This document shows positions 1-64,000 of a DNA stretch of 64,000 nt, piece after piece (the first letter of the stretch is position 1; the number at the start of each line of letters is the position of its first letter). This DNA is from Pseudoalteromonas arctica A 37-1-2 (GTDB taxonomy: Bacteria; Pseudomonadota; Gammaproteobacteria; Enterobacterales; Alteromonadaceae). Location: positions 3,410,001-3,474,000 of the forward strand of contig NZ_CP011025.1 of NCBI RefSeq assembly GCF_000238395.3, written 5' to 3'. The position numbers were made by a program, and so were the translations under genes. The notes below the pieces were generated by a model. It made no database searches. It was not told the origin of the DNA and saw only the letters and a program-made list of their open reading frames with translations.

Positions 1-1295
1 GCACCCATTTCAATACCTAAACCGATTTCGCCAAGCATTTCGCCCGCGTTAATACCGATCATAGCACCACCGATTATACGGCCACTTTCTTTATCAAAGA
101 TAAGTTTAGTAGAACCTTCAGTACGAGATGATGCAATAGCACGACCAGAAGCTGCCCACGGGAATACCGCAGTTTCAATTTTTAGGCCTTGCTCTTTTGC
201 TTCTTTCTCAGTAACACCTACCCAAGCGATTTCTGGGTCAGTATACGCAATCGAAGGAATACATTTAGGGTCGAAGAAATGCTTCTGACCAGAAATAACT
301 TCTGCAGCAACATGACCTTCATGAACCGCTTTATGCGCAAGCATAGGCTGGCCAACTAAGTCACCAATTGCAAAAATATGGCTTACGTTAGTACGTAATT
401 GCTTATCAACATTAATAAAGCCACGCTCATCAACGTTTACGCCCGCTTTTTCAGCATCAAGTAAGTTACCGTTTGGAGTACGGCCAACTGCAACAAGCAC
501 TTTGTCGTAACGTACAGGTTCTGCTGGTGCGTTTTTACCTTCAAACGTTACGTATAAGCCATCTTTTTTAGCTTCAACACCAACAACTTTAGTTGAAAGC
601 ATTACGTTGAATTTTTTGCTTACGTATTTTTGGTAAATTTTGATAATGTCTTTATCAGCTGCTGGAACTAATTGGTCAGCAAATTCTACAACATCAATTG
701 CAGAACCTAGTGCACGGTAAACCGTACCCATTTCAAGACCGATAATACCACCACCAAGTACAAGTAGTTTTTCTGGTACATCTTTAAGCTCTAGCGCGCC
801 AGTTGAATCAATTACACGGTCATCTTGTGGGATAAAAGGTAAGTTAACTGGTTTAGAACCTGCTGCAATAATCGCGTTATCAAACGTGATAGTTGTAGAG
901 TCTTTCTCGCCTTCAACTACTAAAGTATTGCTGCCAGTGAATTTACCGTAACCAGATACAACTTTCACTTTACGCATTTTAGCCATGCCCTCTAGTCCAC
1001 CAGTTAACTGGCCAACTACAGAATCTTTCCAAGTACGAACTTGGTCAAGATCGATCTTTGGTGCGCCAAAAGTAACACCGTGAGATGACATTTCAGCTGC
1101 ATCATCAATCACTTTAGCTACGTGTAAAAGTGCTTTTGAAGGAATACAACCAACATTAAGACATACGCCGCCTAATGTTTCACGAGATTCTACCAATGTA
1201 ACTTCTAAGCCCAAGTCAGCAGCGCGGAATGCCGCAGAGTAACCACCAGGACCACCGCCTAGTACAACAACTTGAGTTTTTAATTCGTTGCTCAT
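1..1295 (-). CDS. lpdA: Dihydrolipoyl dehydrogenase (E3), 3'-truncated by the window edge
   Basis: Flavoprotein that reoxidises the lipoyl groups of the pyruvate (and 2-oxoglutarate) dehydrogenase complexes, using NAD+. About 431 codons of a protein that is normally near 475 aa are present; the C-terminal dimerisation end lies outside the window. The N-terminus carries the FAD-binding GGGPGGYSAA loop (about residues 13-22), followed by the redox-active disulfide GGVCLNVGC (Cys45, Cys50). The ATG at 1295 has an AAGG ribosome site 8 nt upstream. It follows aceF after a 175-nt gap that contains an aceF terminator, so it may be transcribed partly by read-through and partly from its own promoter. 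Confidence 0.97.
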   Translation of the reverse strand, partial: MSNELKTQVVVLGGGPGGYSAAFRAADLGLEVTLVESRETLGGVCLNVGCIPSKALLHVAKVIDDAAEMSSHGVTFGAPKIDLDQVRTWKDSVVGQLTGGLEGMAKMRKVKVVSGYGKFTGSNTLVVEGEKDSTTITFDNAIIAAGSKPVNLPFIPQDDRVIDSTGALELKDVPEKLLVLGGGIIGLEMGTVYRALGSAIDVVEFADQLVPAADKDIIKIYQKYVSKKFNVMLSTKVVGVEAKKDGLYVTFEGKNAPAEPVRYDKVLVAVGRTPNGNLLDAEKAGVNVDERGFINVDKQLRTNVSHIFAIGDLVGQPMLAHKAVHEGHVAAEVISGQKHFFDPKCIPSIAYTDPEIAWVGVTEKEAKEQGLKIETAVFPWAASGRAIASSRTEGSTKLIFDKESGRIIGGAMIGINAGEMLGEIGLGIEMG

Positions 1296-1411
1296 GCTAT
1301 TACCTTAATTGTTTGAACGGGACACTGCCCTAAAGTTTAACTGCCATGTTTCTGCAAGGCAGAAAGTGAGAGCAGATCACAAATTTGTGCAAAGATTGTA
1401 TCATTGCAAAT

Positions 1412-1448
1412 GGTAAAAATCCCAGCTAAAAACAACTGGCTGGGATTT
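1412..1448 (-). terminator. Intrinsic terminator after aceF
   Basis: On the minus strand a 10-bp stem (AAATCCCAGC / GCTGGGATTT) with a 12-nt loop is followed by TTTTT. It lies 22 nt past the aceF stop and before lpdA, so it probably attenuates transcription into lpdA. Confidence 0.75.
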
Positions 1449-1470
1449 GATTCTATTCATTGTCCAGCGA

Positions 1471-3399
1471 TTACATCACCAATTGGCGAATATCGCTCAT
1501 GTAACTTGCAAGAGTCACAGTAAAGCGTGCAGCTAAGGCTCCGTCAATAACCCTATGGTCGTATGACATAGACAGCGGAACCATTAGTTTTGGTTCAAAC
1601 TCTTTGCCATTCCATTTAGGTTTCATTTCAGATTTAGACACACCTAAAATAGCCACTTCTGGTGCATTAACAATCGGCGTAAATGCCGTACCGCCAATAC
1701 CGCCAAGGCTAGAAATAGTAAAACAACCACCTTGCATATCAGACGATGTAAGCTTCCCGTCACGTGCTTTAACAGATACTTCCATTAATTCGCGTGATAG
1801 TTCAATAATGCCTTTTTTATCAACATCTTTAAACACTGGTACAACTAAACCGTTTGGCGTATCAACTGCAACACCAATGTTAATGTACTTTTTAAGAATT
1901 AAGCTTTCGCCGTCTGCAGAAAGCGATGAGTTGAATTTTGGAAATTCAGCAAGTGCTTTTGCAGCTGCTTTCATTACAAACACAAGTGGTGTAATTTTAA
2001 CACCCAGCTTTTTCTTCTCGCTAAGCACATTTTGCTCTTTGCGGAATACTTCAAGGCTTGTGATATCAGCTTCGTCAAACTGTGTAACATGTGGGATTTG
2101 CACCCAGTTACGGTGTAAGTTTTTGCCTGATAGCTTTTGAATACGAGACAGCTTTTGCTCTTCAATTTCGCCAAACTTAGCAAAATCTACTTTAGGCCAT
2201 GGAATAAGACCAAGCTCGCTGCCACCAGCATTACTACCTGCAGATAATTGACCCGACTCAACTTGCTTAACTAGGTTTTTAACATAGTTTTGCACGTCTT
2301 CTTTAACTATACGGGCTTTGCGACCAGTGCCTTTAACATTAGCTAGGTTAATACCAAACTCACGCGCTAAACGGCGAACAACAGGTGATGCATGAGCATA
2401 CGCGCTGTTTTCTGTGAAGCTTTCATTACTTGCTTTTGCTGGTGCCGCTTGAGCCGGTGCCGACTCAGTTTTAGCCGCAGCTGCAGGTGCTGATTTTTCA
2501 GCTGGTGCAGGTGCTGCTACTGGCGCGCTGCCTGCAACTTCAAATACAAAAATTAATGAGCCAGTCGATACTTTATCGCCAGCGGCTACTTTAATTTCTT
2601 TAACTGTACCTGCAAATGGAGCTGGTACTTCCATTGCAGCTTTGTCGCCTTCAACGTTTAAGATTGATTGATCTTCTTCAACCGTATCGCCAACTGCAAC
2701 CATAATTTCAGTTACTTCAACTTCATCGCCACCAATATCAGGTACATTCACTTCTTTAGTACTTGGTGCTGCATTTGCTGTTGAGCTAGCTGCTGGCGCT
2801 TCTACAGGAGCCGACTCTTTAGCCGGTGCTGCAGATTCACTTCCTGCTACTTCAAAAACAAACACTAATGAGCCTGTTTTAACTGTATCGCCAGCGGCGA
2901 CTTTAATTTCTTTAACTATACCGGCAAATGGAGCGGGAACTTCCATTGCTGCCTTGTCGCCTTCCACGTTTAAGATAGATTGCTCTTCTGAAACGGTGTC
3001 GCCAACAGCAACCATGATTTCAGTTACTTCAACTTCATCATCGCCAATGTCTGGTACGGTTACTTCTTTAGTTGAAGAACCTGTAGAACCTGTAGAAGCA
3101 GCAGGTGCTGCCTCTTCAGATTTAGCTGGAGCAGCGGCTGATGCTTTTTCTTCACCAGTGCTTTCACTCTCGCCTTCAAACAAAAATACTAAAGAGCCAG
3201 TTGTAACGGTGTCGCCAACGTTTACTTTAATCTCTTTCACTGTACCCGCTTGCGAAGCAGGTATTTCCATTGATGCTTTGTCGCCTTCAACATTAAGTAA
3301 TGATTGGTCAACATCTACTTTGTCGCCAACGCTTACTAATATTTCGGTTACTTCTACTTCGTCGTCACCAATATCTGGTACTTTAATTTCAATACTCAT
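1471..3399 (-). CDS. aceF: Pyruvate dehydrogenase E2, dihydrolipoamide acetyltransferase
   Basis: Core of the pyruvate dehydrogenase complex; it transfers the acetyl group from lipoate to CoA. The 642-aa protein has three N-terminal lipoyl domains (lipoyl lysines in GDKAS/GDKAA at about K41, K149 and K253) joined by Ala/Pro-rich linkers. These are followed by an E3/E1-binding domain (about 335-372) and a catalytic domain ending in the SYDHRVIDG motif (catalytic His about 615). I chose the ATG at 3399 because it begins [11 protein letters not shown] and has an AGAGG site just upstream; an upstream in-frame extension would run into the end of aceE. It starts 10 nt after the aceE stop. Lipoyl domains 2 and 3 are very similar to each other. 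Confidence 0.97.
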
Positions 3400-3409
3400 T
3401 GCAAACCTC

Positions 3410-6076
3410 TTATGCGTACAGTGGGTTAAGTTTGTTAGTGTCGATGTTGAACTTTTTAAGTGCTTCAACAACTACTGACTTCTCAACTTCACCGCGTTTA
3501 GCAAGTTCAGATAACGTAGCAACAACAACGTAGCCCGCGTTAACTTCAAAGTGACGACGTAGGTTTTCACGGCTATCAGAACGACCGTAACCATCTGTAC
3601 CTAGCACTTTGTAGTTGCTGCTTGGAATAAATGAACGCGCTTGTTCTGCGTAGTTTTTCATGTAATCCGTTGCTGCAACAGTCACAGAGTCGTTTAATAC
3701 GCTTGTGATGAATGCTGTTTTTTGCTCGCCTTCAGGGTTAAGCATGTTGAAACGTTCAACATCTTGACCTTCACGCGTTAATTCGTTGAAAGACGTTACA
3801 GAGAACACGTCAGACGCAATGCCATACTCTTCGCTTAGAATCGTAGCGGCTTTACGTACTTCAGTCATAATAGTACCTGAGCTTAATAGCTGTACGTTGG
3901 CTTTTTTACCTTCGTAACTTTCAAGCTTATAAATACCTTTACGAATACCTTCTTCAGCGCCTTCTGGCATAGCTGGCTGATGGTAGTTTTCGTTCATAAG
4001 CGTTAGGTAGTAGTAAATATTTTCTTGGTCATCACCGTACATACGACGAATACCGTCTTGTACAATAACAGCTACTTCAAACGCGTAAGTTGGGTCATAT
4101 GAAATACAGTTAGGAACCGTATTAGCAAGAATATGACTGTGACCATCTTCGTGTTGCAAGCCTTCACCATTTAGCGTTGTACGACCCGCAGTAGCACCTA
4201 ATAAGAAACCACGTGCTTGTTGATCGCCCGCCATCCATGCCATGTCACCAACGCGTTGGAAACCAAACATAGAGTAGTAAATGTAGAATGGGATCATTGG
4301 TAAATCGTTAGTGCTGTATGAAGTTGCAGCAGCAACCCATGACGACATTGCACCTAACTCATTAATACCTTCTTGAAGCACTTGCCCTGATACAGTTTCT
4401 TTATAATAAGAAACAATATCACGATCCTGTGGCGTGTAGTTTTGGCCATGCGGGTTATAAATACCGATTTGACGGAATAAACCTTCCATACCAAATGTAC
4501 GCGCTTCATCGGCAATAATTGGTACGATGTTTTTACCAATGCCTTTATCTTTTAATAAGATATTAAGTGCACGAACAAAACCCATAGTGGTTGAAATATC
4601 ACGCTTTTGCTCTTCAAGTAGCGGCTTAAACGCGTCTACTTCTGGCAACGTAAGTTTTTCACTAAAACGTGGAATACGCTTAGGTGTATAACCTTTAAGT
4701 TCATCACGACGAGCATGTAGATATTTATACTCAGGTGAACCTTCTTCAAGCTCTAAATAAGGTAGTTCTGCAAGTTGCTCTTCAGATACTAAATCATCAA
4801 GACCAAGGCGTGAACGTAAATGCGCAACATGCGACATGTCCATTTTTTTCACTTGGTGCGCAATGTTTTTACCTTCAGCTGCTTCACCCATGCCGTAACC
4901 TTTTACAGTTTTAGCAAGAATTACAGTTGGACGGCCTTTAGTGTCTTCTGCTTTTTTAAATGCAGCAAATAATTTTGATGACTCATGACCACCACGCTTA
5001 AGCGCGAAAATTTCGTCATCTGTCATGTCAGCAACAAGTGCAGCTGTTTCTGGGTAACGACCAAAGAAGTTTTCACGTACGTACGCGCCATCTTTAGCTT
5101 TATATGTTTGGTAATCGCCATCAACAGTTTCGTTCATTAACTGTAGTAATTTACCCGTTGTGTCTTTAGCTAGAAGAATATCCCAACCGCTGCCCCACAC
5201 TAGTTTAATTACGTTCCAGCCAGCGCCTTTAAACAAGCCTTCCAGCTCTTGAATAATTTTACCGTTACCCATAACTGGGCCGTCTAAACGCTGTAAGTTA
5301 CAGTTAACTAAGTAACAAAGGTTATCTAGTTTTTCACGTGCAGCAAAAGAGATTGCACCGCGTGATTCTGGCTCATCCATTTCACCGTCACCTAAAAACG
5401 CGTATACACGTTGGTTTTTAGTATCTTTTAAGCCACGACCATCTAAGTATTTTAAGAAGCGCGCTTGGTAAATAGACGAAATAGGACCTAAGCCCATTGA
5501 TACCGTAGGGAACTGCCAAAATTCAGGCATTAACTTAGGGTGTGGGTACGATGGTAAGCCTTCGCCATCAACTTCTTGGCGGAAGTTATCTAGTTGTGCA
5601 GCCGATAAACGACCTTCAACAAATGCACGTGCATAAATACCAGGAGAAATATGACCTTGGTAATAAACTAAGTCACCACCGTCTACATCATTTGGCGCTT
5701 TAAAAAAGTGGTTAAAACACACTTCATAAAATGCAGCAGATGATTGGTAAGACGCCATATGGCCGCCTAAGTCGAGATCTTTTTTAGATGCACGTAGAAC
5801 GATCATAATCGCGTTCCAACGTATAATTGAACGAATACGACGCTCAAGATTTACATCACCCGGGTAAGCAGGTTCTTGATCTACAGGAATAGTATTAACG
5901 TAGTTCGTGGTAATACCCGTTGGCATATCAACGCCGTCTAAACGGGCTTGCTCTAATACTTGCTCAAGTAAAAACTGAGCTCGTTCAACACCTTCTTCGC
6001 GCACAACTGATTCAAGAGCTTGTAACCACTCTTGTGTTTCTAGCGCGTCTACGTCAATTTTATTGACTTCAGACAT
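3410..6076 (-). CDS. aceE: Pyruvate dehydrogenase E1, homodimeric type
   Basis: Thiamine-diphosphate enzyme that decarboxylates pyruvate and acetylates the lipoyl domains of AceF. At 888 aa it is almost the same length as E. coli AceE (887). It has the long single-chain E1 architecture and the ThDP/Mg-binding stretch [15 protein letters not shown]. The start at 6076 (MSEVNKID) has an AAGGA site 9 nt upstream. It is the second gene of pdhR-aceE-aceF; the 90-nt gap after pdhR shows no terminator, so co-transcription with pdhR is likely. Confidence 0.98.
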
Positions 6077-6166
6077 ATGGAGGTTTCCTTATGTTTAAAA
6101 TACGAATATTGTTAATTTAATATCACAGCTACTTAATTTGTGTGTTCAAAGTAGTTATGTACTAAC

Positions 6167-6916
6167 TTAATTTTGTTTAGTGCGTCTTAAACTACGTTCA
6201 ATTCGCGAATGTTCTTTGCCTGCTTCAAGTAGTGCTTCTTCTATAAATGCTAAGTGCGCATTACTTGCTAAACGGGCTTGTTCTGGATTACCGTCAATAA
6301 CGGCATCCATTAATAAACGCCTGTGTTGGGCTAATTGACTGCTAATATCTGACTTTTTTAATAAAACAGTTAAATTTTGCAATACATTTTGCTCAAGCAG
6401 CGCTTTCATGCCTCTTACTAAATGCAGTAACACCACATTATGCGAAGCTTCTGCCACGCTAAAGTGAAATGCATTAATTGCTTTTGCTTTTTGCTGTAAA
6501 TCATCATTAACTAGGGCAATTTTATCAAAGCTTTCTTTCACTTTGCTAAAATCGTTGCTGGTCCCGCGCAGTGCCGCGTAGTAAGCAGCAATCCCTTCTA
6601 ATGCATGACGAAATTCAAGTAAATCAAACTGCGACTCAGGATGTTTACTAATCAAATCAAAAAGTGGATCAGTAAGCCCTTCTTCGAGCTGATTTTTTAC
6701 AAACGTGCCGCCACCCTGGCGACGCGTAACTAAACCTTTCGCTTCTAATTTTTGAATTGCCTCACGCAGTGACGGGCGAGATACTTCAAATTGCTTTGCT
6801 AGTTCACGCTCTGGTGGCAACTTTTCACCTGGTGCTAACGAGCCTTCAAGAATCATGTTCTCGAGTTGCTGTAAAATAACATCAGATAACTTTGCTGCTT
6901 TGATCTTTAAAGACAT
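6167..6916 (-). CDS. pdhR: PdhR, GntR/FadR-type repressor of the pyruvate dehydrogenase operon
   Basis: Pyruvate-responsive transcription factor. The 249-aa protein has an N-terminal winged-helix GntR domain (about residues 8-76, including PPERELAKQFEVSRPSLREA and RRQGGGTFV) and a C-terminal FCD ligand-binding domain. It lies immediately upstream of aceE, as in E. coli. Two palindromes of the PdhR type lie upstream of its start, which implies autoregulation of the whole pdhR-aceEF-lpd unit. In E. coli pyruvate releases the repressor; I infer the same here. Confidence 0.95.
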   Translation of the reverse strand: MSLKIKAAKLSDVILQQLENMILEGSLAPGEKLPPERELAKQFEVSRPSLREAIQKLEAKGLVTRRQGGGTFVKNQLEEGLTDPLFDLISKHPESQFDLLEFRHALEGIAAYYAALRGTSNDFSKVKESFDKIALVNDDLQQKAKAINAFHFSVAEASHNVVLLHLVRGMKALLEQNVLQNLTVLLKKSDISSQLAQHRRLLMDAVIDGNPEQARLASNAHLAFIEEALLEAGKEHSRIERSLRRTKQN

Positions 6917-6993
6917 GAATCAACGTCCGCGTTGTATAAATACCAAGAGCCCATAAAGCGGGGCTTTGAGTAGTATGATTTACCCAAAAGGTA

Positions 6994-7010
6994 AATTGGT
7001 CATACCAAAA
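6994..7010. promoter_or_regulatory. PdhR operator 1 (proximal)
   Basis: AATTGGT-CAT-ACCAAAA is a near-perfect match to the known PdhR box (ATTGGTnnnACCAAT). It lies 78 nt upstream of the pdhR start. A second inverted repeat, ATTTACC-CAAAA-GGTAAAT, abuts and partly overlaps it at about 6978-6996. Confidence 0.75.
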
Positions 7011-7151
7011 ATTTTCAATACGGTATCAAAAACCTTATTAGCTGTCAATTTACAGGTAGCTTGAGCAATTAAAGTAGCGTAACGCATTTTGAACGAAGAT
7101 TAAACAATGCGCAATTTACAAAAATTGTTATAACGTTAATAGGATGAAAAC

Positions 7152-7168
7152 AATTGGTCTGACCAGAA
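7152..7168. promoter_or_regulatory. PdhR operator 2 (distal)
   Basis: AATTGGTCTGACCAG is a second PdhR/FadR-family palindrome (TGGT-N3-ACCA core), 158 bp upstream of operator 1. It lies in the AT-rich 350-nt region between pdhR and the repeat array. The rest of 6917-7270 shows no gene. Confidence 0.7.
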
Positions 7169-7278
7169 AAATAGAGTGTTAACTCTAGTTGAATTTATTA
7201 AAGAAATTAATAACAGGATAAAAGTACCAAAGAAATAGCTGCAATTTACACACGATCAGTCAACTAAATATAAAACAT

Positions 7279-7942
7279 AATGCGCGCTATAAAATTTCGA
7301 TCACGCAATATCGTAGCAGCGGGTTTACCCCGCGACATTTGGCAACTAATCTCCCAACCAAAAAAACACGATGCGCGATATAAAATCGCGACTACGCAAT
7401 ATCGCAGCAGCGGGTTTACCCCGCGACTATTGTGCAAGTAATTACCTAAACGTAAAACACAATGCGCGATGTAAAATCGCGACTACGCAATATCGTAGCA
7501 GCGGGTTTACCCCGCGACTATTGTGCAAGTAATTACCTAAACGTAAAACACAATGCGCGATGTAAAATCGCGACTACGCAATATCGTAGCAGCGGGTTTA
7601 ACCCGCGACTATTGTGCAAACAATCTCCCAACCGAAAAACACATGCGCGATGTAAAATCGCGACTACGCAATATCGTAGCGGCGGGTTTACCCCGCGACA
7701 TTTGGCAACTAATCTCCCAACCGTAAAACACAATGCGCGATGTAAAATCGCGACTACGCAATATCGTAGCAGCGGGTTTACCCCGCGACTATTGTGCAAG
7801 TAATTACCTAAACGTAAAACACAATGCGCGATGTAAAATCGCGACTACGCAATATCGTAGCAGCGGGTTTAACCCGCGATTATTGTGCAAGCAATTACCC
7901 AACCGTAAACCAATATGCGCGATATAAAATCGCGACTACGCA
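7279..7942. repeat. Tandem array of 91-bp REP/BIME units (seven full plus one half)
   Basis: Each 90-91-bp unit holds two palindromes placed head to head. The first is CGCGAT-gtaaa-ATCGCG followed by ACTAC, which is a GTAG-headed REP on the minus strand. An 8-nt core (gcaatatc) follows, then GTAG and the palindrome GCGGG-tttac-CCCGC on the plus strand. A linker of about 40 nt completes the unit. First-palindrome copies begin near 7282 (degenerate), 7373, 7464, 7555, 7645, 7735, 7826 and 7917. Linkers come in two recurring variants. Open frames crossing the array merely reflect its periodicity. Confidence 0.93.
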
Positions 7943-8006
7943 AATTTATAAAAATTGCATATGCTTTAAATTCGTGGGTCTGTGATTGCTAAAATACGGG
8001 TATGTT

Positions 8007-8459
8007 ATGCATCGTTCATATTTATTACGAAAGGGAAGAGTATCAAAAGCAAACCACTATTATGCTATTACACTGGTTTGTCATGAGCGAAACAACCTAT
8101 TCACAAGCTTAATAATTAATAGAGCTATTATCAATGAAATGAGGGGATTAGAGAGAGAGCAACTGATTAAATCAAATACTTTCGTGATAATGCCAAACCA
8201 TATTCATTGGTTATTACAATTATCCGATAGCGCAACATTAAGTGAGGTAATTAGAAGCTTCAAAGGACGCTCAGCCACGGTGTATAGACAATTTGGCAGA
8301 CAAAAGCTTTGGCAAAAAGGGTTTTATGATCACTTAATAAGAAATACCGAAGACTTAAATAGCTGTGCTAGATACATAGTCGCAAACCCTTTACGTGCAA
8401 ATTTAATAGAAAATATTGCAGACTACCCATATTGGGATAGTATTTATCTAAACTCGTAG
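8007..8459 (+). CDS. RAYT: REP-associated tyrosine transposase (IS200-like Y1 HUH)
   Basis: Single-strand DNA transposase family thought to move or maintain REP sequences. The protein (150 aa from ATG 8007; an upstream TTG at 7986 would add 7 aa) has the HUH metal-binding motif MPNHIHWLL and a conserved CARYIVANPLRA helix carrying the candidate nucleophilic Tyr. These are typical of TnpA-REP proteins. No strong ribosome site is seen. It lies inside one BIME: the left REP half ends near 7939 and the right half begins at 8456, so the gene occupies the 8-nt core position. Its TAG stop is part of the GTAG head of the right REP. Confidence 0.9.
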   Translation: MHRSYLLRKGRVSKANHYYAITLVCHERNNLFTSLIINRAIINEMRGLEREQLIKSNTFVIMPNHIHWLLQLSDSATLSEVIRSFKGRSATVYRQFGRQKLWQKGFYDHLIRNTEDLNSCARYIVANPLRANLIENIADYPYWDSIYLNS

Positions 8460-8537
8460 CAGCGGGTTTACCCCGCGACATTTGGCAACTAATCTCCCAA
8501 CCGAAAAACACAATGCGCGATGTAAAATCGCGACTAC
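8456..8537. repeat. REP pair closing the RAYT locus
   Basis: GTAGCAGCGGGTTTACCCCGC opens at 8456 in plus orientation and an inverted REP (TGCGCGATGTAAAATCGCG then ACTAC) ends at 8537. The linker is the same as in the array. The GTAG heads at both ends overlap stop codons: RAYT on the plus strand and ampE on the minus strand. Confidence 0.9.
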
Positions 8538-9385
8538 GATAGTCCACCAAATAATGTAAGTAGTGCTATAAGTACTAAGTAAAATAATACATTGCGCTTA
8601 ACAAGCTTAATCATACAAGTGGCCTCGTAGGTACAGCCGTAATAACGCTTTTCAACTTGCTCTGCAGCAAGTGCAGTACATGTTACTACTTCTCGGTTTG
8701 GAGATTTAAAGTTAAGTACGTAACGTAGCCAACAGCTTGTGCCTTTATTAAAGTTACCTATTACTAAATAACCAAAGCTGGTAATACGTGCAGGTAACCA
8801 GTCGAGCCAAAACAATAGTTTATGTATAAGTTTAAAACGCTTAGCAAATATTACTTTATGATCTTCTCGTACTAAGTCAGCTAAAGTACGTACCAGTGCA
8901 TATAAAACCGCGCCTGGTGCGCCTAAAACAACAAACCAAAAAATAACCGCACAGTAAAATCTAAAGTTTACCCAAGCCAATGTTTGCCCAAAAGTCTCGC
9001 CACTTTCTTCGTCTTCTGTACGTTTTTGACCTATTTGTAACGCATATAAAGATGCTGCAGTACCATCATCTCGCGTTAACGCATTTAAGTACGACTTATA
9101 TAAAGCACGCTGCTTAGCACAACCAAAGCAAACCAAAAGCACCGCGATATTAATGCCCAACTGCCACAAAACAAAATCAGATAAACAATAAATTAGTGCC
9201 ATCGCAATCACTGGAAGTAAAAGCCAAATTAAAAAGCCCGGTACTGAGCTAAATAAGCCCTTATCACCAAGTAATTTATTAGAGCGATTTAAATAACCAT
9301 TTGCGTAATAACTTATCTGCCAGTAATTAGACCGAGCGCCTAAGCGCTCTAGTATTAATGCAATTATTATAGAAACTAAAATCAT
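8534..9385 (-). CDS. ampE: AmpE-family inner-membrane protein
   Basis: Integral membrane protein of the AmpE/CobD-like family, encoded next to ampD and loosely linked to beta-lactamase regulation and peptidoglycan recycling; its molecular role is unsettled. At 283 aa it matches the family length (E. coli 284). It starts MILVSIIIALILERLG and has several hydrophobic segments (about 1-15, 50-90, 145-175 and the C-terminus). It begins 12 nt after the ampD stop, so the two form an operon. Its last codons read TCG TAG, where the TAG belongs to the head of an inverted REP. Confidence 0.9.
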   Translation of the reverse strand: MILVSIIIALILERLGARSNYWQISYYANGYLNRSNKLLGDKGLFSSVPGFLIWLLLPVIAMALIYCLSDFVLWQLGINIAVLLVCFGCAKQRALYKSYLNALTRDDGTAASLYALQIGQKRTEDEESGETFGQTLAWVNFRFYCAVIFWFVVLGAPGAVLYALVRTLADLVREDHKVIFAKRFKLIHKLLFWLDWLPARITSFGYLVIGNFNKGTSCWLRYVLNFKSPNREVVTCTALAAEQVEKRYYGCTYEATCMIKLVKRNVLFYLVLIALLTLFGGLS

Positions 9386-9397
9386 GGGAATAACTCT

Positions 9398-9952
9398 CTA
9401 ACTTAGTTGTTCAAGCATATTAAAAAACAATGGCCAATTAAAGCTACTGCCAGGATCGGTTTTACGCCCAGGGGCAATATCGCAATGCCCAACAATACGC
9501 GAAGGGGTAATTTTTGGATAGCGTTGCATTATAGATTTACTAATAATAGTTAATGTTTTGTACTGCGCTAAAGAATATGGCGTGGTGTCGGTACCTTCAA
9601 GCTCAATACCAATGCTAAAGTTATTACAAGCAGGTACCCCCTCAAACTCAGATTGCCCAGCATGCCAAGCACATTTTTCAAAAGGCACGTATTGTATAAC
9701 CTCACCGGTGCGCTTTATAAAGCAATGGGCCGATACACGTAAATTATTTAAGTCACTAAAACTCGGATGAGCATTGAAATCAATGCACCCCATAAATAAT
9801 TCATCAACGAAAGGTGTACCAAACTGCCCTGCTGGCAATGATATATTGTGAATCACCAATAAAGAAATATCAGCCTCATCAGGGCGCTCATCAAAATGCG
9901 AACAAGGCCGCTGCGCTACCGTACTTAAAACACCGTCTAAATCTATTTTCAT
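9398..9952 (-). CDS. ampD: AmpD, 1,6-anhydro-N-acetylmuramyl-L-alanine amidase
   Basis: Cytoplasmic zinc amidase that cleaves the stem peptide from anhydro-muropeptides during cell-wall recycling and keeps AmpR-type regulators silent. The 184-aa protein (E. coli 183) has the Amidase_2 fold, with zinc ligands expected at His35 (VIHN), His156 (GHCDIAPGRKTDPG) and Asp166, and catalytic Glu117 and Lys164. No signal peptide is visible, consistent with a cytoplasmic location. First gene of ampD-ampE, divergent from nadC. Confidence 0.95.
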   Translation of the reverse strand: MKIDLDGVLSTVAQRPCSHFDERPDEADISLLVIHNISLPAGQFGTPFVDELFMGCIDFNAHPSFSDLNNLRVSAHCFIKRTGEVIQYVPFEKCAWHAGQSEFEGVPACNNFSIGIELEGTDTTPYSLAQYKTLTIISKSIMQRYPKITPSRIVGHCDIAPGRKTDPGSSFNWPLFFNMLEQLS

Positions 9953-10029
9953 GATACGTTTATTATATAAATATCAAGATATACATAGCACTGATGCTAA
10001 TGGATTTATTAAAAAAATGATAGTAACAA

Positions 10030-10088
10030 GCGAGGTATAAAACCTCACCTACAAATAATTCAAACCCATACGTAGGTACGAATCTACT
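10030..10088. repeat. Candidate degenerate GTAG-headed REP pair
   Basis: Between ampD and nadC, GAGGT-ataaa-ACCTC is followed by CACCTAC (10032-10052). On the minus strand this reads as GTAG plus a palindrome. A GTAGGTACGAATCTAC stretch follows at 10072. The head-to-head CTAC...GTAG layout resembles the REP array at 7.3 kb but the sequence differs. Weak evidence. Confidence 0.35.
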
Positions 10089-10189
10089 TCAAGCGCTTAT
10101 CTTTATATTAACGAAAAGGCAATCGCTTCTCTTTCTTTTATAAACATAGTAAAATTTGCTTAATTTATTAACGCTTATGAGCTTTTATT

Positions 10190-11041
10190 ATGTCTATCCC
10201 GCACTCTTTAGTTAGCCAACTTGTCACTCTTGCACTCGACGAAGATTTAAATTATCAAACAGCTCAAGACGGAGATATTACCGCGCAGCTTATCCCTCAG
10301 AGCGAGCAAGCCAACGCAAAAGTAATCACCCGCGAAGACTGCATTTTTTGCGGAAAAGACATCATCCTTGAAGTATTCAAACAAGTAGACCCAAGCGTTA
10401 AGGTTAATGTACTAATAAACGACGGCGACGCAGTTAAAGCAAACAGCACATTATTTACCGCTATTGGCTCGGCTCGTTCAATATTAACTGCCGAACGAAC
10501 TGCCCTTAACTTTGTGCAAACGTTATCAGGCACTGCAACTACTACAGCGCATTACGTAAAAGAGTTAAGTGGTACAACTACGCAACTACTCGATACACGC
10601 AAAACCATACCTGGTCTGCGTGCTCTTCAAAAATACGCAGTAAAATGTGGCGGGGGTGCAAACCATCGTATTGGGTTATTTGACGCTTTTTTAATTAAAG
10701 AAAATCACATAGCCGCTTGTGGCACAATAAACAAAGCAGTAGCTCAAGCTAAACAAAACCACCCAAATAAACCTGTCGAAGTCGAAGTCGAATCACTCCC
10801 AGAACTTAAGCAAGCTATTGATGCCGGCGCCGATATAATAATGCTCGACAACTTTAGCGTAGAGCAAATTAAACAAGCCGTAGTTTTAACAAATAAGCGT
10901 GCCAAATTAGAGGTTTCAGGCAATATGACCCTAGAAACGCTCAAAACTTATTCACAAGCAGGCGTCGATTTTATATCAAGTGGGGCGTTAACAAAAAACT
11001 TACAATCAATCGATTTATCGATGCGTTTTGAGCAATTTTAA
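10190..11041 (+). CDS. nadC: Nicotinate-nucleotide pyrophosphorylase (quinolinate phosphoribosyltransferase)
   Basis: Converts quinolinate and PRPP to nicotinate mononucleotide in de novo NAD synthesis. The 283-aa protein shows the family signature DTRKTIPGLRALQKYAVKCG (about residues 139-158), followed by GGANHRIGLFDAFLIKENH. The substrate-binding Arg and Lys residues typical of the family are visible in these motifs. It lies between ampDE and the pilin genes, as in E. coli. The start ATG 10190 follows a weak AGC-rich leader. Confidence 0.97.
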   Translation: MSIPHSLVSQLVTLALDEDLNYQTAQDGDITAQLIPQSEQANAKVITREDCIFCGKDIILEVFKQVDPSVKVNVLINDGDAVKANSTLFTAIGSARSILTAERTALNFVQTLSGTATTTAHYVKELSGTTTQLLDTRKTIPGLRALQKYAVKCGGGANHRIGLFDAFLIKENHIAACGTINKAVAQAKQNHPNKPVEVEVESLPELKQAIDAGADIIMLDNFSVEQIKQAVVLTNKRAKLEVSGNMTLETLKTYSQAGVDFISSGALTKNLQSIDLSMRFEQF

Positions 11042-11533
11042 AGCTACTGAAAAACTTTAAAATCTCTAATCAGTTGACAAATTAAGCAAAAAAGCATTAA
11101 ATAACCCGAAAGGCTTACTTTGTAACATTTTGTTAAATAAAGTGGTTTTTATAGAAAATGTACGTGCTAATTACTGAAATAAAATGATAGACTAATACTG
11201 TTTTATTACTTTTATTTAAAAGTTAATCATAAATAACTAGAACCTTTAGTTGTTCTTTATTTTTAAAAATAAAATTAAAAACTAAAGCAACTAAACTACT
11301 TACTTTATGCCTATACTATTTGTTGCTGCAATGTGTAGTGCTCTTAGTAAACTTTTATAGCTAGTACTAAACATAATGAATTCACATACGGCTTTTGTGT
11401 TTCATACTCTAAAGCTAAAGTGTAATAAAATTAATTTTAAGTAAAACTGTAAAGTAAATCAGTTAAATTAAGTGAGGCACTTTGCCGCTTAAGCGATTTA
11501 AGTTACAAAAATCTATCCTTTAGGAGAGGAAAC
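11042..11533. other. AT-rich 490-nt intergenic leader upstream of pilA
   Basis: No gene is seen. A possible sigma-70 promoter is TTGACA (11074-11079), 17 nt, TTAAAT (11097-11102), more than 430 nt ahead of pilA. No convincing sigma-54 (GG-N10-GC) site was found. Transcription of pilA from this region would give a long 5' untranslated leader. Confidence 0.4.
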
Positions 11534-11980
11534 ATGAAAACAATGACTCAAAAACAACAGGGTTTCACCCTAATTGAATTAATGATTGTAGTAGCAATCA
11601 TCGGTATTCTTGCTGCAATTGCATTGCCTGCATATCAGGACTATACAGCTAGAGCGCAAGCTTCAGAGGCAGTGTCATTAACAGCAGCAGCTAAAACAGG
11701 TATTGCTGAGTATTATCAATCAGAAGGCGCTTACCCTGTCAAAGACGGAACTCCTGATGTAACGGCATTCGGAGTTACAGGGACTTATAGTGTAGTTACT
11801 GTAGAAACAGCCACAGGCGTTATCTCTGCTAAGATGAATAAAACAGGTGTATCTAAGGACTTACAAGATAGAACATTTACTTTTACACCTTCAGTTAAGG
11901 ATGGTGCGTTTAAGTGGACTTGTACGCATGACTTAGTTAACAAAGCTATCGCACCTAAAGGCTGTAAAGCAAAAGCATAA
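11534..11980 (+). CDS. pilA: Type IV major pilin PilA
   Basis: Structural subunit of type IVa pili. The 148-aa preprotein has a short positively charged leader ending in Gly10, then the N-methylated Phe and [14 protein letters not shown] of the pilin helix, including the conserved Glu at mature position 5. Two C-terminal cysteines (about Cys130 and Cys144) are placed for the D-region disulfide. A strong AGGAGAGG ribosome site lies 5 nt before the ATG. It is followed by a hairpin terminator and then pilC, an arrangement that would give far more pilin than assembly protein. Confidence 0.96.
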
Positions 11981-12001
11981 ATCGTTTAGTATTAACTGCA
12001 A

Positions 12002-12026
12002 AGGTAGCTTAAAGCTACCTTTTTAC
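12002..12026 (+). terminator. Hairpin terminator/attenuator after pilA
   Basis: AGGTAGC-ttaaa-GCTACCT followed by TTTTT. It lies 22 nt past the pilA stop and 20 nt before pilC. Confidence 0.75.
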
Positions 12027-12045
12027 TTTTTATTGGATGATATTT

Positions 12046-13269
12046 ATGAAAAATGAAAAAAAAAGCTTAGATACTTTCCAATGGATTGGTGTTAGTGCAA
12101 GAGGAAAGCGTCTTGAAGGTGAGCTTACAGGAAACAGTATTGCATTAGTAAAAGCTCAGCTTAGAAAACAAGGCATTACTCCTTCCAAAGTAAAGCGCAA
12201 AGCAAAACCATTATTTGGTATTCAAAACACCCAAAAAATAACGCCAAAAGATATCGCATTAGTTACTCGCCAAATTGCGACCATGCTAATGGCAGGGGTA
12301 CCATTAATACAGTCTATAGAGATGATTGGCACTGGTTCGACTAACAAGAGCGTTGCCAAGTTAATGGTGACTATTGCTGATGAAGTAAAAGCAGGCCAGC
12401 CACTATCAACCGCACTTCGAAAACACCCTCGCTATTTTGATGATTTATACTGTGACTTAGTCGCATCGGGCGAGCAATCAGGTGCGCTTGATAGAATATT
12501 TGATCGTGTCGCTATCTATAAAGAAAAATCTGAAGCCTTAAAATCAAAAATTAAAAAGGCCATGTTTTACCCTGTAGCGGTATTAGTTGTTGCTGTTATT
12601 GTTACCTCCATATTATTAATATTTGTAGTACCTCAATTTAAAGAAATATTTGACGGTTTTGGCGCAGAGTTACCAGCTTTTACTTTATTTGTAATTGGTA
12701 TATCGGAATTTATGCAAGCATATTGGTGGGTTGCACTAATTACTGTAGTTACAGCTGGATGGATATTTAAAGAAGCAAAACTAAGAAGTTTAAAACTCAG
12801 AGATGCAACCGACAGAACCATTCTTAAACTCCCTGTAATTGGCATGATATTAAATAAAGCAGCTGTTGCTCGCTATGCACGAACTCTTTCGACCACCTTT
12901 GCGGCTGGTGTGCCATTAGTCGATGCGCTTGATTCTGCTGCCGGAGCTTCAGGTAATGCTGTTTATCGCTATGCTATTTTAGATATCAAAGTAGAAGTGA
13001 GCTCTGGTAATCAGATGAACTGGGCAATGCGTAACTCAAAAATATTTCCTGATATGGTAATACAAATGGTCGCTATTGGTGAGGAGTCTGGCTCACTAGA
13101 CGGTATGCTCGCAAAAGTAGCTACTATTTACGAGCAAGAAGTTGACGATGCAGTAGACGGCCTTTCAAGTCTACTTGAGCCACTTATTATGGCCGTACTA
13201 GGTGTACTTGTTGGTGGCTTAATTATCGCGATGTATTTACCTATTTTTCAACTTGGTTCTGTCGTCTGA
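12046..13269 (+). CDS. pilC: Type IV pilus inner-membrane platform protein PilC
   Basis: Polytopic GspF-family protein that couples the PilB motor to pilin assembly. The 407-aa protein contains two repeated T2SSF domains (about 65-195 and 270-395). Hydrophobic segments lie near residues 170-195, 210-240 and the C-terminus. I prefer the ATG at 12046 (MKNEKKSL), with TTGGAT upstream, over the ATG at 12037, which overlaps that ribosome site. pilB is not between pilA and pilC as it is in relatives; it lies downstream of coaE. Confidence 0.95.
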   Translation: MKNEKKSLDTFQWIGVSARGKRLEGELTGNSIALVKAQLRKQGITPSKVKRKAKPLFGIQNTQKITPKDIALVTRQIATMLMAGVPLIQSIEMIGTGSTNKSVAKLMVTIADEVKAGQPLSTALRKHPRYFDDLYCDLVASGEQSGALDRIFDRVAIYKEKSEALKSKIKKAMFYPVAVLVVAVIVTSILLIFVVPQFKEIFDGFGAELPAFTLFVIGISEFMQAYWWVALITVVTAGWIFKEAKLRSLKLRDATDRTILKLPVIGMILNKAAVARYARTLSTTFAAGVPLVDALDSAAGASGNAVYRYAILDIKVEVSSGNQMNWAMRNSKIFPDMVIQMVAIGEESGSLDGMLAKVATIYEQEVDDAVDGLSSLLEPLIMAVLGVLVGGLIIAMYLPIFQLGSVV

Positions 13270-13332
13270 TTTTTACTTTATTTAAATAATTAAAAACAAA
13301 CTATTTAAATTCGCTATTTTCTGGTTTTTTAT

Positions 13333-14226
13333 ATGCAAAGTATTATAGAAGTAATGCAAAGCCAATTGTGGTTTTATTTAACAACAGTTGGCTTAGTCAG
13401 TTTATGTATTGGTAGTTTTTTAAATGTGGTTATTTATCGCTTACCGTTGATGATGCAACGTGAGTGGCAAAGTGAATGTAGACTGTTGTTAGAAGATGAA
13501 CTTACAGCTAATAAATCTAAACAAGCCAATATCAATAAGCCTTTTAACTTAGTAAAACCCAACTCTACCTGCCCTAAATGCAAAACAGCCATTAAGCCTT
13601 GGCAGAATATTCCTATTATTAGTTGGTTAATACTTAAAGGTAAATGCGCAAGCTGCAGTAATCCTATTTCGGTCCGATACCCTGCTGTAGAGCTAATTAC
13701 TGCCCTATTAAGTTTAATTGTTGCCTACAGCTTTGGTACGACCGAGCAAGCCCTTTTATATATTTTTGTAACGTGGATTTTAGTAGCACTAACCTTTATT
13801 GATATTGACCACATGCTACTGCCGGATCAGCTTACACTTCCGCTTGTTTGGCTTGCACTTATTGCTTCTGTAATGGGTTACACAATTACACCAACCGATG
13901 CAATTATTGGCGCGGCTTGTGGTTATTTAAGTCTATGGAGCGTGTTTTGGCTATTTAAGTTATTAACCGGTAAAGAAGGCATGGGTTATGGCGACTTTAA
14001 ACTACTCGCTGTATTTGGGGCATTACTTGGCTGGCAGTCATTACTTACTATTATTCTGCTTTCGAGCATAGTAGGTGCCATTATAGGTATTGCGCTGTTG
14101 AGCATACAAGGTAAAGACAAAGCGACCCCTATCCCTTTTGGCCCTTATTTAGCGATAGCAGGCTGGATCACTATGCTTTGGGGCAACCAAATTCAAGGCG
14201 CTTATTTTAATTTAATAGGTTATTAA
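13333..14226 (+). CDS. pilD: Prepilin peptidase / N-methyltransferase PilD
   Basis: Bifunctional inner-membrane aspartic protease that cleaves type IV prepilin leaders and methylates the new N-terminus. The 297-aa protein has an N-terminal membrane segment and a cytoplasmic zinc tetracysteine (Cys80, Cys83, Cys105, Cys108). Several transmembrane helices follow, carrying the two catalytic aspartates in DIDHMLLPDQ (about 157) and GMGYGDFK (Asp221). The stop is one base before the coaE start, so the two genes are translationally close. Confidence 0.96.
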   Translation: MQSIIEVMQSQLWFYLTTVGLVSLCIGSFLNVVIYRLPLMMQREWQSECRLLLEDELTANKSKQANINKPFNLVKPNSTCPKCKTAIKPWQNIPIISWLILKGKCASCSNPISVRYPAVELITALLSLIVAYSFGTTEQALLYIFVTWILVALTFIDIDHMLLPDQLTLPLVWLALIASVMGYTITPTDAIIGAACGYLSLWSVFWLFKLLTGKEGMGYGDFKLLAVFGALLGWQSLLTIILLSSIVGAIIGIALLSIQGKDKATPIPFGPYLAIAGWITMLWGNQIQGAYFNLIGY

Positions 14227-14227
14227 A

Positions 14228-14869
14228 ATGAGTGAGCAAATTACTAAAGTAAACAGCTGGGTATTAGGTTTAACAGGCGGTATTGGCTGTGGCAAAACGG
14301 CCGTAAGCAATATGTTTGAAGAGCTTGGTATTACAATAGTTGATGCCGATATAATTGCGCGCGAAGTAGTACTCCCAAATAGCAAAGGGCTAAAAGCGAT
14401 TACAGCCCACTTTGGTGAACATATTTTATTGCCTGATGGCACATTAAATAGAGCAGCGCTGCGCGCAAAAATATTTTCTAACAACAATGACAAAGAATGG
14501 CTTAATGCGTTACTGCACCCTCTTATACGGATAAAAATACTAAACGATTTAAATAATGCAACTAGCCCTTATGTTGTTTTAGTAGCGCCTTTATTGTTTG
14601 AAAACAACCTTGATAAATATTGCGACCATACCCTACTTATTGACGTACCAACCTCAGTACAAATAGCGCGTACGGCAAAACGTGACAACACAAGTAGTGA
14701 GCAAGTTAAAAGTATTATTGCCTCGCAAATGTCACGTGCCGATAAGCAGCAAAAAGCTGATGATATTTTAAATAACGACCGTAGTTTAAACCTAGTGCAT
14801 ATAGAACTTGTTGATCTACATAAAAAGTACCTACAATATGCATTACACAACAAAACTAACTCACATTAA
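14228..14869 (+). CDS. coaE: Dephospho-CoA kinase
   Basis: Last step of coenzyme A synthesis: phosphorylates the 3'-OH of dephospho-CoA. The 213-aa protein has a P-loop (GGIGCGKT, about 17-24) and the family pattern DADIIAREVV. It starts one base after the pilD stop. Pairing of coaE with prepilin peptidase is standard in gammaproteobacteria. Downstream, pilB is found where zapD/yacF usually lies. Confidence 0.95.
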   Translation: MSEQITKVNSWVLGLTGGIGCGKTAVSNMFEELGITIVDADIIAREVVLPNSKGLKAITAHFGEHILLPDGTLNRAALRAKIFSNNNDKEWLNALLHPLIRIKILNDLNNATSPYVVLVAPLLFENNLDKYCDHTLLIDVPTSVQIARTAKRDNTSSEQVKSIIASQMSRADKQQKADDILNNDRSLNLVHIELVDLHKKYLQYALHNKTNSH

Positions 14870-14995
14870 CACTGTCCTAACTCACACAAACTCGTATTTT
14901 AGTTAGTAAAATCACAACAAAGAATGAAAGGTGATGTAATCCCCTTCTTTTTTCTGATAAATTGCTTACTATTGAAGGAATAAAACAGGTGCGCA

Positions 14996-16672
14996 ATGAA
15001 TATTAACTCACCGTTATTGAGAAAATTTATAACCCTTGGCCGTATTGATGCCGACACGGTTAAAAACAAACAAAATGAATTTGCCTCAACAGCTGAGCTT
15101 ATTTCTAAATGTGGAAAAATCGATAGTAAAGATTTAGCTGAACAATGTATTGATTTGTTTCGCGTACCTTATTTTGATTTAAAAGATTTCGACCCTACAA
15201 AAATCCCGGCCGATCTTGTAAAAGAAAAACTCATACGTAAACATCACATTTTGCCGCTTGTTCAAAAAGATCGAAAAGTTTATATAGCAGCATCAGACCC
15301 AACAGATTACGGCGCATTCGAAAACTTTGAGTTTAGTACCGGTCTTTCATGCGAAATTGTTGTTGTTGATTATATTCAACTCGATACCAAAATCGAGCAA
15401 TTACTAGATGCTACTGGCAGCTTAAATTTAACTGATGACGAGTTTCAGGAATTTGCTGATTTAGACTCAGAAAGCCAAAGAGATACAGCACCACAAGATG
15501 ACGATAAAGATGATGCACCTATCATCGTTTACATCAACAAAATTTTAATGGATGCCATTAAAAAAGGTGCCTCTGATTTACACTTTGAACCGTATGAGCA
15601 CAAGTACCGTATCCGCTTTCGTATTGATGGCATTTTGCATGAAGTGGCAAGCCCACCTAATACATTAGCAACCAAGCTTTCTGCACGTATTAAAGTAATG
15701 TCGCGACTCGATATTGCCGAAAAACGCAAACCACAAGATGGTCGTATAAAACTAAAAATTACTGAACGCAAAAGTATCGACTTTCGTGTAAGTACTATGC
15801 CTACCTTGTGGGGCGAAAAAATAGTAATGCGTATCCTTGATTCATCAAGCGCTATGTTAGGCATTGATGTATTAGGCTATGAGCCTGAGCAGAAAAAGCT
15901 CTATATGGATGCACTTGCCCAGCCTCAAGGGATGATATTAGTAACAGGGCCAACGGGTTCTGGTAAAACAGTATCGCTATACACAGGTTTAAATATATTA
16001 AACCAGCCAGAGCGCAATATTAGTACTGCGGAAGATCCGGTTGAGATTAACCTTGAAGGTGTAAACCAAGTACAAATTAACATTAAAGCCGATATGACTT
16101 TTGCCAATGCACTGCGTGCATTTTTACGTCAAGATCCTGATGTAGTTATGGTAGGTGAAATACGTGACCTAGAAACCGCAGAAATATCAATAAAAGCGGC
16201 GCAAACAGGTCACTTGGTTTTATCAACATTGCATACAAACTCAGCGCCGGAAACAATCACTCGTTTATTAAATATGGGTGTGCCGGCTTATAACGTAGCA
16301 AGTTCAATCAGCTTAATAATAGCCCAACGTCTAGCACGTCGCTTGTGCCCTAAATGTAAAACGCCAGAACAACTTCCAAGTGAAGAACTGGCTCGCCAAG
16401 GATTTACCGCCAAGCAAATTGAAGAAATGACGTTATATACGCCTAAAGGGTGTGATAGCTGTACTGATGGTTACAAAGGGCGTGTGGGTATTTACGAAGT
16501 AATGCAAATTACTCCTGAAATTGCCCAAATTATTATGCGCGGTGGTAACTCGCTTGAAATAGCAGACGTATCACTTAAAGCCGGATTTAATAATTTACGT
16601 TTATCGGGTTTACGCAAAGCAGCCGATGGCCTTACATCCCTTGGTGAAATTAATCGCGTAACTAATTTTTAA
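14996..16672 (+). CDS. pilB: Type IV pilus extension ATPase PilB
   Basis: Cytoplasmic AAA-type hexameric motor that powers pilus extension. The 558-aa protein has an N-terminal GspE_N (MshEN-like) domain, an acidic linker rich in Asp (about 150-175) and a GspE/PilB ATPase core. The core shows Walker A GPTGSGKT (about 319-326), the Asp box, Walker B ([14 protein letters not shown]) and the His box ([11 protein letters not shown]). A zinc tetracysteine (CPKCKT...CDSC) follows. Its position after coaE, apart from pilA and pilC, is unusual. A 126-nt gap precedes it, so it may have its own promoter. Confidence 0.95.
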
Positions 16673-16692
16673 AGATCCATAGTAAAAGCTAC

Positions 16693-16721
16693 AAGGTTCT
16701 GAATACTAAATTCAGAGCCTT
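16693..16721 (+). terminator. Hairpin after pilB
   Basis: AAGGTTCTGAAT-actaa-ATTCAGAGCCTT forms a 12-bp stem with one G-T pair, 20 nt after the pilB stop. There is no long T run, so termination may be weak. Confidence 0.5.
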
Positions 16722-16786
16722 ACTTATACCTAGAGACTCATATCTAAGTAATGTAAAATGCAGAAAAAGATTGTAAAGAGTAAATT

Positions 16787-17017
16787 ATGCCTACTATTGT
16801 AAACTGCCCAACCTGTAAAACTAAAGTTGAATGGTCAGAGCAAAGCCCATTTCGCCCTTTTTGCTCAAAGCGCTGTCAGCTAATTGACTTAGGTGAATGG
16901 TCGTTTGAAAATAACAGAATTTCTGCACCAATCACCTCGGCTGAAGAGTTTAGCCAAGACATGATTGAAGATATTGAAGCTATGCTGGCTAAAAATGAAG
17001 ATGACTTTTTTAAGTAA
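16787..17017 (+). CDS. yacG: YacG, zinc-finger DNA gyrase inhibitor
   Basis: Small zinc protein reported in E. coli to bind and inhibit DNA gyrase. The 76-aa protein has four zinc cysteines (Cys7, Cys10, Cys26, Cys30 in NCPTC and FCSKRC) followed by the conserved QLIDLGEW helix and an acidic C-terminal tail. It ends the coaE/pil cluster, as in other gammaproteobacteria. Confidence 0.94.
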
Positions 17018-17045
17018 TTTATCTTCATTATGCCCTAAATACGAA

Positions 17046-17068
17046 AACCAGCATTAAGCTGGTTTTTT
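17046..17068. terminator. Terminator between yacG and the CpxP-like gene
   Basis: AACCAGC-attaa-GCTGGTT followed by TTTTTT serves yacG. The complementary strand is A/T-rich enough to work for the convergent gene only weakly. Confidence 0.8.
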
Positions 17069-17088
17069 AGTATTTACAAAAAGTATAA

Positions 17089-17577
17089 TTAACTTTTTTG
17101 TTTACTGTGCTTTTTATTCATACGCTTTTGCATTTTAGCAAATTTCTCTTTTTGCTCAGCGTTAAGTACTTGCATTACTTGGTGTTGCGTTTTTAGTTTA
17201 ATTAAACCAAATTGCTCACCTTTTTCGCGGCGTTCATTTAATAGCTCTTTTGCTGCATTTTCGTCAAATGTTGCCGCCGAAAGTAATGCATCCATTTTAG
17301 CTTTATGCGCTTCACGCATCGCTTTACGGGCTTCTTTATCGTCGCCACGCAACGCTTTCATTTGTGTTTTTTGCGCTTCAAAAATAGCTTTTAGCTTAGT
17401 TTGCTGCTCATCTGTTAAGCTTAATTTTTCAACGCCGCGCTCAGAAAGTAAAAAGCGAGCTTGAGAATGGCCTTGTTTATGTCCGTCGCCTTTAGCTAAT
17501 ACGCTACCAGCACCAAGCGTTGCTGTTGCTAAGCCACAGATAAGTACTAATTTTGAAAGTGTGTTTAATTTAGTCAT
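17089..17577 (-). CDS. cpxP: CpxP/Spy-family periplasmic protein
   Basis: Periplasmic LTXXQ-repeat protein, probably a chaperone-like envelope stress factor and possible negative modulator of CpxA. The 162-aa protein has a signal peptide (hydrophobic core about 10-25, ending AGSVLA-KG) and a highly charged helical mature region with two LTxxQ-like motifs (SLTDEQQTKLK and VLNAEQKEKFA). I chose ATG 17577 because AAGG lies 8 nt upstream; the ATG at 17583 is too close to it. It is divergent from cpxR and shares a 177-nt regulatory region with repeated G(C/T)AAAG boxes. The symbol rests on family and context; Spy is the alternative. Confidence 0.8.
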   Translation of the reverse strand: MTKLNTLSKLVLICGLATATLGAGSVLAKGDGHKQGHSQARFLLSERGVEKLSLTDEQQTKLKAIFEAQKTQMKALRGDDKEARKAMREAHKAKMDALLSAATFDENAAKELLNERREKGEQFGLIKLKTQHQVMQVLNAEQKEKFAKMQKRMNKKHSKQKS

Positions 17578-17656
17578 AATCATTACCTTAATATTGAATT
17601 GGTTGGTTGAGCGATTGTGGCTGCTAAGCCAGTGAGTTAACTATACCTAACTCAAT

Positions 17657-17693
17657 GCAAAGTAACGCAAAGCAGTGTAAAGGTTGTGTAAAG
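17657..17693. promoter_or_regulatory. Phased array of four CpxR-like boxes
   Basis: GCAAAG, GCAAAG, GTAAAG and GTAAAG start at 17657, 17667, 17677 and 17688, a spacing of 10, 10 and 11 bp (one helical turn). The known CpxR site is two GTAAA repeats spaced about 10 bp. The array lies between cpxP and cpxR and could control both. Confidence 0.7.
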
Positions 17694-17754
17694 ATTCACC
17701 TTTGCACTATTTAGCGGGTAAAATAACGCTATAAACAACTCTAAGGGTTTGTAA

Positions 17755-18444
17755 ATGAAACTATTAATGATTGATGACGATACTGGTCTTTGCGAGCTAT
17801 TAAGTGAATATTTAACTGCCCAAGGGTTTGAAATACAAAGCGTACACGACGGTGAGCAGGGCCTTAAACTAGCACAAGCAAATGACTACGCCCTTATATT
17901 GCTAGATGTAATGTTACCAACGCTTGATGGTTTTGAAGTGCTTAAACAACTTAGGCAAACAAAACTCACACCGGTAATAATGCTTACTGCAAAAGGTGAA
18001 GACTTTGACCGTATTTTTGGCCTAGAGCTAGGCGCTGATGATTACATTCCAAAGCCTTTTAATCATCGTGAATTACTAGCCCGCGTAAAAGCAATAACAC
18101 GCCGTATTGAGCACATTAATAGCTTAAATGCAGCTACAACGAGTAAGTTACTCGTTAATGGTATTACTGTTAACCTTGCTGCGCGAGAGGCCTCAATCGA
18201 CGGCTCTACACTGACTCTTACTGGTACAGAGTACGAAATACTCACGCTATTGTGTAAAAATGCAGGCGAAGTGGTTAGTAAAGAGCAAATTAGCGAAGAA
18301 GTGCTAGGCAGGCGCTTAGCTTCTTTTGATCGCTCTATCGATATGCATGTAAGTAATATCCGTAAAAAAATAGCTGAGCATATTCCAGGTGAGCGAATTA
18401 AAACAATGCGAGGTACGGGCTATGTCTTTATCCAAGGCGAATAA
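17755..18444 (+). CDS. cpxR: CpxR response regulator
   Basis: OmpR/PhoB-class transcription factor of the Cpx envelope stress system. The 229-aa protein has a receiver domain with phospho-acceptor Asp51 (LLDVMLP), acidic residues DDD at 7-9 and conserved Lys100 (IPKPF). A C-terminal winged-helix domain ends MRGTGYVFI. It overlaps cpxA by 23 nt, indicating coupled translation. Divergent cpxP and the phased upstream boxes support the Cpx assignment over other OmpR paralogues. Confidence 0.9.
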   Translation: MKLLMIDDDTGLCELLSEYLTAQGFEIQSVHDGEQGLKLAQANDYALILLDVMLPTLDGFEVLKQLRQTKLTPVIMLTAKGEDFDRIFGLELGADDYIPKPFNHRELLARVKAITRRIEHINSLNAATTSKLLVNGITVNLAAREASIDGSTLTLTGTEYEILTLLCKNAGEVVSKEQISEEVLGRRLASFDRSIDMHVSNIRKKIAEHIPGERIKTMRGTGYVFIQGE

Positions 18445-19837
18445 AAGCACTTACTTTGCTTGGTTAAAACACCCTGGGCACTACCTGTTTTTTAAAGTAT
18501 TTATTTGGTTTTGGTTAACTATAATCGGCACCGTAGCAGCGCTTATATTTTTAAGTAATATAACCGCTATTAATGCGGTATCTAACGAGCCACTTTATGG
18601 CCCGATGAAAAAAAACCTAATATACACCGCCAAAAGTATTGAGCGTACTGCCATTAAACATAAGCGCAGCCTAAGTGAAGTATTAGTACACCCTCGCCTA
18701 TCAAAGCGTAAACTTTTATACTTAAGCGCAGCTCAAAGCGAGGACTCTCTTAGTAGTAAAGAGGTGCCAGAGAGCATCGATTTAAGTTTATTAAATTTCA
18801 CTCAAAATATGTCACCGCAAATTATTTTCACTGAAAAATATCAAGCCTTCGGCCCTGTTAATATAAACGTGCCTGAAGGGAGTTTTTATCTTTACGAAAT
18901 AGATATTAACCATCAACCACCGCTAATAATGCGCTTTAAGCTTATGCCTAATTGGATGAAAATAGTCATCGCAATTGTTGCATCTCTCATTTTAAGCTTT
19001 GTATTTAGCCGTAACTTAATAGCCCCTATAAATAGCCTTAAAAAAGCGGCAATTAAACTATCAGCGGGTAACCTAAGCGCAAGAGCCGACATTTCTGTAA
19101 ACCGAAAAGATGAGCTAGGAATACTAGGGCGAGATTTTAACAGCATGGCTAATCAGTTAGAGCTTTTAATCAGCTCACAAAAACGCTTATTAGCCGACAT
19201 ATCACATGAATTACGATCGCCTCTTACACGTTTAAAAATGGCTACCGGACTTGCACAAATGCAAGCTAACGACGCTAGCCAATCGTATTTATTACGCATA
19301 GAAAAAGAAGCAAACCAACTCGATAAGATGATTGCCGACGTGCTGCAAGTTTCTCGCTTAGAAGCAAAAAGCCAAGCGCTTTCACTGCAAAAACAATCAT
19401 TACAAATAATTGTAGATCACGTTATTAATGATGCGCAGTTTGAAGCAAAACAAAATAATAAGCAGCTAAATATAGTGGGCGCTGTAGACGTAAATATTAA
19501 TTGCGACGAAGGCCTTATTGCCAGTGCGCTTGAAAACCTATTGCGCAACGCTATTAAATACGCAAATAATACAATTAGCATTACTCTAAAGCATGCTGAT
19601 GCCATTTATATAGAAATATGTGACGATGGCTCTGGTGTGCCAGATGATCAACTGAGCAAGCTTTGCGAGCCCTTTTTTAGACAGTCAGATGCGCGGGATC
19701 GCGTAAGTGGTGGCACGGGGTTAGGTCTGGCGATTGCTAAAAATGCTATTACTGCGCATGGCGGCAGTTTAGTATTATCAAATAAAGAACAAGGTGGCTT
19801 GTGTGCTAATATAACCTTGCCATTAATAAAAGAGTAA
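18422..19837 (+). CDS. cpxA: CpxA sensor histidine kinase
   Basis: Inner-membrane kinase/phosphatase for CpxR. The 471-aa protein has a first transmembrane segment (about 21-46), a periplasmic sensor of about 130 residues, a second transmembrane segment (about 180-196) and a HAMP domain. HisKA follows with the phospho-accepting His262 (ADISHELRSPLTR), then HATPase_c with an N box (ENLLRNAIKYA) and G boxes (DDGSGVPD, GGTGLGLAI). The ATG 18422 has an AGG site 8 nt upstream. It starts inside the 3' end of cpxR. Confidence 0.92.
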   Translation: MSLSKANKSTYFAWLKHPGHYLFFKVFIWFWLTIIGTVAALIFLSNITAINAVSNEPLYGPMKKNLIYTAKSIERTAIKHKRSLSEVLVHPRLSKRKLLYLSAAQSEDSLSSKEVPESIDLSLLNFTQNMSPQIIFTEKYQAFGPVNINVPEGSFYLYEIDINHQPPLIMRFKLMPNWMKIVIAIVASLILSFVFSRNLIAPINSLKKAAIKLSAGNLSARADISVNRKDELGILGRDFNSMANQLELLISSQKRLLADISHELRSPLTRLKMATGLAQMQANDASQSYLLRIEKEANQLDKMIADVLQVSRLEAKSQALSLQKQSLQIIVDHVINDAQFEAKQNNKQLNIVGAVDVNINCDEGLIASALENLLRNAIKYANNTISITLKHADAIYIEICDDGSGVPDDQLSKLCEPFFRQSDARDRVSGGTGLGLAIAKNAITAHGGSLVLSNKEQGGLCANITLPLIKE

Positions 19838-19840
19838 AGC

Positions 19841-20788
19841 ATGTTTTATAGTAGTGAGCGTGAGCTTAAGAGTAATCAAATAACAATTAATAACTTTTAT
19901 AAAAACACGCTAATTAAAGCTTATTTAGATACACCTAACGGGCAATTATTTTATGCTTATGCCATACCAGATAAAGCCAAAAATGCCATTGTAATAAGCT
20001 CTGGGCGCCTTGAAGGGTTAGATAAATATAAAGAGTTGTTATGGGAGCTGTATAACAATAATTTTGCCATATTCATAGCCGATCACCAAGGACAAGGCCG
20101 CTCTTATCGCCACCTACTAAATAAGCACAAAGGCCATGTTAATCAATTTAAAGATTACAGCGCAGACCTAAACTTATTTAATACACAAATAGTGGATACT
20201 CATTGGCAAGGTAAAAAGGTGTTAGTGAGTCATTCAATGGGCGGCGCCATAGCATTTGACTATCTTGCGCATTTCGAACACAATTTTAGTGGCGCGTTTT
20301 TATCAGCGCCTATGCTTGATATTTATACAAAAAATACACCAAAGCCTTTAGCTAAATTAATAGCAAGTACTGCAACCCTTTTGGGTCAAAAAGACAATTA
20401 CGCACTAGGGCAAACCGATTACATACCCGATGAGTTTGCTACAAATGTATTAACCAGCAGCCCAGTGCGTTACGAGCTATTTAGGCAAACATATCAAGAA
20501 GAGCCATTACTACAGCTCGGCGGTGTTACTTACGGCTGGCTAAATGCGACGTTTGCATTTATAACTTCGGTGGATAACTTAAGTGTGACTATTCCACTTT
20601 ATATTGCCAGTGCACAAAACGACGAAGTGGTTGATAACAATGCCCAATATAAATTAGCAAACAGGCACGTAAACACTGTACTTAAAAGCTTTGAAGGCGC
20701 TAAACACGAGCTGTTTTTTGAACGTGATGAAATACGCCTGCCATTACTTAAGAGCTTGTATCAGTTTTGTGAGTCGGTGACGGCTTAA
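19841..20788 (+). CDS. Alpha/beta hydrolase, lysophospholipase/monoacylglycerol-lipase type
   Basis: Probable lipid esterase of the PldB-like Hydrolase_4 group. The 315-aa protein has the nucleophile elbow SHSMGGAI and the upstream ADHQGQGRS oxyanion-side loop. A late Asp (AQNDEVVDN) and His (GAKHELFFE) complete a plausible Ser-Asp-His triad. No signal peptide is seen. It begins 3 nt after cpxA, so it is probably in the cpxRA operon. Its last 41 nt overlap the 3' end of fieF on the other strand. Its natural substrate cannot be read from the sequence. Confidence 0.8.
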   Translation: MFYSSERELKSNQITINNFYKNTLIKAYLDTPNGQLFYAYAIPDKAKNAIVISSGRLEGLDKYKELLWELYNNNFAIFIADHQGQGRSYRHLLNKHKGHVNQFKDYSADLNLFNTQIVDTHWQGKKVLVSHSMGGAIAFDYLAHFEHNFSGAFLSAPMLDIYTKNTPKPLAKLIASTATLLGQKDNYALGQTDYIPDEFATNVLTSSPVRYELFRQTYQEEPLLQLGGVTYGWLNATFAFITSVDNLSVTIPLYIASAQNDEVVDNNAQYKLANRHVNTVLKSFEGAKHELFFERDEIRLPLLKSLYQFCESVTA

Positions 20789-21665
20789 CAAGTACCGACA
20801 AAGGGTCGAGGTGGATCAGTATATCTACCTCAGACTCAAAGCGTTCTTTAAGCATTGCCTCTACTTCATCAGCCACATTATGTGCGCGAATCAAACTTAA
20901 ATGATCATCAAGCTCTAAGTGCATTTGGATAAACTTAACTTTTCCTCCTTGCCGCGTACGAATATCATGCACACCATGTACATCACCATGGGCTCTGGCT
21001 ATATCAAATATGCTTTGCTTTTCATCATCTGGCAGTTCTTTATCCATTAAATGATCGGCACTATCGCGAGCAATATCCCAGCTGTTATAAAGTAAGTAAC
21101 CCGCTACACCTATCGCAAAAACAGGATCTGCATACAACACACCATAATAAGCTAACAAAATAGCTAATAGCACAGCGGCATTTAATATTAAATCACCTTT
21201 GTAATGTACTGAGTCGGCTTTTATAGCAATTGAATCGGTGTATTTAACCACCTTGTTTTGTACAAATACAATGACCAACGTACACGCAATAGCAAAAATA
21301 CTTACCCACACACCTAATAAAGAATGGCTTAACTGTATAGGGTTAAATAATCGCTCAATACCATGAAAAGCAAGTAGGCAACCTGAGCCTGCAATAAACG
21401 CGGCTTGCCCAAGTCCAGCAAGTGCTTCAGCTTTACCGTGTCCAAATCTATGGTCATCATCTGCTGGGCGCAGTGCGTAACCTAGCACTAAAAAACTCAT
21501 GGCGGTGGCTGTTATATCCATTAACGAATCAGTTAACGAGCCAAGCATTGAAGCCGAGCCAGAAGCCAGCCATGCCCATGTTTTTGCGCCAATCATTAAA
21601 CTAACCATTACCATGGTAACAATGCTTGAAGTTTTAACCCAAAATTCGTAGCTACGGTTATGCAC
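20748..21665 (-). CDS. fieF: Cation diffusion facilitator, FieF/YiiP type
   Basis: Proton-coupled divalent metal exporter (Zn2+/Fe2+/Cd2+) of the inner membrane. The 305-aa protein (E. coli 300) has six predicted transmembrane helices and a cytoplasmic C-terminal domain. Site A residues are present: Asp46 and Asp50 (SLTDSLMD), plus His and Asp in DSVHYKGD. The HRFGHGKAEALAGLGQ motif is conserved. The 3' end overlaps the convergent lipase-like gene by 41 bp, with no intergenic terminator. Confidence 0.93.
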   Translation of the reverse strand: MHNRSYEFWVKTSSIVTMVMVSLMIGAKTWAWLASGSASMLGSLTDSLMDITATAMSFLVLGYALRPADDDHRFGHGKAEALAGLGQAAFIAGSGCLLAFHGIERLFNPIQLSHSLLGVWVSIFAIACTLVIVFVQNKVVKYTDSIAIKADSVHYKGDLILNAAVLLAILLAYYGVLYADPVFAIGVAGYLLYNSWDIARDSADHLMDKELPDDEKQSIFDIARAHGDVHGVHDIRTRQGGKVKFIQMHLELDDHLSLIRAHNVADEVEAMLKERFESEVDILIHLDPLSVLVKPSPTHKTDTSS

Positions 21666-21775
21666 GTTTTAATCCGATAATTAGGAGTATTCAATAGTGT
21701 GAGTATATCATTTTTTTAAAAGGTTTCGTGTATACTGCCCTTCGTCAAACTACAGATTATTTTATAAGGCTCATT

Positions 21776-22240
21776 ATGCTGGATATTGTTTTATACCAAC
21801 CTGAAATACCGCCTAACACTGGTAATATTATTCGCCTATGTGCCAATACCGGCTATGCATTACATTTAATTGAGCCGCTAGGTTTTGAGTGGGACGATAA
21901 GCGCGTGAAACGTGCAGGACTTGATTATCATGAATTTAGTCATGTTCAACGCCATGCCTCATTTGAAGATTACCTTGAAAAATGTAAACCAAAAAAAATA
22001 TATGCATGTACAACCAAAGGTAGTCAGTTTCACCATGAAGCAAGTTACGAAGCGGGTGACTGCTTGGTATTTGGCCCAGAGACTCGTGGCTTGCCTGACG
22101 ATATGATCCAAGCACTGCCAAAAGAGCAGCGTGTGCGTATTCCTATGCAAGCCAATAGCCGCAGCATGAACTTATCAAACGCAGTAGCTGTGTTTGTTTA
22201 CGAGTCGTGGCGCCAGTTGGGTTTTCCTAACGCGCAGTAA
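21776..22240 (+). CDS. trmL: tRNA (cytidine/uridine-34-2'-O)-methyltransferase TrmL
   Basis: SPOUT-class methyltransferase that modifies the wobble base of tRNA-Leu isoacceptors. The 154-aa protein (E. coli 157) starts [20 protein letters not shown] and ends with the SAM-binding knot motifs FGPETRGLP and [19 protein letters not shown] chose ATG 21776, with AAGG 7 nt upstream; an upstream in-frame extension is not family-like. It is convergent with gpsA. Confidence 0.95.
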
Positions 22241-22260
22241 ATAGCTTTGAGCTAAACAAC

Positions 22261-22288
22261 AAAAAACCGACATAATGTCGGTTTTTTA
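22261..22288. terminator. Bidirectional terminator between trmL and gpsA
   Basis: AAAACCGACA-taa-TGTCGGTTTTTT is flanked by A and T tracts and can end transcription in both directions. Confidence 0.85.
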
Positions 22289-22309
22289 GTTTTATAAACG
22301 CTTATAAAA

Positions 22310-23317
22310 CTACTCAGAACGTTGCTCTCGGCCTAATAGCGCCATTGCAGCTTCTTTCATATCTTTATTTTCATAAAGCACTTTATAAATTTGCTCGGTA
22401 ATCGGCATTTCTACACCGCTACGCTGCGCTAATAAATACACTTCTTTGGTATTTCTAAAGCCTTCCACTACTTGACCAATTGACTCAATAGCAGCATCGA
22501 CGCTTTCGCCTTTACCTAACGCTAAACCAAATCGACGATTACGTGATTGGTTATCTGTACACGTTAGTATTAAATCGCCAAGGCCTGCCATTCCCATAAA
22601 AGTTTCTGGCTTAGCACCAAGAGCACAACCTAAACGAGTAAGCTCTGCAAGGCCTCGGGTGATAAGTGCGGTACGCGCATTAGCGCCAAAACCAACACCG
22701 TCCGAAATACCGGCACCAATGGCAATTACATTCTTAACCGCACCACCGAGCTGAATACCAATGAAATCATCATTGTTATACACACGGAATGAGCGACCAC
22801 AATGAAGTAAATCAGCGAGCTGCTGAGCAAATTCAGGCGACGTAGAAGACACTGAAATAGCTGTAGGTGACCCCATCGCCATTTCTTTTGCAAACGTAGG
22901 ACCCGACAGTACCGCAAGTGGAATATCATCACCTAATTCTTGCAAAGCCACTTCTTGTAACAAACGTCCAGTATTAGGCTCAAGCCCTTTAGTTGCCCAC
23001 GCTACTTTAGCACCGTCTTGCAATGCAGGTTTAATCTGCGCAAGTGTGTCGCCAAAAGCATGGCTTGGCACAACAACAAGTACAATAGCGCTGCTAGCAA
23101 CGGCGTGTTGTAAGTTAGCTTCAAGAGTAAGAGTATCTGGAAAAGGAGCATCAGGTAAGTAACGTTGATTTTTCCGCTCAGCTGCAAGCGTGGCAACGTC
23201 GTCGCTATTTCTTCCCCAAAGTGTCACGTGGTGACCATTTCGGGCTAAACAAATAGCAAGGGCGGTGCCGTAAGACCCCGCCCCTAATACAGTAACAGCT
23301 GTAGTTGCTGTACTCAT
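22310..23317 (-). CDS. gpsA: NAD(P)-dependent glycerol-3-phosphate dehydrogenase
   Basis: Makes sn-glycerol-3-phosphate from dihydroxyacetone phosphate for phospholipid synthesis. The 335-aa protein has an N-terminal dinucleotide-binding motif ([12 protein letters not shown]) and the conserved [17 protein letters not shown] segment with the catalytic Lys. C-terminal substrate residues are in [13 protein letters not shown]. It begins 3 nt after the secB stop; the order yibN-grxC-secB-gpsA matches E. coli. Confidence 0.96.
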
Positions 23318-23320
23318 AAG

Positions 23321-23806
23321 TTATGCGTCTGCTGAAGCCTGGTCAGCTTGCGCAGTACGTTGTTGCATGTATTGTGCAAATAACGCATCAAAATTAACTG
23401 GCGCAAGGTTAAGCTGTGGGAAAGTACCACGGTTAACAAGGTTTGAAACAGCTTCACGTGCATATGGGAACAACACGTTAGGACAAAATGCACCTAGCAT
23501 GTGCGCAAGTTGCACTTCTTCAACTTCAGCAATAGTAAAAATACCTGCTTGTTGAATTTCACATAAGAACGCAGTTTCTTCACCAAGAGAAGCGGTTACA
23601 GTCAGCGCTAAAACAACTTCAAATACACCTTCGTCTAGTTTATTAGAGCGTGTATCTAGGTCTAGCTTAACTTCTGGCGTCCATTCTTTTTGAAAAATGG
23701 CCGGAGAGTTTGGCGTTTCAAACGATACATCTTTAGTGTAAATACGTTGAATAGTAAATTGTGCGCCGGCTTCTGCAGCTGCTACGTTTTGATTTTCTTC
23801 GTTCAT
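23321..23806 (-). CDS. secB: SecB protein-export chaperone
   Basis: Tetrameric cytoplasmic chaperone that keeps preproteins unfolded and delivers them to SecA. The 161-aa protein (E. coli 155) has the family core [17 protein letters not shown], the conserved [14 protein letters not shown] segment and an acidic SecA-interacting surface. Lies 34 nt downstream of grxC. Confidence 0.96.
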
Positions 23807-23840
23807 TGTTATTCCTAACTTGTTCGTTATTATAATTAAA

Positions 23841-24098
23841 TTAAGCGTTTAGCTTAGCGTCAAGTTTACCTTGCGCTTCAATAGCCATCATGTCGTCGCA
23901 GCCACCGATATGTTCATCATTAATAAAAATTTGCGGTACTGTGCTTGCACCACCTGCTTTGGCAATCATTTCATCGCGTAGCTCAGGCTGTACACCAATA
24001 TCATAATTTGTGTATTCAACGCCTTTGCTGTTTAAAAGCGAAAGAGCACGCTGACAAAATGGACAATACGCCTTGGTGTATAAAACAACATTACTCAT
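23841..24098 (-). CDS. grxC: Glutaredoxin 3
   Basis: Dithiol glutaredoxin that uses glutathione to reduce disulfides. The 85-aa protein has the active site CPFC (Cys12 and Cys15), the cis-Pro motif STVPQIFI and the GGCDD glutathione-binding segment. Part of the yibN-grxC-secB-gpsA set. Confidence 0.95.
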
Positions 24099-24129
24099 AA
24101 TAAATCCTCTATCGGCCTAGCTAAACTGA

Positions 24130-24561
24130 TTAGCGACCTGTTGTAGTTGGTAAGCTGGCAGATTGCCACGCACCCATGCCACCTGCTAATAAGTAAACTC
24201 GTTCAAAACCAGCTTTACTCATAGCGGCTGCAGTACCTTGGGCAGTCATACCTGTAGTACATACAACTATAATGGGTTTAGTCTTGTACTTTTCAAGGCT
24301 TGAAAAGTCAGATTTTTTCGCATTCTCTGGGCTTAAGTGCTCAGCACCAGAAATACGCCCTGCATTAAACTCTTTTTGCGCACGTATATCGATTACTTGA
24401 CCGTCATCACGGTTAATAAGTAACGTAAGCTGCTGAGGATTTATTTGACGAACAGCTGAAAGCTTACTCTTTATCCAGCCACTAACAATAAGGAAAACAA
24501 TACCAACCCAAGCAAGGCTTAAAATGGGATGATTTGTAATAAATTCAATATATTGATCCAT
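24130..24561 (-). CDS. yibN: Membrane-anchored rhodanese-like protein (YibN type)
   Basis: Single-domain rhodanese with an N-terminal transmembrane anchor (about residues 12-30), then IDIRAQKEFNAGRI and an active-site loop with Cys in VVCTTGMTAQG. The 143-aa protein (E. coli YibN 143) opens the grxC-secB-gpsA operon. Its sulfur donor and acceptor are unknown. Confidence 0.9.
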   Translation of the reverse strand: MDQYIEFITNHPILSLAWVGIVFLIVSGWIKSKLSAVRQINPQQLTLLINRDDGQVIDIRAQKEFNAGRISGAEHLSPENAKKSDFSSLEKYKTKPIIVVCTTGMTAQGTAAAMSKAGFERVYLLAGGMGAWQSASLPTTTGR

Positions 24562-24593
24562 TCTACTTCCACTATGAAATTATGTTTTAAACC

Positions 24594-24861
24594 TAGGGCG
24601 TGTTGGCCTTTGTGGATTGAAATTTGTTCAATCTAGGGGCGATTAAATCGCGGCGCGAGATTTGTAACCTAGTGGGCTAAGTAAAAACCGAGCAACAAAG
24701 AGGTAATAGTCCCTAGAAAGAACCCAACGGGCAGCGTATGTTTGGTATTTATGCTACGTTATCGCCTATTTATGGGGAGTAACCACACTTCATAGGCTCT
24801 GCCTTGCCTAAAAACCAAACATACTGCTGCAAATTCAACCACCAAAGTGCAACACGCCCTA
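24594..24861. mobile_element. MITE-like element, copy A (268 bp, TA-flanked)
   Basis: Begins TAGGGCGTGTTG and ends CAACACGCCCTA, giving perfect 12-bp terminal inverted repeats that include a TA at each end. No coding capacity is seen. It lies in the divergent region between the rhodanese gene and gpmI. A second element of exactly the same length lies in opposite orientation at 38996-39263; the two share an identical 42-nt block (24661-24702 with 39155-39196 reversed) and are similar throughout. Confidence 0.85.
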
Positions 24862-25164
24862 ATATTTTAAGGATTTTGTACTTTAGCCACGCAAGTATAC
24901 CCAAACCAACCTAAAATGCGAGTTTAGGAGCACTTAGAGACGTTTAAAAAACGATAAAGCCCCCCATATATAGTTAACAAGAACTCTGGATAATAAATCT
25001 ATCTCAAGCAGAGTTCAGGTTAGTCAATGAGGTATAAGTGAAAAAATTTAATATCTTGTTTTCAATGCTGATCCTAGCTTAAAAACACGGTATGCTAAAA
25101 CCACGCTAATAAACCTTTTAGGTGCACAGTATCCATCAACAGATACTAATTTTCAGGAGCTATT
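24862..25164. other. gpmI leader region with a hairpin
   Basis: No gene is seen. GAACTCTG (24981-24988) and CAGAGTTC (25009-25016) form an 8-bp stem with a 20-nt loop. Its function is unknown; it could be an mRNA leader structure or an old repeat remnant. Confidence 0.4.
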
Positions 25165-26709
25165 ATGACAGAGCATAAAAAACCACTGGTATTAATGATT
25201 TTAGACGGTTGGGGATACCGCGAAGATACGCAAAGTAATGCTATTCTTGCAGCTAACACACCGGTATTAGACAATTTATGGGCCACACGGCCACACACAT
25301 TAATATCAGCTTCGGGTTTAGATGTTGGTCTTCCTGATGGTCAAATGGGTAACTCAGAAGTTGGCCATGTGAACTTGGGTGCTGGTCGCATTGTTTATCA
25401 AGATTTTACCCGTATCACTAAAGCAATTAACGATGGCGAATTTGATTCAACCCCAGCCTTAGTTGAAAACATAGATAAAGCGGTAAGTGCAGGAAAAGCA
25501 GTTCACATAATGGGTCTTTTAAGCCCAGGTGGTGTGCATAGCCATGAAGACCACATAGTTGCTAGCATAAAACTTGCTGCAAAACGTGGCGCTAAAGAAG
25601 TTTACTTTCATGGCTTTTTAGATGGCCGCGATACACCTCCACGTAGTGCTAAAGCGTCAATCGAACGTATTGAAGCGTTATTTAGCGAACTTAAATGCGG
25701 TCGTTTGGCGTCACTTATTGGCCGCTACTACGCAATGGACAGAGACAACCGTTGGAACCGCGTAGAAAAAGCTTACAACGTAATTGCATTAGCTGAAGGT
25801 GACTTTAATTTTGATAACGGCGTAGAGGCACTTAATGCAGCGTACGAACGCGACGAAAACGACGAATTTGTGGCCGCTACAACCATTACACCAACAGGCG
25901 CCGCTCCTGCTTCAATAAACGATGGCGACACTCTAATTTTTGCCAACTTTAGAGCAGATAGAGCCCGCGAAATTACTCGCGCTTTTGTTGAGCCTGATTT
26001 TGATGGATTCGCAAGAAAAAGAACGCCAGAGCTTAGTGCATTTGTAATGATGACAGAGTATGCAGCCGATATAGATGCACCTATTGCCTTTGGTTCAACA
26101 CCGTTAGTAAACGTACTTGGTGAGTGGTTTGAAAAAAATAACAAAACACAGCTTCGCATTTCAGAAACCGAAAAGTACGCACACGTTACGTTTTTCTTTA
26201 GTGGCGGGCGCGAAAGTGAATTTAAAGGCGAAACACGCGAGCTAATTCCTTCGCCGCAAGTTGCAACCTACGACTTACAACCTGAAATGAACTCAGAAAT
26301 GCTAACCGACAAACTAGTAGCAGCAATTAAAAGCGGTAAATACGATGCTATTATTTGTAACTACCCTAACGGCGATATGGTTGGTCACTCTGGTGTATTT
26401 GAAGCTGCTGTTAAAGCTTGTGAAGCTGTAGATAGCTGTATCGGACGTGTTGTTGATGCACTTGAAGAGTTTGGTGGTGAAGCACTAATAACAGCCGATC
26501 ATGGTAATGCTGAGCAGATGGCTGATCTTAAAACAGGCCAAGCGCATACTGCCCACACTAGTGAACCGGTACATTTTATATATGTTGGTCGCGATGCAGA
26601 GCCTATGCAAGGTAAAGCATTAAGCGATGTAGCCCCTACAATGCTTCACTTAATGGGCATGGAGCAACCAAGCGAAATGACTGGTACGCCTATCATGATG
26701 TTGAAATAA
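25165..26709 (+). CDS. gpmI: Cofactor-independent phosphoglycerate mutase
   Basis: Mn2+-dependent interconversion of 3- and 2-phosphoglycerate in glycolysis. The 514-aa protein (E. coli GpmM 514) has [12 protein letters not shown] at the N-terminus, the phosphoserine motif [14 protein letters not shown] and metal ligands in [12 protein letters not shown] clear AGGAG site precedes the ATG. It opens gpmI-envC-ctp-yibQ, a conserved gene order. Confidence 0.97.
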
Positions 26710-26712
26710 CAC

Positions 26713-27852
26713 ATGAATAGACGTATTAACCGGTTAATTAAGTGCGGTTTAATACTAACTTCATTAGTGACTGCATCTGCAGTTGCTAATGAAGATCGTA
26801 CTAAAAAAGACTTATCAGAAGTTCAAAATGCACTTGAGCAAAGCCAAGCTGAGTATAACGCCCAAAGAAAAAAAATAGCGTCGCTACAAAAAAACCTAAA
26901 AAGCCATGAACTCGATATAGCTAAAAATGCTAAAGCACTTAACATGGCAGAGCAATCAGTAAAAGAAACTAAAACACAGCAAAAAGAGCTACAAAATAAA
27001 GCCGATGAGCTCGATAAAAAGCACACTCAATTTCAGAAAATTTTAGCCGCGCAACTTAAAAGCGCCTATATGGCCGGTGGCGACGACTACTCTAAAATGC
27101 TGTTAAATCAAGAAGACACTGCAAAATTTGAGCGCACACTTAGTTATTACAACTACTTAAATAAAGCCCGTATTGAACAAATTGAAGATCTAAAAGACCT
27201 TCAAAAGCAAATAGTACAAAACCAAAAAGAGCTTGTTAAAACACAAGAAAAACTAGCGCTTTTATTTGATGAGCAAAAAAGACGTCAAACTGCATTGCTT
27301 AATGCACAAAGTGAACGCCAAGCTAATCTTAAAAATTTACAAGCTCAGCTCAACAGCACCAAAAGTTCAATAAACTATTTAAAAGAAAACCAACAAACTT
27401 TGGTAGCAACAATTGAAGAGCTCGAAAAAGAAAAAACACAGAAAATTGAATTACTGGGCCTAAATAAAAACAAAGGTAAATTGGACTGGCCGAGCAAAGG
27501 CAAGTTAGAGCACACATTCGGCCAACGTAAACATGGTGGTATTGATTGGAAAGGCGTATTAATTGGTGCAAAAGAAGGCACTAATATTAATAGCGTACAT
27601 AATGGCCAAGTTGTATTTGCCGATTGGCTAAAGGGCTATGGTTGGGTAATTGTTGTAGACCATGGTGAAGGTTTTATGAGCCTATATGGTCATGCCCAAA
27701 CACTGCTAAGAGATGTAGGCGACATGGTACGCGAAGGCGAAACCCTTGCTTTAGTTGGCCAAAGCGGCGGACAAGCTAGTTCTGGTCTATACTTTGAAAT
27801 ACGCCACAAAGGACGCGCAGTAAATCCTGTAAAATGGTGCAAACGCATTTAA
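26713..27852 (+). CDS. envC: EnvC, murein hydrolase activator
   Basis: Periplasmic activator of division amidases, recruited by FtsEX in E. coli. The 379-aa protein has a signal peptide (about 1-25), a long coiled coil (about 30-255) and a C-terminal LytM/M23 domain. The zinc site is degenerate: HGGID is kept, but the usual HxH before FEIR is replaced by GLYFEIR, as expected for a non-catalytic activator. It starts 3 nt after gpmI. Its likely partners FtsE and FtsX are encoded at 31.3-33.0 kb. Confidence 0.94.
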   Translation: MNRRINRLIKCGLILTSLVTASAVANEDRTKKDLSEVQNALEQSQAEYNAQRKKIASLQKNLKSHELDIAKNAKALNMAEQSVKETKTQQKELQNKADELDKKHTQFQKILAAQLKSAYMAGGDDYSKMLLNQEDTAKFERTLSYYNYLNKARIEQIEDLKDLQKQIVQNQKELVKTQEKLALLFDEQKRRQTALLNAQSERQANLKNLQAQLNSTKSSINYLKENQQTLVATIEELEKEKTQKIELLGLNKNKGKLDWPSKGKLEHTFGQRKHGGIDWKGVLIGAKEGTNINSVHNGQVVFADWLKGYGWVIVVDHGEGFMSLYGHAQTLLRDVGDMVREGETLALVGQSGGQASSGLYFEIRHKGRAVNPVKWCKRI

Positions 27853-27886
27853 TTAAATAAATCGCTGCACCGCTCTGGAGCAGCTG

Positions 27887-29152
27887 ATGACAACTAAAAA
27901 AACTGCAGTAATTACTATTGATAAAAAAAATACAGGCTTTTATAAAAGTCTGTATTTACTTGTACTACTAACCTTAATCGCTTTTTCTAGTAACGCACTA
28001 GCAAGCTCGATTAAAGATCTTAAAAGACAACAAATAGACGAAATACTCTTTAACATCCATACCTACTATGTTGAAGATCTCACCTTACAAAATAGCCACC
28101 ACATTAAATATAATAGCCAACAGTTTGAGCGCTTATATTCAAAGCTCGACTCTTACTCTAAGTACTTAAATGAGCACGAACTAACCTCATTATTTGATAA
28201 CACAAACGGGCGCTATACAGGTATTGGTATTGAGGTTAAAAATATCGACGAGAATATGACTATTGTTAATGTAGTTAATAACTCGCCCGCAAAAGCAGCG
28301 GGTATTTTGCCAAGCGATATTATTGTCAGTGTAAACAACCAAGCAGCCCAAAACCGTACAATCGATGAAGTAGCAACACTAATAAGAGACAGTAAATTTT
28401 CAAATATAGAGCTAATTATAAGTCGTGATAACAATAAAAACCCACTCACGTTTCATGTAGCACGCCGCCAAATAAACCTCGAAAGCGTAACAAGCGAACT
28501 TCTAGATTTTGGTACTGGTTATATAGCTATCAATAATTTTTCTAACCACACATTACATGAGGTTGCTCTGCAAGTTGCTGCCCTGCAAAGCCACTTTGGT
28601 TACCCACTTAAAGGCTTAGTAATTGATTTACGTGATAACCCAGGGGGTACATTACAAAGCGCAGTAGCGGTATCAGACCTATTTTTACAAAGTGGCACTA
28701 TAGTGACTACTAAAGGACGTTTTTACGATGCCAACCAAGCATTTTATGCAAAGCGTGGAGACATTCTAAAAAATGCCCCCATTGTTGTGCTTATAAACGA
28801 AAACTCAGCCTCTGCAGCCGAAATACTTGCAGCAGCGCTAAAAGATAATAAACGAGCAACCGTTGTTGGCAGTCAATCTTTTGGGAAGGGTTCTGTACAA
28901 TCGCTCATTCCTCTAGGTGACGGCAACACTGCATTAAAGCTCACCACAGCTAAATACTTCACACCGTTAGGTAAATCGATTGATGGTATAGGAATAACCC
29001 CAGATGTGGCGGTTAATCAAACAAACCTTTCACAAAGTAATAAAGCCGTTATAATAAAAAATGAACACACTAACAGTAAAGCGCAATTACTTACTGGTAA
29101 CTTAGCAGATTTACAATTAGTTAAAGCAAAACAATTACTCAGCATGCAATAG
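27887..29152 (+). CDS. S41 carboxy-terminal processing protease
   Basis: Periplasmic or membrane-anchored tail-specific protease. The 421-aa protein has an N-terminal hydrophobic signal/anchor (about 20-41), a PDZ domain (about 105-190, with GIGIEVKN and GILPSDIIVSVN) and the S41 core. The catalytic Ser lies in NENSASAAEIL and the general-base Lys in SFGKGSVQS. The start has a GGAG site 7 nt upstream. Encoded between envC and yibQ; its targets cannot be read from the sequence. Confidence 0.93.
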   Translation: MTTKKTAVITIDKKNTGFYKSLYLLVLLTLIAFSSNALASSIKDLKRQQIDEILFNIHTYYVEDLTLQNSHHIKYNSQQFERLYSKLDSYSKYLNEHELTSLFDNTNGRYTGIGIEVKNIDENMTIVNVVNNSPAKAAGILPSDIIVSVNNQAAQNRTIDEVATLIRDSKFSNIELIISRDNNKNPLTFHVARRQINLESVTSELLDFGTGYIAINNFSNHTLHEVALQVAALQSHFGYPLKGLVIDLRDNPGGTLQSAVAVSDLFLQSGTIVTTKGRFYDANQAFYAKRGDILKNAPIVVLINENSASAAEILAAALKDNKRATVVGSQSFGKGSVQSLIPLGDGNTALKLTTAKYFTPLGKSIDGIGITPDVAVNQTNLSQSNKAVIIKNEHTNSKAQLLTGNLADLQLVKAKQLLSMQ

Positions 29153-29153
29153 C

Positions 29154-29963
29154 TTGTATAAGCTGTTAAACAAAGCTAAAAAGATAATAAAAACTATAAA
29201 CGTGAAAATAATAAAATGGCTAATATTAGCTATTTGTTTTAGCTCAACAACAATTAGCGCTAAACAAATAGCAATAGTGATAGACGATATAGGCTATCAT
29301 CAACGGGACTTAGAGTTCCTTTCCTTACCAGGGCAATTGTCGTATTCAATTTTGCCCCATACTCCTTATTCGCAAATTTTTGCAACGCTTGCTAGTCAAT
29401 CAAATAAAGAGTTATTACTTCATGTACCTATGCAGGCACTTAACGGTAAAGAACTCGGACCTGGCGCGCTTACTTTAAATATGAATAAAGAGCAGCTTCA
29501 GCAAACTCTAGGAACAGCTCTCGCTAGTTTACCGCAAGTAAAGGGCGTTAATAACCACATGGGCTCAGCGCTTACGCAAAAAAGCCAAGCTATGAAGTGG
29601 ACAATGGAAGTACTTAAAAAGCGCCATTTATATTTTTTAGATAGCCGTACAACCGAGTTAAGCCAAGCACAAAATGCTGCTAACTTTTTAGGTGTTGCTA
29701 ATATTAGTCGCCAAGTGTTCTTAGACAATATAACTACACCAGAACAACTCCAGCTGAGGCTTGAAGAATTAAAACAACTAGCCACCATCCATAATTCCGC
29801 TATTGCAATTGCTCATCCCTACCCAGAAACAATCGAATTTTTACGTCATGCCTTACCCGAGCTAACTAAGCAAGGTTTTGAGCTCGTGCCGGTTTCGCAG
29901 CTGGTTGAGCGTAAATACATTCAGTTGGCGCAAGCTGAGGGAAAAGAGATTAGTGCTCGGTGA
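29154..29963 (+). CDS. yibQ: Divergent polysaccharide deacetylase family protein (YibQ, DUF610)
   Basis: Periplasmic protein of the NodB-like fold with the IAIVIDDIGYHQRD motif after a signal segment. Conserved NNHMGSALT and FLDSRT motifs follow. The 269-aa reading uses a TTG at 29154, directly after the ctp stop. A GTG at 29202 would give a more ordinary signal peptide (KIIKWLILAICFSSTTISA), so the start is uncertain. Enzymatic activity has not been established for this family as far as I know. Confidence 0.85.
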   Translation: MYKLLNKAKKIIKTINVKIIKWLILAICFSSTTISAKQIAIVIDDIGYHQRDLEFLSLPGQLSYSILPHTPYSQIFATLASQSNKELLLHVPMQALNGKELGPGALTLNMNKEQLQQTLGTALASLPQVKGVNNHMGSALTQKSQAMKWTMEVLKKRHLYFLDSRTTELSQAQNAANFLGVANISRQVFLDNITTPEQLQLRLEELKQLATIHNSAIAIAHPYPETIEFLRHALPELTKQGFELVPVSQLVERKYIQLAQAEGKEISAR

Positions 29964-30050
29964 TATAAGCTTTAAATAAAGCTATATCCGAATGATAAAC
30001 TAACCATTCAATATGCAGCGCATCGGTATTACTTGATTAGATATTTTATC

Positions 30051-30081
30051 GTTGGGTTTCGCTTCGCTCAAACCAACCTAC
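30051..30081 (-). repeat. Isolated GTAG-headed palindromic repeat
   Basis: On the minus strand GTAGGTTGGTTT is followed by a loop and AAACCCAAC, so a GTAG head precedes an imperfect palindrome. It has the REP layout but is a different family from the array at 7.3 kb. It lies between yibQ and the rpoH terminator. Confidence 0.6.
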
Positions 30082-30090
30082 GCGAAAGCA

Positions 30091-30120
30091 AAAAGCCCCG
30101 CATTTTAATGCAGGGCTTTT
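30091..30120. terminator. Bidirectional terminator between yibQ and rpoH
   Basis: AAAAGCCCCGCAT-ttta-ATGCAGGGCTTTT has a 13-bp arm with one mismatch, A-rich on one side and T-rich on the other. Confidence 0.8.
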
Positions 30121-30141
30121 AAATTTGCTGCTTGAGCAATA

Positions 30142-31005
30142 TTAGCTCATAGCGCTTTGTAACTTTTTCATCGCTGTTTTTTCAAGCTGGCGAACACGTT
30201 CAGCAGATACACTGTACTTTTGTGCAAGCTCTTGAAGAGTCGCCTTATCATCAGACAACCAACGTGCGCTAACAATATCTTGTGAACGCTCGTCTAGTGT
30301 TTTAAGTGCGCTAAATAAACGAGTATGCGCTTGCTCTTTCCACTGCTCTTGTTCAACGTCGTCAGCTAAATCAGCTGCGCCATCTGTTAAATATTGTACT
30401 GGAGAGTACGTGCTTGTTGGTGCGTCGTCGTTATCGTCGCCCGTTAGGTCAAAGCCCATGTCTTGGCCGCTCATGCGCGATTCCATTTCACGTACTTCTT
30501 TTTCACTCACACCTAGCTCGCTAGCAACGGTACTAACCTCAGCTTGATTAAACCAACCTAAACGCTTTTTATTTTTACGAAGATTAAAAAACAATTTACG
30601 TTGCGCTTTAGTGGTTGCAACTTTAACTATGCGCCAATTTTTAAGCACAAACTCGTGAATTTCGGCTTTAATCCAATGCACTGCAAACGATACTAAACGC
30701 ACACCCACAGTAGGGTCGAAACGCTTAACCGCTTTCATCAGGCCTATATTACCTTCTTGAATAAGGTCAGCTTGTGGTAAGCCGTATCCCGAGTAGCCTT
30801 TAGCAATATGCGCTACAAAGCGTAAATGCGACATAATGAGTTGCTTGGCAGCACTAAGATCGCCTTCTTCCTGAAGTTTTTTAGCAAGTTCTTGCTCTTG
30901 TTCAACTTTAAGCATAGGAATAGTGCTTACCGCTTGAAGGTAACCGTCCATGCTTGCGCTTTGTTGTCCGACTGTAAGTGCCATTGCGTATAAATCTTTA
31001 CTCAT
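30142..31005 (-). CDS. rpoH: Heat-shock sigma factor sigma-32
   Basis: Directs RNA polymerase to heat-shock promoters. The 287-aa protein (E. coli 284) has sigma-70 regions 2 ([35 protein letters not shown]), 3 and 4 ([14 protein letters not shown]). It also carries the RpoH box QRKLFFNLR that marks this sub-family and binds chaperone/FtsH control factors. ATG 31005 has a GAGGTG site. A perfect CIRCE lies 33 nt upstream, which suggests repression by HrcA. Confidence 0.96.
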
Positions 31006-31038
31006 TTTTCACCTCGGTGATAAACATTTGAAACTATC

Positions 31039-31065
31039 TTAGCACTCTTTCTTTAAGAGTGCTAA
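31039..31065. promoter_or_regulatory. CIRCE element (HrcA operator) upstream of rpoH
   Basis: TTAGCACTC, nine bases, GAGTGCTAA: an exact match to the CIRCE consensus bound by HrcA. It starts about 6 nt downstream of a candidate -10 box, so bound HrcA would cover the likely transcription start. HrcA itself is not encoded in this window. Confidence 0.88.
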
Positions 31066-31070
31066 CCCCA

Positions 31071-31099
31071 ATTTAAAACTTTTTTAAAGTATAAATCAA
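31071..31099 (-). promoter_or_regulatory. Candidate sigma-70 promoter of rpoH
   Basis: Minus strand: TTGATT (31094-31099), 17 nt, TTAAAT (31071-31076). The predicted start falls at the edge of the CIRCE element. Confidence 0.5.
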
Positions 31100-31138
31100 G
31101 CAGTTTTTAGTATGTGTTTAGTCTACTACAAGCGACTG

Positions 31139-31294
31139 AATAAGTGATGAATTGAGGGGCTGCAGCAGGTTAACCTCGCTGCATCACCTTATTTACAACT
31201 CATTACTTCATGGGAGGATAGTACATAAATATGACAGTTTTAATAACAGGAGGTACAACCCAGTTCGGTACGATACGCATATCAAGCTGGGTTG
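31139..31294. other. Inverted repeats between ftsX and rpoH
   Basis: Two structures lie in the 314-nt gap. The first (31139-31193) has outer arms AATAAG-TGATG and CATCA-CCTTATT around an inner imperfect palindrome centred on AGGTTAACCT. The second has CAACCCAG (31256-31263) and CTGGGTTG (31287-31294). Neither has a good T run in the ftsX direction; they may be processing sites or repeat remnants. Confidence 0.45.
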
Positions 31295-31319
31295 GTTCAC
31301 TTATAGTTTGCAGGATTTT

Positions 31320-32306
31320 TTATACTTTATCGGGTTCTATTTCTTTAATATATCGATTTACAGAAAGGTACGAGCCTACAAATCCTAAGCTTGTTGCAAG
31401 TAACACTAAAAAGCCGAGCTCATTAAGCGATAATCCAATTAACGAGAAGCTTGTTTGATACACACCCGCTACACTGCTCACAGCGCTTGAAAGCCACCAC
31501 ATCATTAGTCCTACGCATATAAAGGCAAATAAACCACCTATTACACCATACCAAATACCGGTCCACAAAAATGGGGCATGTATAAAGGTGTTAGTTGCGC
31601 CGACTAGCTTCATTACTTGTATTTCTTCTTTTTTATCCATGATCGACAAACGGATGGTGTTACCAATAATAAGCGTCACTGAGGTAAGCAGTAATAATGC
31701 GATGGTTATTACACTTTCTTTCAGTAAATCTAGTAATGCATTTAAACGCTCTAGCCACGCTATATCGAGCTTACCAAAATCAACTTCACGTTCACTTTCT
31801 AATTTAGTTAGCAGTACTTTAGCGGCATTTGGGTGTCTGTGACGTTTTGTAGGAGTAACAAGTACCACATCAGGTAATGGGTTTTTATCTAAGTACTCTA
31901 AAGCTTGCCCAAAGCCAGATACGTCTTTAAATTCAGTTAATGCTTTTTGCTTTGATATAAATTCAACGCTTTCCACTTCTGGATAAAGTGCTAAACGCTT
32001 TACTAATGTTTGCGTTTCTTGCTCGTTCATACTTTCTTTTACAAACAACGATATTTCACTCGCTTCTTCAAAACCACTACTTACTTGCTGGACGTTTTTA
32101 ACAACGAGATAAAGTGTTGCAGGTAACGTTAGGCTCAAACCAAGTACAGCAATAGTCATCATAGATGCAAGCGGCGTACGCCACATTTCACCTAAGCTAT
32201 GAACACCTTGGCGAAAAATATTAATAATGAAAAAATAACCGCCAGCTAATACTGATTTTTTTTGCTTGTCGTTACTATTTTGACGACTTTTAAAAAGTAA
32301 ACTCAT
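31320..32306 (-). CDS. ftsX: Cell-division membrane protein FtsX
   Basis: Transmembrane half of the FtsEX complex that controls EnvC/amidase activity at the septum. The 328-aa protein has a cytoplasmic N-terminus, a first transmembrane helix (about 45-70), a periplasmic domain (about 75-200) and three C-terminal transmembrane helices, as in the family. Its start overlaps the ftsE stop by 4 nt. Confidence 0.95.
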   Translation of the reverse strand: MSLLFKSRQNSNDKQKKSVLAGGYFFIINIFRQGVHSLGEMWRTPLASMMTIAVLGLSLTLPATLYLVVKNVQQVSSGFEEASEISLFVKESMNEQETQTLVKRLALYPEVESVEFISKQKALTEFKDVSGFGQALEYLDKNPLPDVVLVTPTKRHRHPNAAKVLLTKLESEREVDFGKLDIAWLERLNALLDLLKESVITIALLLLTSVTLIIGNTIRLSIMDKKEEIQVMKLVGATNTFIHAPFLWTGIWYGVIGGLFAFICVGLMMWWLSSAVSSVAGVYQTSFSLIGLSLNELGFLVLLATSLGFVGSYLSVNRYIKEIEPDKV

Positions 32307-32980
32307 AGTGCTCCCTCAGCGAGCGGATCTTGAAGCATGCGGCCATCTTTTAAGGTTAGACTGCGGTACTTCATACGTGCAACCAAACCTAAGTCATGCG
32401 TCGCTATAAGAACAGTGGTGCCGTGTTTATTAAAGTCCTCAAACAGCTTTAGGATTTCCATTGAAAGCTCAGGGTCTAGGTTACCTGTAGGCTCATCGGC
32501 TAACAGAATTGGCGGGGAATTTACGATTGCTCTGGCAATACCAACACGTTGCTGCTCGCCTCCAGAGAGCATAGACGGATGACATTTTATTTTGTCTATC
32601 AGGCCTACTTTATCAAGCGCACCATGAACACGTTTAGCTATTTGCTTATGGTGAGTACCCTCAATAATAAGAGGCAGTGCCACGTTATCAAAAATAGTAT
32701 AGCGCTCTAGTAAACGGTGGTTTTGAAAAATAATACCTATATCACGGCGAGCATAAGGAATTTGACGCGAGTTTACTTTATTTAAATCAACACCGTTGAT
32801 AAATACACTGCCTGCCGATGGACGTTCCATTAAGCTAATTAACTTAAGCAACGTACTTTTACCCGCACCACTGTGGCCGGTTAAAAAGGCAAGTTCACCC
32901 GGTTTAACATGAAAATTAACTTTTTCGAGGGCGCGGTGCCCTCCAGGATAAGTCTTACTTACTTGCTGAAAATTTATCAT
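32303..32980 (-). CDS. ftsE: Cell-division ATP-binding protein FtsE
   Basis: ABC-type ATPase partner of FtsX. The 225-aa protein (E. coli 222) has Walker A (GHSGAGKST), the Q loop, signature LSGGEQQR and Walker B (ILLADEPTGN). I chose ATG 32980 (MINFQQVSKTYPGG), which aligns with family starts; a TTG at 33001 would add seven residues. It follows ftsY by about 90 nt, in the classical ftsY-ftsE-ftsX order. Confidence 0.95.
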   Translation of the reverse strand: MINFQQVSKTYPGGHRALEKVNFHVKPGELAFLTGHSGAGKSTLLKLISLMERPSAGSVFINGVDLNKVNSRQIPYARRDIGIIFQNHRLLERYTIFDNVALPLIIEGTHHKQIAKRVHGALDKVGLIDKIKCHPSMLSGGEQQRVGIARAIVNSPPILLADEPTGNLDPELSMEILKLFEDFNKHGTTVLIATHDLGLVARMKYRSLTLKDGRMLQDPLAEGAL

Positions 32981-33067
32981 CTTTTTATTATGCCAATTCA
33001 ATTAGTTTACTAATAAAATTGGTATTCCTCGCAATTAAAAAGGGAGCAAGCTCCCTCTTTTGGTAAA

Positions 33068-35362
33068 TTAAACGTCGTCCTCATCTTGGCTAAATAACGC
33101 ATCAATAAAGTCATCGCTTTTAAAAGCGCGTAAATCATCAATACCTTCACCAACACCAATGTAACGAATTGGAATATTAAACTTATCTGCAACCGCAAAA
33201 ATAACACCACCCTTTGCAGTTCCATCAAGTTTTGAAAGCGTAATACCAGTTAAGCCAACGCATTGATTAAATAAGTTCACTTGGCTAATTGCATTTTGAC
33301 CTGTGCCAGCATCAATGGTTAACATCACTTCGTGCGGCGCATCAGGATCAATTTTTTTCATAACACGAGCTATTTTTTCAAGCTCTTGCATTAAGTTATC
33401 TTTATTTTGCAAGCGACCCGCTGTATCTGCAATTAACACATCTATATTACGTGCTTTTGCAGCTTGGAATGCATCAAAAACAACCGATGCACTATCTGCA
33501 CCCGTATGCTGTGCAATAACAGGAATGCTGTTACGTTCACCCCAAACCTGAAGTTGCTCAACAGCAGCCGCTCTAAACGTATCGCCAGCAGCCAGCATAA
33601 CCGACTTACCTTCGCTTTGAAATTGCTTAGCCATCTTACCAATAGTCGTTGTTTTACCAACGCCATTTACGCCCACCATTAAAATAACAAATGGCTTTTT
33701 ATCTTTGGTAATTACTAAAGGCTGTTCAGCCGTTTTTAGCATCGCCGCCATTTCTTGTTTCATTAACTCATAAAGCGCATCACCATCTTTTAACTGCTTA
33801 CGGTTTGCAGCATCAGTTAAGCTATCAATCAACTTCATGGTGGTATCAACGCCTAAATCGGCGGTGAGCAGCTGTGTTTCAAGATCTTCAAATAATTCGT
33901 CATCTATTTTTTTACCACTAAAAATAGATGCAAAACCAGAACCTATATTAACGCGAGTTTTTAACAAGCCCTTTTTAAGACGAGAGAAAAACCCTTCTTT
34001 TTTCGGCTTTTCTGCTTTTTTAGCTTCTTCAATTGCAAGCTCTGCTGTTATACGTTCTTGTTCTAAACGCTCGTTTTCTGCTTTTCCCGCTGCAATGCGC
34101 TCTTGCTCTAAACGCTCATTTTCTAATTTTTCAGCAGCAATGCGCTCTTGATCTAAACGTTCATTTTCTGCTTTTTCAGCCGCAATACGTTCTTGTTCTA
34201 AACGTTCATTTTCAACTTTGTCAGCCGCAATGCGCTCTTGCTCTAAAAGCTCGTTTTTTGCTTTCTCAGCCGCAATGCGCTCTTGCTCTAAGCGCTCGTT
34301 CTGAGCTTTTTCAGCAGCAATACGTTCTTGCTCTAAACGCTCATTTTCTACTTTTTCAGCAGTAATGCGTTCTTGCTCTAAACGCTCACTCTGAGTTTTT
34401 TCAGCCGCAATACGTTCTTGTTCTAAGCGCTCGCTTTCTGCTTTATCAGCAGCAATGCGCTCCTGCTCTAAACGCATTTGCGCTTCTTGTTCTGCTAAAC
34501 GTTTTGCTTGATCTTGTCTTTGTGCTTCAGCATCTGCTTGTTCTTTTGCTAATAACTCAGCATTCGCTTGCTCTATTGCAAGCTTTTCAGCCTTTACAGC
34601 TTCATCCTTTTTTTCAAGGCGTATTTGATCTAGTCGCTCAGTCTCTACTTTTTCTGCAGCCAATCGCTCTTGCTCTAATTGCATCTGCGTTTCTTGATCG
34701 GCTAAACGTTGTGCATATTCTTGTCTTTGCGCTTCTGCATCAGCTTGTTGTTTTGCAAGTAATTCAGCATTGGCCTGCTCAATTGCAATCTTTTCTGCGT
34801 TTTCAGCACGCTCCTGCTCTAAGCGCTCTGTTTCGGCCTCTGCTTTTAAACGTTCAGCTTCAGCTTGCTCCTGTGCTAGCTTTTCTTGCTCTAAACGTTT
34901 AGCTTCAATTTGTTCAGCAGCAATACGCTCCTGCTCTAAGCGCTCTGTTTCGGCCTCTGCTTTTAAACGTTCAGCTTCAGCTTGCTCCTGTGCTAGCGTT
35001 TCTTGCTCTAAACGTTTAGCTTCAATTTGTTCAGCAGCAATACGCTCCTGCTCTAAGCGCTCTGTTTCGGCTTCTGCTTTTAAACATTCAGCTTCAGCTT
35101 GCTCCTGTGCTAGCTTTTCTTGCTCTAAACGTTTAGCTTCAATTTGTTCAGCAGCAATACGCTCCTGCTCTAAGCGCTCTGCTTCGGCTTCTGCTTGTAA
35201 GCGTTCAGTTTCAGCCTGCTGCGCAAGCTTTTCTTGCTCTAGCTTCTGCGCTTCTTCTTGCGCTAATGCTTGTTGTTTATCAGCGGCTGCTTTTTGCTCT
35301 GCTTCTTTTTTATCTGACTTGCCAAAACCGAGCCACGACATGAATTTACTTTTTTTTGTCAT
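33068..35362 (-). CDS. ftsY: Signal recognition particle receptor FtsY with a very long repeat-rich A domain
   Basis: GTPase that docks SRP-ribosome complexes at the membrane. The NG domain is ordinary: about residues 455-764, with P-loop GVNGVGKTTT, DTAGR and TLSKLDGTAKGG. The N-terminal A domain is about 450 residues, against roughly 200 in E. coli. It is made of Glu/Arg/Ala/Lys/Gln-rich repeats: three 39-residue units plus a partial (about 61-185) and ten 15-residue units of the LEQERIAAEKAENER type (298-447). ATG 35362 gives MTKKSKFMSWLGFGK, which resembles the E. coli N-terminus. The repeats predict long charged helices. It heads ftsY-ftsE-ftsX and is divergent from rsmD. Confidence 0.94.
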   Translation of the reverse strand: MTKKSKFMSWLGFGKSDKKEAEQKAAADKQQALAQEEAQKLEQEKLAQQAETERLQAEAEAERLEQERIAAEQIEAKRLEQEKLAQEQAEAECLKAEAETERLEQERIAAEQIEAKRLEQETLAQEQAEAERLKAEAETERLEQERIAAEQIEAKRLEQEKLAQEQAEAERLKAEAETERLEQERAENAEKIAIEQANAELLAKQQADAEAQRQEYAQRLADQETQMQLEQERLAAEKVETERLDQIRLEKKDEAVKAEKLAIEQANAELLAKEQADAEAQRQDQAKRLAEQEAQMRLEQERIAADKAESERLEQERIAAEKTQSERLEQERITAEKVENERLEQERIAAEKAQNERLEQERIAAEKAKNELLEQERIAADKVENERLEQERIAAEKAENERLDQERIAAEKLENERLEQERIAAGKAENERLEQERITAELAIEEAKKAEKPKKEGFFSRLKKGLLKTRVNIGSGFASIFSGKKIDDELFEDLETQLLTADLGVDTTMKLIDSLTDAANRKQLKDGDALYELMKQEMAAMLKTAEQPLVITKDKKPFVILMVGVNGVGKTTTIGKMAKQFQSEGKSVMLAAGDTFRAAAVEQLQVWGERNSIPVIAQHTGADSASVVFDAFQAAKARNIDVLIADTAGRLQNKDNLMQELEKIARVMKKIDPDAPHEVMLTIDAGTGQNAISQVNLFNQCVGLTGITLSKLDGTAKGGVIFAVADKFNIPIRYIGVGEGIDDLRAFKSDDFIDALFSQDEDDV
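34022..34471 (-). repeat. In-frame 45-bp tandem repeats in ftsY, ten units
   Basis: Ten consecutive 45-bp units encode variants of LEQERIAAEKAENER. Units differ mostly at the positions after AAE/AAD. Length is a multiple of three, so copy-number changes keep the frame. Confidence 0.9.
34808..35182 (-). repeat. In-frame 117-bp tandem repeats in ftsY, 3.2 units
   Basis: Three near-identical 117-bp units (39 codons) plus a partial fourth, beginning with (A/T)ERLEQERIAAEQIEAKRL. The high nucleotide identity suggests recent duplication. Confidence 0.88.
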
Positions 35363-35569
35363 ACTTGCTAATAACCACTTATAAAAATCTGATAAACTAA
35401 AATTTGAAATAGCTTGGCAATGCCCAGCAATAGTTGCTAATAAATACAACCATTCAAAACGTAAGTGTTCAATAGTAACACTTTTAATACGGTTGAAAAA
35501 TGAAGCTACACGTAATCACCCATAATATTATCTGAGCTAGATACCATATACCATTTTTTAGTGAGCTAA

Positions 35570-36175
35570 ATGAGAAAAAAAACAATGCAAAATAAAGCTA
35601 CTAACAAGCCCAGTGATGGCTTTATTAGAGTGATTAGTGGCCAATTTCGAGGCCGAAAACTCCCTGTTAAAAATGTAGAAGGCTTAAGACCTACTACCGA
35701 TCGAATTAAAGAAACTGTATTTAATTGGCTAATGCAAGATACGCGTGACACAAATGTACTTGATTGTTTTGCAGGTTCTGGTGGGTTAGGATTTGAAGCG
35801 CTATCTCGATTTGCAAAAAACGCCACATTTATCGAGCTCGACTCGTCAGCTGCCAAGCAATTAGAACAAAACATTAGCACTTTAAAGCTCGACAACGCAT
35901 ACGTTAAACATACTAATTCACTCTCCTTTTTAGAGCAAAAAAACACAAACGAAGCGTTTAATCTTGTATTTGTTGACCCACCATTTCGTAAAGATTTAGC
36001 GCAAACAACCTGCGATTTATTAGAAAAAAACCAATGGTTAAGCGATGATGCATTAATTTATGTTGAAGTAGAAACAGAGTTAACCACCTTCAAGAACCCG
36101 AGCAACTGGTTGTTAATTAAAGAAAAAAAGGCAGGCCAAGTGTTTTGCAAACTCTACCAGCGCCAAGCAAATTAA
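35570..36175 (+). CDS. rsmD: 16S rRNA m2G966 methyltransferase RsmD
   Basis: Methylates G966 of 16S rRNA in the small subunit. The 201-aa protein (E. coli 198) has RVISGQFRGRKLPV and RPTTDRIKETVFNWL at the N-terminus, the SAM motif VLDCFAGSGGLGFEAL and the catalytic VFVDPPF. Divergent from ftsY, as in E. coli. A second possible ATG at 35585 would remove five residues. Confidence 0.95.
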   Translation: MRKKTMQNKATNKPSDGFIRVISGQFRGRKLPVKNVEGLRPTTDRIKETVFNWLMQDTRDTNVLDCFAGSGGLGFEALSRFAKNATFIELDSSAAKQLEQNISTLKLDNAYVKHTNSLSFLEQKNTNEAFNLVFVDPPFRKDLAQTTCDLLEKNQWLSDDALIYVEVETELTTFKNPSNWLLIKEKKAGQVFCKLYQRQAN

Positions 36176-36212
36176 TACTGTTTTACATGATGCGTTTCTG
36201 TTAATATTGTCC

Positions 36213-36242
36213 TTTACATGTGGTGTTGCTTCGGATTACAAT
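36213..36242 (+). promoter_or_regulatory. Candidate promoter of the rpsU operon
   Basis: TTTACA (36213-36218), 18 nt, TACAAT (36237-36242), then a C-rich discriminator (ACCGCACC), typical of growth-rate-controlled ribosomal promoters. The leader to rpsU would be about 70 nt. Confidence 0.6.
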
Positions 36243-36320
36243 ACCGCACCATTTTTGAACCACTTGATCAATGTTTGATCAACTTGAGCAACGCTCATAA
36301 TTTAGGTAGGTGAATTTTTA

Positions 36321-36536
36321 ATGCCAGTAATTAAAGTAAGAGAGAACGAACCGTTTGACGTAGCACTTCGTCGCTTCAAGCGTTCATGTGAAAAAGCAGG
36401 AATCCTTTCAGAAGTTCGTCGTCGCGAGCACTATGAAAAACCAACAGCTGAGCGTAAGCGTAAAAAAGCTGCTGCAGTAAAACGTCACATGAAAAAACTT
36501 TCTCGTGATAACGCACGTCGCGTTAAATTATACTAA
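36321..36536 (+). CDS. rpsU: 30S ribosomal protein S21
   Basis: Small basic protein of the 30S subunit, needed for efficient initiation. The 71-aa protein (E. coli 71) begins [20 protein letters not shown] and ends in a Lys/Arg-rich tail. A strong AGGTAGGTG site precedes the ATG. First gene of the macromolecular synthesis cluster. Confidence 0.98.
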
Positions 36537-36555
36537 TATATTAGGTCTTGTATAA

Positions 36556-37002
36556 ATGAGCCTTTTAATAACGCTAAAAGATGCGCAAAAAGATGCGATG
36601 AGAGCTAAAGACAAACAACGTCTTAACCCTATTCGTATGGTACTTGCTGCAATCAAGCAACGTGAAATTGACGAGCGCATAGAACTAGACGACGCAGGTA
36701 TTACCTCCGTTATAGTGAAGCTTGTTAAACAACGTCGTGACTCTTACACTCAGTACAAAGATGCTGGGCGTGATGATTTAGCTGATATTGAAGCCAATGA
36801 AATAGTGGCGCTTGAAACTTTCTTACCTCAAAAATTGAGTGAAGAAGAAATCATTGCTCTCATTGATGCGGCTATTGCTGATACTAACGCAGCAGGTATG
36901 CAAGACATGGGTAAAGTAATGGGTATAATCAAAAGCAAAGCCGAAGGTCGTGCCGATATGGGCAAAATCTCTGGTTTAATTAAGCAACGATTAACTGCCT
37001 AA
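36556..37002 (+). CDS. yqeY: GatB/YqeY domain protein
   Basis: 148-aa protein of the YqeY family, related to the tail domain of GatB amidotransferase. It has the family pattern MVLAAIKQREIDER near the N-terminus and GMQDMGKVMG...KGLI-like motifs at the C-terminus. Its biochemical role is not established. It lies 19 nt after rpsU and ahead of a terminator, where rpsU-yqeY-dnaG order is common. Confidence 0.92.
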   Translation: MSLLITLKDAQKDAMRAKDKQRLNPIRMVLAAIKQREIDERIELDDAGITSVIVKLVKQRRDSYTQYKDAGRDDLADIEANEIVALETFLPQKLSEEEIIALIDAAIADTNAAGMQDMGKVMGIIKSKAEGRADMGKISGLIKQRLTA

Positions 37003-37035
37003 TACTCCCACATACATTAAAGTATGATTGAAGTG

Positions 37036-37066
37036 AACCGAGCCTTGCGCTCGGTTTCTTTGTTTT
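37036..37066 (+). terminator. Terminator after yqeY
   Basis: AACCGAGC-cttgc-GCTCGGTT followed by a T-rich tract. Placed before dnaG, it probably limits primase expression relative to rpsU, as in the E. coli operon. Confidence 0.8.
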
Positions 37067-37246
37067 TAACTTTAATAAAAAGTACACCTACTAGGTTACT
37101 TTAAAATGAAATTTTTTATAGCTTCCCTATTTATTTTGTTATCATTTTGGTAAGTTAAAGCACTTTATACTCTGCATCAAGCAAGTATAAAAAAGTAAAT
37201 TTCATATTCGTTATTCTTCTTATTATTTCAGGACTGTATTTTACTA

Positions 37247-38998
37247 ATGGCTGGAAAGATCCCACGTAACTTTATAGACGATTTACTTGCCAGAACCGAT
37301 ATTGTCGACCTGATAGACTCAAAAGTAGGTCTAAAAAAAGCAGGTAAGGATTATCAAGCTTGTTGCCCATTTCATAACGAAAAATCGCCCTCATTTACCG
37401 TATCGCAAGACAAACAGTTCTATCATTGCTTTGGTTGTGGCGCTAATGGTAATGCTATTTCGTTTGTAATGGAGTATGAAAAGCTTGAGTTTGTAGATGC
37501 TATTGAAGAAATAGCAAGCATGCTTAACTTAGAAGTACCTCGAGAACAAGGCACAAACTCAGCACCAGAACGTACTGCTGCGCAAAAGCGCTCTGATTAC
37601 GATTTAATGCTTCATACTGCGCGCTTTTATCAGCACCAATTAAAACACCACAGTAATTCTGCCGCCGTTATTGAATATGTAAAAGGCCGTGGTTTAAGTG
37701 GTGAAACAGTTAAAAAGTTTATGATTGGCTACGCCCCCAGCGAATGGGATGGATTATGTCTTCAGCTTGGCCGTAATAAAGAACAAAAAGAGCAATTAGT
37801 TGAATTAAAGCTAGCTTCAGAAAAAACACCAGGCAGACAATTTGATTTTTTCCGCGACCGATTAATGTTCCCTATTCGCGATAAACGCGGACGCGTTATT
37901 GCATTTGGTGGGCGTGTAATGCAAGCCGACCAAGGGCCAAAATATTTAAACTCGCCAGAGACCCGAATTTTTCATAAAGGCTTTGAGCTTTACGGACTTT
38001 ATGAAGCAAAGCAAGCCCATAAAAAACTTGAGCATGTAATGGTTGTGGAAGGTTACATGGATGTTGTTGCCTTAGCCGAGCAAGGGATTGAATATGCCGT
38101 TGCATCACTAGGTACCGCAACAACAAGCGAGCACATGCATACGCTGTTTAGAACAACAGATAAAGTAATCTGTTGTTACGATGGCGACAGAGCTGGCCGT
38201 GATGCAGCTTGGAGGGCGCTTGAAAACGCACTTCCTTATTTAAATGACGGTAAAGCACTGCAATTTACTTTTTTACCCGATGGCGAAGACCCTGACTCTC
38301 TTGTACAAAAAGAAGGTAAGGAGCAATTCGAATCGCGCCTAAGCCAAGCAGATGACTTTACCAAAGTATTGTTTAATAAATTAAGCCAAGAAGTTGATTT
38401 AACACTCGACTCAGGAAAAGCTAAATTACTCAGTGCAGCACTTCCACTCATTGAAAAAATCCCAAGTGAATTTTATCAAGAAAACATTCTTGAACAATTA
38501 GGGCGTTTAATCGGAAGAACACGTGAGCAATTAAATAACCGTTTAAAAACCCCAAAGCAACAGCATTCGATTGAACGTAAGTTTAAAATAACACCAATGC
38601 GTCAAGCGATTGGTATTTTAATTCAACATCCTAATTTGGCTAAAAATGTGCCATATTTGCCTGAACTCGCACAAATGAATATTGCTGGTATAGGGCTATT
38701 ATTACGCTTACAAGAGCAAGCTTTAGAAAAAGAAAGCATTACCACAGCGCAACTACTCGAATTTTTTAGAGGAACTGAAGATTACGAGCCCTTAATCAAG
38801 CTTGCAACGTGGCAACACGACATAAATGAAGAGCGTTTAGAGACGGTTTTTAAAAATACTTTCAAGTTTATTGAAGATCAGTGTTTAAATTATCGACTCG
38901 AGACCCTATTAATAAAGGACAAGACTCAAGGCCTTAGTAGCGACGAAAGACTTGAGTGTCATTTGTTAATGACAGCGTTAAAAGCCACTAACAGTTAG
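37247..38998 (+). CDS. dnaG: DNA primase
   Basis: Synthesises RNA primers for replication. The 583-aa protein (E. coli 581) has an N-terminal CHC2 zinc finger (Cys40, His43, Cys61, Cys64), the RNA-polymerase core with a Toprim domain (VVEGYMDVVAL and DGDRAGRDA) and a C-terminal helicase-binding domain. The TAG stop (38996-38998) is the first three bases of the MITE inserted downstream, so the element may have fixed the exact C-terminus. Confidence 0.96.
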   Translation: MAGKIPRNFIDDLLARTDIVDLIDSKVGLKKAGKDYQACCPFHNEKSPSFTVSQDKQFYHCFGCGANGNAISFVMEYEKLEFVDAIEEIASMLNLEVPREQGTNSAPERTAAQKRSDYDLMLHTARFYQHQLKHHSNSAAVIEYVKGRGLSGETVKKFMIGYAPSEWDGLCLQLGRNKEQKEQLVELKLASEKTPGRQFDFFRDRLMFPIRDKRGRVIAFGGRVMQADQGPKYLNSPETRIFHKGFELYGLYEAKQAHKKLEHVMVVEGYMDVVALAEQGIEYAVASLGTATTSEHMHTLFRTTDKVICCYDGDRAGRDAAWRALENALPYLNDGKALQFTFLPDGEDPDSLVQKEGKEQFESRLSQADDFTKVLFNKLSQEVDLTLDSGKAKLLSAALPLIEKIPSEFYQENILEQLGRLIGRTREQLNNRLKTPKQQHSIERKFKITPMRQAIGILIQHPNLAKNVPYLPELAQMNIAGIGLLLRLQEQALEKESITTAQLLEFFRGTEDYEPLIKLATWQHDINEERLETVFKNTFKFIEDQCLNYRLETLLIKDKTQGLSSDERLECHLLMTALKATNS

Positions 38999-39263
38999 GG
39001 TCTGTTTATCTTTCGAGGTTAAGTTTACAGCAGTGTGTTTGGTATTTAGACAAGGCAGAGCCTATGTAGTGTGGTTATTCCACATAAATAGGCGATAACG
39101 CAGCATAAATGCCAAACACGCGCTGCCCTTTGGGTTCGACCCAAGGGAGGTTTACTCTTTGTTGCTCGGTTTTTACTTAGCCCACTAGGTTACAAACCTC
39201 GCGCCGCGATTAAACCACCCTTGGATAGAACAAACTTTAATCCTGAAAGACCAACAGACCCTA
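38996..39263. mobile_element. MITE-like element, copy B (268 bp, TA-flanked)
   Basis: Ends are TAGGGTCTGTT and AACAGACCCTA (11-bp terminal inverted repeats including TA). The length equals copy A at 24594-24861, in inverted orientation, with an identical 42-nt internal block. No open frame. It sits between dnaG and rpoD, overlapping the dnaG stop codon. Confidence 0.85.
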
Positions 39264-39281
39264 GTCAAAATTGATTTAAAC

Positions 39282-39290
39282 TGTTATACT
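39282..39290 (+). promoter_or_regulatory. Candidate extended -10 promoter for rpoD
   Basis: TG-t-TATACT, an extended -10 motif, lies 19 nt past the MITE and 99 nt ahead of the rpoD start. No good -35 hexamer is present at the expected spacing. The region 39264-39388 holds no gene. Confidence 0.4.
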
Positions 39291-39388
39291 GTGCTATTCA
39301 CTGCGTCACATTATTCTAGTTGGCTTTAATGCAAACTACATGATGGCGCCTGTTGTATCAACTTATCAGAGTGGAAGAAACAATCTCT

Positions 39389-41236
39389 ATGGATCCAACT
39401 CCTCAGTCACAATTAAAACTTCTGATTCAAAAAGGTAAAGAGCAAGGCTACTTAACTTTTGCAGAAGTAAATGATCACCTTCCACAAGACATTATAGACT
39501 CAGATCAAGTAGAAGATATCATAAGCATGATTAATGATATGGGTATCAAGGTTAGCGAAAACGCGCCTGATGCTGATGAATTAATGATGCAAGAAACAAC
39601 GACAGACGAAGACGCAGCTGAAGCTGCCGCTGCAGCCCTTGCGACTGTAGAAAAAGAAATCGGCCGTACAACGGATCCGGTTCGCATGTACATGCGTGAA
39701 ATGGGTACTGTTGAACTTCTTACACGTGAAGGCGAAATTGTAATCGCTAAACGTATCGAAGAAGGCATTAACCAAGTACAGATTTCTGTTGCAGAGTACC
39801 CTGAAGCAATCACTTACCTGCTAGAGCAGTGGGATAAGTTTGAAGCTGAAGAAATGCGTTTAAGCGATATCATCGTTGGATTTATCGATCCTAATGAAGA
39901 TACAGCGCCAATTTCAGCAACTAATATCGGTTCAGAATTAAGTGCTAAGCAACTTGATGACGATAAAGATGACAAAGATGATGCTGATAGCGATGACGAA
40001 GATGAAGAAGAAGTAGACACAGGGCCAGATCCTGAAGAAGCGCGCATTCATTTTGAAAATTTACGTGATTTATACAATAAAGCACGTGATACGTTTGAAG
40101 CTAAAGGTCGTTCGCATCCTGAATCACAAGCCGCCATTTTTGAAATTGGTGAGCTTTTCAGAACCTTTAAATTAATACCTAAACAGTTTGACCGCATGGT
40201 AAATAACATGCGTGAAATGATGGATCGTGTTCGCGTTCAAGAACGTCTAATCATGAAACAAGCTGTACAAATTGCTAAATTACCGAAGAAAACATTCGTT
40301 AAGCATTTTGCTAACAACGAAACTGACGCTTCATGGGTAGATTTAGAAATTTCAGGTAACGAAAAGTATTCAGCTAAACTTGAAGAAGTTAAGCCAGAAA
40401 TCATTCGTAGCATTAATAAACTATCTGTTATTGAACAAACAACAGGTTTAAGCATTGAGCGTATTAAAGACATTAACCGTCGAATGAGCATTGGTGAAGC
40501 GAAAGCACGCCGTGCAAAAAAAGAAATGGTTGAAGCTAACTTACGTCTTGTAATCTCAATAGCTAAAAAATATACAAACCGTGGCTTACAATTCTTGGAT
40601 TTAATTCAAGAAGGTAACATTGGTCTGATGAAAGCAGTTGATAAGTTTGAATATCGCCGTGGTTATAAGTTCTCTACTTATGCTACGTGGTGGATACGTC
40701 AAGCAATCACTCGCTCTATTGCTGACCAAGCAAGAACAATCCGTATTCCAGTACATATGATTGAAACGATTAATAAACTTAACCGTATTTCTCGTCAAAT
40801 GTTACAAGAAATGGGTCGTGAGCCAAATCCAGAAGAATTAGCAGAACGCATGATGATGCCTGAGGATAAAATCCGTAAGGTACTTAAGATTGCTAAAGAG
40901 CCAATTTCAATGGAAACACCAATCGGTGATGATGAAGATTCTCACTTAGGTGACTTTATCGAAGATACAACTATTGATTCGCCAATTGATTCGGCAACAA
41001 TGGAGTCTCTTCGTGGCGCGACTAACGATGTACTTGCAGGCCTAACAGCCCGTGAAGCTAAAGTACTACGTATGCGTTTTGGTATTGATATGAATACCGA
41101 CCACACCTTAGAAGAAGTAGGTAAACAGTTTGACGTAACACGTGAACGTATTCGTCAAATAGAAGCGAAAGCGCTGCGTAAATTACGCCACCCTTCTCGC
41201 TCAGATTTACTGAAAAGCTTTTTAGACGCTAAATAA
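39389..41236 (+). CDS. rpoD: Primary sigma factor sigma-70 (RpoD)
   Basis: Housekeeping sigma subunit of RNA polymerase. The 615-aa protein (E. coli 613) starts [21 protein letters not shown] (region 1.1). A non-conserved region follows with a strongly acidic stretch (Asp/Glu-rich, about 190-220). Regions 2 ([26 protein letters not shown]), 3 and 4.2 ([23 protein letters not shown]) are complete. The ATG at 39389 matches family starts; upstream in-frame TTG codons are unlikely starts. Confidence 0.97.
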
Positions 41237-41256
41237 TTTAGCGCTACTATATAAAC

Positions 41257-41285
41257 TAAAAAGGCCGCTATAGCGGCCTTTTTTC
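41257..41285 (+). terminator. Strong terminator after rpoD
   Basis: AAAAGGCCGCTATAGCGGCC followed by TTTTTT: an 8-bp GC-rich perfect palindrome with A and T tracts. Confidence 0.9.
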
Positions 41286-41303
41286 TATTTGAAGGAAATA
41301 ATC

Positions 41304-42185
41304 ATGGCTTGGATCCAAATTCGTATTAACGCCAATGCTGCAACAGCAGATGCAGTAAGTGACCTATTAATGGAAGCGGGTAGTGCTTCAGTAACCTTTA
41401 TTGACGCAAAAGACACCCCTATTTACGAACCCAAAATTGGCACCGTTGTATTTTGGGCTGATACAACAGTAATTGGCTTGTTTGAAGCTAATCACGATAT
41501 GAATGAAGTCGTTGCGTTATTGAAACGCCATGATGAACTAAAAGACAATTTAGTATACAAAATAGAGCAGCTTGAGGATAAAGACTGGGAACGTGAATGG
41601 ATGGATAACTTCCACCCTATTCAATTTGGTGAAAGGCTATGGATTTGTCCAAGCTGGCGCGACATTCCAGATCCTGATGCAGTAAATGTACTGCTTGACC
41701 CTGGCCTTGCCTTTGGTACGGGCACACATGCAACAACGGCCTTATGTCTTAAGTGGTTAGAAAGCCAAGATCTAACAGGTAAAACGGTTGTTGATTTTGG
41801 TTGTGGCTCAGGCATTTTAGGTATTGCAGCTATAAAACTAGGCGCAGAGCGCATGATTGGGATTGATATTGATCCTCAAGCGCTTGAGGCAAGCCTCGAT
41901 AATGCTAACCGTAATGGCGTTGCAGACAAACTTGAAGTATACCTTCCAGAAAACCAACCTGAGTTTACCGCCGACATAGTAGTGGCAAATATATTAGCCC
42001 AGCCACTTCGCGAATTGCACAGTGTAATTTTAGGTTTATTAAAGCCAGGTGGAAAAATTGCCATGTCGGGTATTTTAGAAGAACAAGCACAATCAGTTGC
42101 TGATATTTATGCACCGTTTATTGAACTAGATGACATTGCCGTTGAAGGTGATTGGACTCGAGTAAGTGGCACTAAAAAAGCGTAA
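41304..42185 (+). CDS. prmA: Ribosomal protein L11 methyltransferase
   Basis: Trimethylates ribosomal protein L11. The 293-aa protein (E. coli 293) has an N-terminal L11-binding domain and a SAM domain with [30 protein letters not shown] and [12 protein letters not shown] 41304 follows a GAAGGA site; upstream in-frame codons lie in the rpoD terminator. It ends before a terminator that separates it from dusB-fis. Confidence 0.96.
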
Positions 42186-42229
42186 TAAACTGCACAACCA
42201 AATTTAGAGCATTAACTCAAAACCTGCAT

Positions 42230-42265
42230 GTAAAGCCTGTATTTAACAGGCTTTACTATTTTTTT
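42230..42265 (+). terminator. Terminator after prmA
   Basis: GTAAAGCCTGT-attta-ACAGGCTTTAC followed by TATTTTTTT: an 11-bp perfect stem. Confidence 0.85.
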
Positions 42266-42405
42266 ACATATTAAAAGTTTTCTGATTATTGTGTAAAAAA
42301 TAAAACTTGTATAAATTTCAAACAAATCAACCTACTTGTCATGTGGTTATCAAATGTCAATACGAAAAGGGCAAAAAAAAGTTACTTTTGTTCAATTTAT
42401 AGCCT

Positions 42406-42433
42406 TTGATTTTTGTGAAAAAAACCGTAAACT
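42406..42433 (+). promoter_or_regulatory. Candidate dusB-fis promoter with GC-rich discriminator
   Basis: TTGATT (42406-42411), 16 nt, TAAACT (42428-42433), then TAGCGCC before the likely start. A GC-rich discriminator at this operon is known to give stringent control in E. coli. A/T tracts upstream could bind Fis itself. Confidence 0.4.
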
Positions 42434-42466
42434 TAGCGCCCCTTGAAAAGAGGCCTATTGAATATA

Positions 42467-43438
42467 GTGCGTATCGGTAAATACCAACTTGAGAATAATG
42501 TAATTGTCGCGCCAATGGCTGGCATTACAGACAGACCATTTAGACAACTTTGCCGTCGTTTAGGCGCAGGGCTAGCTGTTTCTGAAATGCTATCGTCTAA
42601 TCCTAAGGTTTGGAAAACGGAAAAGTCGATGAACCGTATGGATCACAGCGGTGAGTCGGGTATACGCGCTGTGCAAATTGCAGGAGCAGATCCTGAGCTT
42701 ATGGCGCAGGCCGCACAATTCAATGTTGCTAACGGTGCACAGATCATAGATATCAATATGGGGTGCCCAGCAAAAAAAGTGAACAAGAAACTCGCAGGCT
42801 CTGCCTTATTACAGTTTCCTGAACTTGTGGAAGAGATTATTGATGCAGTCGTTAATGCTGTTGATATACCTGTGACACTTAAAATCCGTACAGGATGGGA
42901 TCCGGATAACCGTAATGGTGTAGAGATTGCGAGAATAGCTGAACGTTATGGCATTGCATCACTTGCTGTACATGGGCGTACGCGCGCATGTATGTACAAA
43001 GGTGATGCTGAGTACGCCACGATTAGGGATATAAAACGTTCAGTGTCGATCCCTGTTGTTGCCAATGGTGATATTACATCACCAGAAAAAGCAAAACAGG
43101 TTTTAGACTATACGGGTGCAGATGCCATTATGATTGGCCGAGCCGCCCAAGGTCGCCCTTGGATATTTAGGGAGATAGACCACTATTTGCGAACTGGGGA
43201 ACACTTACAGCCGCCTGCTATTGCAGAGGTGCGCAGTATTTTAATGGAGCATTTAACAAACCTCCATCTGTTTTACGGTGAGCCAATGGGAGCGCGAATT
43301 GCTCGCAAACATGTATCTTGGTATTTGCAAACCCATGACAGTGATGGTCAGTTTAGGCGAGTATTTAATGCGCTCGACAACCCACAAGCACAGGTCGTCG
43401 CATTAGAGCAATACTTTAAAACACTAGCAGCTAACTAA
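42467..43438 (+). CDS. dusB: tRNA-dihydrouridine synthase B
   Basis: FMN enzyme that reduces uridine to dihydrouridine in tRNA. The 323-aa protein (from GTG 42467, [11 protein letters not shown], aligning with E. coli MRIGQYQL) has [14 protein letters not shown], the catalytic Cys in [19 protein letters not shown] and [12 protein letters not shown]. Alternative starts are TTG 42458 (better spaced behind GAGG) and TTG 42443; the start is therefore uncertain. It lies 19 nt ahead of fis, a conserved pair. Confidence 0.94.
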
Positions 43439-43457
43439 GAAAGAAAGAGACTTAATA

Positions 43458-43748
43458 ATGTTCGAACAAAACGTGACTTCTCCATTTATCACTAACCCTC
43501 ATGTTCAGTCACACGAGAAACCGCAGCCATTGCGTGATGCAGTAAAAAAAGCTGTTCACCACTATTTAAAGCAGCTTAACGGTCAAGATGTGCAAGACGT
43601 TTACGACCTTGTTCTTTCAGAGCTAGAAGCGCCATTACTTGAAGAAGTGATGACATATACACGTGGTAACCAAACTCGTGCAGCAATTTTACTAGGTATC
43701 AACCGTGGTACTTTACGTAAAAAGCTTAAAAAATACGGCATGAACTAA
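43458..43748 (+). CDS. fis: Nucleoid protein Fis
   Basis: DNA-bending nucleoid protein and growth-phase regulator. The 96-aa protein (E. coli 98) keeps the C-terminal helix-turn-helix [26 protein letters not shown] nearly unchanged, while the N-terminal arm is more divergent. It is co-transcribed with dusB and ends at a strong terminator. Confidence 0.97.
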
Positions 43749-43782
43749 TATGCTGGCTGTGATTTATCACAGCTAATTATTA

Positions 43783-43808
43783 AAAAAGCACCCTAGGGTG
43801 CTTTTTTT
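43783..43808 (+). terminator. Terminator after fis
   Basis: AAAAAAGCACCC-TAGGGTGC followed by TTTTTTT: a perfect palindrome with A and T tracts. Confidence 0.9.
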
Positions 43809-43939
43809 ATGCCCGTAGTTTAATAGCCGTGTTGCAAAATGCTCACCCTCATCGGCGCTTTATAAGTCGTTTTTTGAGTTGTAATCAGTTAAAATGCCCG
43901 CTTCTAAGCTAGCTCATTAACTGAGGAAATCAAACTACA

Positions 43940-45526
43940 ATGGATACTCATCGTCCCATTCGTCGCGCACTATTAAGTGTGTCTGATAAAACCGGTATTG
44001 TTGAATTTGCCCGCGCACTAGAAGCGCAAGGCGTTGATATATTATCAACTGGCGGCACATGTAAACTACTTGCTGATAACGGCATAAAAGTGACTGAAGT
44101 ATCAGATCACACAGGCCACCCTGAAATCATGGATGGTCGCGTAAAAACTCTTCACCCAAAAATTCACGGCGGCATATTAGCCCGTCGCGGACAAGATGAA
44201 AGCGTAATGGCAGATAACAACATTTCTGCTATCGACATAGTTGTAGTTAACTTATACCCCTTTGCGAATACAGTCGCTCAAGAAAACTGCAGCCTTGAAG
44301 ATGCTATTGAAAATATTGATATTGGCGGCCCTACAATGGTTCGTGCAGCCGCTAAAAACCACAAAGACGTAACAATCGTGGTAAACGCGAGCGACTACGA
44401 CCGTGTTATTAGCGAAATGCAAAACAACAATGGCTCTACTACGTATAAAACACGTTTTGACTTAGCGATTGCGGCTTACGAGCACACTGCCGCATACGAT
44501 GGCATGATTGCTAACTACTTCGGTAAAATGGTTCCTGATTACACCGAGGAAGCTGCTGTAGAGACTAAATTCCCACGTACTATCAATATGCAGTTCACTA
44601 AAAAGCAAGATATGCGTTACGGTGAAAACTCACATCAAGATGCTGCTTTTTATGTTGAAAGTGACATTGCTGAAGCATCAGTTGCAACAGCAACTCAATT
44701 GCAAGGTAAGGCCCTTTCGTTTAACAACATTGCAGATACCGATGCAGCACTTGAATGTGTTAAAGAATTTGACGTACCTGCGTGCGTAATTGTAAAACAT
44801 GCTAACCCGTGTGGTGTTTCAATTGGGGACAATATTCTACAAGCATACGAGCGCGCTTTTAAAACAGACCCTACATCAGCATTTGGTGGCATTATTGCCT
44901 TTAACCGAGAGCTAGATGCAGCAACTGCACAAGCAATTGTTGATCGTCAGTTTGTTGAAGTCATTATCGCACCTAGTATTTCGAGCGACGCTGCAAAAAT
45001 TGTTGAAGCTAAAAAGAACGTTCGTTTATTAGAATGTGGACAGTGGACAGGTAAAGCAGCTGGCCAAGATATTAAACGCGTTAACGGCGGTATTTTAGTT
45101 CAAGACCGCGATTTAGGCATGGTAACGCAAGGCGACTTAAAAGTTGTTTCTAAGCGCCAGCCTACAGAGCAAGAACTTAAAGATTTACTATTTTGTTGGA
45201 AAGTAGCTAAGTTTGTTAAATCAAACGCAATTGTTTATGCCCGTGACGGTATGACCATTGGTGTAGGCGCAGGCCAAATGAGCCGCGTATACTCAGCTAA
45301 AATTGCAGGCATAAAAGCTGCAGACGAAAACCTTGAAGTTAAAGGCTCAGTTATGGCGTCTGATGCGTTCTTCCCATTCCGTGATGGAATTGACGCAGCA
45401 GCAGCCGCAGGTATTACTGCGGTAATTCAGCCAGGTGGCTCAATGCGTGATGAAGAAGTGATTGCAGCTGCTGATGAAGCTGGCATGGCAATGGTACTTA
45501 CTGGTATGCGCCATTTCCGCCACTAA
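43940..45526 (+). CDS. purH: Bifunctional AICAR transformylase / IMP cyclohydrolase
   Basis: Last two steps of IMP synthesis. The 528-aa protein (E. coli 529) has the N-terminal cyclohydrolase (MGS-like) domain with [11 protein letters not shown] and [14 protein letters not shown]. The C-terminal transformylase carries KHANPCG and [13 protein letters not shown] terminator follows. purD lies 0.9 kb downstream, with one methyltransferase gene between. Confidence 0.97.
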
Positions 45527-45532
45527 TCACAC

Positions 45533-45563
45533 AAAGGGTTAAACGTTGGTTTAACCCTTTTTG
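45533..45563 (+). terminator. Terminator after purH
   Basis: AAAGGGTTAAAC-gttg-GTTTAACCCTTT then TTTG: a 12-bp perfect stem starting 6 nt past the stop. Confidence 0.85.
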
Positions 45564-45632
45564 TTTGCTATAAATTCACGTATTCTGATTATTCAATAAC
45601 CTATTTAAAATTATAATGTGAAGGAACAAACA

Positions 45633-46454
45633 ATGAAATTTGCGCTAAAATCGCTACTTGTAGCCACACTAACGATGACATCGACTATGGCGCTTAGCCA
45701 TAACCACGAATCGAGCCTTGAGCATGCACTTCAATCAAGCGAACGTAGCGCTAAAAACAGCGTTCGTGACGAATATCGTCACCCAGCTCAAACACTTGCA
45801 TTTTTTGGCTTTAAACCAACTATGACAGTTGTTGAAATTGCGCCAGGCGGTGGTTGGTATAGTGAAATTTTAGCGCCAGCACTAAAAGAGCAAGGCACTT
45901 ATTATGCCGCGCACTTTCCTGCTGATTCATCAGTTGGCTACTACCAACGCTCTCTTGCGGGCTTTAAACAAAAAGTAGCTGAAGATGAGCGCTTTAGTAG
46001 CGTTAAAATTACTGAGTTTGCACCTGTAACACATTTAGATATTGCGCCAGCTGGCAGTGCCGATATGGTTTTAACTTTCCGTAATGTGCATAACTGGTAT
46101 ATGGGCAAAGATAAAAGCGGTGCATTAAGTGCATTCCAAGCTTTTTATAAAGCCCTTAAACCAGGTGGTACATTAGGTTTAGTTGAACACCGTTTAGCTG
46201 AAGAGCGTGCTGACGAAGATCAAAAAACATCAGGTTATATGAAGCAGAGCTACGTAGTAGACCTTGCTGAGCAAGCTGGGTTTGAATTAGTAGCAAGCAA
46301 TGAAATAAATGCAAATCCAAAAGATACAGCCGATCACCCTAAAGGTGTATGGACGCTACCACCAAGCTTAAGACTCGGCGAACAAGATGCTGACAAATAT
46401 AAAGCCATTGGTGAAAGCGACCGCATGACGCTGAAATTTAAGAAACCGCTTTAA
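45633..46454 (+). CDS. Exported class I SAM-dependent methyltransferase-like protein
   Basis: The 273-aa protein begins with a signal peptide (hydrophobic core about 5-20, cleavage near ALS-HN) and then has a Rossmann methyltransferase fold: VVEIAPGGGWYSEILAP (SAM motif I), VLTFRNVHNWY and LKPGGTLGLVEHR. A methyltransferase with a signal peptide is odd because SAM is cytoplasmic, but this family (COG4798-like) typically has one. Its substrate is unknown. ATG 45633 follows GAAGGA. It lies between purH and purD, 15 nt before purD, and so is probably co-transcribed with it. Confidence 0.82.
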   Translation: MKFALKSLLVATLTMTSTMALSHNHESSLEHALQSSERSAKNSVRDEYRHPAQTLAFFGFKPTMTVVEIAPGGGWYSEILAPALKEQGTYYAAHFPADSSVGYYQRSLAGFKQKVAEDERFSSVKITEFAPVTHLDIAPAGSADMVLTFRNVHNWYMGKDKSGALSAFQAFYKALKPGGTLGLVEHRLAEERADEDQKTSGYMKQSYVVDLAEQAGFELVASNEINANPKDTADHPKGVWTLPPSLRLGEQDADKYKAIGESDRMTLKFKKPL

Positions 46455-46469
46455 ATAGGAATTTTCGCC

Positions 46470-47753
46470 ATGAATGTTTTAGTCATTGGCAGCGGCGGCC
46501 GCGAACACGCACTTGCGTTTAAAGCCGCTCAAAACACCAAAGTAAATACTGTATTTGTAGCCCCTGGTAATGCAGGTACTGCACTTGAACCAAAACTTGA
46601 AAACGTAGCAATAAACGTTGACGACTTAGAGGGTTTACTTAGTTTTGCACAGCAAAACAAGGTAGAGCTTACTATTGTAGGTCCAGAAATACCGTTAGTA
46701 CTGGGTGTTGTTGATAAGTTTCGTGAACATAACATGGCTATTTTTGGCCCAACGGCAGGCGCAGCCCAGCTTGAAGGCTCTAAATCGTTTACTAAAGATT
46801 TTTTAGCGCGCCACAATATCCCATCAGGCGATTATCAAACGTTTGAACAAATTGACCCAGCCCTAGCTTATTTAAAAGAAAAAGGCGCGCCAATTGTTGT
46901 AAAAGCAGATGGTTTAGCTGCAGGTAAAGGCGTAATTGTAGCAATGACGGAAGCCGATGCCGAAGATGCTATTCGCGATATGCTTGCGGGTAATGCTTTT
47001 GGCGATGCGGGAAGCCGTGTTGTTATTGAAGAATTTTTAGAGGGTGAAGAAGCGTCTTTCATTGTAATGGTTGATGGCAAAAACGTATTACCTTTTGCAA
47101 CAAGCCAAGATCATAAACGTGCATATAATGGTGATGCAGGTCCTAATACTGGCGGCATGGGTGCATATTCACCAGCGCCAGTTGTTACGGATGAAATCCA
47201 CCAGCGTATTATGAACGAAGTGATCTACCCTACGGTAGAAAGCATGGCAAGCGAAGGCCATCCGTACACCGGCTTTTTATACGCAGGTTTGATGATTGAC
47301 GAAACAGGTACCCCTAAAGTAATTGAGTACAACTGTCGCTTTGGCGACCCTGAAACTCAACCAATGATGCTACGTTTACAATCAGACCTAGTTGAATTGA
47401 TTGAAGCTGCTAACCGTGTAGAACTTGATAAAACAACGATTAAGTTTGACCCACGCGCAGCCGTTGGTATTGTACTTGCAGCTAAAGGTTACCCTGGTGA
47501 TTACCCTAAAGGTGATGTAATTTCGGGGCTAAAAGTTGATTACCCTGCGGGTGAAAAAGTGTTTCATGCGGGTACTAAGCAAAGTGGCAATGACGTTGTA
47601 ACCGCAGGCGGTCGCGTATTATGCGCAACAGCACTTGGTAACACTGTTACAGAAGCGCAGCAGCGCGCCTATGAGCTTGTTAAACAAATTAGCTGGGATG
47701 GTATGGAATATCGTACTGATATAGCTTACCGTGCTATTGCACGTGAGCAATAG
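46470..47753 (+). CDS. purD: Phosphoribosylamine-glycine ligase (GAR synthetase)
   Basis: Second step of purine synthesis: ATP-dependent ligation of glycine to phosphoribosylamine. The 427-aa protein (E. coli 429) starts MNVLVIGSGGREHALAFK and has the ATP-grasp region (VKADGLAAGKGV, VIEEFLEGEEASF) and NTGGMGAYSPAP. A terminator follows. Confidence 0.97.
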   Translation: MNVLVIGSGGREHALAFKAAQNTKVNTVFVAPGNAGTALEPKLENVAINVDDLEGLLSFAQQNKVELTIVGPEIPLVLGVVDKFREHNMAIFGPTAGAAQLEGSKSFTKDFLARHNIPSGDYQTFEQIDPALAYLKEKGAPIVVKADGLAAGKGVIVAMTEADAEDAIRDMLAGNAFGDAGSRVVIEEFLEGEEASFIVMVDGKNVLPFATSQDHKRAYNGDAGPNTGGMGAYSPAPVVTDEIHQRIMNEVIYPTVESMASEGHPYTGFLYAGLMIDETGTPKVIEYNCRFGDPETQPMMLRLQSDLVELIEAANRVELDKTTIKFDPRAAVGIVLAAKGYPGDYPKGDVISGLKVDYPAGEKVFHAGTKQSGNDVVTAGGRVLCATALGNTVTEAQQRAYELVKQISWDGMEYRTDIAYRAIAREQ

Positions 47754-47797
47754 CCTGTAATACCTATTCATTGGTATAACCAGTTAATTTAACTACA

Positions 47798-47823
47798 AAA
47801 GCGCAGTTTATCTGCGCTTTTTT
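47798..47823 (+). terminator. Terminator after purD
   Basis: AAAGCGCAG-tttat-CTGCGCTTT followed by TTTT. Confidence 0.85.
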
Positions 47824-47865
47824 AGTGCTACACTAATTAAAAGGTTTTTTAAAAGTAAATTAACG

Positions 47866-50406
47866 TTGGAACTAAGAACTTTACGTTACCATGCAATTGC
47901 TGTTGCCATACTGATATTTATATTTTTTATAATCAGTACATTGGCATCAAACCTTGTCGTGCCTACACGATATACAATTGATAAAACGGCTCCAATGTAC
48001 CTCGATTACGCCTACTATATTGACGAAACCAAAACTAAAACATTCGATACCATCATTAACCAACCTGAATTACTTACTCATCAACCATTTTCAGATGTTC
48101 CATGGAGTTTTAGCCAGCAAAACTATTGGTTGTTTCTTGATTTAGAAAATAAAAGCCTTAACAAGCAAAATGTTGTGGCACATTTTGACAACCCTATGGT
48201 CGATCACCTTACGGTTTATCGCCTCGATAAAAACAACAAACTAATTGAAACATACAAACTCGGCGATAAAGAAGAAGCCCTCTCTTTGTTTGAATACAGC
48301 GTACCGCATATTCGTTTTTTAGTAGAAAGAAAATCGTCACAGCGCCTAGTAATGAAAATAGACACAGTCGGCATAAGTAAAACACCAGTAAACTTATATC
48401 GTGATAAAGAGTTTATTGACTTAGTGCGCTCTCAAACTGGGATCTGGGGTATTTTTGTAGGCGTGCTATTGATGGCTGCGCTTTATAACTTGGTGCTTTA
48501 TTTTGGCATAAAAGACCGTGTTTATTTAATTTATATTGGCTATATCATTAGTGCGTTAACCTTATTGGGTGCAGTGCTTGGTTTTGGATTTTATTTATGG
48601 CCAGTGCAATGGCAGTTATATATTCACGAAAAAGTCATATTTTTTAACTACGCAATATCATTTTTCACTCTCGCCTTTTGTACTATGTTTTTACGCTATC
48701 ACAAGGACAATTGCTGGCGATACAAAATGAGCGTAAAACTGCTTTTGTTTATGTCAGTAATGGCTATAGCTAGTTTATTTATTCCTGAGTACATTGCAGC
48801 CCCGTTGTTTTTTTGTGTAATGGCACTTTTATACGTTGTTTGTATTATTTTAATTTATAACAAGCTACGTAGCGGCTTTAGGTGGGCTAAGTTTTATGTA
48901 CTCTCGTGGATACCGCTGATATTTGGTGCGGTAATACAGCCTATGGAGCTCACCGGCTTTTTGGCTTATAGCTTTACCTCCCGCCATGCCTTTTTAATGG
49001 CTATTTTGTGCGAAGTTATTTTAATGGCAATGGCGTTAGCTGACCGAGTAAGGTATCAGCGCGAACGTGCGCTTTACCATGCCACGCACACACAACAAAC
49101 AAAGTTACTTAATAGCTCCAAGCTAAAACAAGCATTTATGGCGCTACAAAGCCAAAACCGCTCAACAACTTTATGTTTAATAAAAATACGTCACTTTAAT
49201 TCGCTCAATACAATTATTACCTCTTCTCAGGGCTACACACTTATAAAGCATGTAGCCAAAGAGCTTGAATTAGAACTCAGCCATGAACGCGAATTTACAA
49301 ACCTCGAAACAGATTTAAACACCAGCCCACGCTTAGCCGATTTAAGCAGTGGCGTATTTGCCTGTATTTCTACTAAAACACAAAACCAAGAAATGCTAGA
49401 AGCACTACTGACTAAAATAATTAGCAGCCTACCAAAACAATATGAAATTAAAGGGCTAAACCTGCAGCTTAGTTACAGTATAGGTATTAGTAGTGCAGGT
49501 AAGAGTAACGACTTTGAATATTGGTTAAAGCGTGGATATTTAGCGCTTAAAAAAGCAAAAGGTAGCGTTAATCAAGTTGGGTCATCGTCAAACGGTAATA
49601 ATCTAATGATGGACGTTGCTCTAGCCGCTAAGCTGCAACAAGCCATCAAAACAAATCAACTGGCACTTTATTACCAACCTCAAATAAACTTATTAAGTAA
49701 CCACGTAAGTGGTGCTGAAGCTTTATTACGTTGGCCCGACCCAACTTACAGCAACTTATCAATTGAAGAACTAATAATACTTGCTGAGCACACAGGCATT
49801 ATTAACGAGCTAACACTGTGGGTAATAGAGCAAGCCTGTAAAGACATAGTCAAGCTTACAAAAAATGGCTATAACGAGCACACAATTAGCGTAAATTTAA
49901 GCGCTAAAAACTTAACTATAAATAACTTAGCCGAAAAAGTAGAAAATATTTTAATTAAATACCAAGTGCCGGCACAGTTACTTAAATTTGAACTAACCGA
50001 ATCAGCCTTCGTAGATAGCCAAGATGCACTTATAAAGTTAGTTGATGAGCTAACCGCATTAGGTATTAAAGTAGTACTGGATGACTTTGGGACAGGCTAT
50101 GCGTCACTTAGCTACTTAGTCAATTATCACTTTAGTGAACTTAAAATAGATAAGTCATTTGTTTTTGATTTACCTAATAACCCTACTCACCAGGTTATTG
50201 TACAAACAGCCATTGATATGGCGCATAACCTCAATTTATCAATAACAATTGAGGGGGTAGAAACCCAGGAAATCCATCACTTACTCAAAGATATGAACGC
50301 TGACTACGCCCAAGGTTATTTATACGCAAAAGCACTGCCTTACACCGACTATTTACACTTCTTAAAAAGCCAATATAGCTTAAAAATGTTAGACTCCTCT
50401 TTTTAA
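47866..50406 (+). CDS. Membrane c-di-GMP phosphodiesterase: 7TM-DISM sensor, degenerate GGDEF, EAL
   Basis: The 846-aa protein has a transmembrane segment (about 10-28), a periplasmic 7TMR-DISMED2-type domain (about 40-180), a seven-helix DISM membrane region (about 190-395), a GGDEF-like domain (about 425-570) and an EAL domain (about 590-835). The GGDEF signature is lost (SSGVF at about 494-498), so cyclase activity is unlikely. The EAL residues are kept: EALLRW (Glu618), SVNLSAKNL, ELTES, DDFGTGY (Asp739-740), KIDKSF and EGVET, so it should hydrolyse c-di-GMP. The start is a TTG at 47866 without a clear ribosome site. DISM domains usually sense carbohydrate or small ligands. Confidence 0.88.
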   Translation: MELRTLRYHAIAVAILIFIFFIISTLASNLVVPTRYTIDKTAPMYLDYAYYIDETKTKTFDTIINQPELLTHQPFSDVPWSFSQQNYWLFLDLENKSLNKQNVVAHFDNPMVDHLTVYRLDKNNKLIETYKLGDKEEALSLFEYSVPHIRFLVERKSSQRLVMKIDTVGISKTPVNLYRDKEFIDLVRSQTGIWGIFVGVLLMAALYNLVLYFGIKDRVYLIYIGYIISALTLLGAVLGFGFYLWPVQWQLYIHEKVIFFNYAISFFTLAFCTMFLRYHKDNCWRYKMSVKLLLFMSVMAIASLFIPEYIAAPLFFCVMALLYVVCIILIYNKLRSGFRWAKFYVLSWIPLIFGAVIQPMELTGFLAYSFTSRHAFLMAILCEVILMAMALADRVRYQRERALYHATHTQQTKLLNSSKLKQAFMALQSQNRSTTLCLIKIRHFNSLNTIITSSQGYTLIKHVAKELELELSHEREFTNLETDLNTSPRLADLSSGVFACISTKTQNQEMLEALLTKIISSLPKQYEIKGLNLQLSYSIGISSAGKSNDFEYWLKRGYLALKKAKGSVNQVGSSSNGNNLMMDVALAAKLQQAIKTNQLALYYQPQINLLSNHVSGAEALLRWPDPTYSNLSIEELIILAEHTGIINELTLWVIEQACKDIVKLTKNGYNEHTISVNLSAKNLTINNLAEKVENILIKYQVPAQLLKFELTESAFVDSQDALIKLVDELTALGIKVVLDDFGTGYASLSYLVNYHFSELKIDKSFVFDLPNNPTHQVIVQTAIDMAHNLNLSITIEGVETQEIHHLLKDMNADYAQGYLYAKALPYTDYLHFLKSQYSLKMLDSSF

Positions 50407-50428
50407 CATCTTTAGGGGCCAAGTAAAG

Positions 50429-51238
50429 ATGCAAGGCACACTGCGTAAATTAAAATCGAGCTTAACCGAACCAGTACAATATCACTTACCTGTAGGTGAA
50501 CACCTAGTAGACTTAAATGCATTTATAGGTAAGGAGCTTACGCTTACCTTTAGTGGCACTATTTTATGTTCTAACTGCGGTAAAAAAACCAAAAAAAGCT
50601 ATTCTCAAGGTCACTGTTTTGTATGCATGCGCAAGCTCGCTAGTTGCGATATGTGTATTATGAAACCAGAAACCTGCCACTACGACCAAGGCACGTGCCG
50701 AGAGCCACAGTGGGGTGAAGAAAACTGCATGATTCCGCACTATGTATATCTCGCTAACACCTCTGGGTTAAAAGTAGGTATTACCCGCCACACACAAATA
50801 CCGACTCGTTGGGTTGATCAAGGCGCGACTCAGGCATTACCTATTTTTAAAGTGCAAACTCGCCTGCAATCAGGTTTAGTGGAAGTTGCATTGGCTGAAT
50901 TTATTGCCGATAAAACGAATTGGCGCAATATGCTAAAAGGTCAAAACGAAGCAATTGACTTAAAAGCAGCTGCAGCCGAGCTGATCCCACAAATTAGTGA
51001 AAAGCTAAACGAGCTCAGTGAATTATTTGGCGCAACAGCAATAGAACAACTTGATGAAGATGTAGTTGATTTAAACTTTCCAGTAACCGAATACCCAACA
51101 AAAATCAGCTCATTTAACTTTGATAAAGACCCTGTTGTAAGTGGTGTTTTACAAGGTATTAAAGGCCAGTACTTAATTTTTGAAAAAGGCGTTATTAATA
51201 TTCGTAAATTTACGTCTTATGAAGTAACCGTAGGTTAA
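50429..51238 (+). CDS. DUF2797 protein with zinc-binding cysteines and a GIY-YIG-like segment
   Basis: The 269-aa cytoplasmic protein has a cysteine-rich region (CSNCGKKTKKSYSQGHCFVC, then CDMC...C...C, about 47-95) likely to bind zinc. It is followed by HYVYLANTSGLKVGITRHTQ, which resembles the start of a GIY-YIG nuclease-like fold. No signal peptide is seen. It begins 22 nt after the phosphodiesterase gene and 6 nt before a small unknown gene. The family function is not known to me; a nucleic-acid role is only suggested by the motifs. Confidence 0.75.
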   Translation: MQGTLRKLKSSLTEPVQYHLPVGEHLVDLNAFIGKELTLTFSGTILCSNCGKKTKKSYSQGHCFVCMRKLASCDMCIMKPETCHYDQGTCREPQWGEENCMIPHYVYLANTSGLKVGITRHTQIPTRWVDQGATQALPIFKVQTRLQSGLVEVALAEFIADKTNWRNMLKGQNEAIDLKAAAAELIPQISEKLNELSELFGATAIEQLDEDVVDLNFPVTEYPTKISSFNFDKDPVVSGVLQGIKGQYLIFEKGVINIRKFTSYEVTVG

Positions 51239-51244
51239 CGGGCT

Positions 51245-51538
51245 ATGTTAAACAGCTATCCACAGTTATTGGTTATTTATAATGAGCTTGAGATAGCCCA
51301 TAACCAACAAGAGCAACAAGAGTGCTTACACAGCGTTATGCAAAGTGAACTAAGCGATGTGCGAGTACTTAATAAGCAAGGTGACTACCTTAATTTACAA
51401 GGCACTGCTTGCCCTGAATTGAATGGCGAGCAACTAGCACAGCTTGTTACAGCTTACTTATTAAATGAAGGACAATGCTGCCTTGGTAAAATCAAAACCC
51501 TAAGCACAGCCCAGGCGTTTGATTTATTAGGGCTATAA
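51245..51538 (+). CDS. Conserved small protein of unknown function
   Basis: 97 aa, acidic and mostly helical by composition, with no membrane segment; Cys residues are scattered (including QCCLGK). I do not recognise it. It starts 6 nt after the DUF2797 gene and is probably translated from the same mRNA. It ends convergently with the histone-deacetylase-like gene, 13 nt away. Confidence 0.6.
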   Translation: MLNSYPQLLVIYNELEIAHNQQEQQECLHSVMQSELSDVRVLNKQGDYLNLQGTACPELNGEQLAQLVTAYLLNEGQCCLGKIKTLSTAQAFDLLGL

Positions 51539-51551
51539 GCACTCTCTTTAT

Positions 51552-52469
51552 TTAGATATCAGTAAGCACTTTTATATGCGCTACAGCACTGCGACCTAAA
51601 GCTGATAGCGCATAGCCACCTTCTAAATACGAAATAACACCTTTGCAGCCGCCCTCTTTAGCAACACCACATAGTTGCTCGGTAAGCCAAATGTAGTCAT
51701 CCTCTACAAACTTTAAGCTCGCCATATCATCTTCTAGGTGTGCATCAAACCCTGCGCTTATAAAAAGTAATTCAGGCTTAAACGCTTTTAATTTTGGTAA
51801 CCATTGCCCAGTAAATACCTCTTTTAGGTCATCGCCATTGCTGGCAATTGGCAAAGGAGAATTAACTATATGGCTATTATTTTTAACCGCTGTATTTGGG
51901 TAAAACGGATACTGAAATAACGAACAAAGCAGTACGTTTTCGTCATCAATAAAAATGTCTTGTGTGCCATTACCATGGTGTACATCAAAGTCAGCAATCG
52001 CAATCCGCTTAATCCCTTTGCTTTGTGCGTACTTAACGGCAATAGCTAAGTTATTAAACACACAAAACCCAGATGATGAATCTTTATTAGCATGATGCCC
52101 TGGCGGGCGTACTGAGCAAAAAGCAGCATCGAGTTTATCGGCAAGTATTTCATCAACAGCTAACAACCCGGCACCTACTGCCCGCTCAATCGCTTTAAAC
52201 GAATCGGGGCACAACCACGTATCGCCATCTAAATTAGCGAGTCCTTCGGTTGGTAGTGTAGTTTCTACGTGTTTAACTAAAGCCTCATCGTGAGCAAGTA
52301 AATAATGCTCACGCTCGGCCTTAGGTGCCTGCAGGTGTGTTAAGCCAACATCTACACCGCTGGCTAATAACCTGTCGGTAATTGCATCTAAGCGCTCTGG
52401 GCACTCAGGATGGTCGTCTATCATTTTATGTTTACGGCAATGAGGGTGTGAAATAACTGCAGTACGCAT
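51552..52469 (-). CDS. Histone-deacetylase-superfamily zinc amidohydrolase
   Basis: The 305-aa protein has the class II HDAC/AcuC fold: HPECPERLDAI, SVRPPGHHA (active-site His pair), ADFDVHHGNGTQ (zinc Asp and His), SAGFDAH (second zinc Asp) and YLEGGY. All catalytic positions look intact. In bacteria such enzymes deacetylate acetylpolyamines, acetylated proteins or small molecules; the substrate here is unknown. It is downstream of the serine hydrolase gene on the same strand. Confidence 0.88.
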   Translation of the reverse strand: MRTAVISHPHCRKHKMIDDHPECPERLDAITDRLLASGVDVGLTHLQAPKAEREHYLLAHDEALVKHVETTLPTEGLANLDGDTWLCPDSFKAIERAVGAGLLAVDEILADKLDAAFCSVRPPGHHANKDSSSGFCVFNNLAIAVKYAQSKGIKRIAIADFDVHHGNGTQDIFIDDENVLLCSLFQYPFYPNTAVKNNSHIVNSPLPIASNGDDLKEVFTGQWLPKLKAFKPELLFISAGFDAHLEDDMASLKFVEDDYIWLTEQLCGVAKEGGCKGVISYLEGGYALSALGRSAVAHIKVLTDI

Positions 52470-52510
52470 AAAATGCTCCTAGCCAAAGTAAATTGAGTGT
52501 TTAATATAAC

Positions 52511-52532
52511 AAAGCCACCTAATGGTGGCTTT
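52511..52532 (-). terminator. Hairpin between the serine hydrolase and HDAC-like genes
   Basis: AAAGCCACC-taat-GGTGGCTTT. The T run is short in both directions, so it is a weak terminator. Confidence 0.5.
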
Positions 52533-52547
52533 GCGACTTTGGTGTAT

Positions 52548-52592
52548 ATCGACACTTTAAATATCGACACTTTAAATATCGATACCTTGAAT
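52548..52592. repeat. Three tandem 15-bp repeats
   Basis: Two exact copies of ATCGACACTTTAAAT and a third with three changes (ATCGATACCTTGAAT), just past the 3' end of the serine hydrolase gene. Confidence 0.8.
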
Positions 52593-52606
52593 ATCAATGT
52601 TATTAG

Positions 52607-54148
52607 CTATTTTGCTTTTAAATGTAGGTTTCTAAAATCAAAGCTAAAGTCGGTAACTTGTGTTGATACTGCACGCATTTTAGCGCTGTTTACACGGTTT
52701 TGTGAGCTCATTTCAAAACGAATAAACGCATCCGCCTCAAGTAGCTTTTCATCCCACTTAACTATAAATGTATTTCCAGTGTAATGCTCAAGTGTCCCCT
52801 TTAAGCGCTTAGTATGCGTAAAATCAATATGCAATTTACTATCAAGTTGTTCAATAATTACATCGCCATACCAATCATCGTGTAATGTACCGGTGTAATT
52901 AATGTTTGGTAATTGTGGTTGGTAGTCAGCGGGGGCTTCTGGTTTTGCATTAGCGTACGCCTGTTGTTTACCTTCAAAATGACTTTTAGCTAAATCCTCT
53001 ACCCAGTCTTTATCTTCGAGCTCAAGTGCATCTTCAAGTACTTCATGGGTTACTGCCGAAAGTGCACCGAAAGCTTGTTGATTAGATAAAATAACAATAC
53101 CGAGTTTTTTCTCAGGCAATAAAGTAACTTGCGATACCATCCCTAAAATACCACCGCCATGACCTAGCTTTTTAAAGCCGTGGTAGTCTTCAATACTCCA
53201 ACCTAACCCATAACCCCTAAACTGCTGATGATACGATTCAAACGCACTTTTAGACGCCATAGACGTAATATGTGGGTGCCACATTTGCGCTTGTTGCTTT
53301 TCGCTAAACAGCTGCTCGCCACTTGGCATTTTACCGCCTGCTAATTGCGTACGAAGCCATTGGCTCATATCGCTTACACTTGAAGCAATGGCACCTGCAC
53401 CTCTAAAATCTTCTAAGTAATTCACAAAAAATGGATGAAGCGTGCCATCCATAGGAATATGACCTGTCGCCCAGTTTTTATTACTTTTTGGAATACGTGA
53501 AAATCCCGCGCGTGAGTTATCCATGTGCAGCGGCTGTAATATATTTTTTTCGATGTAATCGTTCCAGCTGATACCCGACACACGTGCAACCACCTCACCA
53601 GCGGTAACAAACATCAAGTTGTTATAAGCGTATTTACTACGAAAACTGCTCGCTGGTTTTAAATACTGTAATCCCGCTAAAATTTCATCAACTGACTTAT
53701 CGGTACTTGGCCAAATCATTAAATCGCCCTGCCCTAGCCCCAGCCCACTGCGGTGACTTAATAAATCACGAATACGCATTTCGCGTGTTACGTATGAGTC
53801 GTATAATCTAAACTCTGGTAAATGATCAATTACGCGGTCATCCCAGCTTAACTTCCCCTCATCAACCAACTTGGCTAGCGCTGCTGTTGTAAACGCTTTC
53901 GTGTTTGAAGCAATACCAAACAAGGTGTCTTTGTTTACTTTTTTGTTGGTATCGAGATTAGTTACACCAAAGCCTTTAGCAAATATTACTTTATCGTTTT
54001 CAACAATGGCGACTGCCATACCGGGTACGTCAAAACGTGCCATTGACGCTTTAATAATGTCATCAATTTTGTTGGTATCAACTTGTGCCCAGCTACTAAA
54101 CGTAGTGCCTGCTAGTAGTGCAATTGCGGCAAGTTTGGTTAATTTCAT
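52607..54148 (-). CDS. Exported serine hydrolase, beta-lactamase class C-like fold
   Basis: The 513-aa protein has a signal peptide (cleavage near SWA-QV) and a penicillin-binding/class C catalytic domain: SxxK motif ASNTKAF, a Tyr-x-Asn motif in YAYNNL, and GHGGG in place of KTG. A C-terminal DUF3471-type beta domain (about 400-513) follows. This combination is typical of peptidases or esterases of the family rather than resistance beta-lactamases. It is first in a run of minus-strand genes reaching the HDAC-like gene. Confidence 0.85.
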   Translation of the reverse strand: MKLTKLAAIALLAGTTFSSWAQVDTNKIDDIIKASMARFDVPGMAVAIVENDKVIFAKGFGVTNLDTNKKVNKDTLFGIASNTKAFTTAALAKLVDEGKLSWDDRVIDHLPEFRLYDSYVTREMRIRDLLSHRSGLGLGQGDLMIWPSTDKSVDEILAGLQYLKPASSFRSKYAYNNLMFVTAGEVVARVSGISWNDYIEKNILQPLHMDNSRAGFSRIPKSNKNWATGHIPMDGTLHPFFVNYLEDFRGAGAIASSVSDMSQWLRTQLAGGKMPSGEQLFSEKQQAQMWHPHITSMASKSAFESYHQQFRGYGLGWSIEDYHGFKKLGHGGGILGMVSQVTLLPEKKLGIVILSNQQAFGALSAVTHEVLEDALELEDKDWVEDLAKSHFEGKQQAYANAKPEAPADYQPQLPNINYTGTLHDDWYGDVIIEQLDSKLHIDFTHTKRLKGTLEHYTGNTFIVKWDEKLLEADAFIRFEMSSQNRVNSAKMRAVSTQVTDFSFDFRNLHLKAK

Positions 54149-54163
54149 ATCAATCCTATTTTA

Positions 54164-54658
54164 TTATTTTTGATGAACTGCAAATTCAATTGCTGCGCGC
54201 TCTTGATTGGTATCGCTTTTTTGTGCGCGATTTAATATCGCATCACTGTATTCTTTTGGTACGCCCGCTTCAAGTGATCCGCGATGAACGTGTTTTATGT
54301 ACCAATCGTATGGGAGTACATCGCTGTCATGGGTATTAGCTATATAACAATGTGCAGTTACAGTCTCACCCGTTAGAAGCGTTGGGGCTATATCTACGCA
54401 GTCGTAACCTACGCCCTCAATACCATCTAAAATAACTTTTTCATCTTCATTAAGCTCATAAATAATGCCGTAAACCAGCGCGCCTTCTTTATCGCTTGGG
54501 CAAATACTGCATTTGCCAGAGCCATCTTTAAATAGCATATCAAAAGTTAGCTCGTAACCTTTAAGTACCGCTGTTCCTACACGCTTTACATTAGGTAAGC
54601 GCGCTAACAAACGATTAGATGACATATTAGAGCCAAACGAAAAATTATATAACGGCAT
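54164..54658 (-). CDS. Gamma-glutamylcyclotransferase-like protein
   Basis: The 164-aa protein starts YNFSFGSNMSSNRLLAR, the glycine-rich GGCT loop (usually YGSN), and has a likely catalytic Glu in LDGIEGVGYDC. A role in gamma-glutamyl peptide breakdown is probable but the substrate is not evident. It lies 15 nt upstream of the serine hydrolase gene and 26 nt downstream of the LysE-type gene. Confidence 0.82.
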   Translation of the reverse strand: MPLYNFSFGSNMSSNRLLARLPNVKRVGTAVLKGYELTFDMLFKDGSGKCSICPSDKEGALVYGIIYELNEDEKVILDGIEGVGYDCVDIAPTLLTGETVTAHCYIANTHDSDVLPYDWYIKHVHRGSLEAGVPKEYSDAILNRAQKSDTNQERAAIEFAVHQK

Positions 54659-54684
54659 TTTATCTCCTGTACTTTTTAAATAAG

Positions 54685-55323
54685 TTAAATAACAACACGT
54701 ACTGCAAGGGCAATTAAAATAACGCCAATTCCACGGTCAAACCAATAACCGCGTTGTTGGAAAAAACCCCTTACATTATTTCTGGAAAGTATTATTGAAA
54801 GCATTGAAAACCACGCCCAAGTAGCCAATGCCATGTACACACCGTAACCGACCTGTACGCTAGTCGGTGTTGTTGGGCTAATCACGAGTGTAAATAACGA
54901 CATAAAAAATAACGTGGCTTTTGGGTTTAATGCATTTGTGAAAAAGCCGCGCCTAAAAGCAAGCCAAACGGATTCTTCTTGGACGGTTTTGTTTTCAACA
55001 TCTTTTGCAGCCTCGCCTTCATTACTTGCTGGAGGTTTTGCAGCTCTGAGTGCTTGTACGCCTAAATAAGCTAAATATGCACCGGCAAGATACTTAAGTG
55101 CCATAAATAAGCTAGGCGATTGCGTTAAAATAAGCGCAACACCTAAAACGCAATAGGCAACGTGCAGTAAAATAGCAGCGCCAACACCGGCGCTTGTCCA
55201 CAATGCATTGCGCCTACCTTGCTGCACGCTTTGCTTAAGTACTACGGCAAAGTCAGGCCCGGGGCTTGCTACTGCAAAAAAATGAGCAATAACAATCAGT
55301 AAAAATTCATCTAAGTATTCCAC
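54685..55323 (-). CDS. LysE/RhtB-family exporter
   Basis: The 212-aa inner-membrane protein has about six hydrophobic helices and the family start FFAVASPGPDFAVVLKQS, followed by GRRNALWTSAGVGAA. These proteins export amino acids or related small molecules; the substrate is unknown. A hydrophilic loop near residues 100-118 is longer than usual. It follows the next upstream gene by 11 nt. Confidence 0.88.
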   Translation of the reverse strand: MEYLDEFLLIVIAHFFAVASPGPDFAVVLKQSVQQGRRNALWTSAGVGAAILLHVAYCVLGVALILTQSPSLFMALKYLAGAYLAYLGVQALRAAKPPASNEGEAAKDVENKTVQEESVWLAFRRGFFTNALNPKATLFFMSLFTLVISPTTPTSVQVGYGVYMALATWAWFSMLSIILSRNNVRGFFQQRGYWFDRGIGVILIALAVRVVI

Positions 55324-55334
55324 GCAGGTCCTTG

Positions 55335-56108
55335 CTAGTTTGGCGAATAAGCTAATAACAGCGGGTTGGCCGAGTTATTTACCAATGCTTTAATTTCTTT
55401 TTGTGCTTTTTTAAACTGACCACGTAAATGCGGCTTTAAATGCTTTTTAGACACTTTATCGTTTTTAAAGTAGCTAATCAGGGCATGCATAAATACCGTA
55501 TGTGTTTCACTTAACTTAGCTTCACGGTTAGCGTATGGATTATAACAAGAGCCACAACCGCCTTTAAACTGATACACCGTGTTACTCATCATCACACCAA
55601 ATCCTAAAAAACAAGCAAGCGCATCGGCAGCTTGTGGTAAATACTCCCTACCGCCTGGCGGTAGAACCCCAACGTGATGAATAAGTATGGTGGCCAGAGT
55701 ACCCGCATAACTTGCCACTAAATCTTGTGGCTGATTAATCTGATTAGGATTAAAAGAGATACTGACCTTATGGCTTGGCGGCACAATTAAATGGCTGCCT
55801 TCGCCACGTATTTCATCACTAAATTCAAAGTGCGGAAAAACTTGCGGTTGTAACTGCTGAGGTGCGACTAATTGAATAGGCCATGCATTCATACCCGCGT
55901 AATTAGTAACGCGGGTAAAGACATTGGTTGCCATTTCCTCAATGCTCGATACCGAATCGGGGAAAAAAGTGGCCGTTGGCAGTATTATTTGAGTGTGCTT
56001 TGTAAAAAACTCAGCATCAAAATTTTCTACAGCCCAAATAAATGTATCAATAAGCCATTGCTGCTCTTGATCTTCCAATAAAGGTGCCGATTTAAATAAA
56101 GCTAACAT
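55335..56108 (-). CDS. Conserved protein of unknown function
   Basis: 257 aa, no signal peptide and no clear membrane helices. Notable features are FKGGCGSCYNPYANR (a CxxC-like pair followed by an aromatic/Asn cluster), FPHFEFSDE and a lysine-rich C-terminal stretch. I do not recognise a family function. Tight spacing to the LysE-type gene suggests an operon. Confidence 0.65.
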   Translation of the reverse strand: MLALFKSAPLLEDQEQQWLIDTFIWAVENFDAEFFTKHTQIILPTATFFPDSVSSIEEMATNVFTRVTNYAGMNAWPIQLVAPQQLQPQVFPHFEFSDEIRGEGSHLIVPPSHKVSISFNPNQINQPQDLVASYAGTLATILIHHVGVLPPGGREYLPQAADALACFLGFGVMMSNTVYQFKGGCGSCYNPYANREAKLSETHTVFMHALISYFKNDKVSKKHLKPHLRGQFKKAQKEIKALVNNSANPLLLAYSPN

Positions 56109-56137
56109 AAGGTGCTCTTATAAGTTTTAGTGCTAGT

Positions 56138-56623
56138 TTAGTTTTTTTGTGTAAGCGCCCAATCCCACGCTTGAGTATTGTATAGCGGCACTGTTGATAG
56201 TGCATGGTGGTGGCTACCACTGGATTCTTTAGTTGAATACGATAAGTACAATAAAGTACGATTCTCAGCATCGTAAATACGGCGCACTTTTAGTGATTTA
56301 AATAATATACTTTTAGATGATTTGAATATCACTTCACCTGATTTACTGCGGTCTATTTTTTGTAGCTGCTGCGCTGTAATAGGACCCGTTTGACGACATG
56401 CTATAGACATATCAGAGGGATCAGAAAAGTCCAAATTAGCCTCTATATGACTAATATGACAAGTAACGCCTTCAAGGATTGGATCTTGCTGCGAATTAAC
56501 CACAACATCTTTAGTTGTAAATAATCCCAGACTTACCGATGCAACATCGTCAGAGCAAGCACTTAATGTAACAACTGCACCTGTAAGTAAAGCTAAACGT
56601 TTAAATTTTTGTGGTAATTTCAT
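56138..56623 (-). CDS. creA: CreA-family protein, predicted lipoprotein
   Basis: The 161-aa protein has the CreA domain with DPILEGVTCHISHIE and DPSDMSIACRQTG. Its N-terminus has a lipobox (TLSAC, Cys about 23), so it should be a lipoprotein, unlike the plain secreted form in E. coli. ATG 56623 follows GAGGA. The function of CreA is unknown. Confidence 0.85.
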   Translation of the reverse strand: MKLPQKFKRLALLTGAVVTLSACSDDVASVSLGLFTTKDVVVNSQQDPILEGVTCHISHIEANLDFSDPSDMSIACRQTGPITAQQLQKIDRSKSGEVIFKSSKSILFKSLKVRRIYDAENRTLLYLSYSTKESSGSHHHALSTVPLYNTQAWDWALTQKN

Positions 56624-56830
56624 ACTTATCCTCAATTAATATATAAGTAACTTAGCACCTACGTTACTAAGCGAAGGTTCACCTGTTTGTTTTTATACTA
56701 ACATCAAAAATAAATACGACTAAATTAGTTTAAAGTAAAGATTTTAGATAGCTCAGGGTTTAGTGAACCCTGTTGTATTTGATACAATTAACTCTCGCTC
56801 ATGCAGTAACTCATAATAGGAAACGCCTAA

Positions 56831-57160
56831 ATGCCGCACATTATTATTGAACACTCAGAAGACCTCCCTGTTTTACCACAAGTACTGGTAGAAAAAATTC
56901 ACACTACCGCTTTCGAAAGTAACTTATTTGAATTAGAAACCATCAAAACACGCGCTATTGCTTATCAGCAATATCAACTTGGCGCAGGAAAATCAGGGTT
57001 TATACATATCGCGGTACATATTTTAGCGGGACGCTCAATTGAGCAAAAACAAATGTTAAGCGAACTGCTACTTTCATGCTTAAAAACATACTGCAGAGCA
57101 TCAGACAGTTTAAGCGTAAATATTTACGATATTGAGCATGAGATATACCGTAAAAATTAG
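56831..57160 (+). CDS. 5-carboxymethyl-2-hydroxymuconate isomerase-like protein
   Basis: The 109-aa protein of the CHMI/tautomerase superfamily starts M-PHIIIEHSEDL, where Pro2 becomes the catalytic N-terminal proline. It ends DSLSVNIYDIEHEIYRKN. No homoprotocatechuate pathway genes are nearby, so its substrate is uncertain. A terminator follows. Confidence 0.82.
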   Translation: MPHIIIEHSEDLPVLPQVLVEKIHTTAFESNLFELETIKTRAIAYQQYQLGAGKSGFIHIAVHILAGRSIEQKQMLSELLLSCLKTYCRASDSLSVNIYDIEHEIYRKN

Positions 57161-57204
57161 TTAACTCTTGTAGTTTTGAGCAATAGAAGTAAACACTAGT
57201 AAGT

Positions 57205-57231
57205 AAAAAGCCCCAATAGGGGCTTTTTTTG
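57205..57231 (+). terminator. Terminator after the CHMI-like gene
   Basis: AAAAAGCCCC-aata-GGGGC followed by TTTTTTT. The rest of 57232-57481 shows no gene or clear signal. Confidence 0.88.
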
Positions 57232-57481
57232 TATTCTGAAATCAGATGCAGCTCATTATTATTTACAAGACAGAGCATGAATAGCGTCCGATCTAATGCT
57301 GGAATTTAATAGTGCATTCGCACTCTTTCAAATTTAAGAAAGCTTAGCTTAATCTATGGATTAACTTTATTTAAATTATATTTATTATTAGGGGTAGATA
57401 AAGAATAATAAATTACACGATATTAAATTCATGTAGCATTAAATAATTTGAGTAGGTATTTTTTTGGAAAGTTTGTAAAAG

Positions 57482-57558
57482 TGGTGGCCCCTCCCAGACT
57501 CGAACTGGGGACCTAACGATTATGAGTCGTGTGCTCTAACCAACTGAGCTAAGGGGCC
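57482..57558 (-). tRNA. tRNA-Met (CAT), elongator type
   Basis: On the minus strand a 77-nt cloverleaf starts GGCCCCTTAGCTCAGTTGG and ends GGGGCCACCA, with encoded CCA. The acceptor stem GGCCCCT pairs with AGGGGCC. The anticodon loop is CTCATAA, and the T arm contains GTTCGAGTC. An intact pair at the end of the acceptor stem and lack of the GGG/CCC anticodon stem indicate the elongator rather than the initiator. A tRNA-Ile2 read (lysidine CAU) is less likely. Confidence 0.9.
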
Positions 57559-57627
57559 AACTTTTATATAACTGCTAGGCAGTTAATTTTTGAAGCGTTC
57601 AGTCACAGAGCGACTAAAGCGGGTTGC

Positions 57628-57656
57628 AGTATAAAAACTTTTTAGGTGCTTGTCAC
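57628..57656 (-). promoter_or_regulatory. Promoter of tRNA-Met
   Basis: Minus strand: GTGACA (57651-57656), 18 nt, TATACT (57628-57633), followed by the GC-rich discriminator GCAACCCGC typical of stable-RNA promoters. Confidence 0.6.
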
Positions 57657-57804
57657 TACCAAACACCTTTATTTTAACAATCAGTAAGCTAACTGCTTAA
57701 ATAGTAATCTTTTGGGTGGGTATAAGCATAAAATACAAGATATTTCCCATGATATTCTCTGCATTAAATTATAAAACCCTCCTCCCACATGTAGTCTTTT
57801 ATAT

Positions 57805-58311
57805 TTAACGCTCTACTTTTTTAAGTAAAGCTAACATATATGTGTAGGCATACAAGGCTGTAAAAAATATGCTTGGGGCTACTGTAAGTGCCAAATTAGG
57901 TGTCTGATTAATTACATTCACCATAATCACTAAGCTCGATTGAACAGTAATCGGAATAATAGGCGCAAAAAGTACACCTGCTATTTTTTTGTTACCTAAA
58001 TACGAGGCGCTAGAGTTAATTGCATTATTGAAGCTTTGTCGTATTGCTACGTTTTGTGGTGTTTTAGAATGAAACATACAAATAATTGGAGTTACGAACG
58101 CAAGCGTTACATAACTAGACTTATACTTGTTGACGACCTTTTCTAAAATAAAAGTAAAAAACAGCGTTACAAATCCACTATACAAACCTTGTACTAATGC
58201 AGCTTGAAGCGTGACCGATTTAGCAATATCTGCCGAACTGTTCGCCCAGTAGGCCCAGCTAAAATAAAAAACGAATGACACAACGCCTGACAGTATAAGT
58301 CGAATATTCAA
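57805..58311 (-). CDS. Small integral membrane protein of unknown function
   Basis: 168 aa with about four hydrophobic segments (near 5-25, 38-58, 68-82 and 105-160) and a basic C-terminus. I do not recognise a family. It stands alone; the 378 nt upstream (58312-58689) hold no gene I can support. Confidence 0.6.
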   Translation of the reverse strand: MNIRLILSGVVSFVFYFSWAYWANSSADIAKSVTLQAALVQGLYSGFVTLFFTFILEKVVNKYKSSYVTLAFVTPIICMFHSKTPQNVAIRQSFNNAINSSASYLGNKKIAGVLFAPIIPITVQSSLVIMVNVINQTPNLALTVAPSIFFTALYAYTYMLALLKKVER

Positions 58312-58689
58312 TTAGCTACCTCAATATGCGTAAAAGCTTGGTGTAATGATAACACTAGAAGTGATGGTAATATTGTCACTAAATAATAGAGTAATTAATC
58401 GCGTATTGTAGATATATAAACAAACTAATGTTAAAGATTTCCTAACTGGCATCAATACAGAATCAGAACACTGCGGTTAGTTAGAAAGCTTAATTGAAGT
58501 AAACAATACTTTGGCTGAGGGAATTTTGGGAGTGAGTTACAAGAAATAAATCACTTAGTTTGAGTAAATTAAAAATTAGATTTTGATAAAAAATATTTAC
58601 TTTAAAAACTAATATTGTGAGCCGAACAGTACTGGGGCACTTGTATCATTAGGCCTCAGTAGTCGGCTTACACAATATATAATCTGTCA

Positions 58690-58848
58690 TTATTTTTTCG
58701 CAATAATGTAGATTGCATGTATTAACCCTGGGAAATAACCTAGCAGTGTTAATAAAATATTTAACCAAAAATGCATACCTAAGCCAACTTGCAAAAACAC
58801 ACCTAATGGCGGTAATAAAACCGAAAGTATTATACGAATAATATCCAT
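58690..58848 (-). CDS. Pmp3/YqaE-family stress membrane peptide
   Basis: The 52-aa peptide MDIIRIILSVLLPPLGVFLQ... has two transmembrane helices with the family-defining LLPPLGVFLQ turn and LGYFPGLIHAIYII at the C-terminus. Family members are induced by salt, cold or membrane stress and affect membrane potential. GGAG lies 7 nt before the ATG at 58848. It lies 72 nt downstream of the BON-domain gene on the same strand. Confidence 0.92.
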   Translation of the reverse strand: MDIIRIILSVLLPPLGVFLQVGLGMHFWLNILLTLLGYFPGLIHAIYIIAKK

Positions 58849-58920
58849 GACTAAACTCCATTTAAATTAAGCATTAAAAAGACGTAAAGCCCAGTGTTAG
58901 TGGGCCTTAACTATACTATA

Positions 58921-59487
58921 TTATTCAGCAACAATAGCTAGTTTATCAACTACGTCACGAACATCTTCAGCATTTTTAGCAATTTTAACTGCTAGTTGTT
59001 TTTCAGCTTCAGACTCTACTGAACCGTTCAGAGTTACAATACCATTGTCGGTATCAACATCGATGTCTGTACCACCAACTTCTGAGTCAAACAGGAAGCG
59101 AGTTGTGATTACAGTGGTGATTTTAGCGTCCGTTAGGTCGTTATCATCATCGTCCATCATGTCGTTGCTTTTATCTTTGGTATCCATGCTTTTAACAACA
59201 GTAAGGCTGTTATCAACATCAGATACACCATCTAGGCTAAGTACAAGTTCTTCTGCTAGCTCTTTATCAAGCTCGCTATTAACTTTACCTGTAAGTACTA
59301 CTTTGCCATTTTTTACATCAGTGTTAATGTCAAAGTTGTTTAGATTAGTGTTCATAAGTAGAACTGTTTCTGCCTTACCATCAATCCAAGCATCTTTACT
59401 TTCGTTTTCCCAGCTGTTTGCTTGGGCACCCATAGCCGTAGTACCAAGAACTAGAGCTGCGATAATAGACTTGTTAAATGTTTTCAT
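58921..59487 (-). CDS. BON-domain periplasmic protein, OsmY-like
   Basis: The 188-aa protein has a signal peptide (cleavage near AQA-NS) and two BON domains (about 35-95 and 120-188), joined by a highly acidic Asp/Met linker (about 105-118). OsmY-type proteins respond to osmotic stress and support the envelope. ATG 59487 follows a perfect AAGGAG site. The neighbouring Pmp3 gene supports a stress role. Confidence 0.9.
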   Translation of the reverse strand: MKTFNKSIIAALVLGTTAMGAQANSWENESKDAWIDGKAETVLLMNTNLNNFDINTDVKNGKVVLTGKVNSELDKELAEELVLSLDGVSDVDNSLTVVKSMDTKDKSNDMMDDDDNDLTDAKITTVITTRFLFDSEVGGTDIDVDTDNGIVTLNGSVESEAEKQLAVKIAKNAEDVRDVVDKLAIVAE

Positions 59488-59815
59488 AATCTTTCTCCTT
59501 TTGATTAAAGACACTTTAACTAATGCGAGCTTTGGGCCAACTTTATTTATACTTACATTTCAATAGGTTGAGTTTATTTTGGAGTGAGGCATTATCTATA
59601 GTTGTGTAACTATTTACAGGCTACTCGGTAAAACTTTCTCAAATAGTGAAAATAGCTAGATAATTGCATTTTTGGTTAATCTATCGTTAATATAACAAAA
59701 TAAAAAACATCATTATAAATTAACCTACTGATAATTAGGGTGATTATATTTGGTGCGTGCTTTGCATATAAACATCAAGAGCAGTATCAATAGTAAATAT
59801 AATAAGGAATGCCCC
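59488..59815. other. 328-nt divergent intergenic region
   Basis: AT-rich spacer between the BON-domain gene and the LiaF-like gene. No gene, clear promoter or operator could be supported. Confidence 0.5.
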
Positions 59816-60478
59816 ATGTCTGTAAAAGTTGAAGACCGCCCAATAGAGCAAGTACGCGAACAAGTAATTGACCAATTAATTTATAATTACAGTCATGGGG
59901 TTATTTCTGTTGATGCATTTGAGAGACGACTCGATAGCGCGATGGATGCACCTAATAACGACGCTCTTTTAGCCTTAGTAGAAGACTTAACACTTAATAC
60001 CGATCAGCAATATAAAGCAGAAAAACAATCGCAATTTAAACCACATTATAGTGCACAGCAAAACAGTGATGATGATTTTACATTACGTAGTATTTTAGGC
60101 TCTAACGAACGAAGCGGTCAGTGGGTCGTGCCAAAAAATATATATTTAAGTAACTTTATGGGATCGGTGGTACTTGATTTTACTGATGCCATTTTTGCGC
60201 ATCAAAATGTAACTATTCACGTTAACTGTATTTTTGGTAGCGATGAGATTTACGTACCAGAGCATGTAAATGTAGTGTCTAAAATGTTTTGTATTTTAAG
60301 TAGTCTTGAAAATAAATCGGTGTCGCTTAACAAACGCCAAGGTCCTACTATTCATATTGAAGGAAAGGCAGTTATGGGATCGGTTGAAGTAAAAATAAAG
60401 CGCACAATTAAAGAAAAATTTATGAGCTTTGCAAATGAGCTAAAAACCCAGTTTGGCACGGGTAATAATAGCCGCTAA
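59816..60478 (+). CDS. DUF1707 / LiaF-like protein
   Basis: The 220-aa protein has an N-terminal DUF1707-type domain (DRPIEQVREQVIDQLIYNY, DAFERRLDSAMDAP) and a C-terminal beta-rich LiaF-like domain (LSNFMGSVVLDFTDA, IFGSDEIYVPEHV). No transmembrane helices are seen, unlike classical LiaF. ATG 59816 follows AAGGA. LiaF proteins report cell-envelope stress; that role is inferred here. Confidence 0.78.
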   Translation: MSVKVEDRPIEQVREQVIDQLIYNYSHGVISVDAFERRLDSAMDAPNNDALLALVEDLTLNTDQQYKAEKQSQFKPHYSAQQNSDDDFTLRSILGSNERSGQWVVPKNIYLSNFMGSVVLDFTDAIFAHQNVTIHVNCIFGSDEIYVPEHVNVVSKMFCILSSLENKSVSLNKRQGPTIHIEGKAVMGSVEVKIKRTIKEKFMSFANELKTQFGTGNNSR

Positions 60479-60490
60479 CTATAATTGAGT

Positions 60491-60512
60491 AGCAGCACTT
60501 TAGCGTGCTGCT
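60491..60512. terminator. Hairpin between the LiaF-like and VOC genes
   Basis: AGCAGCAC-tttagc-GTGCTGCT then a broken T run. Convergent genes end on both sides. Confidence 0.6.
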
Positions 60513-60522
60513 TGGTATTTTA

Positions 60523-60939
60523 TTATAAATCGTTATTTCGCTCGCTTGGTATGTCACTTAAATACTCTACAAATTCCACCTCAAACCCGGCGGGATCAAT
60601 AAAGTAAACATTCTTTCTGAAAGGATTCTCGCTACCTTGCTTGCCTACTGTAAAACCCACTTTATTTAAGCGCATTACTACTGCGCTTAAATTATTAGTT
60701 ACATAAGCAAAGTGTGCAAAACCAATTTGATGGCCCGATAAGTTTCTGTTTTCACCCTCACCATGGTCGCTTATCGCAATGTAATGCGTGTCATCTCCAA
60801 AGTGTACCCAGCGTCTTGGTTTTCCATGCCAATCGCCTCTGCCCTCACTTCTAATCGACCAATGTGGAAATACAGCGCGATAAAATTTAAGCATGCTGCC
60901 TATATCACTCGCGACTAAGTTTACGTGCTCTAAATACAT
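60523..60939 (-). CDS. VOC-superfamily (glyoxalase/bleomycin-resistance fold) protein
   Basis: 138-aa metal-binding fold protein with YLEHVNLVASDIGSMLKFYR and GHQIGFAHFAYV. The C-terminal strand has FIDPAGFEVEFVEY, with the usual metal-ligand Glu. The reaction cannot be predicted from the family alone. Confidence 0.85.
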   Translation of the reverse strand: MYLEHVNLVASDIGSMLKFYRAVFPHWSIRSEGRGDWHGKPRRWVHFGDDTHYIAISDHGEGENRNLSGHQIGFAHFAYVTNNLSAVVMRLNKVGFTVGKQGSENPFRKNVYFIDPAGFEVEFVEYLSDIPSERNNDL

Positions 60940-61138
60940 AATGTTGTCCTATCAATTAAGTTAGGATCACGATAAAACCTCAAGCTAACTTTAGGTAAAG
61001 CGTTATTTAAAATTAATTAAATTTAATTAACACACAAAGGAACATAATGACTTATTAATTGCTCATTATTATTTTTTAAAAATATAGACACTTTTCAATC
61101 TTGTATAAAAAACAAACATAAGTATTTGGGGTTTATTG

Positions 61139-61166
61139 TTTACTTTATGTCAAAAGTCGCTAAAAT
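61139..61166 (+). promoter_or_regulatory. Candidate suhB promoter
   Basis: TTTACT (61139-61144), 16 nt, TAAAAT (61161-61166), giving a leader of about 45 nt. Confidence 0.45.
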
Positions 61167-61215
61167 ACGCCGGCTGAAATATATAAACGTTCTTTTACAA
61201 CCCAAAGGTAATACC

Positions 61216-62019
61216 ATGCATCCAATGTTAAACATTGCGGTTCGCGCTGCGCGCAACGCAGGCAAAATTTTACTTCGCGCAAGTGAAGATTTATCAAAAG
61301 TTGAAGTGCAACAAAAAGGCGCTAACGACTTAGTAACTAACATTGATAAAGAAGCCGAAGCCGTAATTCGTGACACTATTTTACAGTCTTACCCTACTCA
61401 CTCTATTGTTGGTGAAGAATTAGGTGAGCATAAAGGCAAGGATGATGATTACCAATGGATTGTAGATCCTATCGATGGAACAACTAACTTCATCAAAGGT
61501 ATCCCTCATTACGCGGTTTCTATCGCACTTAAAGTTAAAGGTCGTTTAGACCAAGCTGTTATTTATGATCCAATTCGTGGTGAGCTTTTCACTGCATCTC
61601 GCGGTCAAGGCACTCAGTTAAACAGCAAACGTCTACGTGTTAGCAAAACTACGGTTCTTGCAGGCACTGTACTTGCTACTGGTTTCCCTTTCAAAAACAA
61701 AAACCACATGGATGCATACACTGAAGCGTTTAAAGCATTATTTGTACACACTGCAGACATTCGCCGCGCAGGTTGTTCTGCTTTAGATATGGCATACGTT
61801 GCAGCTGGCCGTGTTGATGGATTTTTTGAAATTGGTTTAAAACCTTGGAACTCTGCTGCAGGCGAACTTATGGTTAAAGAAGCGGGCGGTATGGTTGTAG
61901 ATTTCGCTGGTGGTAATAACTATAACCACAGCGGCAATATTATCTGTGGTTCACCAAAATTGACTCAAGCAATTATTCGTGAAATTCGTCCAGTACTAAC
62001 TGAGTCGTTACTTCGCTAA
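61216..62019 (+). CDS. suhB: Inositol-1-monophosphatase SuhB
   Basis: Mg2+-dependent phosphatase that in E. coli also acts in rRNA antitermination complexes. The 267-aa protein (E. coli 267) has VGEELGEH, the metal motif WIVDPIDGTTNFIKGIPH and the C-terminal motif KPWNSAAGELMVKEAGG. Start ATG 61216 (MHPMLNIAVRAAR) follows AAAGG and aligns with the family; upstream in-frame sequence lies in the promoter. Confidence 0.95.
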   Translation: MHPMLNIAVRAARNAGKILLRASEDLSKVEVQQKGANDLVTNIDKEAEAVIRDTILQSYPTHSIVGEELGEHKGKDDDYQWIVDPIDGTTNFIKGIPHYAVSIALKVKGRLDQAVIYDPIRGELFTASRGQGTQLNSKRLRVSKTTVLAGTVLATGFPFKNKNHMDAYTEAFKALFVHTADIRRAGCSALDMAYVAAGRVDGFFEIGLKPWNSAAGELMVKEAGGMVVDFAGGNNYNHSGNIICGSPKLTQAIIREIRPVLTESLLR

Positions 62020-62042
62020 TTTGATGCTATTAATAGCATGCT

Positions 62043-62068
62043 AAAAAGGAGCTCAGGCTCCTTTTTTT
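62043..62068 (+). terminator. Terminator after suhB
   Basis: AAAAAGGAGC-tcag-GCTCC followed by TTTTTTT. Confidence 0.88.
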
Positions 62069-62072
62069 GTGC

Positions 62073-62882
62073 CTAAAAATAAGGGTTATCGAGCTTAATC
62101 TCTATCGTTTTGCCTTTTGTATAAGGTAGTGTATTTAAATCCTTTGCGAAGTATTCATTAAATAATGCGTCAAACTCACCGCTTTCCTGCATCATTATTA
62201 ATCCCTCTTCAACAGCCTTTGCTAATTCAGGTTTACTCTTAGTCACAAAGTAATAAATACCGGTTGGATAACTTATGTATAAATTAGGCACGATTACTAA
62301 ATTACTTTGTTTGTTTTCAATAAGTTCAGAGTTAACCTCAATAAACGAGCGAGGAAAGTAATCTATTCGACCACGGCTCGTTAAAGTGAACATCGCTTGG
62401 TAGTTAGTAAGCGGCCTTACATGTAATCCGTTATAGGACATTATTCTTGTATCTGGCCAGTTGTGCCCTTGTACAGCCGAAAACGTAGCTAGCTGCTCAA
62501 TATTTTTTACCTTTTTAAAGCGCGCCAAGTTTTGCTTATTAGTTAATAAAGCTCGCTTACCTATATAGCCTTTAAATAGTGGTATTTTTATCGCCAAAGC
62601 AAGCGCCTCTCGCTCTGGACTGCTCATACTCCAATACATATCTAATTCGTTATCATCTAGGTTTATTAACTTACGCTTTTGCAGTTCTGATATGGGGGTC
62701 ATTCGGATAACACCGGGGTAGTTAACACTTTCAAGTGCGCGTACTAATAACTCATTGAGGTACTCTTCTCGTGCGTTTTGGGTATCTTGCTTTTGAGCAA
62801 CATTAATTATTTGCTCTTGCGCCATGAGTGAAAAACTTACAAACAAACTAAATACACTGATAGAAACTTTTATTGGTAACAT
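62073..62882 (-). CDS. Periplasmic solute-binding (type 3-like) protein
   Basis: The 269-aa protein has a signal peptide (core about 5-20, cleavage near LMA-QE) and a two-lobed binding fold. Motifs include ARFKKVKNIEQLATFSAVQG and RGRIDYFPRSFIEVNSEL, with a C-terminal EEGLIMMQESGEFDALFNEYF, as in orphan amino-acid-binding-like proteins. No transporter genes are adjacent, so it may be a sensor-like orphan. Confidence 0.75.
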   Translation of the reverse strand: MLPIKVSISVFSLFVSFSLMAQEQIINVAQKQDTQNAREEYLNELLVRALESVNYPGVIRMTPISELQKRKLINLDDNELDMYWSMSSPEREALALAIKIPLFKGYIGKRALLTNKQNLARFKKVKNIEQLATFSAVQGHNWPDTRIMSYNGLHVRPLTNYQAMFTLTSRGRIDYFPRSFIEVNSELIENKQSNLVIVPNLYISYPTGIYYFVTKSKPELAKAVEEGLIMMQESGEFDALFNEYFAKDLNTLPYTKGKTIEIKLDNPYF

Positions 62883-63180
62883 AATAATTACCTGCTTTGT
62901 TTAAATTACCTATTATTGGCTGAAAGGCTAAACACTTCTAAAGCATCCCTTGAGCACATGAATAAATAGATAACTAGAGCGATAACACTTGGCTTATTTT
63001 AGCCTCAGTGGCCGGTGTCTTAACCTGTGGCGATTTATATATTATTGCAAAAAGGTCCTACCGATTCACACTACAAAGTTAGCACTGTTTTCGTAAGCTT
63101 GCACTGTTACATCCGCTAATGAAAACTTAGACGCCTGAACAATTAATAAATTGCAGGTATAAAAAAACCGCTCATAGGAG
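62883..63180. other. Intergenic region before the IS4-family element
   Basis: 298 nt without a supported gene. Its last bases (about 63170-63180) would be one copy of the target duplication if the element starts at 63181. Confidence 0.4.
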
Positions 63181-64000
63181 TAACACCGATCAGTTAAGGT
63201 ATTTTTGATCGGTTGACCGATCTTTTGGTTGCTTCACAATACCCTTATCATCTTTTGATTATGAGGGTATTTTTATGCTTAGTCATTGGTTACTTGATAC
63301 GGATATATTCGCCACTCCTGACTCTTTATCTACATTTCAGAAACATATCCCTCTTGAGTGGATTTCTAATGTGCTCGAGCAGACCGATAAAGCAAGTATT
63401 CGCAAACGTAAGTTACCTGCTGAGCTTGTCGTCTGGCTTATCATTGCAATGGGTCTTTTTCGCGACCGCTCTATTAGTGACGTTGTTGAGAAGTTAGATT
63501 TAACACTCACTGATACCCTGGGCGATACGGTTGCTCCAAGTGCTATTCCTCAAGCGAGACAGCGCCTGAGTAGCGACCCCCTCCAAGCCTTATTTCACCT
63601 ATGTGCGGCCCATTGGACACAAGAAGAAGATGCTGATGATACGTGGTATGGACTCCGGTTATTTTCTGTCGATGGAACGCAATTTCGTGCACCTGATACA
63701 CCTGCTCTTGCTGAGCACTTTCACTATATTAAGCACAGTAAAAACCGTCATACAGAATATCCTATTGTACGCCTATGCGCCTTAAGCTCCTTGCGTAGCC
63801 GGTTGATACACCACGTTGCCTTCGGGCCCAGTTATCAAGGTGAGGTGAACTACGCAAAGCAGTTATTTAGTCATGTAAGTGATAACAGTCTAACTATTTT
63901 TGACCGATGTTATCTCAGCGCTGAGCTACTGATTAATTGGCGTAAGCAACACCCACAGTCGCACTGGATGGTCCCGATTAAAAGCAACACGCAATACACC
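63181..64000 (+). mobile_element. IS4-family insertion sequence, left part (cut by the window edge)
   Basis: The element appears to start with TAACACCGATCAGTTAAGG at 63181, which resembles the terminal repeat of E. coli IS4 as I recall it. The palindrome GATCGG-ttga-CCGATC lies just inside. The transposase gene begins 94 nt in. The right end is not in the window. Confidence 0.7.
63275..64000 (+). CDS. IS4-family DDE transposase, 3'-truncated by the window edge
   Basis: 242 codons are open to the window end. The start MLSHWLLDTDIFATPDSLS is followed by the IS4-type N-terminal domain (RKRKLPAELVVWLIIAMGLFRDRS, APSAIPQARQRL). The DDE core shows the first Asp in FSVDGTQFRAPD (Asp133) and the second in LTIFDRCYLS (Asp210). 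The catalytic Glu and the YREK motif would lie beyond the edge. No frameshift is seen in the visible part, so the gene may be active. Confidence 0.85.
   Translation, partial: MLSHWLLDTDIFATPDSLSTFQKHIPLEWISNVLEQTDKASIRKRKLPAELVVWLIIAMGLFRDRSISDVVEKLDLTLTDTLGDTVAPSAIPQARQRLSSDPLQALFHLCAAHWTQEEDADDTWYGLRLFSVDGTQFRAPDTPALAEHFHYIKHSKNRHTEYPIVRLCALSSLRSRLIHHVAFGPSYQGEVNYAKQLFSHVSDNSLTIFDRCYLSAELLINWRKQHPQSHWMVPIKSNTQYT

Follow-up and report, generated by a model that had tools for sequence, protein, structure and literature searches.

What is the operator of one heat-shock circuit doing at the gene that commands another? Repression through HrcA/CIRCE and activation through sigma-32 are generally treated as two heat-shock circuits that replace each other or run in parallel; classical HrcA/CIRCE control, as in Bacillus subtilis and others, acts on the groESL and dnaK operons, and the E. 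coli model of rpoH regulation stresses translation and protein stability. In the DNA analysed here (64,000 nucleotides of the Pseudoalteromonas arctica A 37-1-2 genome, hereafter the window), an original prediction made from the sequence alone had placed a perfect CIRCE at the promoter of rpoH. The comparisons presented herein suggest that HrcA uses this palindrome as a functional DNA operator at rpoH, a reading to which we assign a probability of about 0.86. Repression of rpoH by HrcA we infer, along with HrcA binding, its dependence on GroEL and its release by heat.

An exact CIRCE precedes rpoH

The minus strand of the window encodes the heat-shock sigma factor sigma-32 as a protein of 287 amino acids (rpoH, 30142..31005), which matches TIGR02392 at 417.9 bits (cut-off 323.1) and whose nearest relatives among the matches listed are the RpoH proteins of Pseudoalteromonas sp. 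FUC4 (99.7% identity) and P. fuliginea (98.3%). A Shine-Dalgarno region read from the sequence, GAGGTGAAAA (31006..31015, minus strand), lies ahead of the rpoH ATG and is also present in Pseudoalteromonas-group loci. Using a pattern search of the window, we located the inverted repeat TTAGCACTC-N9-GAGTGCTAA, a CIRCE operator and predicted HrcA-binding site, with no mismatches at 31039..31065 of the same strand, its end 33 nt from the ATG, which confirms the exact palindrome that had been proposed. It is the sole match in the window when up to three mismatches are allowed. A chance occurrence was ruled out by the average of 0.04 matches in shuffled sequence and by conservation in relatives: in 11 Pseudoalteromonas-group loci (six genomes, including this one, and five further records) the arms are identical, while the N9 spacer averages 66%, and in the rpoH sites of the family the arms are again invariant (27 of 28 sites, with one change in the other) and the N9 spacer and flanks variable.

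Extending the search to the whole genome (4.72 Mb) at up to three mismatches returned 12 CIRCE-like places, comprising the exact site at rpoH, one lone three-mismatch place and ten identical three-mismatch copies; simple arithmetic gives about 1.6 chance matches of the three-mismatch type in 4.7 Mb. The ten identical sequences, distributed over two contigs (G000:C1 and C2, e.g. C1:36782-36808), are probably copies of an rRNA leader, the one that was looked at (L002) lying ~170 nt upstream of a 16S rRNA gene. At this threshold only the rpoH CIRCE rises above chance genome-wide, and the check for CIRCE at other promoters that accompanied the original prediction accordingly returned none beyond chance.

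The genome encodes a divergent HrcA

Searches with PF01628 and TIGR00331 identified an hrcA gene in the same genome (positions 1186-2151 of the fetched locus L005), between a divergent nadK and a downstream grpE. These matches rule out the absence of hrcA, whose presence had been named as a first check on the predicted operator. In the family, nadK, hrcA and grpE are all on the fetched locus in 27/27 hrcA-bearing genomes.

The hrcA ORF spans 321 codons, and its likely start gives a protein of 314 amino acids. PF01628, the HrcA C-terminal domain, matches at 40.2 and 39.2 bits (cut-off 22.2) and TIGR00331 at 119 bits (E 3e-34), under its equivalog cut-off of 197.2, and the protein is filed under the Pfam HrcA family, not the NCBIfam equivalog. 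The same is true of its genus, in which six of six HrcAs fall below the TIGR00331 cut-off with the lowest scores of the family draw, the other 21 HrcAs of that draw scoring above it. In an alignment of 30 sequences, this HrcA shares 18-25% identity with HrcAs from outside its genus. Of the 20 columns that are invariant in all 30, 19 fall within residues 6-68, the winged helix, where the residues ATxRN and HTSAGRxP are retained; PF03444 remained sub-threshold (16.7 versus 21 bits). Using phmmer, residues 2-83 match 1STZ, an HrcA structure, with an E value of 2.8e-13. When an AF2 model of the protein (pLDDT 83.4, pTM 0.66) was compared with the PDB, 1STZ again ranked first (E 7.7e-19), with a TM of 0.52 and an rmsd of 9.6 over the whole chain, which means that the domain packing is not closely matched.

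CIRCE at rpoH accompanies hrcA in the family

Conservation of the palindrome in sister species was the other test attached to the original prediction, and it holds. In a draw of 147 family genomes from 49 genera, 29 contain a CIRCE with at most one mismatch, which in 28 is found at rpoH. We identified hrcA in 27 genomes, representing nine genera, and all 27 are among these 28, such that the rpoH CIRCE is present in 27/27 genomes with hrcA versus 1/120 without. The lone exception (G103) is an assembly that is 95% complete. We also hand-picked 30 family genomes that lack hrcA, taking one for each genus code; upstream of rpoH their best CIRCE matches have 5-9 mismatches, and none of the 30 has a site. 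Mapped onto the RpoH tree, the hrcA label changes only 2-3 times within the family, so the co-occurrence at this level represents few independent events, and we place no weight on Fisher values calculated from it.

Some family members exhibit variations on this arrangement. One genome (G115, locus L014) has an exact CIRCE away from rpoH and no detected hrcA. All 28 genomes have one CIRCE-type place each except G106 (L015), in which a second copy with one mismatch lies 6 bases from the first; tandem CIRCE-like palindromes at rpoH were seen in L015, L016, L018 and L033.

The association extends across the class

Across the class, here the Gammaproteobacteria including the former betas, we searched for an exact CIRCE followed within a set distance range by an RpoH motif, a strict pattern that under-counts CIRCE at rpoH. 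It was found in 91 of 370 genomes and in 70 of 273 genera. A further scan gave at least 120 matches, and the named carriers among those listed include Pseudoalteromonas, Rheinheimera, Alishewanella, Alcanivorax, Nitrosomonas, Dyella, Thioalkalivibrio and Aromatoleum. An hrcA gene was detected in 279 of the 370 genomes (E <= 0.001; 271 over the curated cut-off), including 91/91 of those with the strict pattern. We then compared two sets of 30 genomes, hand-picked with one per genus or family code and thus non-random. Among 30 genomes with hrcA and no strict match, rpoH could be located in 28, of which 26 have a CIRCE with at most three mismatches upstream and two have none; G176 has a second rpoH copy that lacks CIRCE. 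Among 30 genomes without hrcA, rpoH was likewise located in 28, and three of these have a CIRCE at rpoH at the same threshold. Those three (L359, L363 and L376, with 0-3 mismatches) may reflect a recent loss of hrcA or an assembly gap. Taken at face value, the hand-picked sample suggests that CIRCE at rpoH is near-universal in the class where hrcA exists, at about 90%, calculated as (91 + 26/30 x 188)/279.

rpoH is apparently the sole target of HrcA in the family

At groES (28/28 family genomes) and at hrcA (27/27), the best CIRCE match has 7-9 mismatches, which is the random level and rules out groESL or hrcA-grpE as further CIRCE-bearing operons in the family. Both genes have candidate promoters of another kind. 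A sigma-32-like promoter scoring at least 10/12 precedes groES in 27/28 family genomes (shuffles 5%) and hrcA in 14/27 (shuffles 2%), the remaining 13 hrcA genes falling under 10/12; in P. arctica the sequence ahead of hrcA is CTTGAA-N14-CCCGAT, with a score of 11/12. On this evidence rpoH is apparently the sole target of HrcA in this genome and its hrcA-bearing family relatives, and the circuit is probably a loop and not just a series, because hrcA has a sigma-32-like promoter. The proposal that HrcA stands over the sigma-32 gene and joins the two circuits in series thus gains from the exact site, the presence of hrcA and their co-occurrence, and requires amendment: rpoH appears to be the only target, and a loop goes beyond a series.

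The situation differs elsewhere in the class. Of 30 hand-picked class genomes outside the family with an rpoH CIRCE, 28 also have a groES CIRCE (at most two mismatches) and 11 have an hrcA CIRCE (at most three mismatches); of the two genomes without a groES CIRCE, one fails because its contig ends there. As the groES CIRCE is common in the class and absent from the family, the family apparently lost the CIRCE of its chaperone operons and kept the one at rpoH.

These data also bear on whether HrcA governs a wider regulon through degenerate sites, of which that at rpoH would merely be the best. The divergence of this HrcA and the prevalence of groES CIRCE elsewhere in the class would both fit such a regulon, but we consider it unlikely: the site at rpoH is perfect, which argues that specificity has not visibly drifted, the rest of the genome holds no site beyond chance at up to three mismatches, and the family groES and hrcA regions are at the random level.

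CIRCE overlies a probably composite promoter

The -35/-10 pair that had been proposed ahead of CIRCE was found as a candidate sigma-70 promoter, TTGATT (31099-31094)-N17-TTAAAT (31076-31071), occupying 31071..31099 of the minus strand just upstream of the palindrome. If used, it would put +1 at the CIRCE edge. A CTTG-type -35 is present at the same place (±1 nt) in 11/11 Pseudoalteromonas-group loci, and the corresponding -10 consists only of A and T in 10/11, being poor in L101; in the window this -10, TTAAAT, is a weak match to TATAAT (4/6).

A second candidate, an extended -10, is formed by the CIRCE right arm and three further bases (TGCTAAGAT, 31036..31044, minus strand). It would pair with TTAGCA of the left arm (31065-31060) as its -35, at a spacing of 18, and would put +1 a few bases beyond CIRCE. 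The motif TGnTAnnnT is found at the CIRCE right arm in 24/28 family rpoH sites. It also occurs between -60 and -25 of the rpoH start in 25/30 family relatives that lack hrcA (shuffles 7%), and in 22 of those 25 it lies at -35 to -42, the position that a CIRCE right arm would occupy. For the class we used 137 sites, that is, 150 loci (L061-L210) minus six from Pseudoalteromonas or this genome, three near contig ends and four near-copies. The trinucleotide N[AC]T that completes the extended -10, TGCTAANNT, directly follows CIRCE in 128/137 of these rpoH sites (12% expected) and in 1/28 groES sites. The extended -10 is thus conserved more widely than the TTGATT/TTAAAT pair, both candidates recur in relatives, and CIRCE overlaps or abuts both. 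We suggest that the rpoH promoter is probably composite here and that, given the extended -10 in the window, the pair named in the original prediction may not be the main promoter. The simplest reading is of an old sigma-70 promoter with an operator laid over its -10, in which the promoter outlives the operator.

In class relatives, envelope stress may provide a further input. The -10 consensus of the envelope-stress sigma factor RpoE is TCTRA-like. In the accessible part of PMC8103513, the RpoE -35 consensus is given as GGAACTT, and in 108/137 class sites the best RpoE-like site has this -35 at 16 nt (±1) before the rpoH CIRCE, such that its -10 takes in the last bases of the left arm together with the first bases of the spacer. 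RpoE-like scores of at least 10/12 were obtained at 102/137 class sites (shuffles mean 3.6, largest 9), and all 28 groES CIRCEs checked lack an RpoE-like -35 at that offset. L064, L068, L078 and L094 (Alcanivorax) are examples among the class loci, and the RpoE-like box is also present at rpoH in Dyella (L107 and L121). The spacing was first noticed in a site profile, which makes the counts there post hoc, and it was checked by shuffles, by other offsets and in 29 rpoH loci fetched later, in 18 of which the top-scoring RpoE-like site again falls at -17 to -15 when counted from the best match to CIRCE. The initial profile and the comparison with groES and other offsets were made on 144 and 143 sites, with near-copies and two Pseudoalteromonas loci still included. 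In genomes without hrcA, RpoE-like scores of at least 10 occur in 6/28 of the class, near the shuffle level (20%), and RpoE-like sites in 13/30 of the family, modestly over it.

The RpoE-like element is not uniform. An RpoE-like promoter at -16 was sought in the Pseudoalteromonas loci and none was found, the upstream CTTG pair occurring there instead. In three other family genera (g18, g40 and g43; L006-L013 and L019-L022), 10/12 loci have the RpoE-like box at -10, with a GGAACTT-like -35 at that offset and a -10 element that lies in the N9 spacer of CIRCE and mostly reads TCAAA. In these genera the RpoE-like promoter has apparently shifted by 6 nt.

The promoter anatomy also informs the possibility that CIRCE is part of the rpoH transcript and works chiefly as a hairpin in the leader RNA, affecting stability or serving as a thermometer, and not as a DNA operator. 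The upstream promoter, if used, would put the palindrome at the 5' end of the mRNA, and many class sites vary as TTGGCACTC, which would still allow G-U pairing in RNA. Nevertheless, we regard such a hairpin as quite improbable. Paired changes that preserve the stem should be acceptable in an RNA, but the arms are fixed in the family, and this fixity does not stem from selection by the search pattern because every hrcA-bearing genome was caught by the search. The presence of the palindrome tracks hrcA, most of it would be untranscribed with the extended -10 in use, and no Rfam family reaches its gathering score at rpoH. The two Rfam matches considered as candidates for a known RNA element in the leader were both far under that score.

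Least probable of all, and very much so, is that the palindrome is a functionless relic beside a decaying HrcA gene, for although no HrcAs of the family draw score lower than those of the genus, which fall short of the equivalog cut-off, the arms are identical in the 11 genus-group loci against 66% in the spacer, the HrcA winged-helix residues are kept, and family members without hrcA are also without the palindrome (0/30).

A proposed circuit for sigma-32 control

In other bacteria, an HrcA dimer binds CIRCE, GroEL aids its activity and heat abolishes it. If the palindrome acts as an operator in the same manner, an HrcA dimer on CIRCE would overlap the rpoH promoter or promoters at normal temperature and limit rpoH transcription, with free GroEL probably keeping HrcA active as it does elsewhere. 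Upon heat shock, HrcA would be inactivated, either by heat directly or by unfolded proteins occupying GroEL, and the resulting increase in rpoH transcription would allow sigma-32 to turn on groESL, hrcA-grpE and the rest of its regulon. The ensuing rise in GroEL and HrcA would then shut rpoH down again. If true, the only job of this repressor would be to hold down the sigma-32 gene, two circuits would be joined in series with the HrcA sensor at the top of the regulon, and a negative loop would operate at the level of rpoH transcription.

For the class as a whole, we lean towards a broader model, with some reserve. HrcA and sigma-32 would form one chain, in which CIRCE is found at rpoH nearly wherever hrcA exists and overlies a composite promoter, whose RpoE-type -10 would lie across the left arm and the spacer and whose sigma-70 extended -10 would lie in the right arm. 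Input to rpoH from envelope stress and from housekeeping transcription would thus both be gated by HrcA, and E. coli would represent what remained after the loss of hrcA and CIRCE. In the family, HrcA would have been stripped of groESL and kept solely for rpoH, and in many members sigma-32 would in turn control hrcA. At most class sites CIRCE and the RpoE-like promoter overlap, which suggests a way in which envelope and cytoplasmic stress could be combined at one gene.

Relationship to known systems

Compared with the classical system, the operator and the repressor family are the same, and the target differs, being the sigma-32 gene here and chaperone operons there. Permina and Gelfand (2003; cited in PMC545781) and Ueki and Lovley (2007) may already describe an rpoH CIRCE in some of these groups, so the class-wide part may have precedents. 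CIRCE at rpoH is in any case not new in kind. According to the available text of PMC545781, a CIRCE was predicted at rpoH of Geobacter sulfurreducens in 2004, as an exact match at -51 in a genome that also contains hrcA. Both genomes thus combine an rpoH CIRCE with hrcA; however, G. sulfurreducens has CIRCE at groESL and hrcA-grpE-dnaKJ as well (the same text), whereas here it is found at rpoH only. Within the portions of the open literature on HrcA, CIRCE and rpoH that could be consulted, there is no report of an rpoH CIRCE for Pseudoalteromonas or class-wide, and CIRCE at rpoH appears in PMC545781 and not in the corresponding portions of PMC10490939, PMC8103513 and PMC10696704. Four aspects seem to be new: rpoH as the sole target, the loop, the extent across the class and the composite nature of the promoter. 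The interpretation in the original prediction is largely supported, with hrcA present and the palindrome conserved, though its central idea had a precedent.

The E. coli rpoH gene has an RpoE-dependent promoter, P3 (PMC8103513, in the part available), an input that resembles the RpoE-like -35 lying mostly 16 nt before CIRCE in the class relatives. In contrast to the present genome, E. coli returned no PF01628 match in our control search, and the Pseudoalteromonas loci differ in turn from E. coli in having no RpoE-like box at -16.

Genes upstream of rpoH

Upstream of rpoH, the window contains ftsX-like, ftsE-like and ftsY-like genes (31320-35449), named from their ORF translations. The FtsY-like ORF (33068-35449) encodes 793 amino acids and has a very long, repetitive and charged N-terminal part, with repeats like ENERLEQERIAAEKA.
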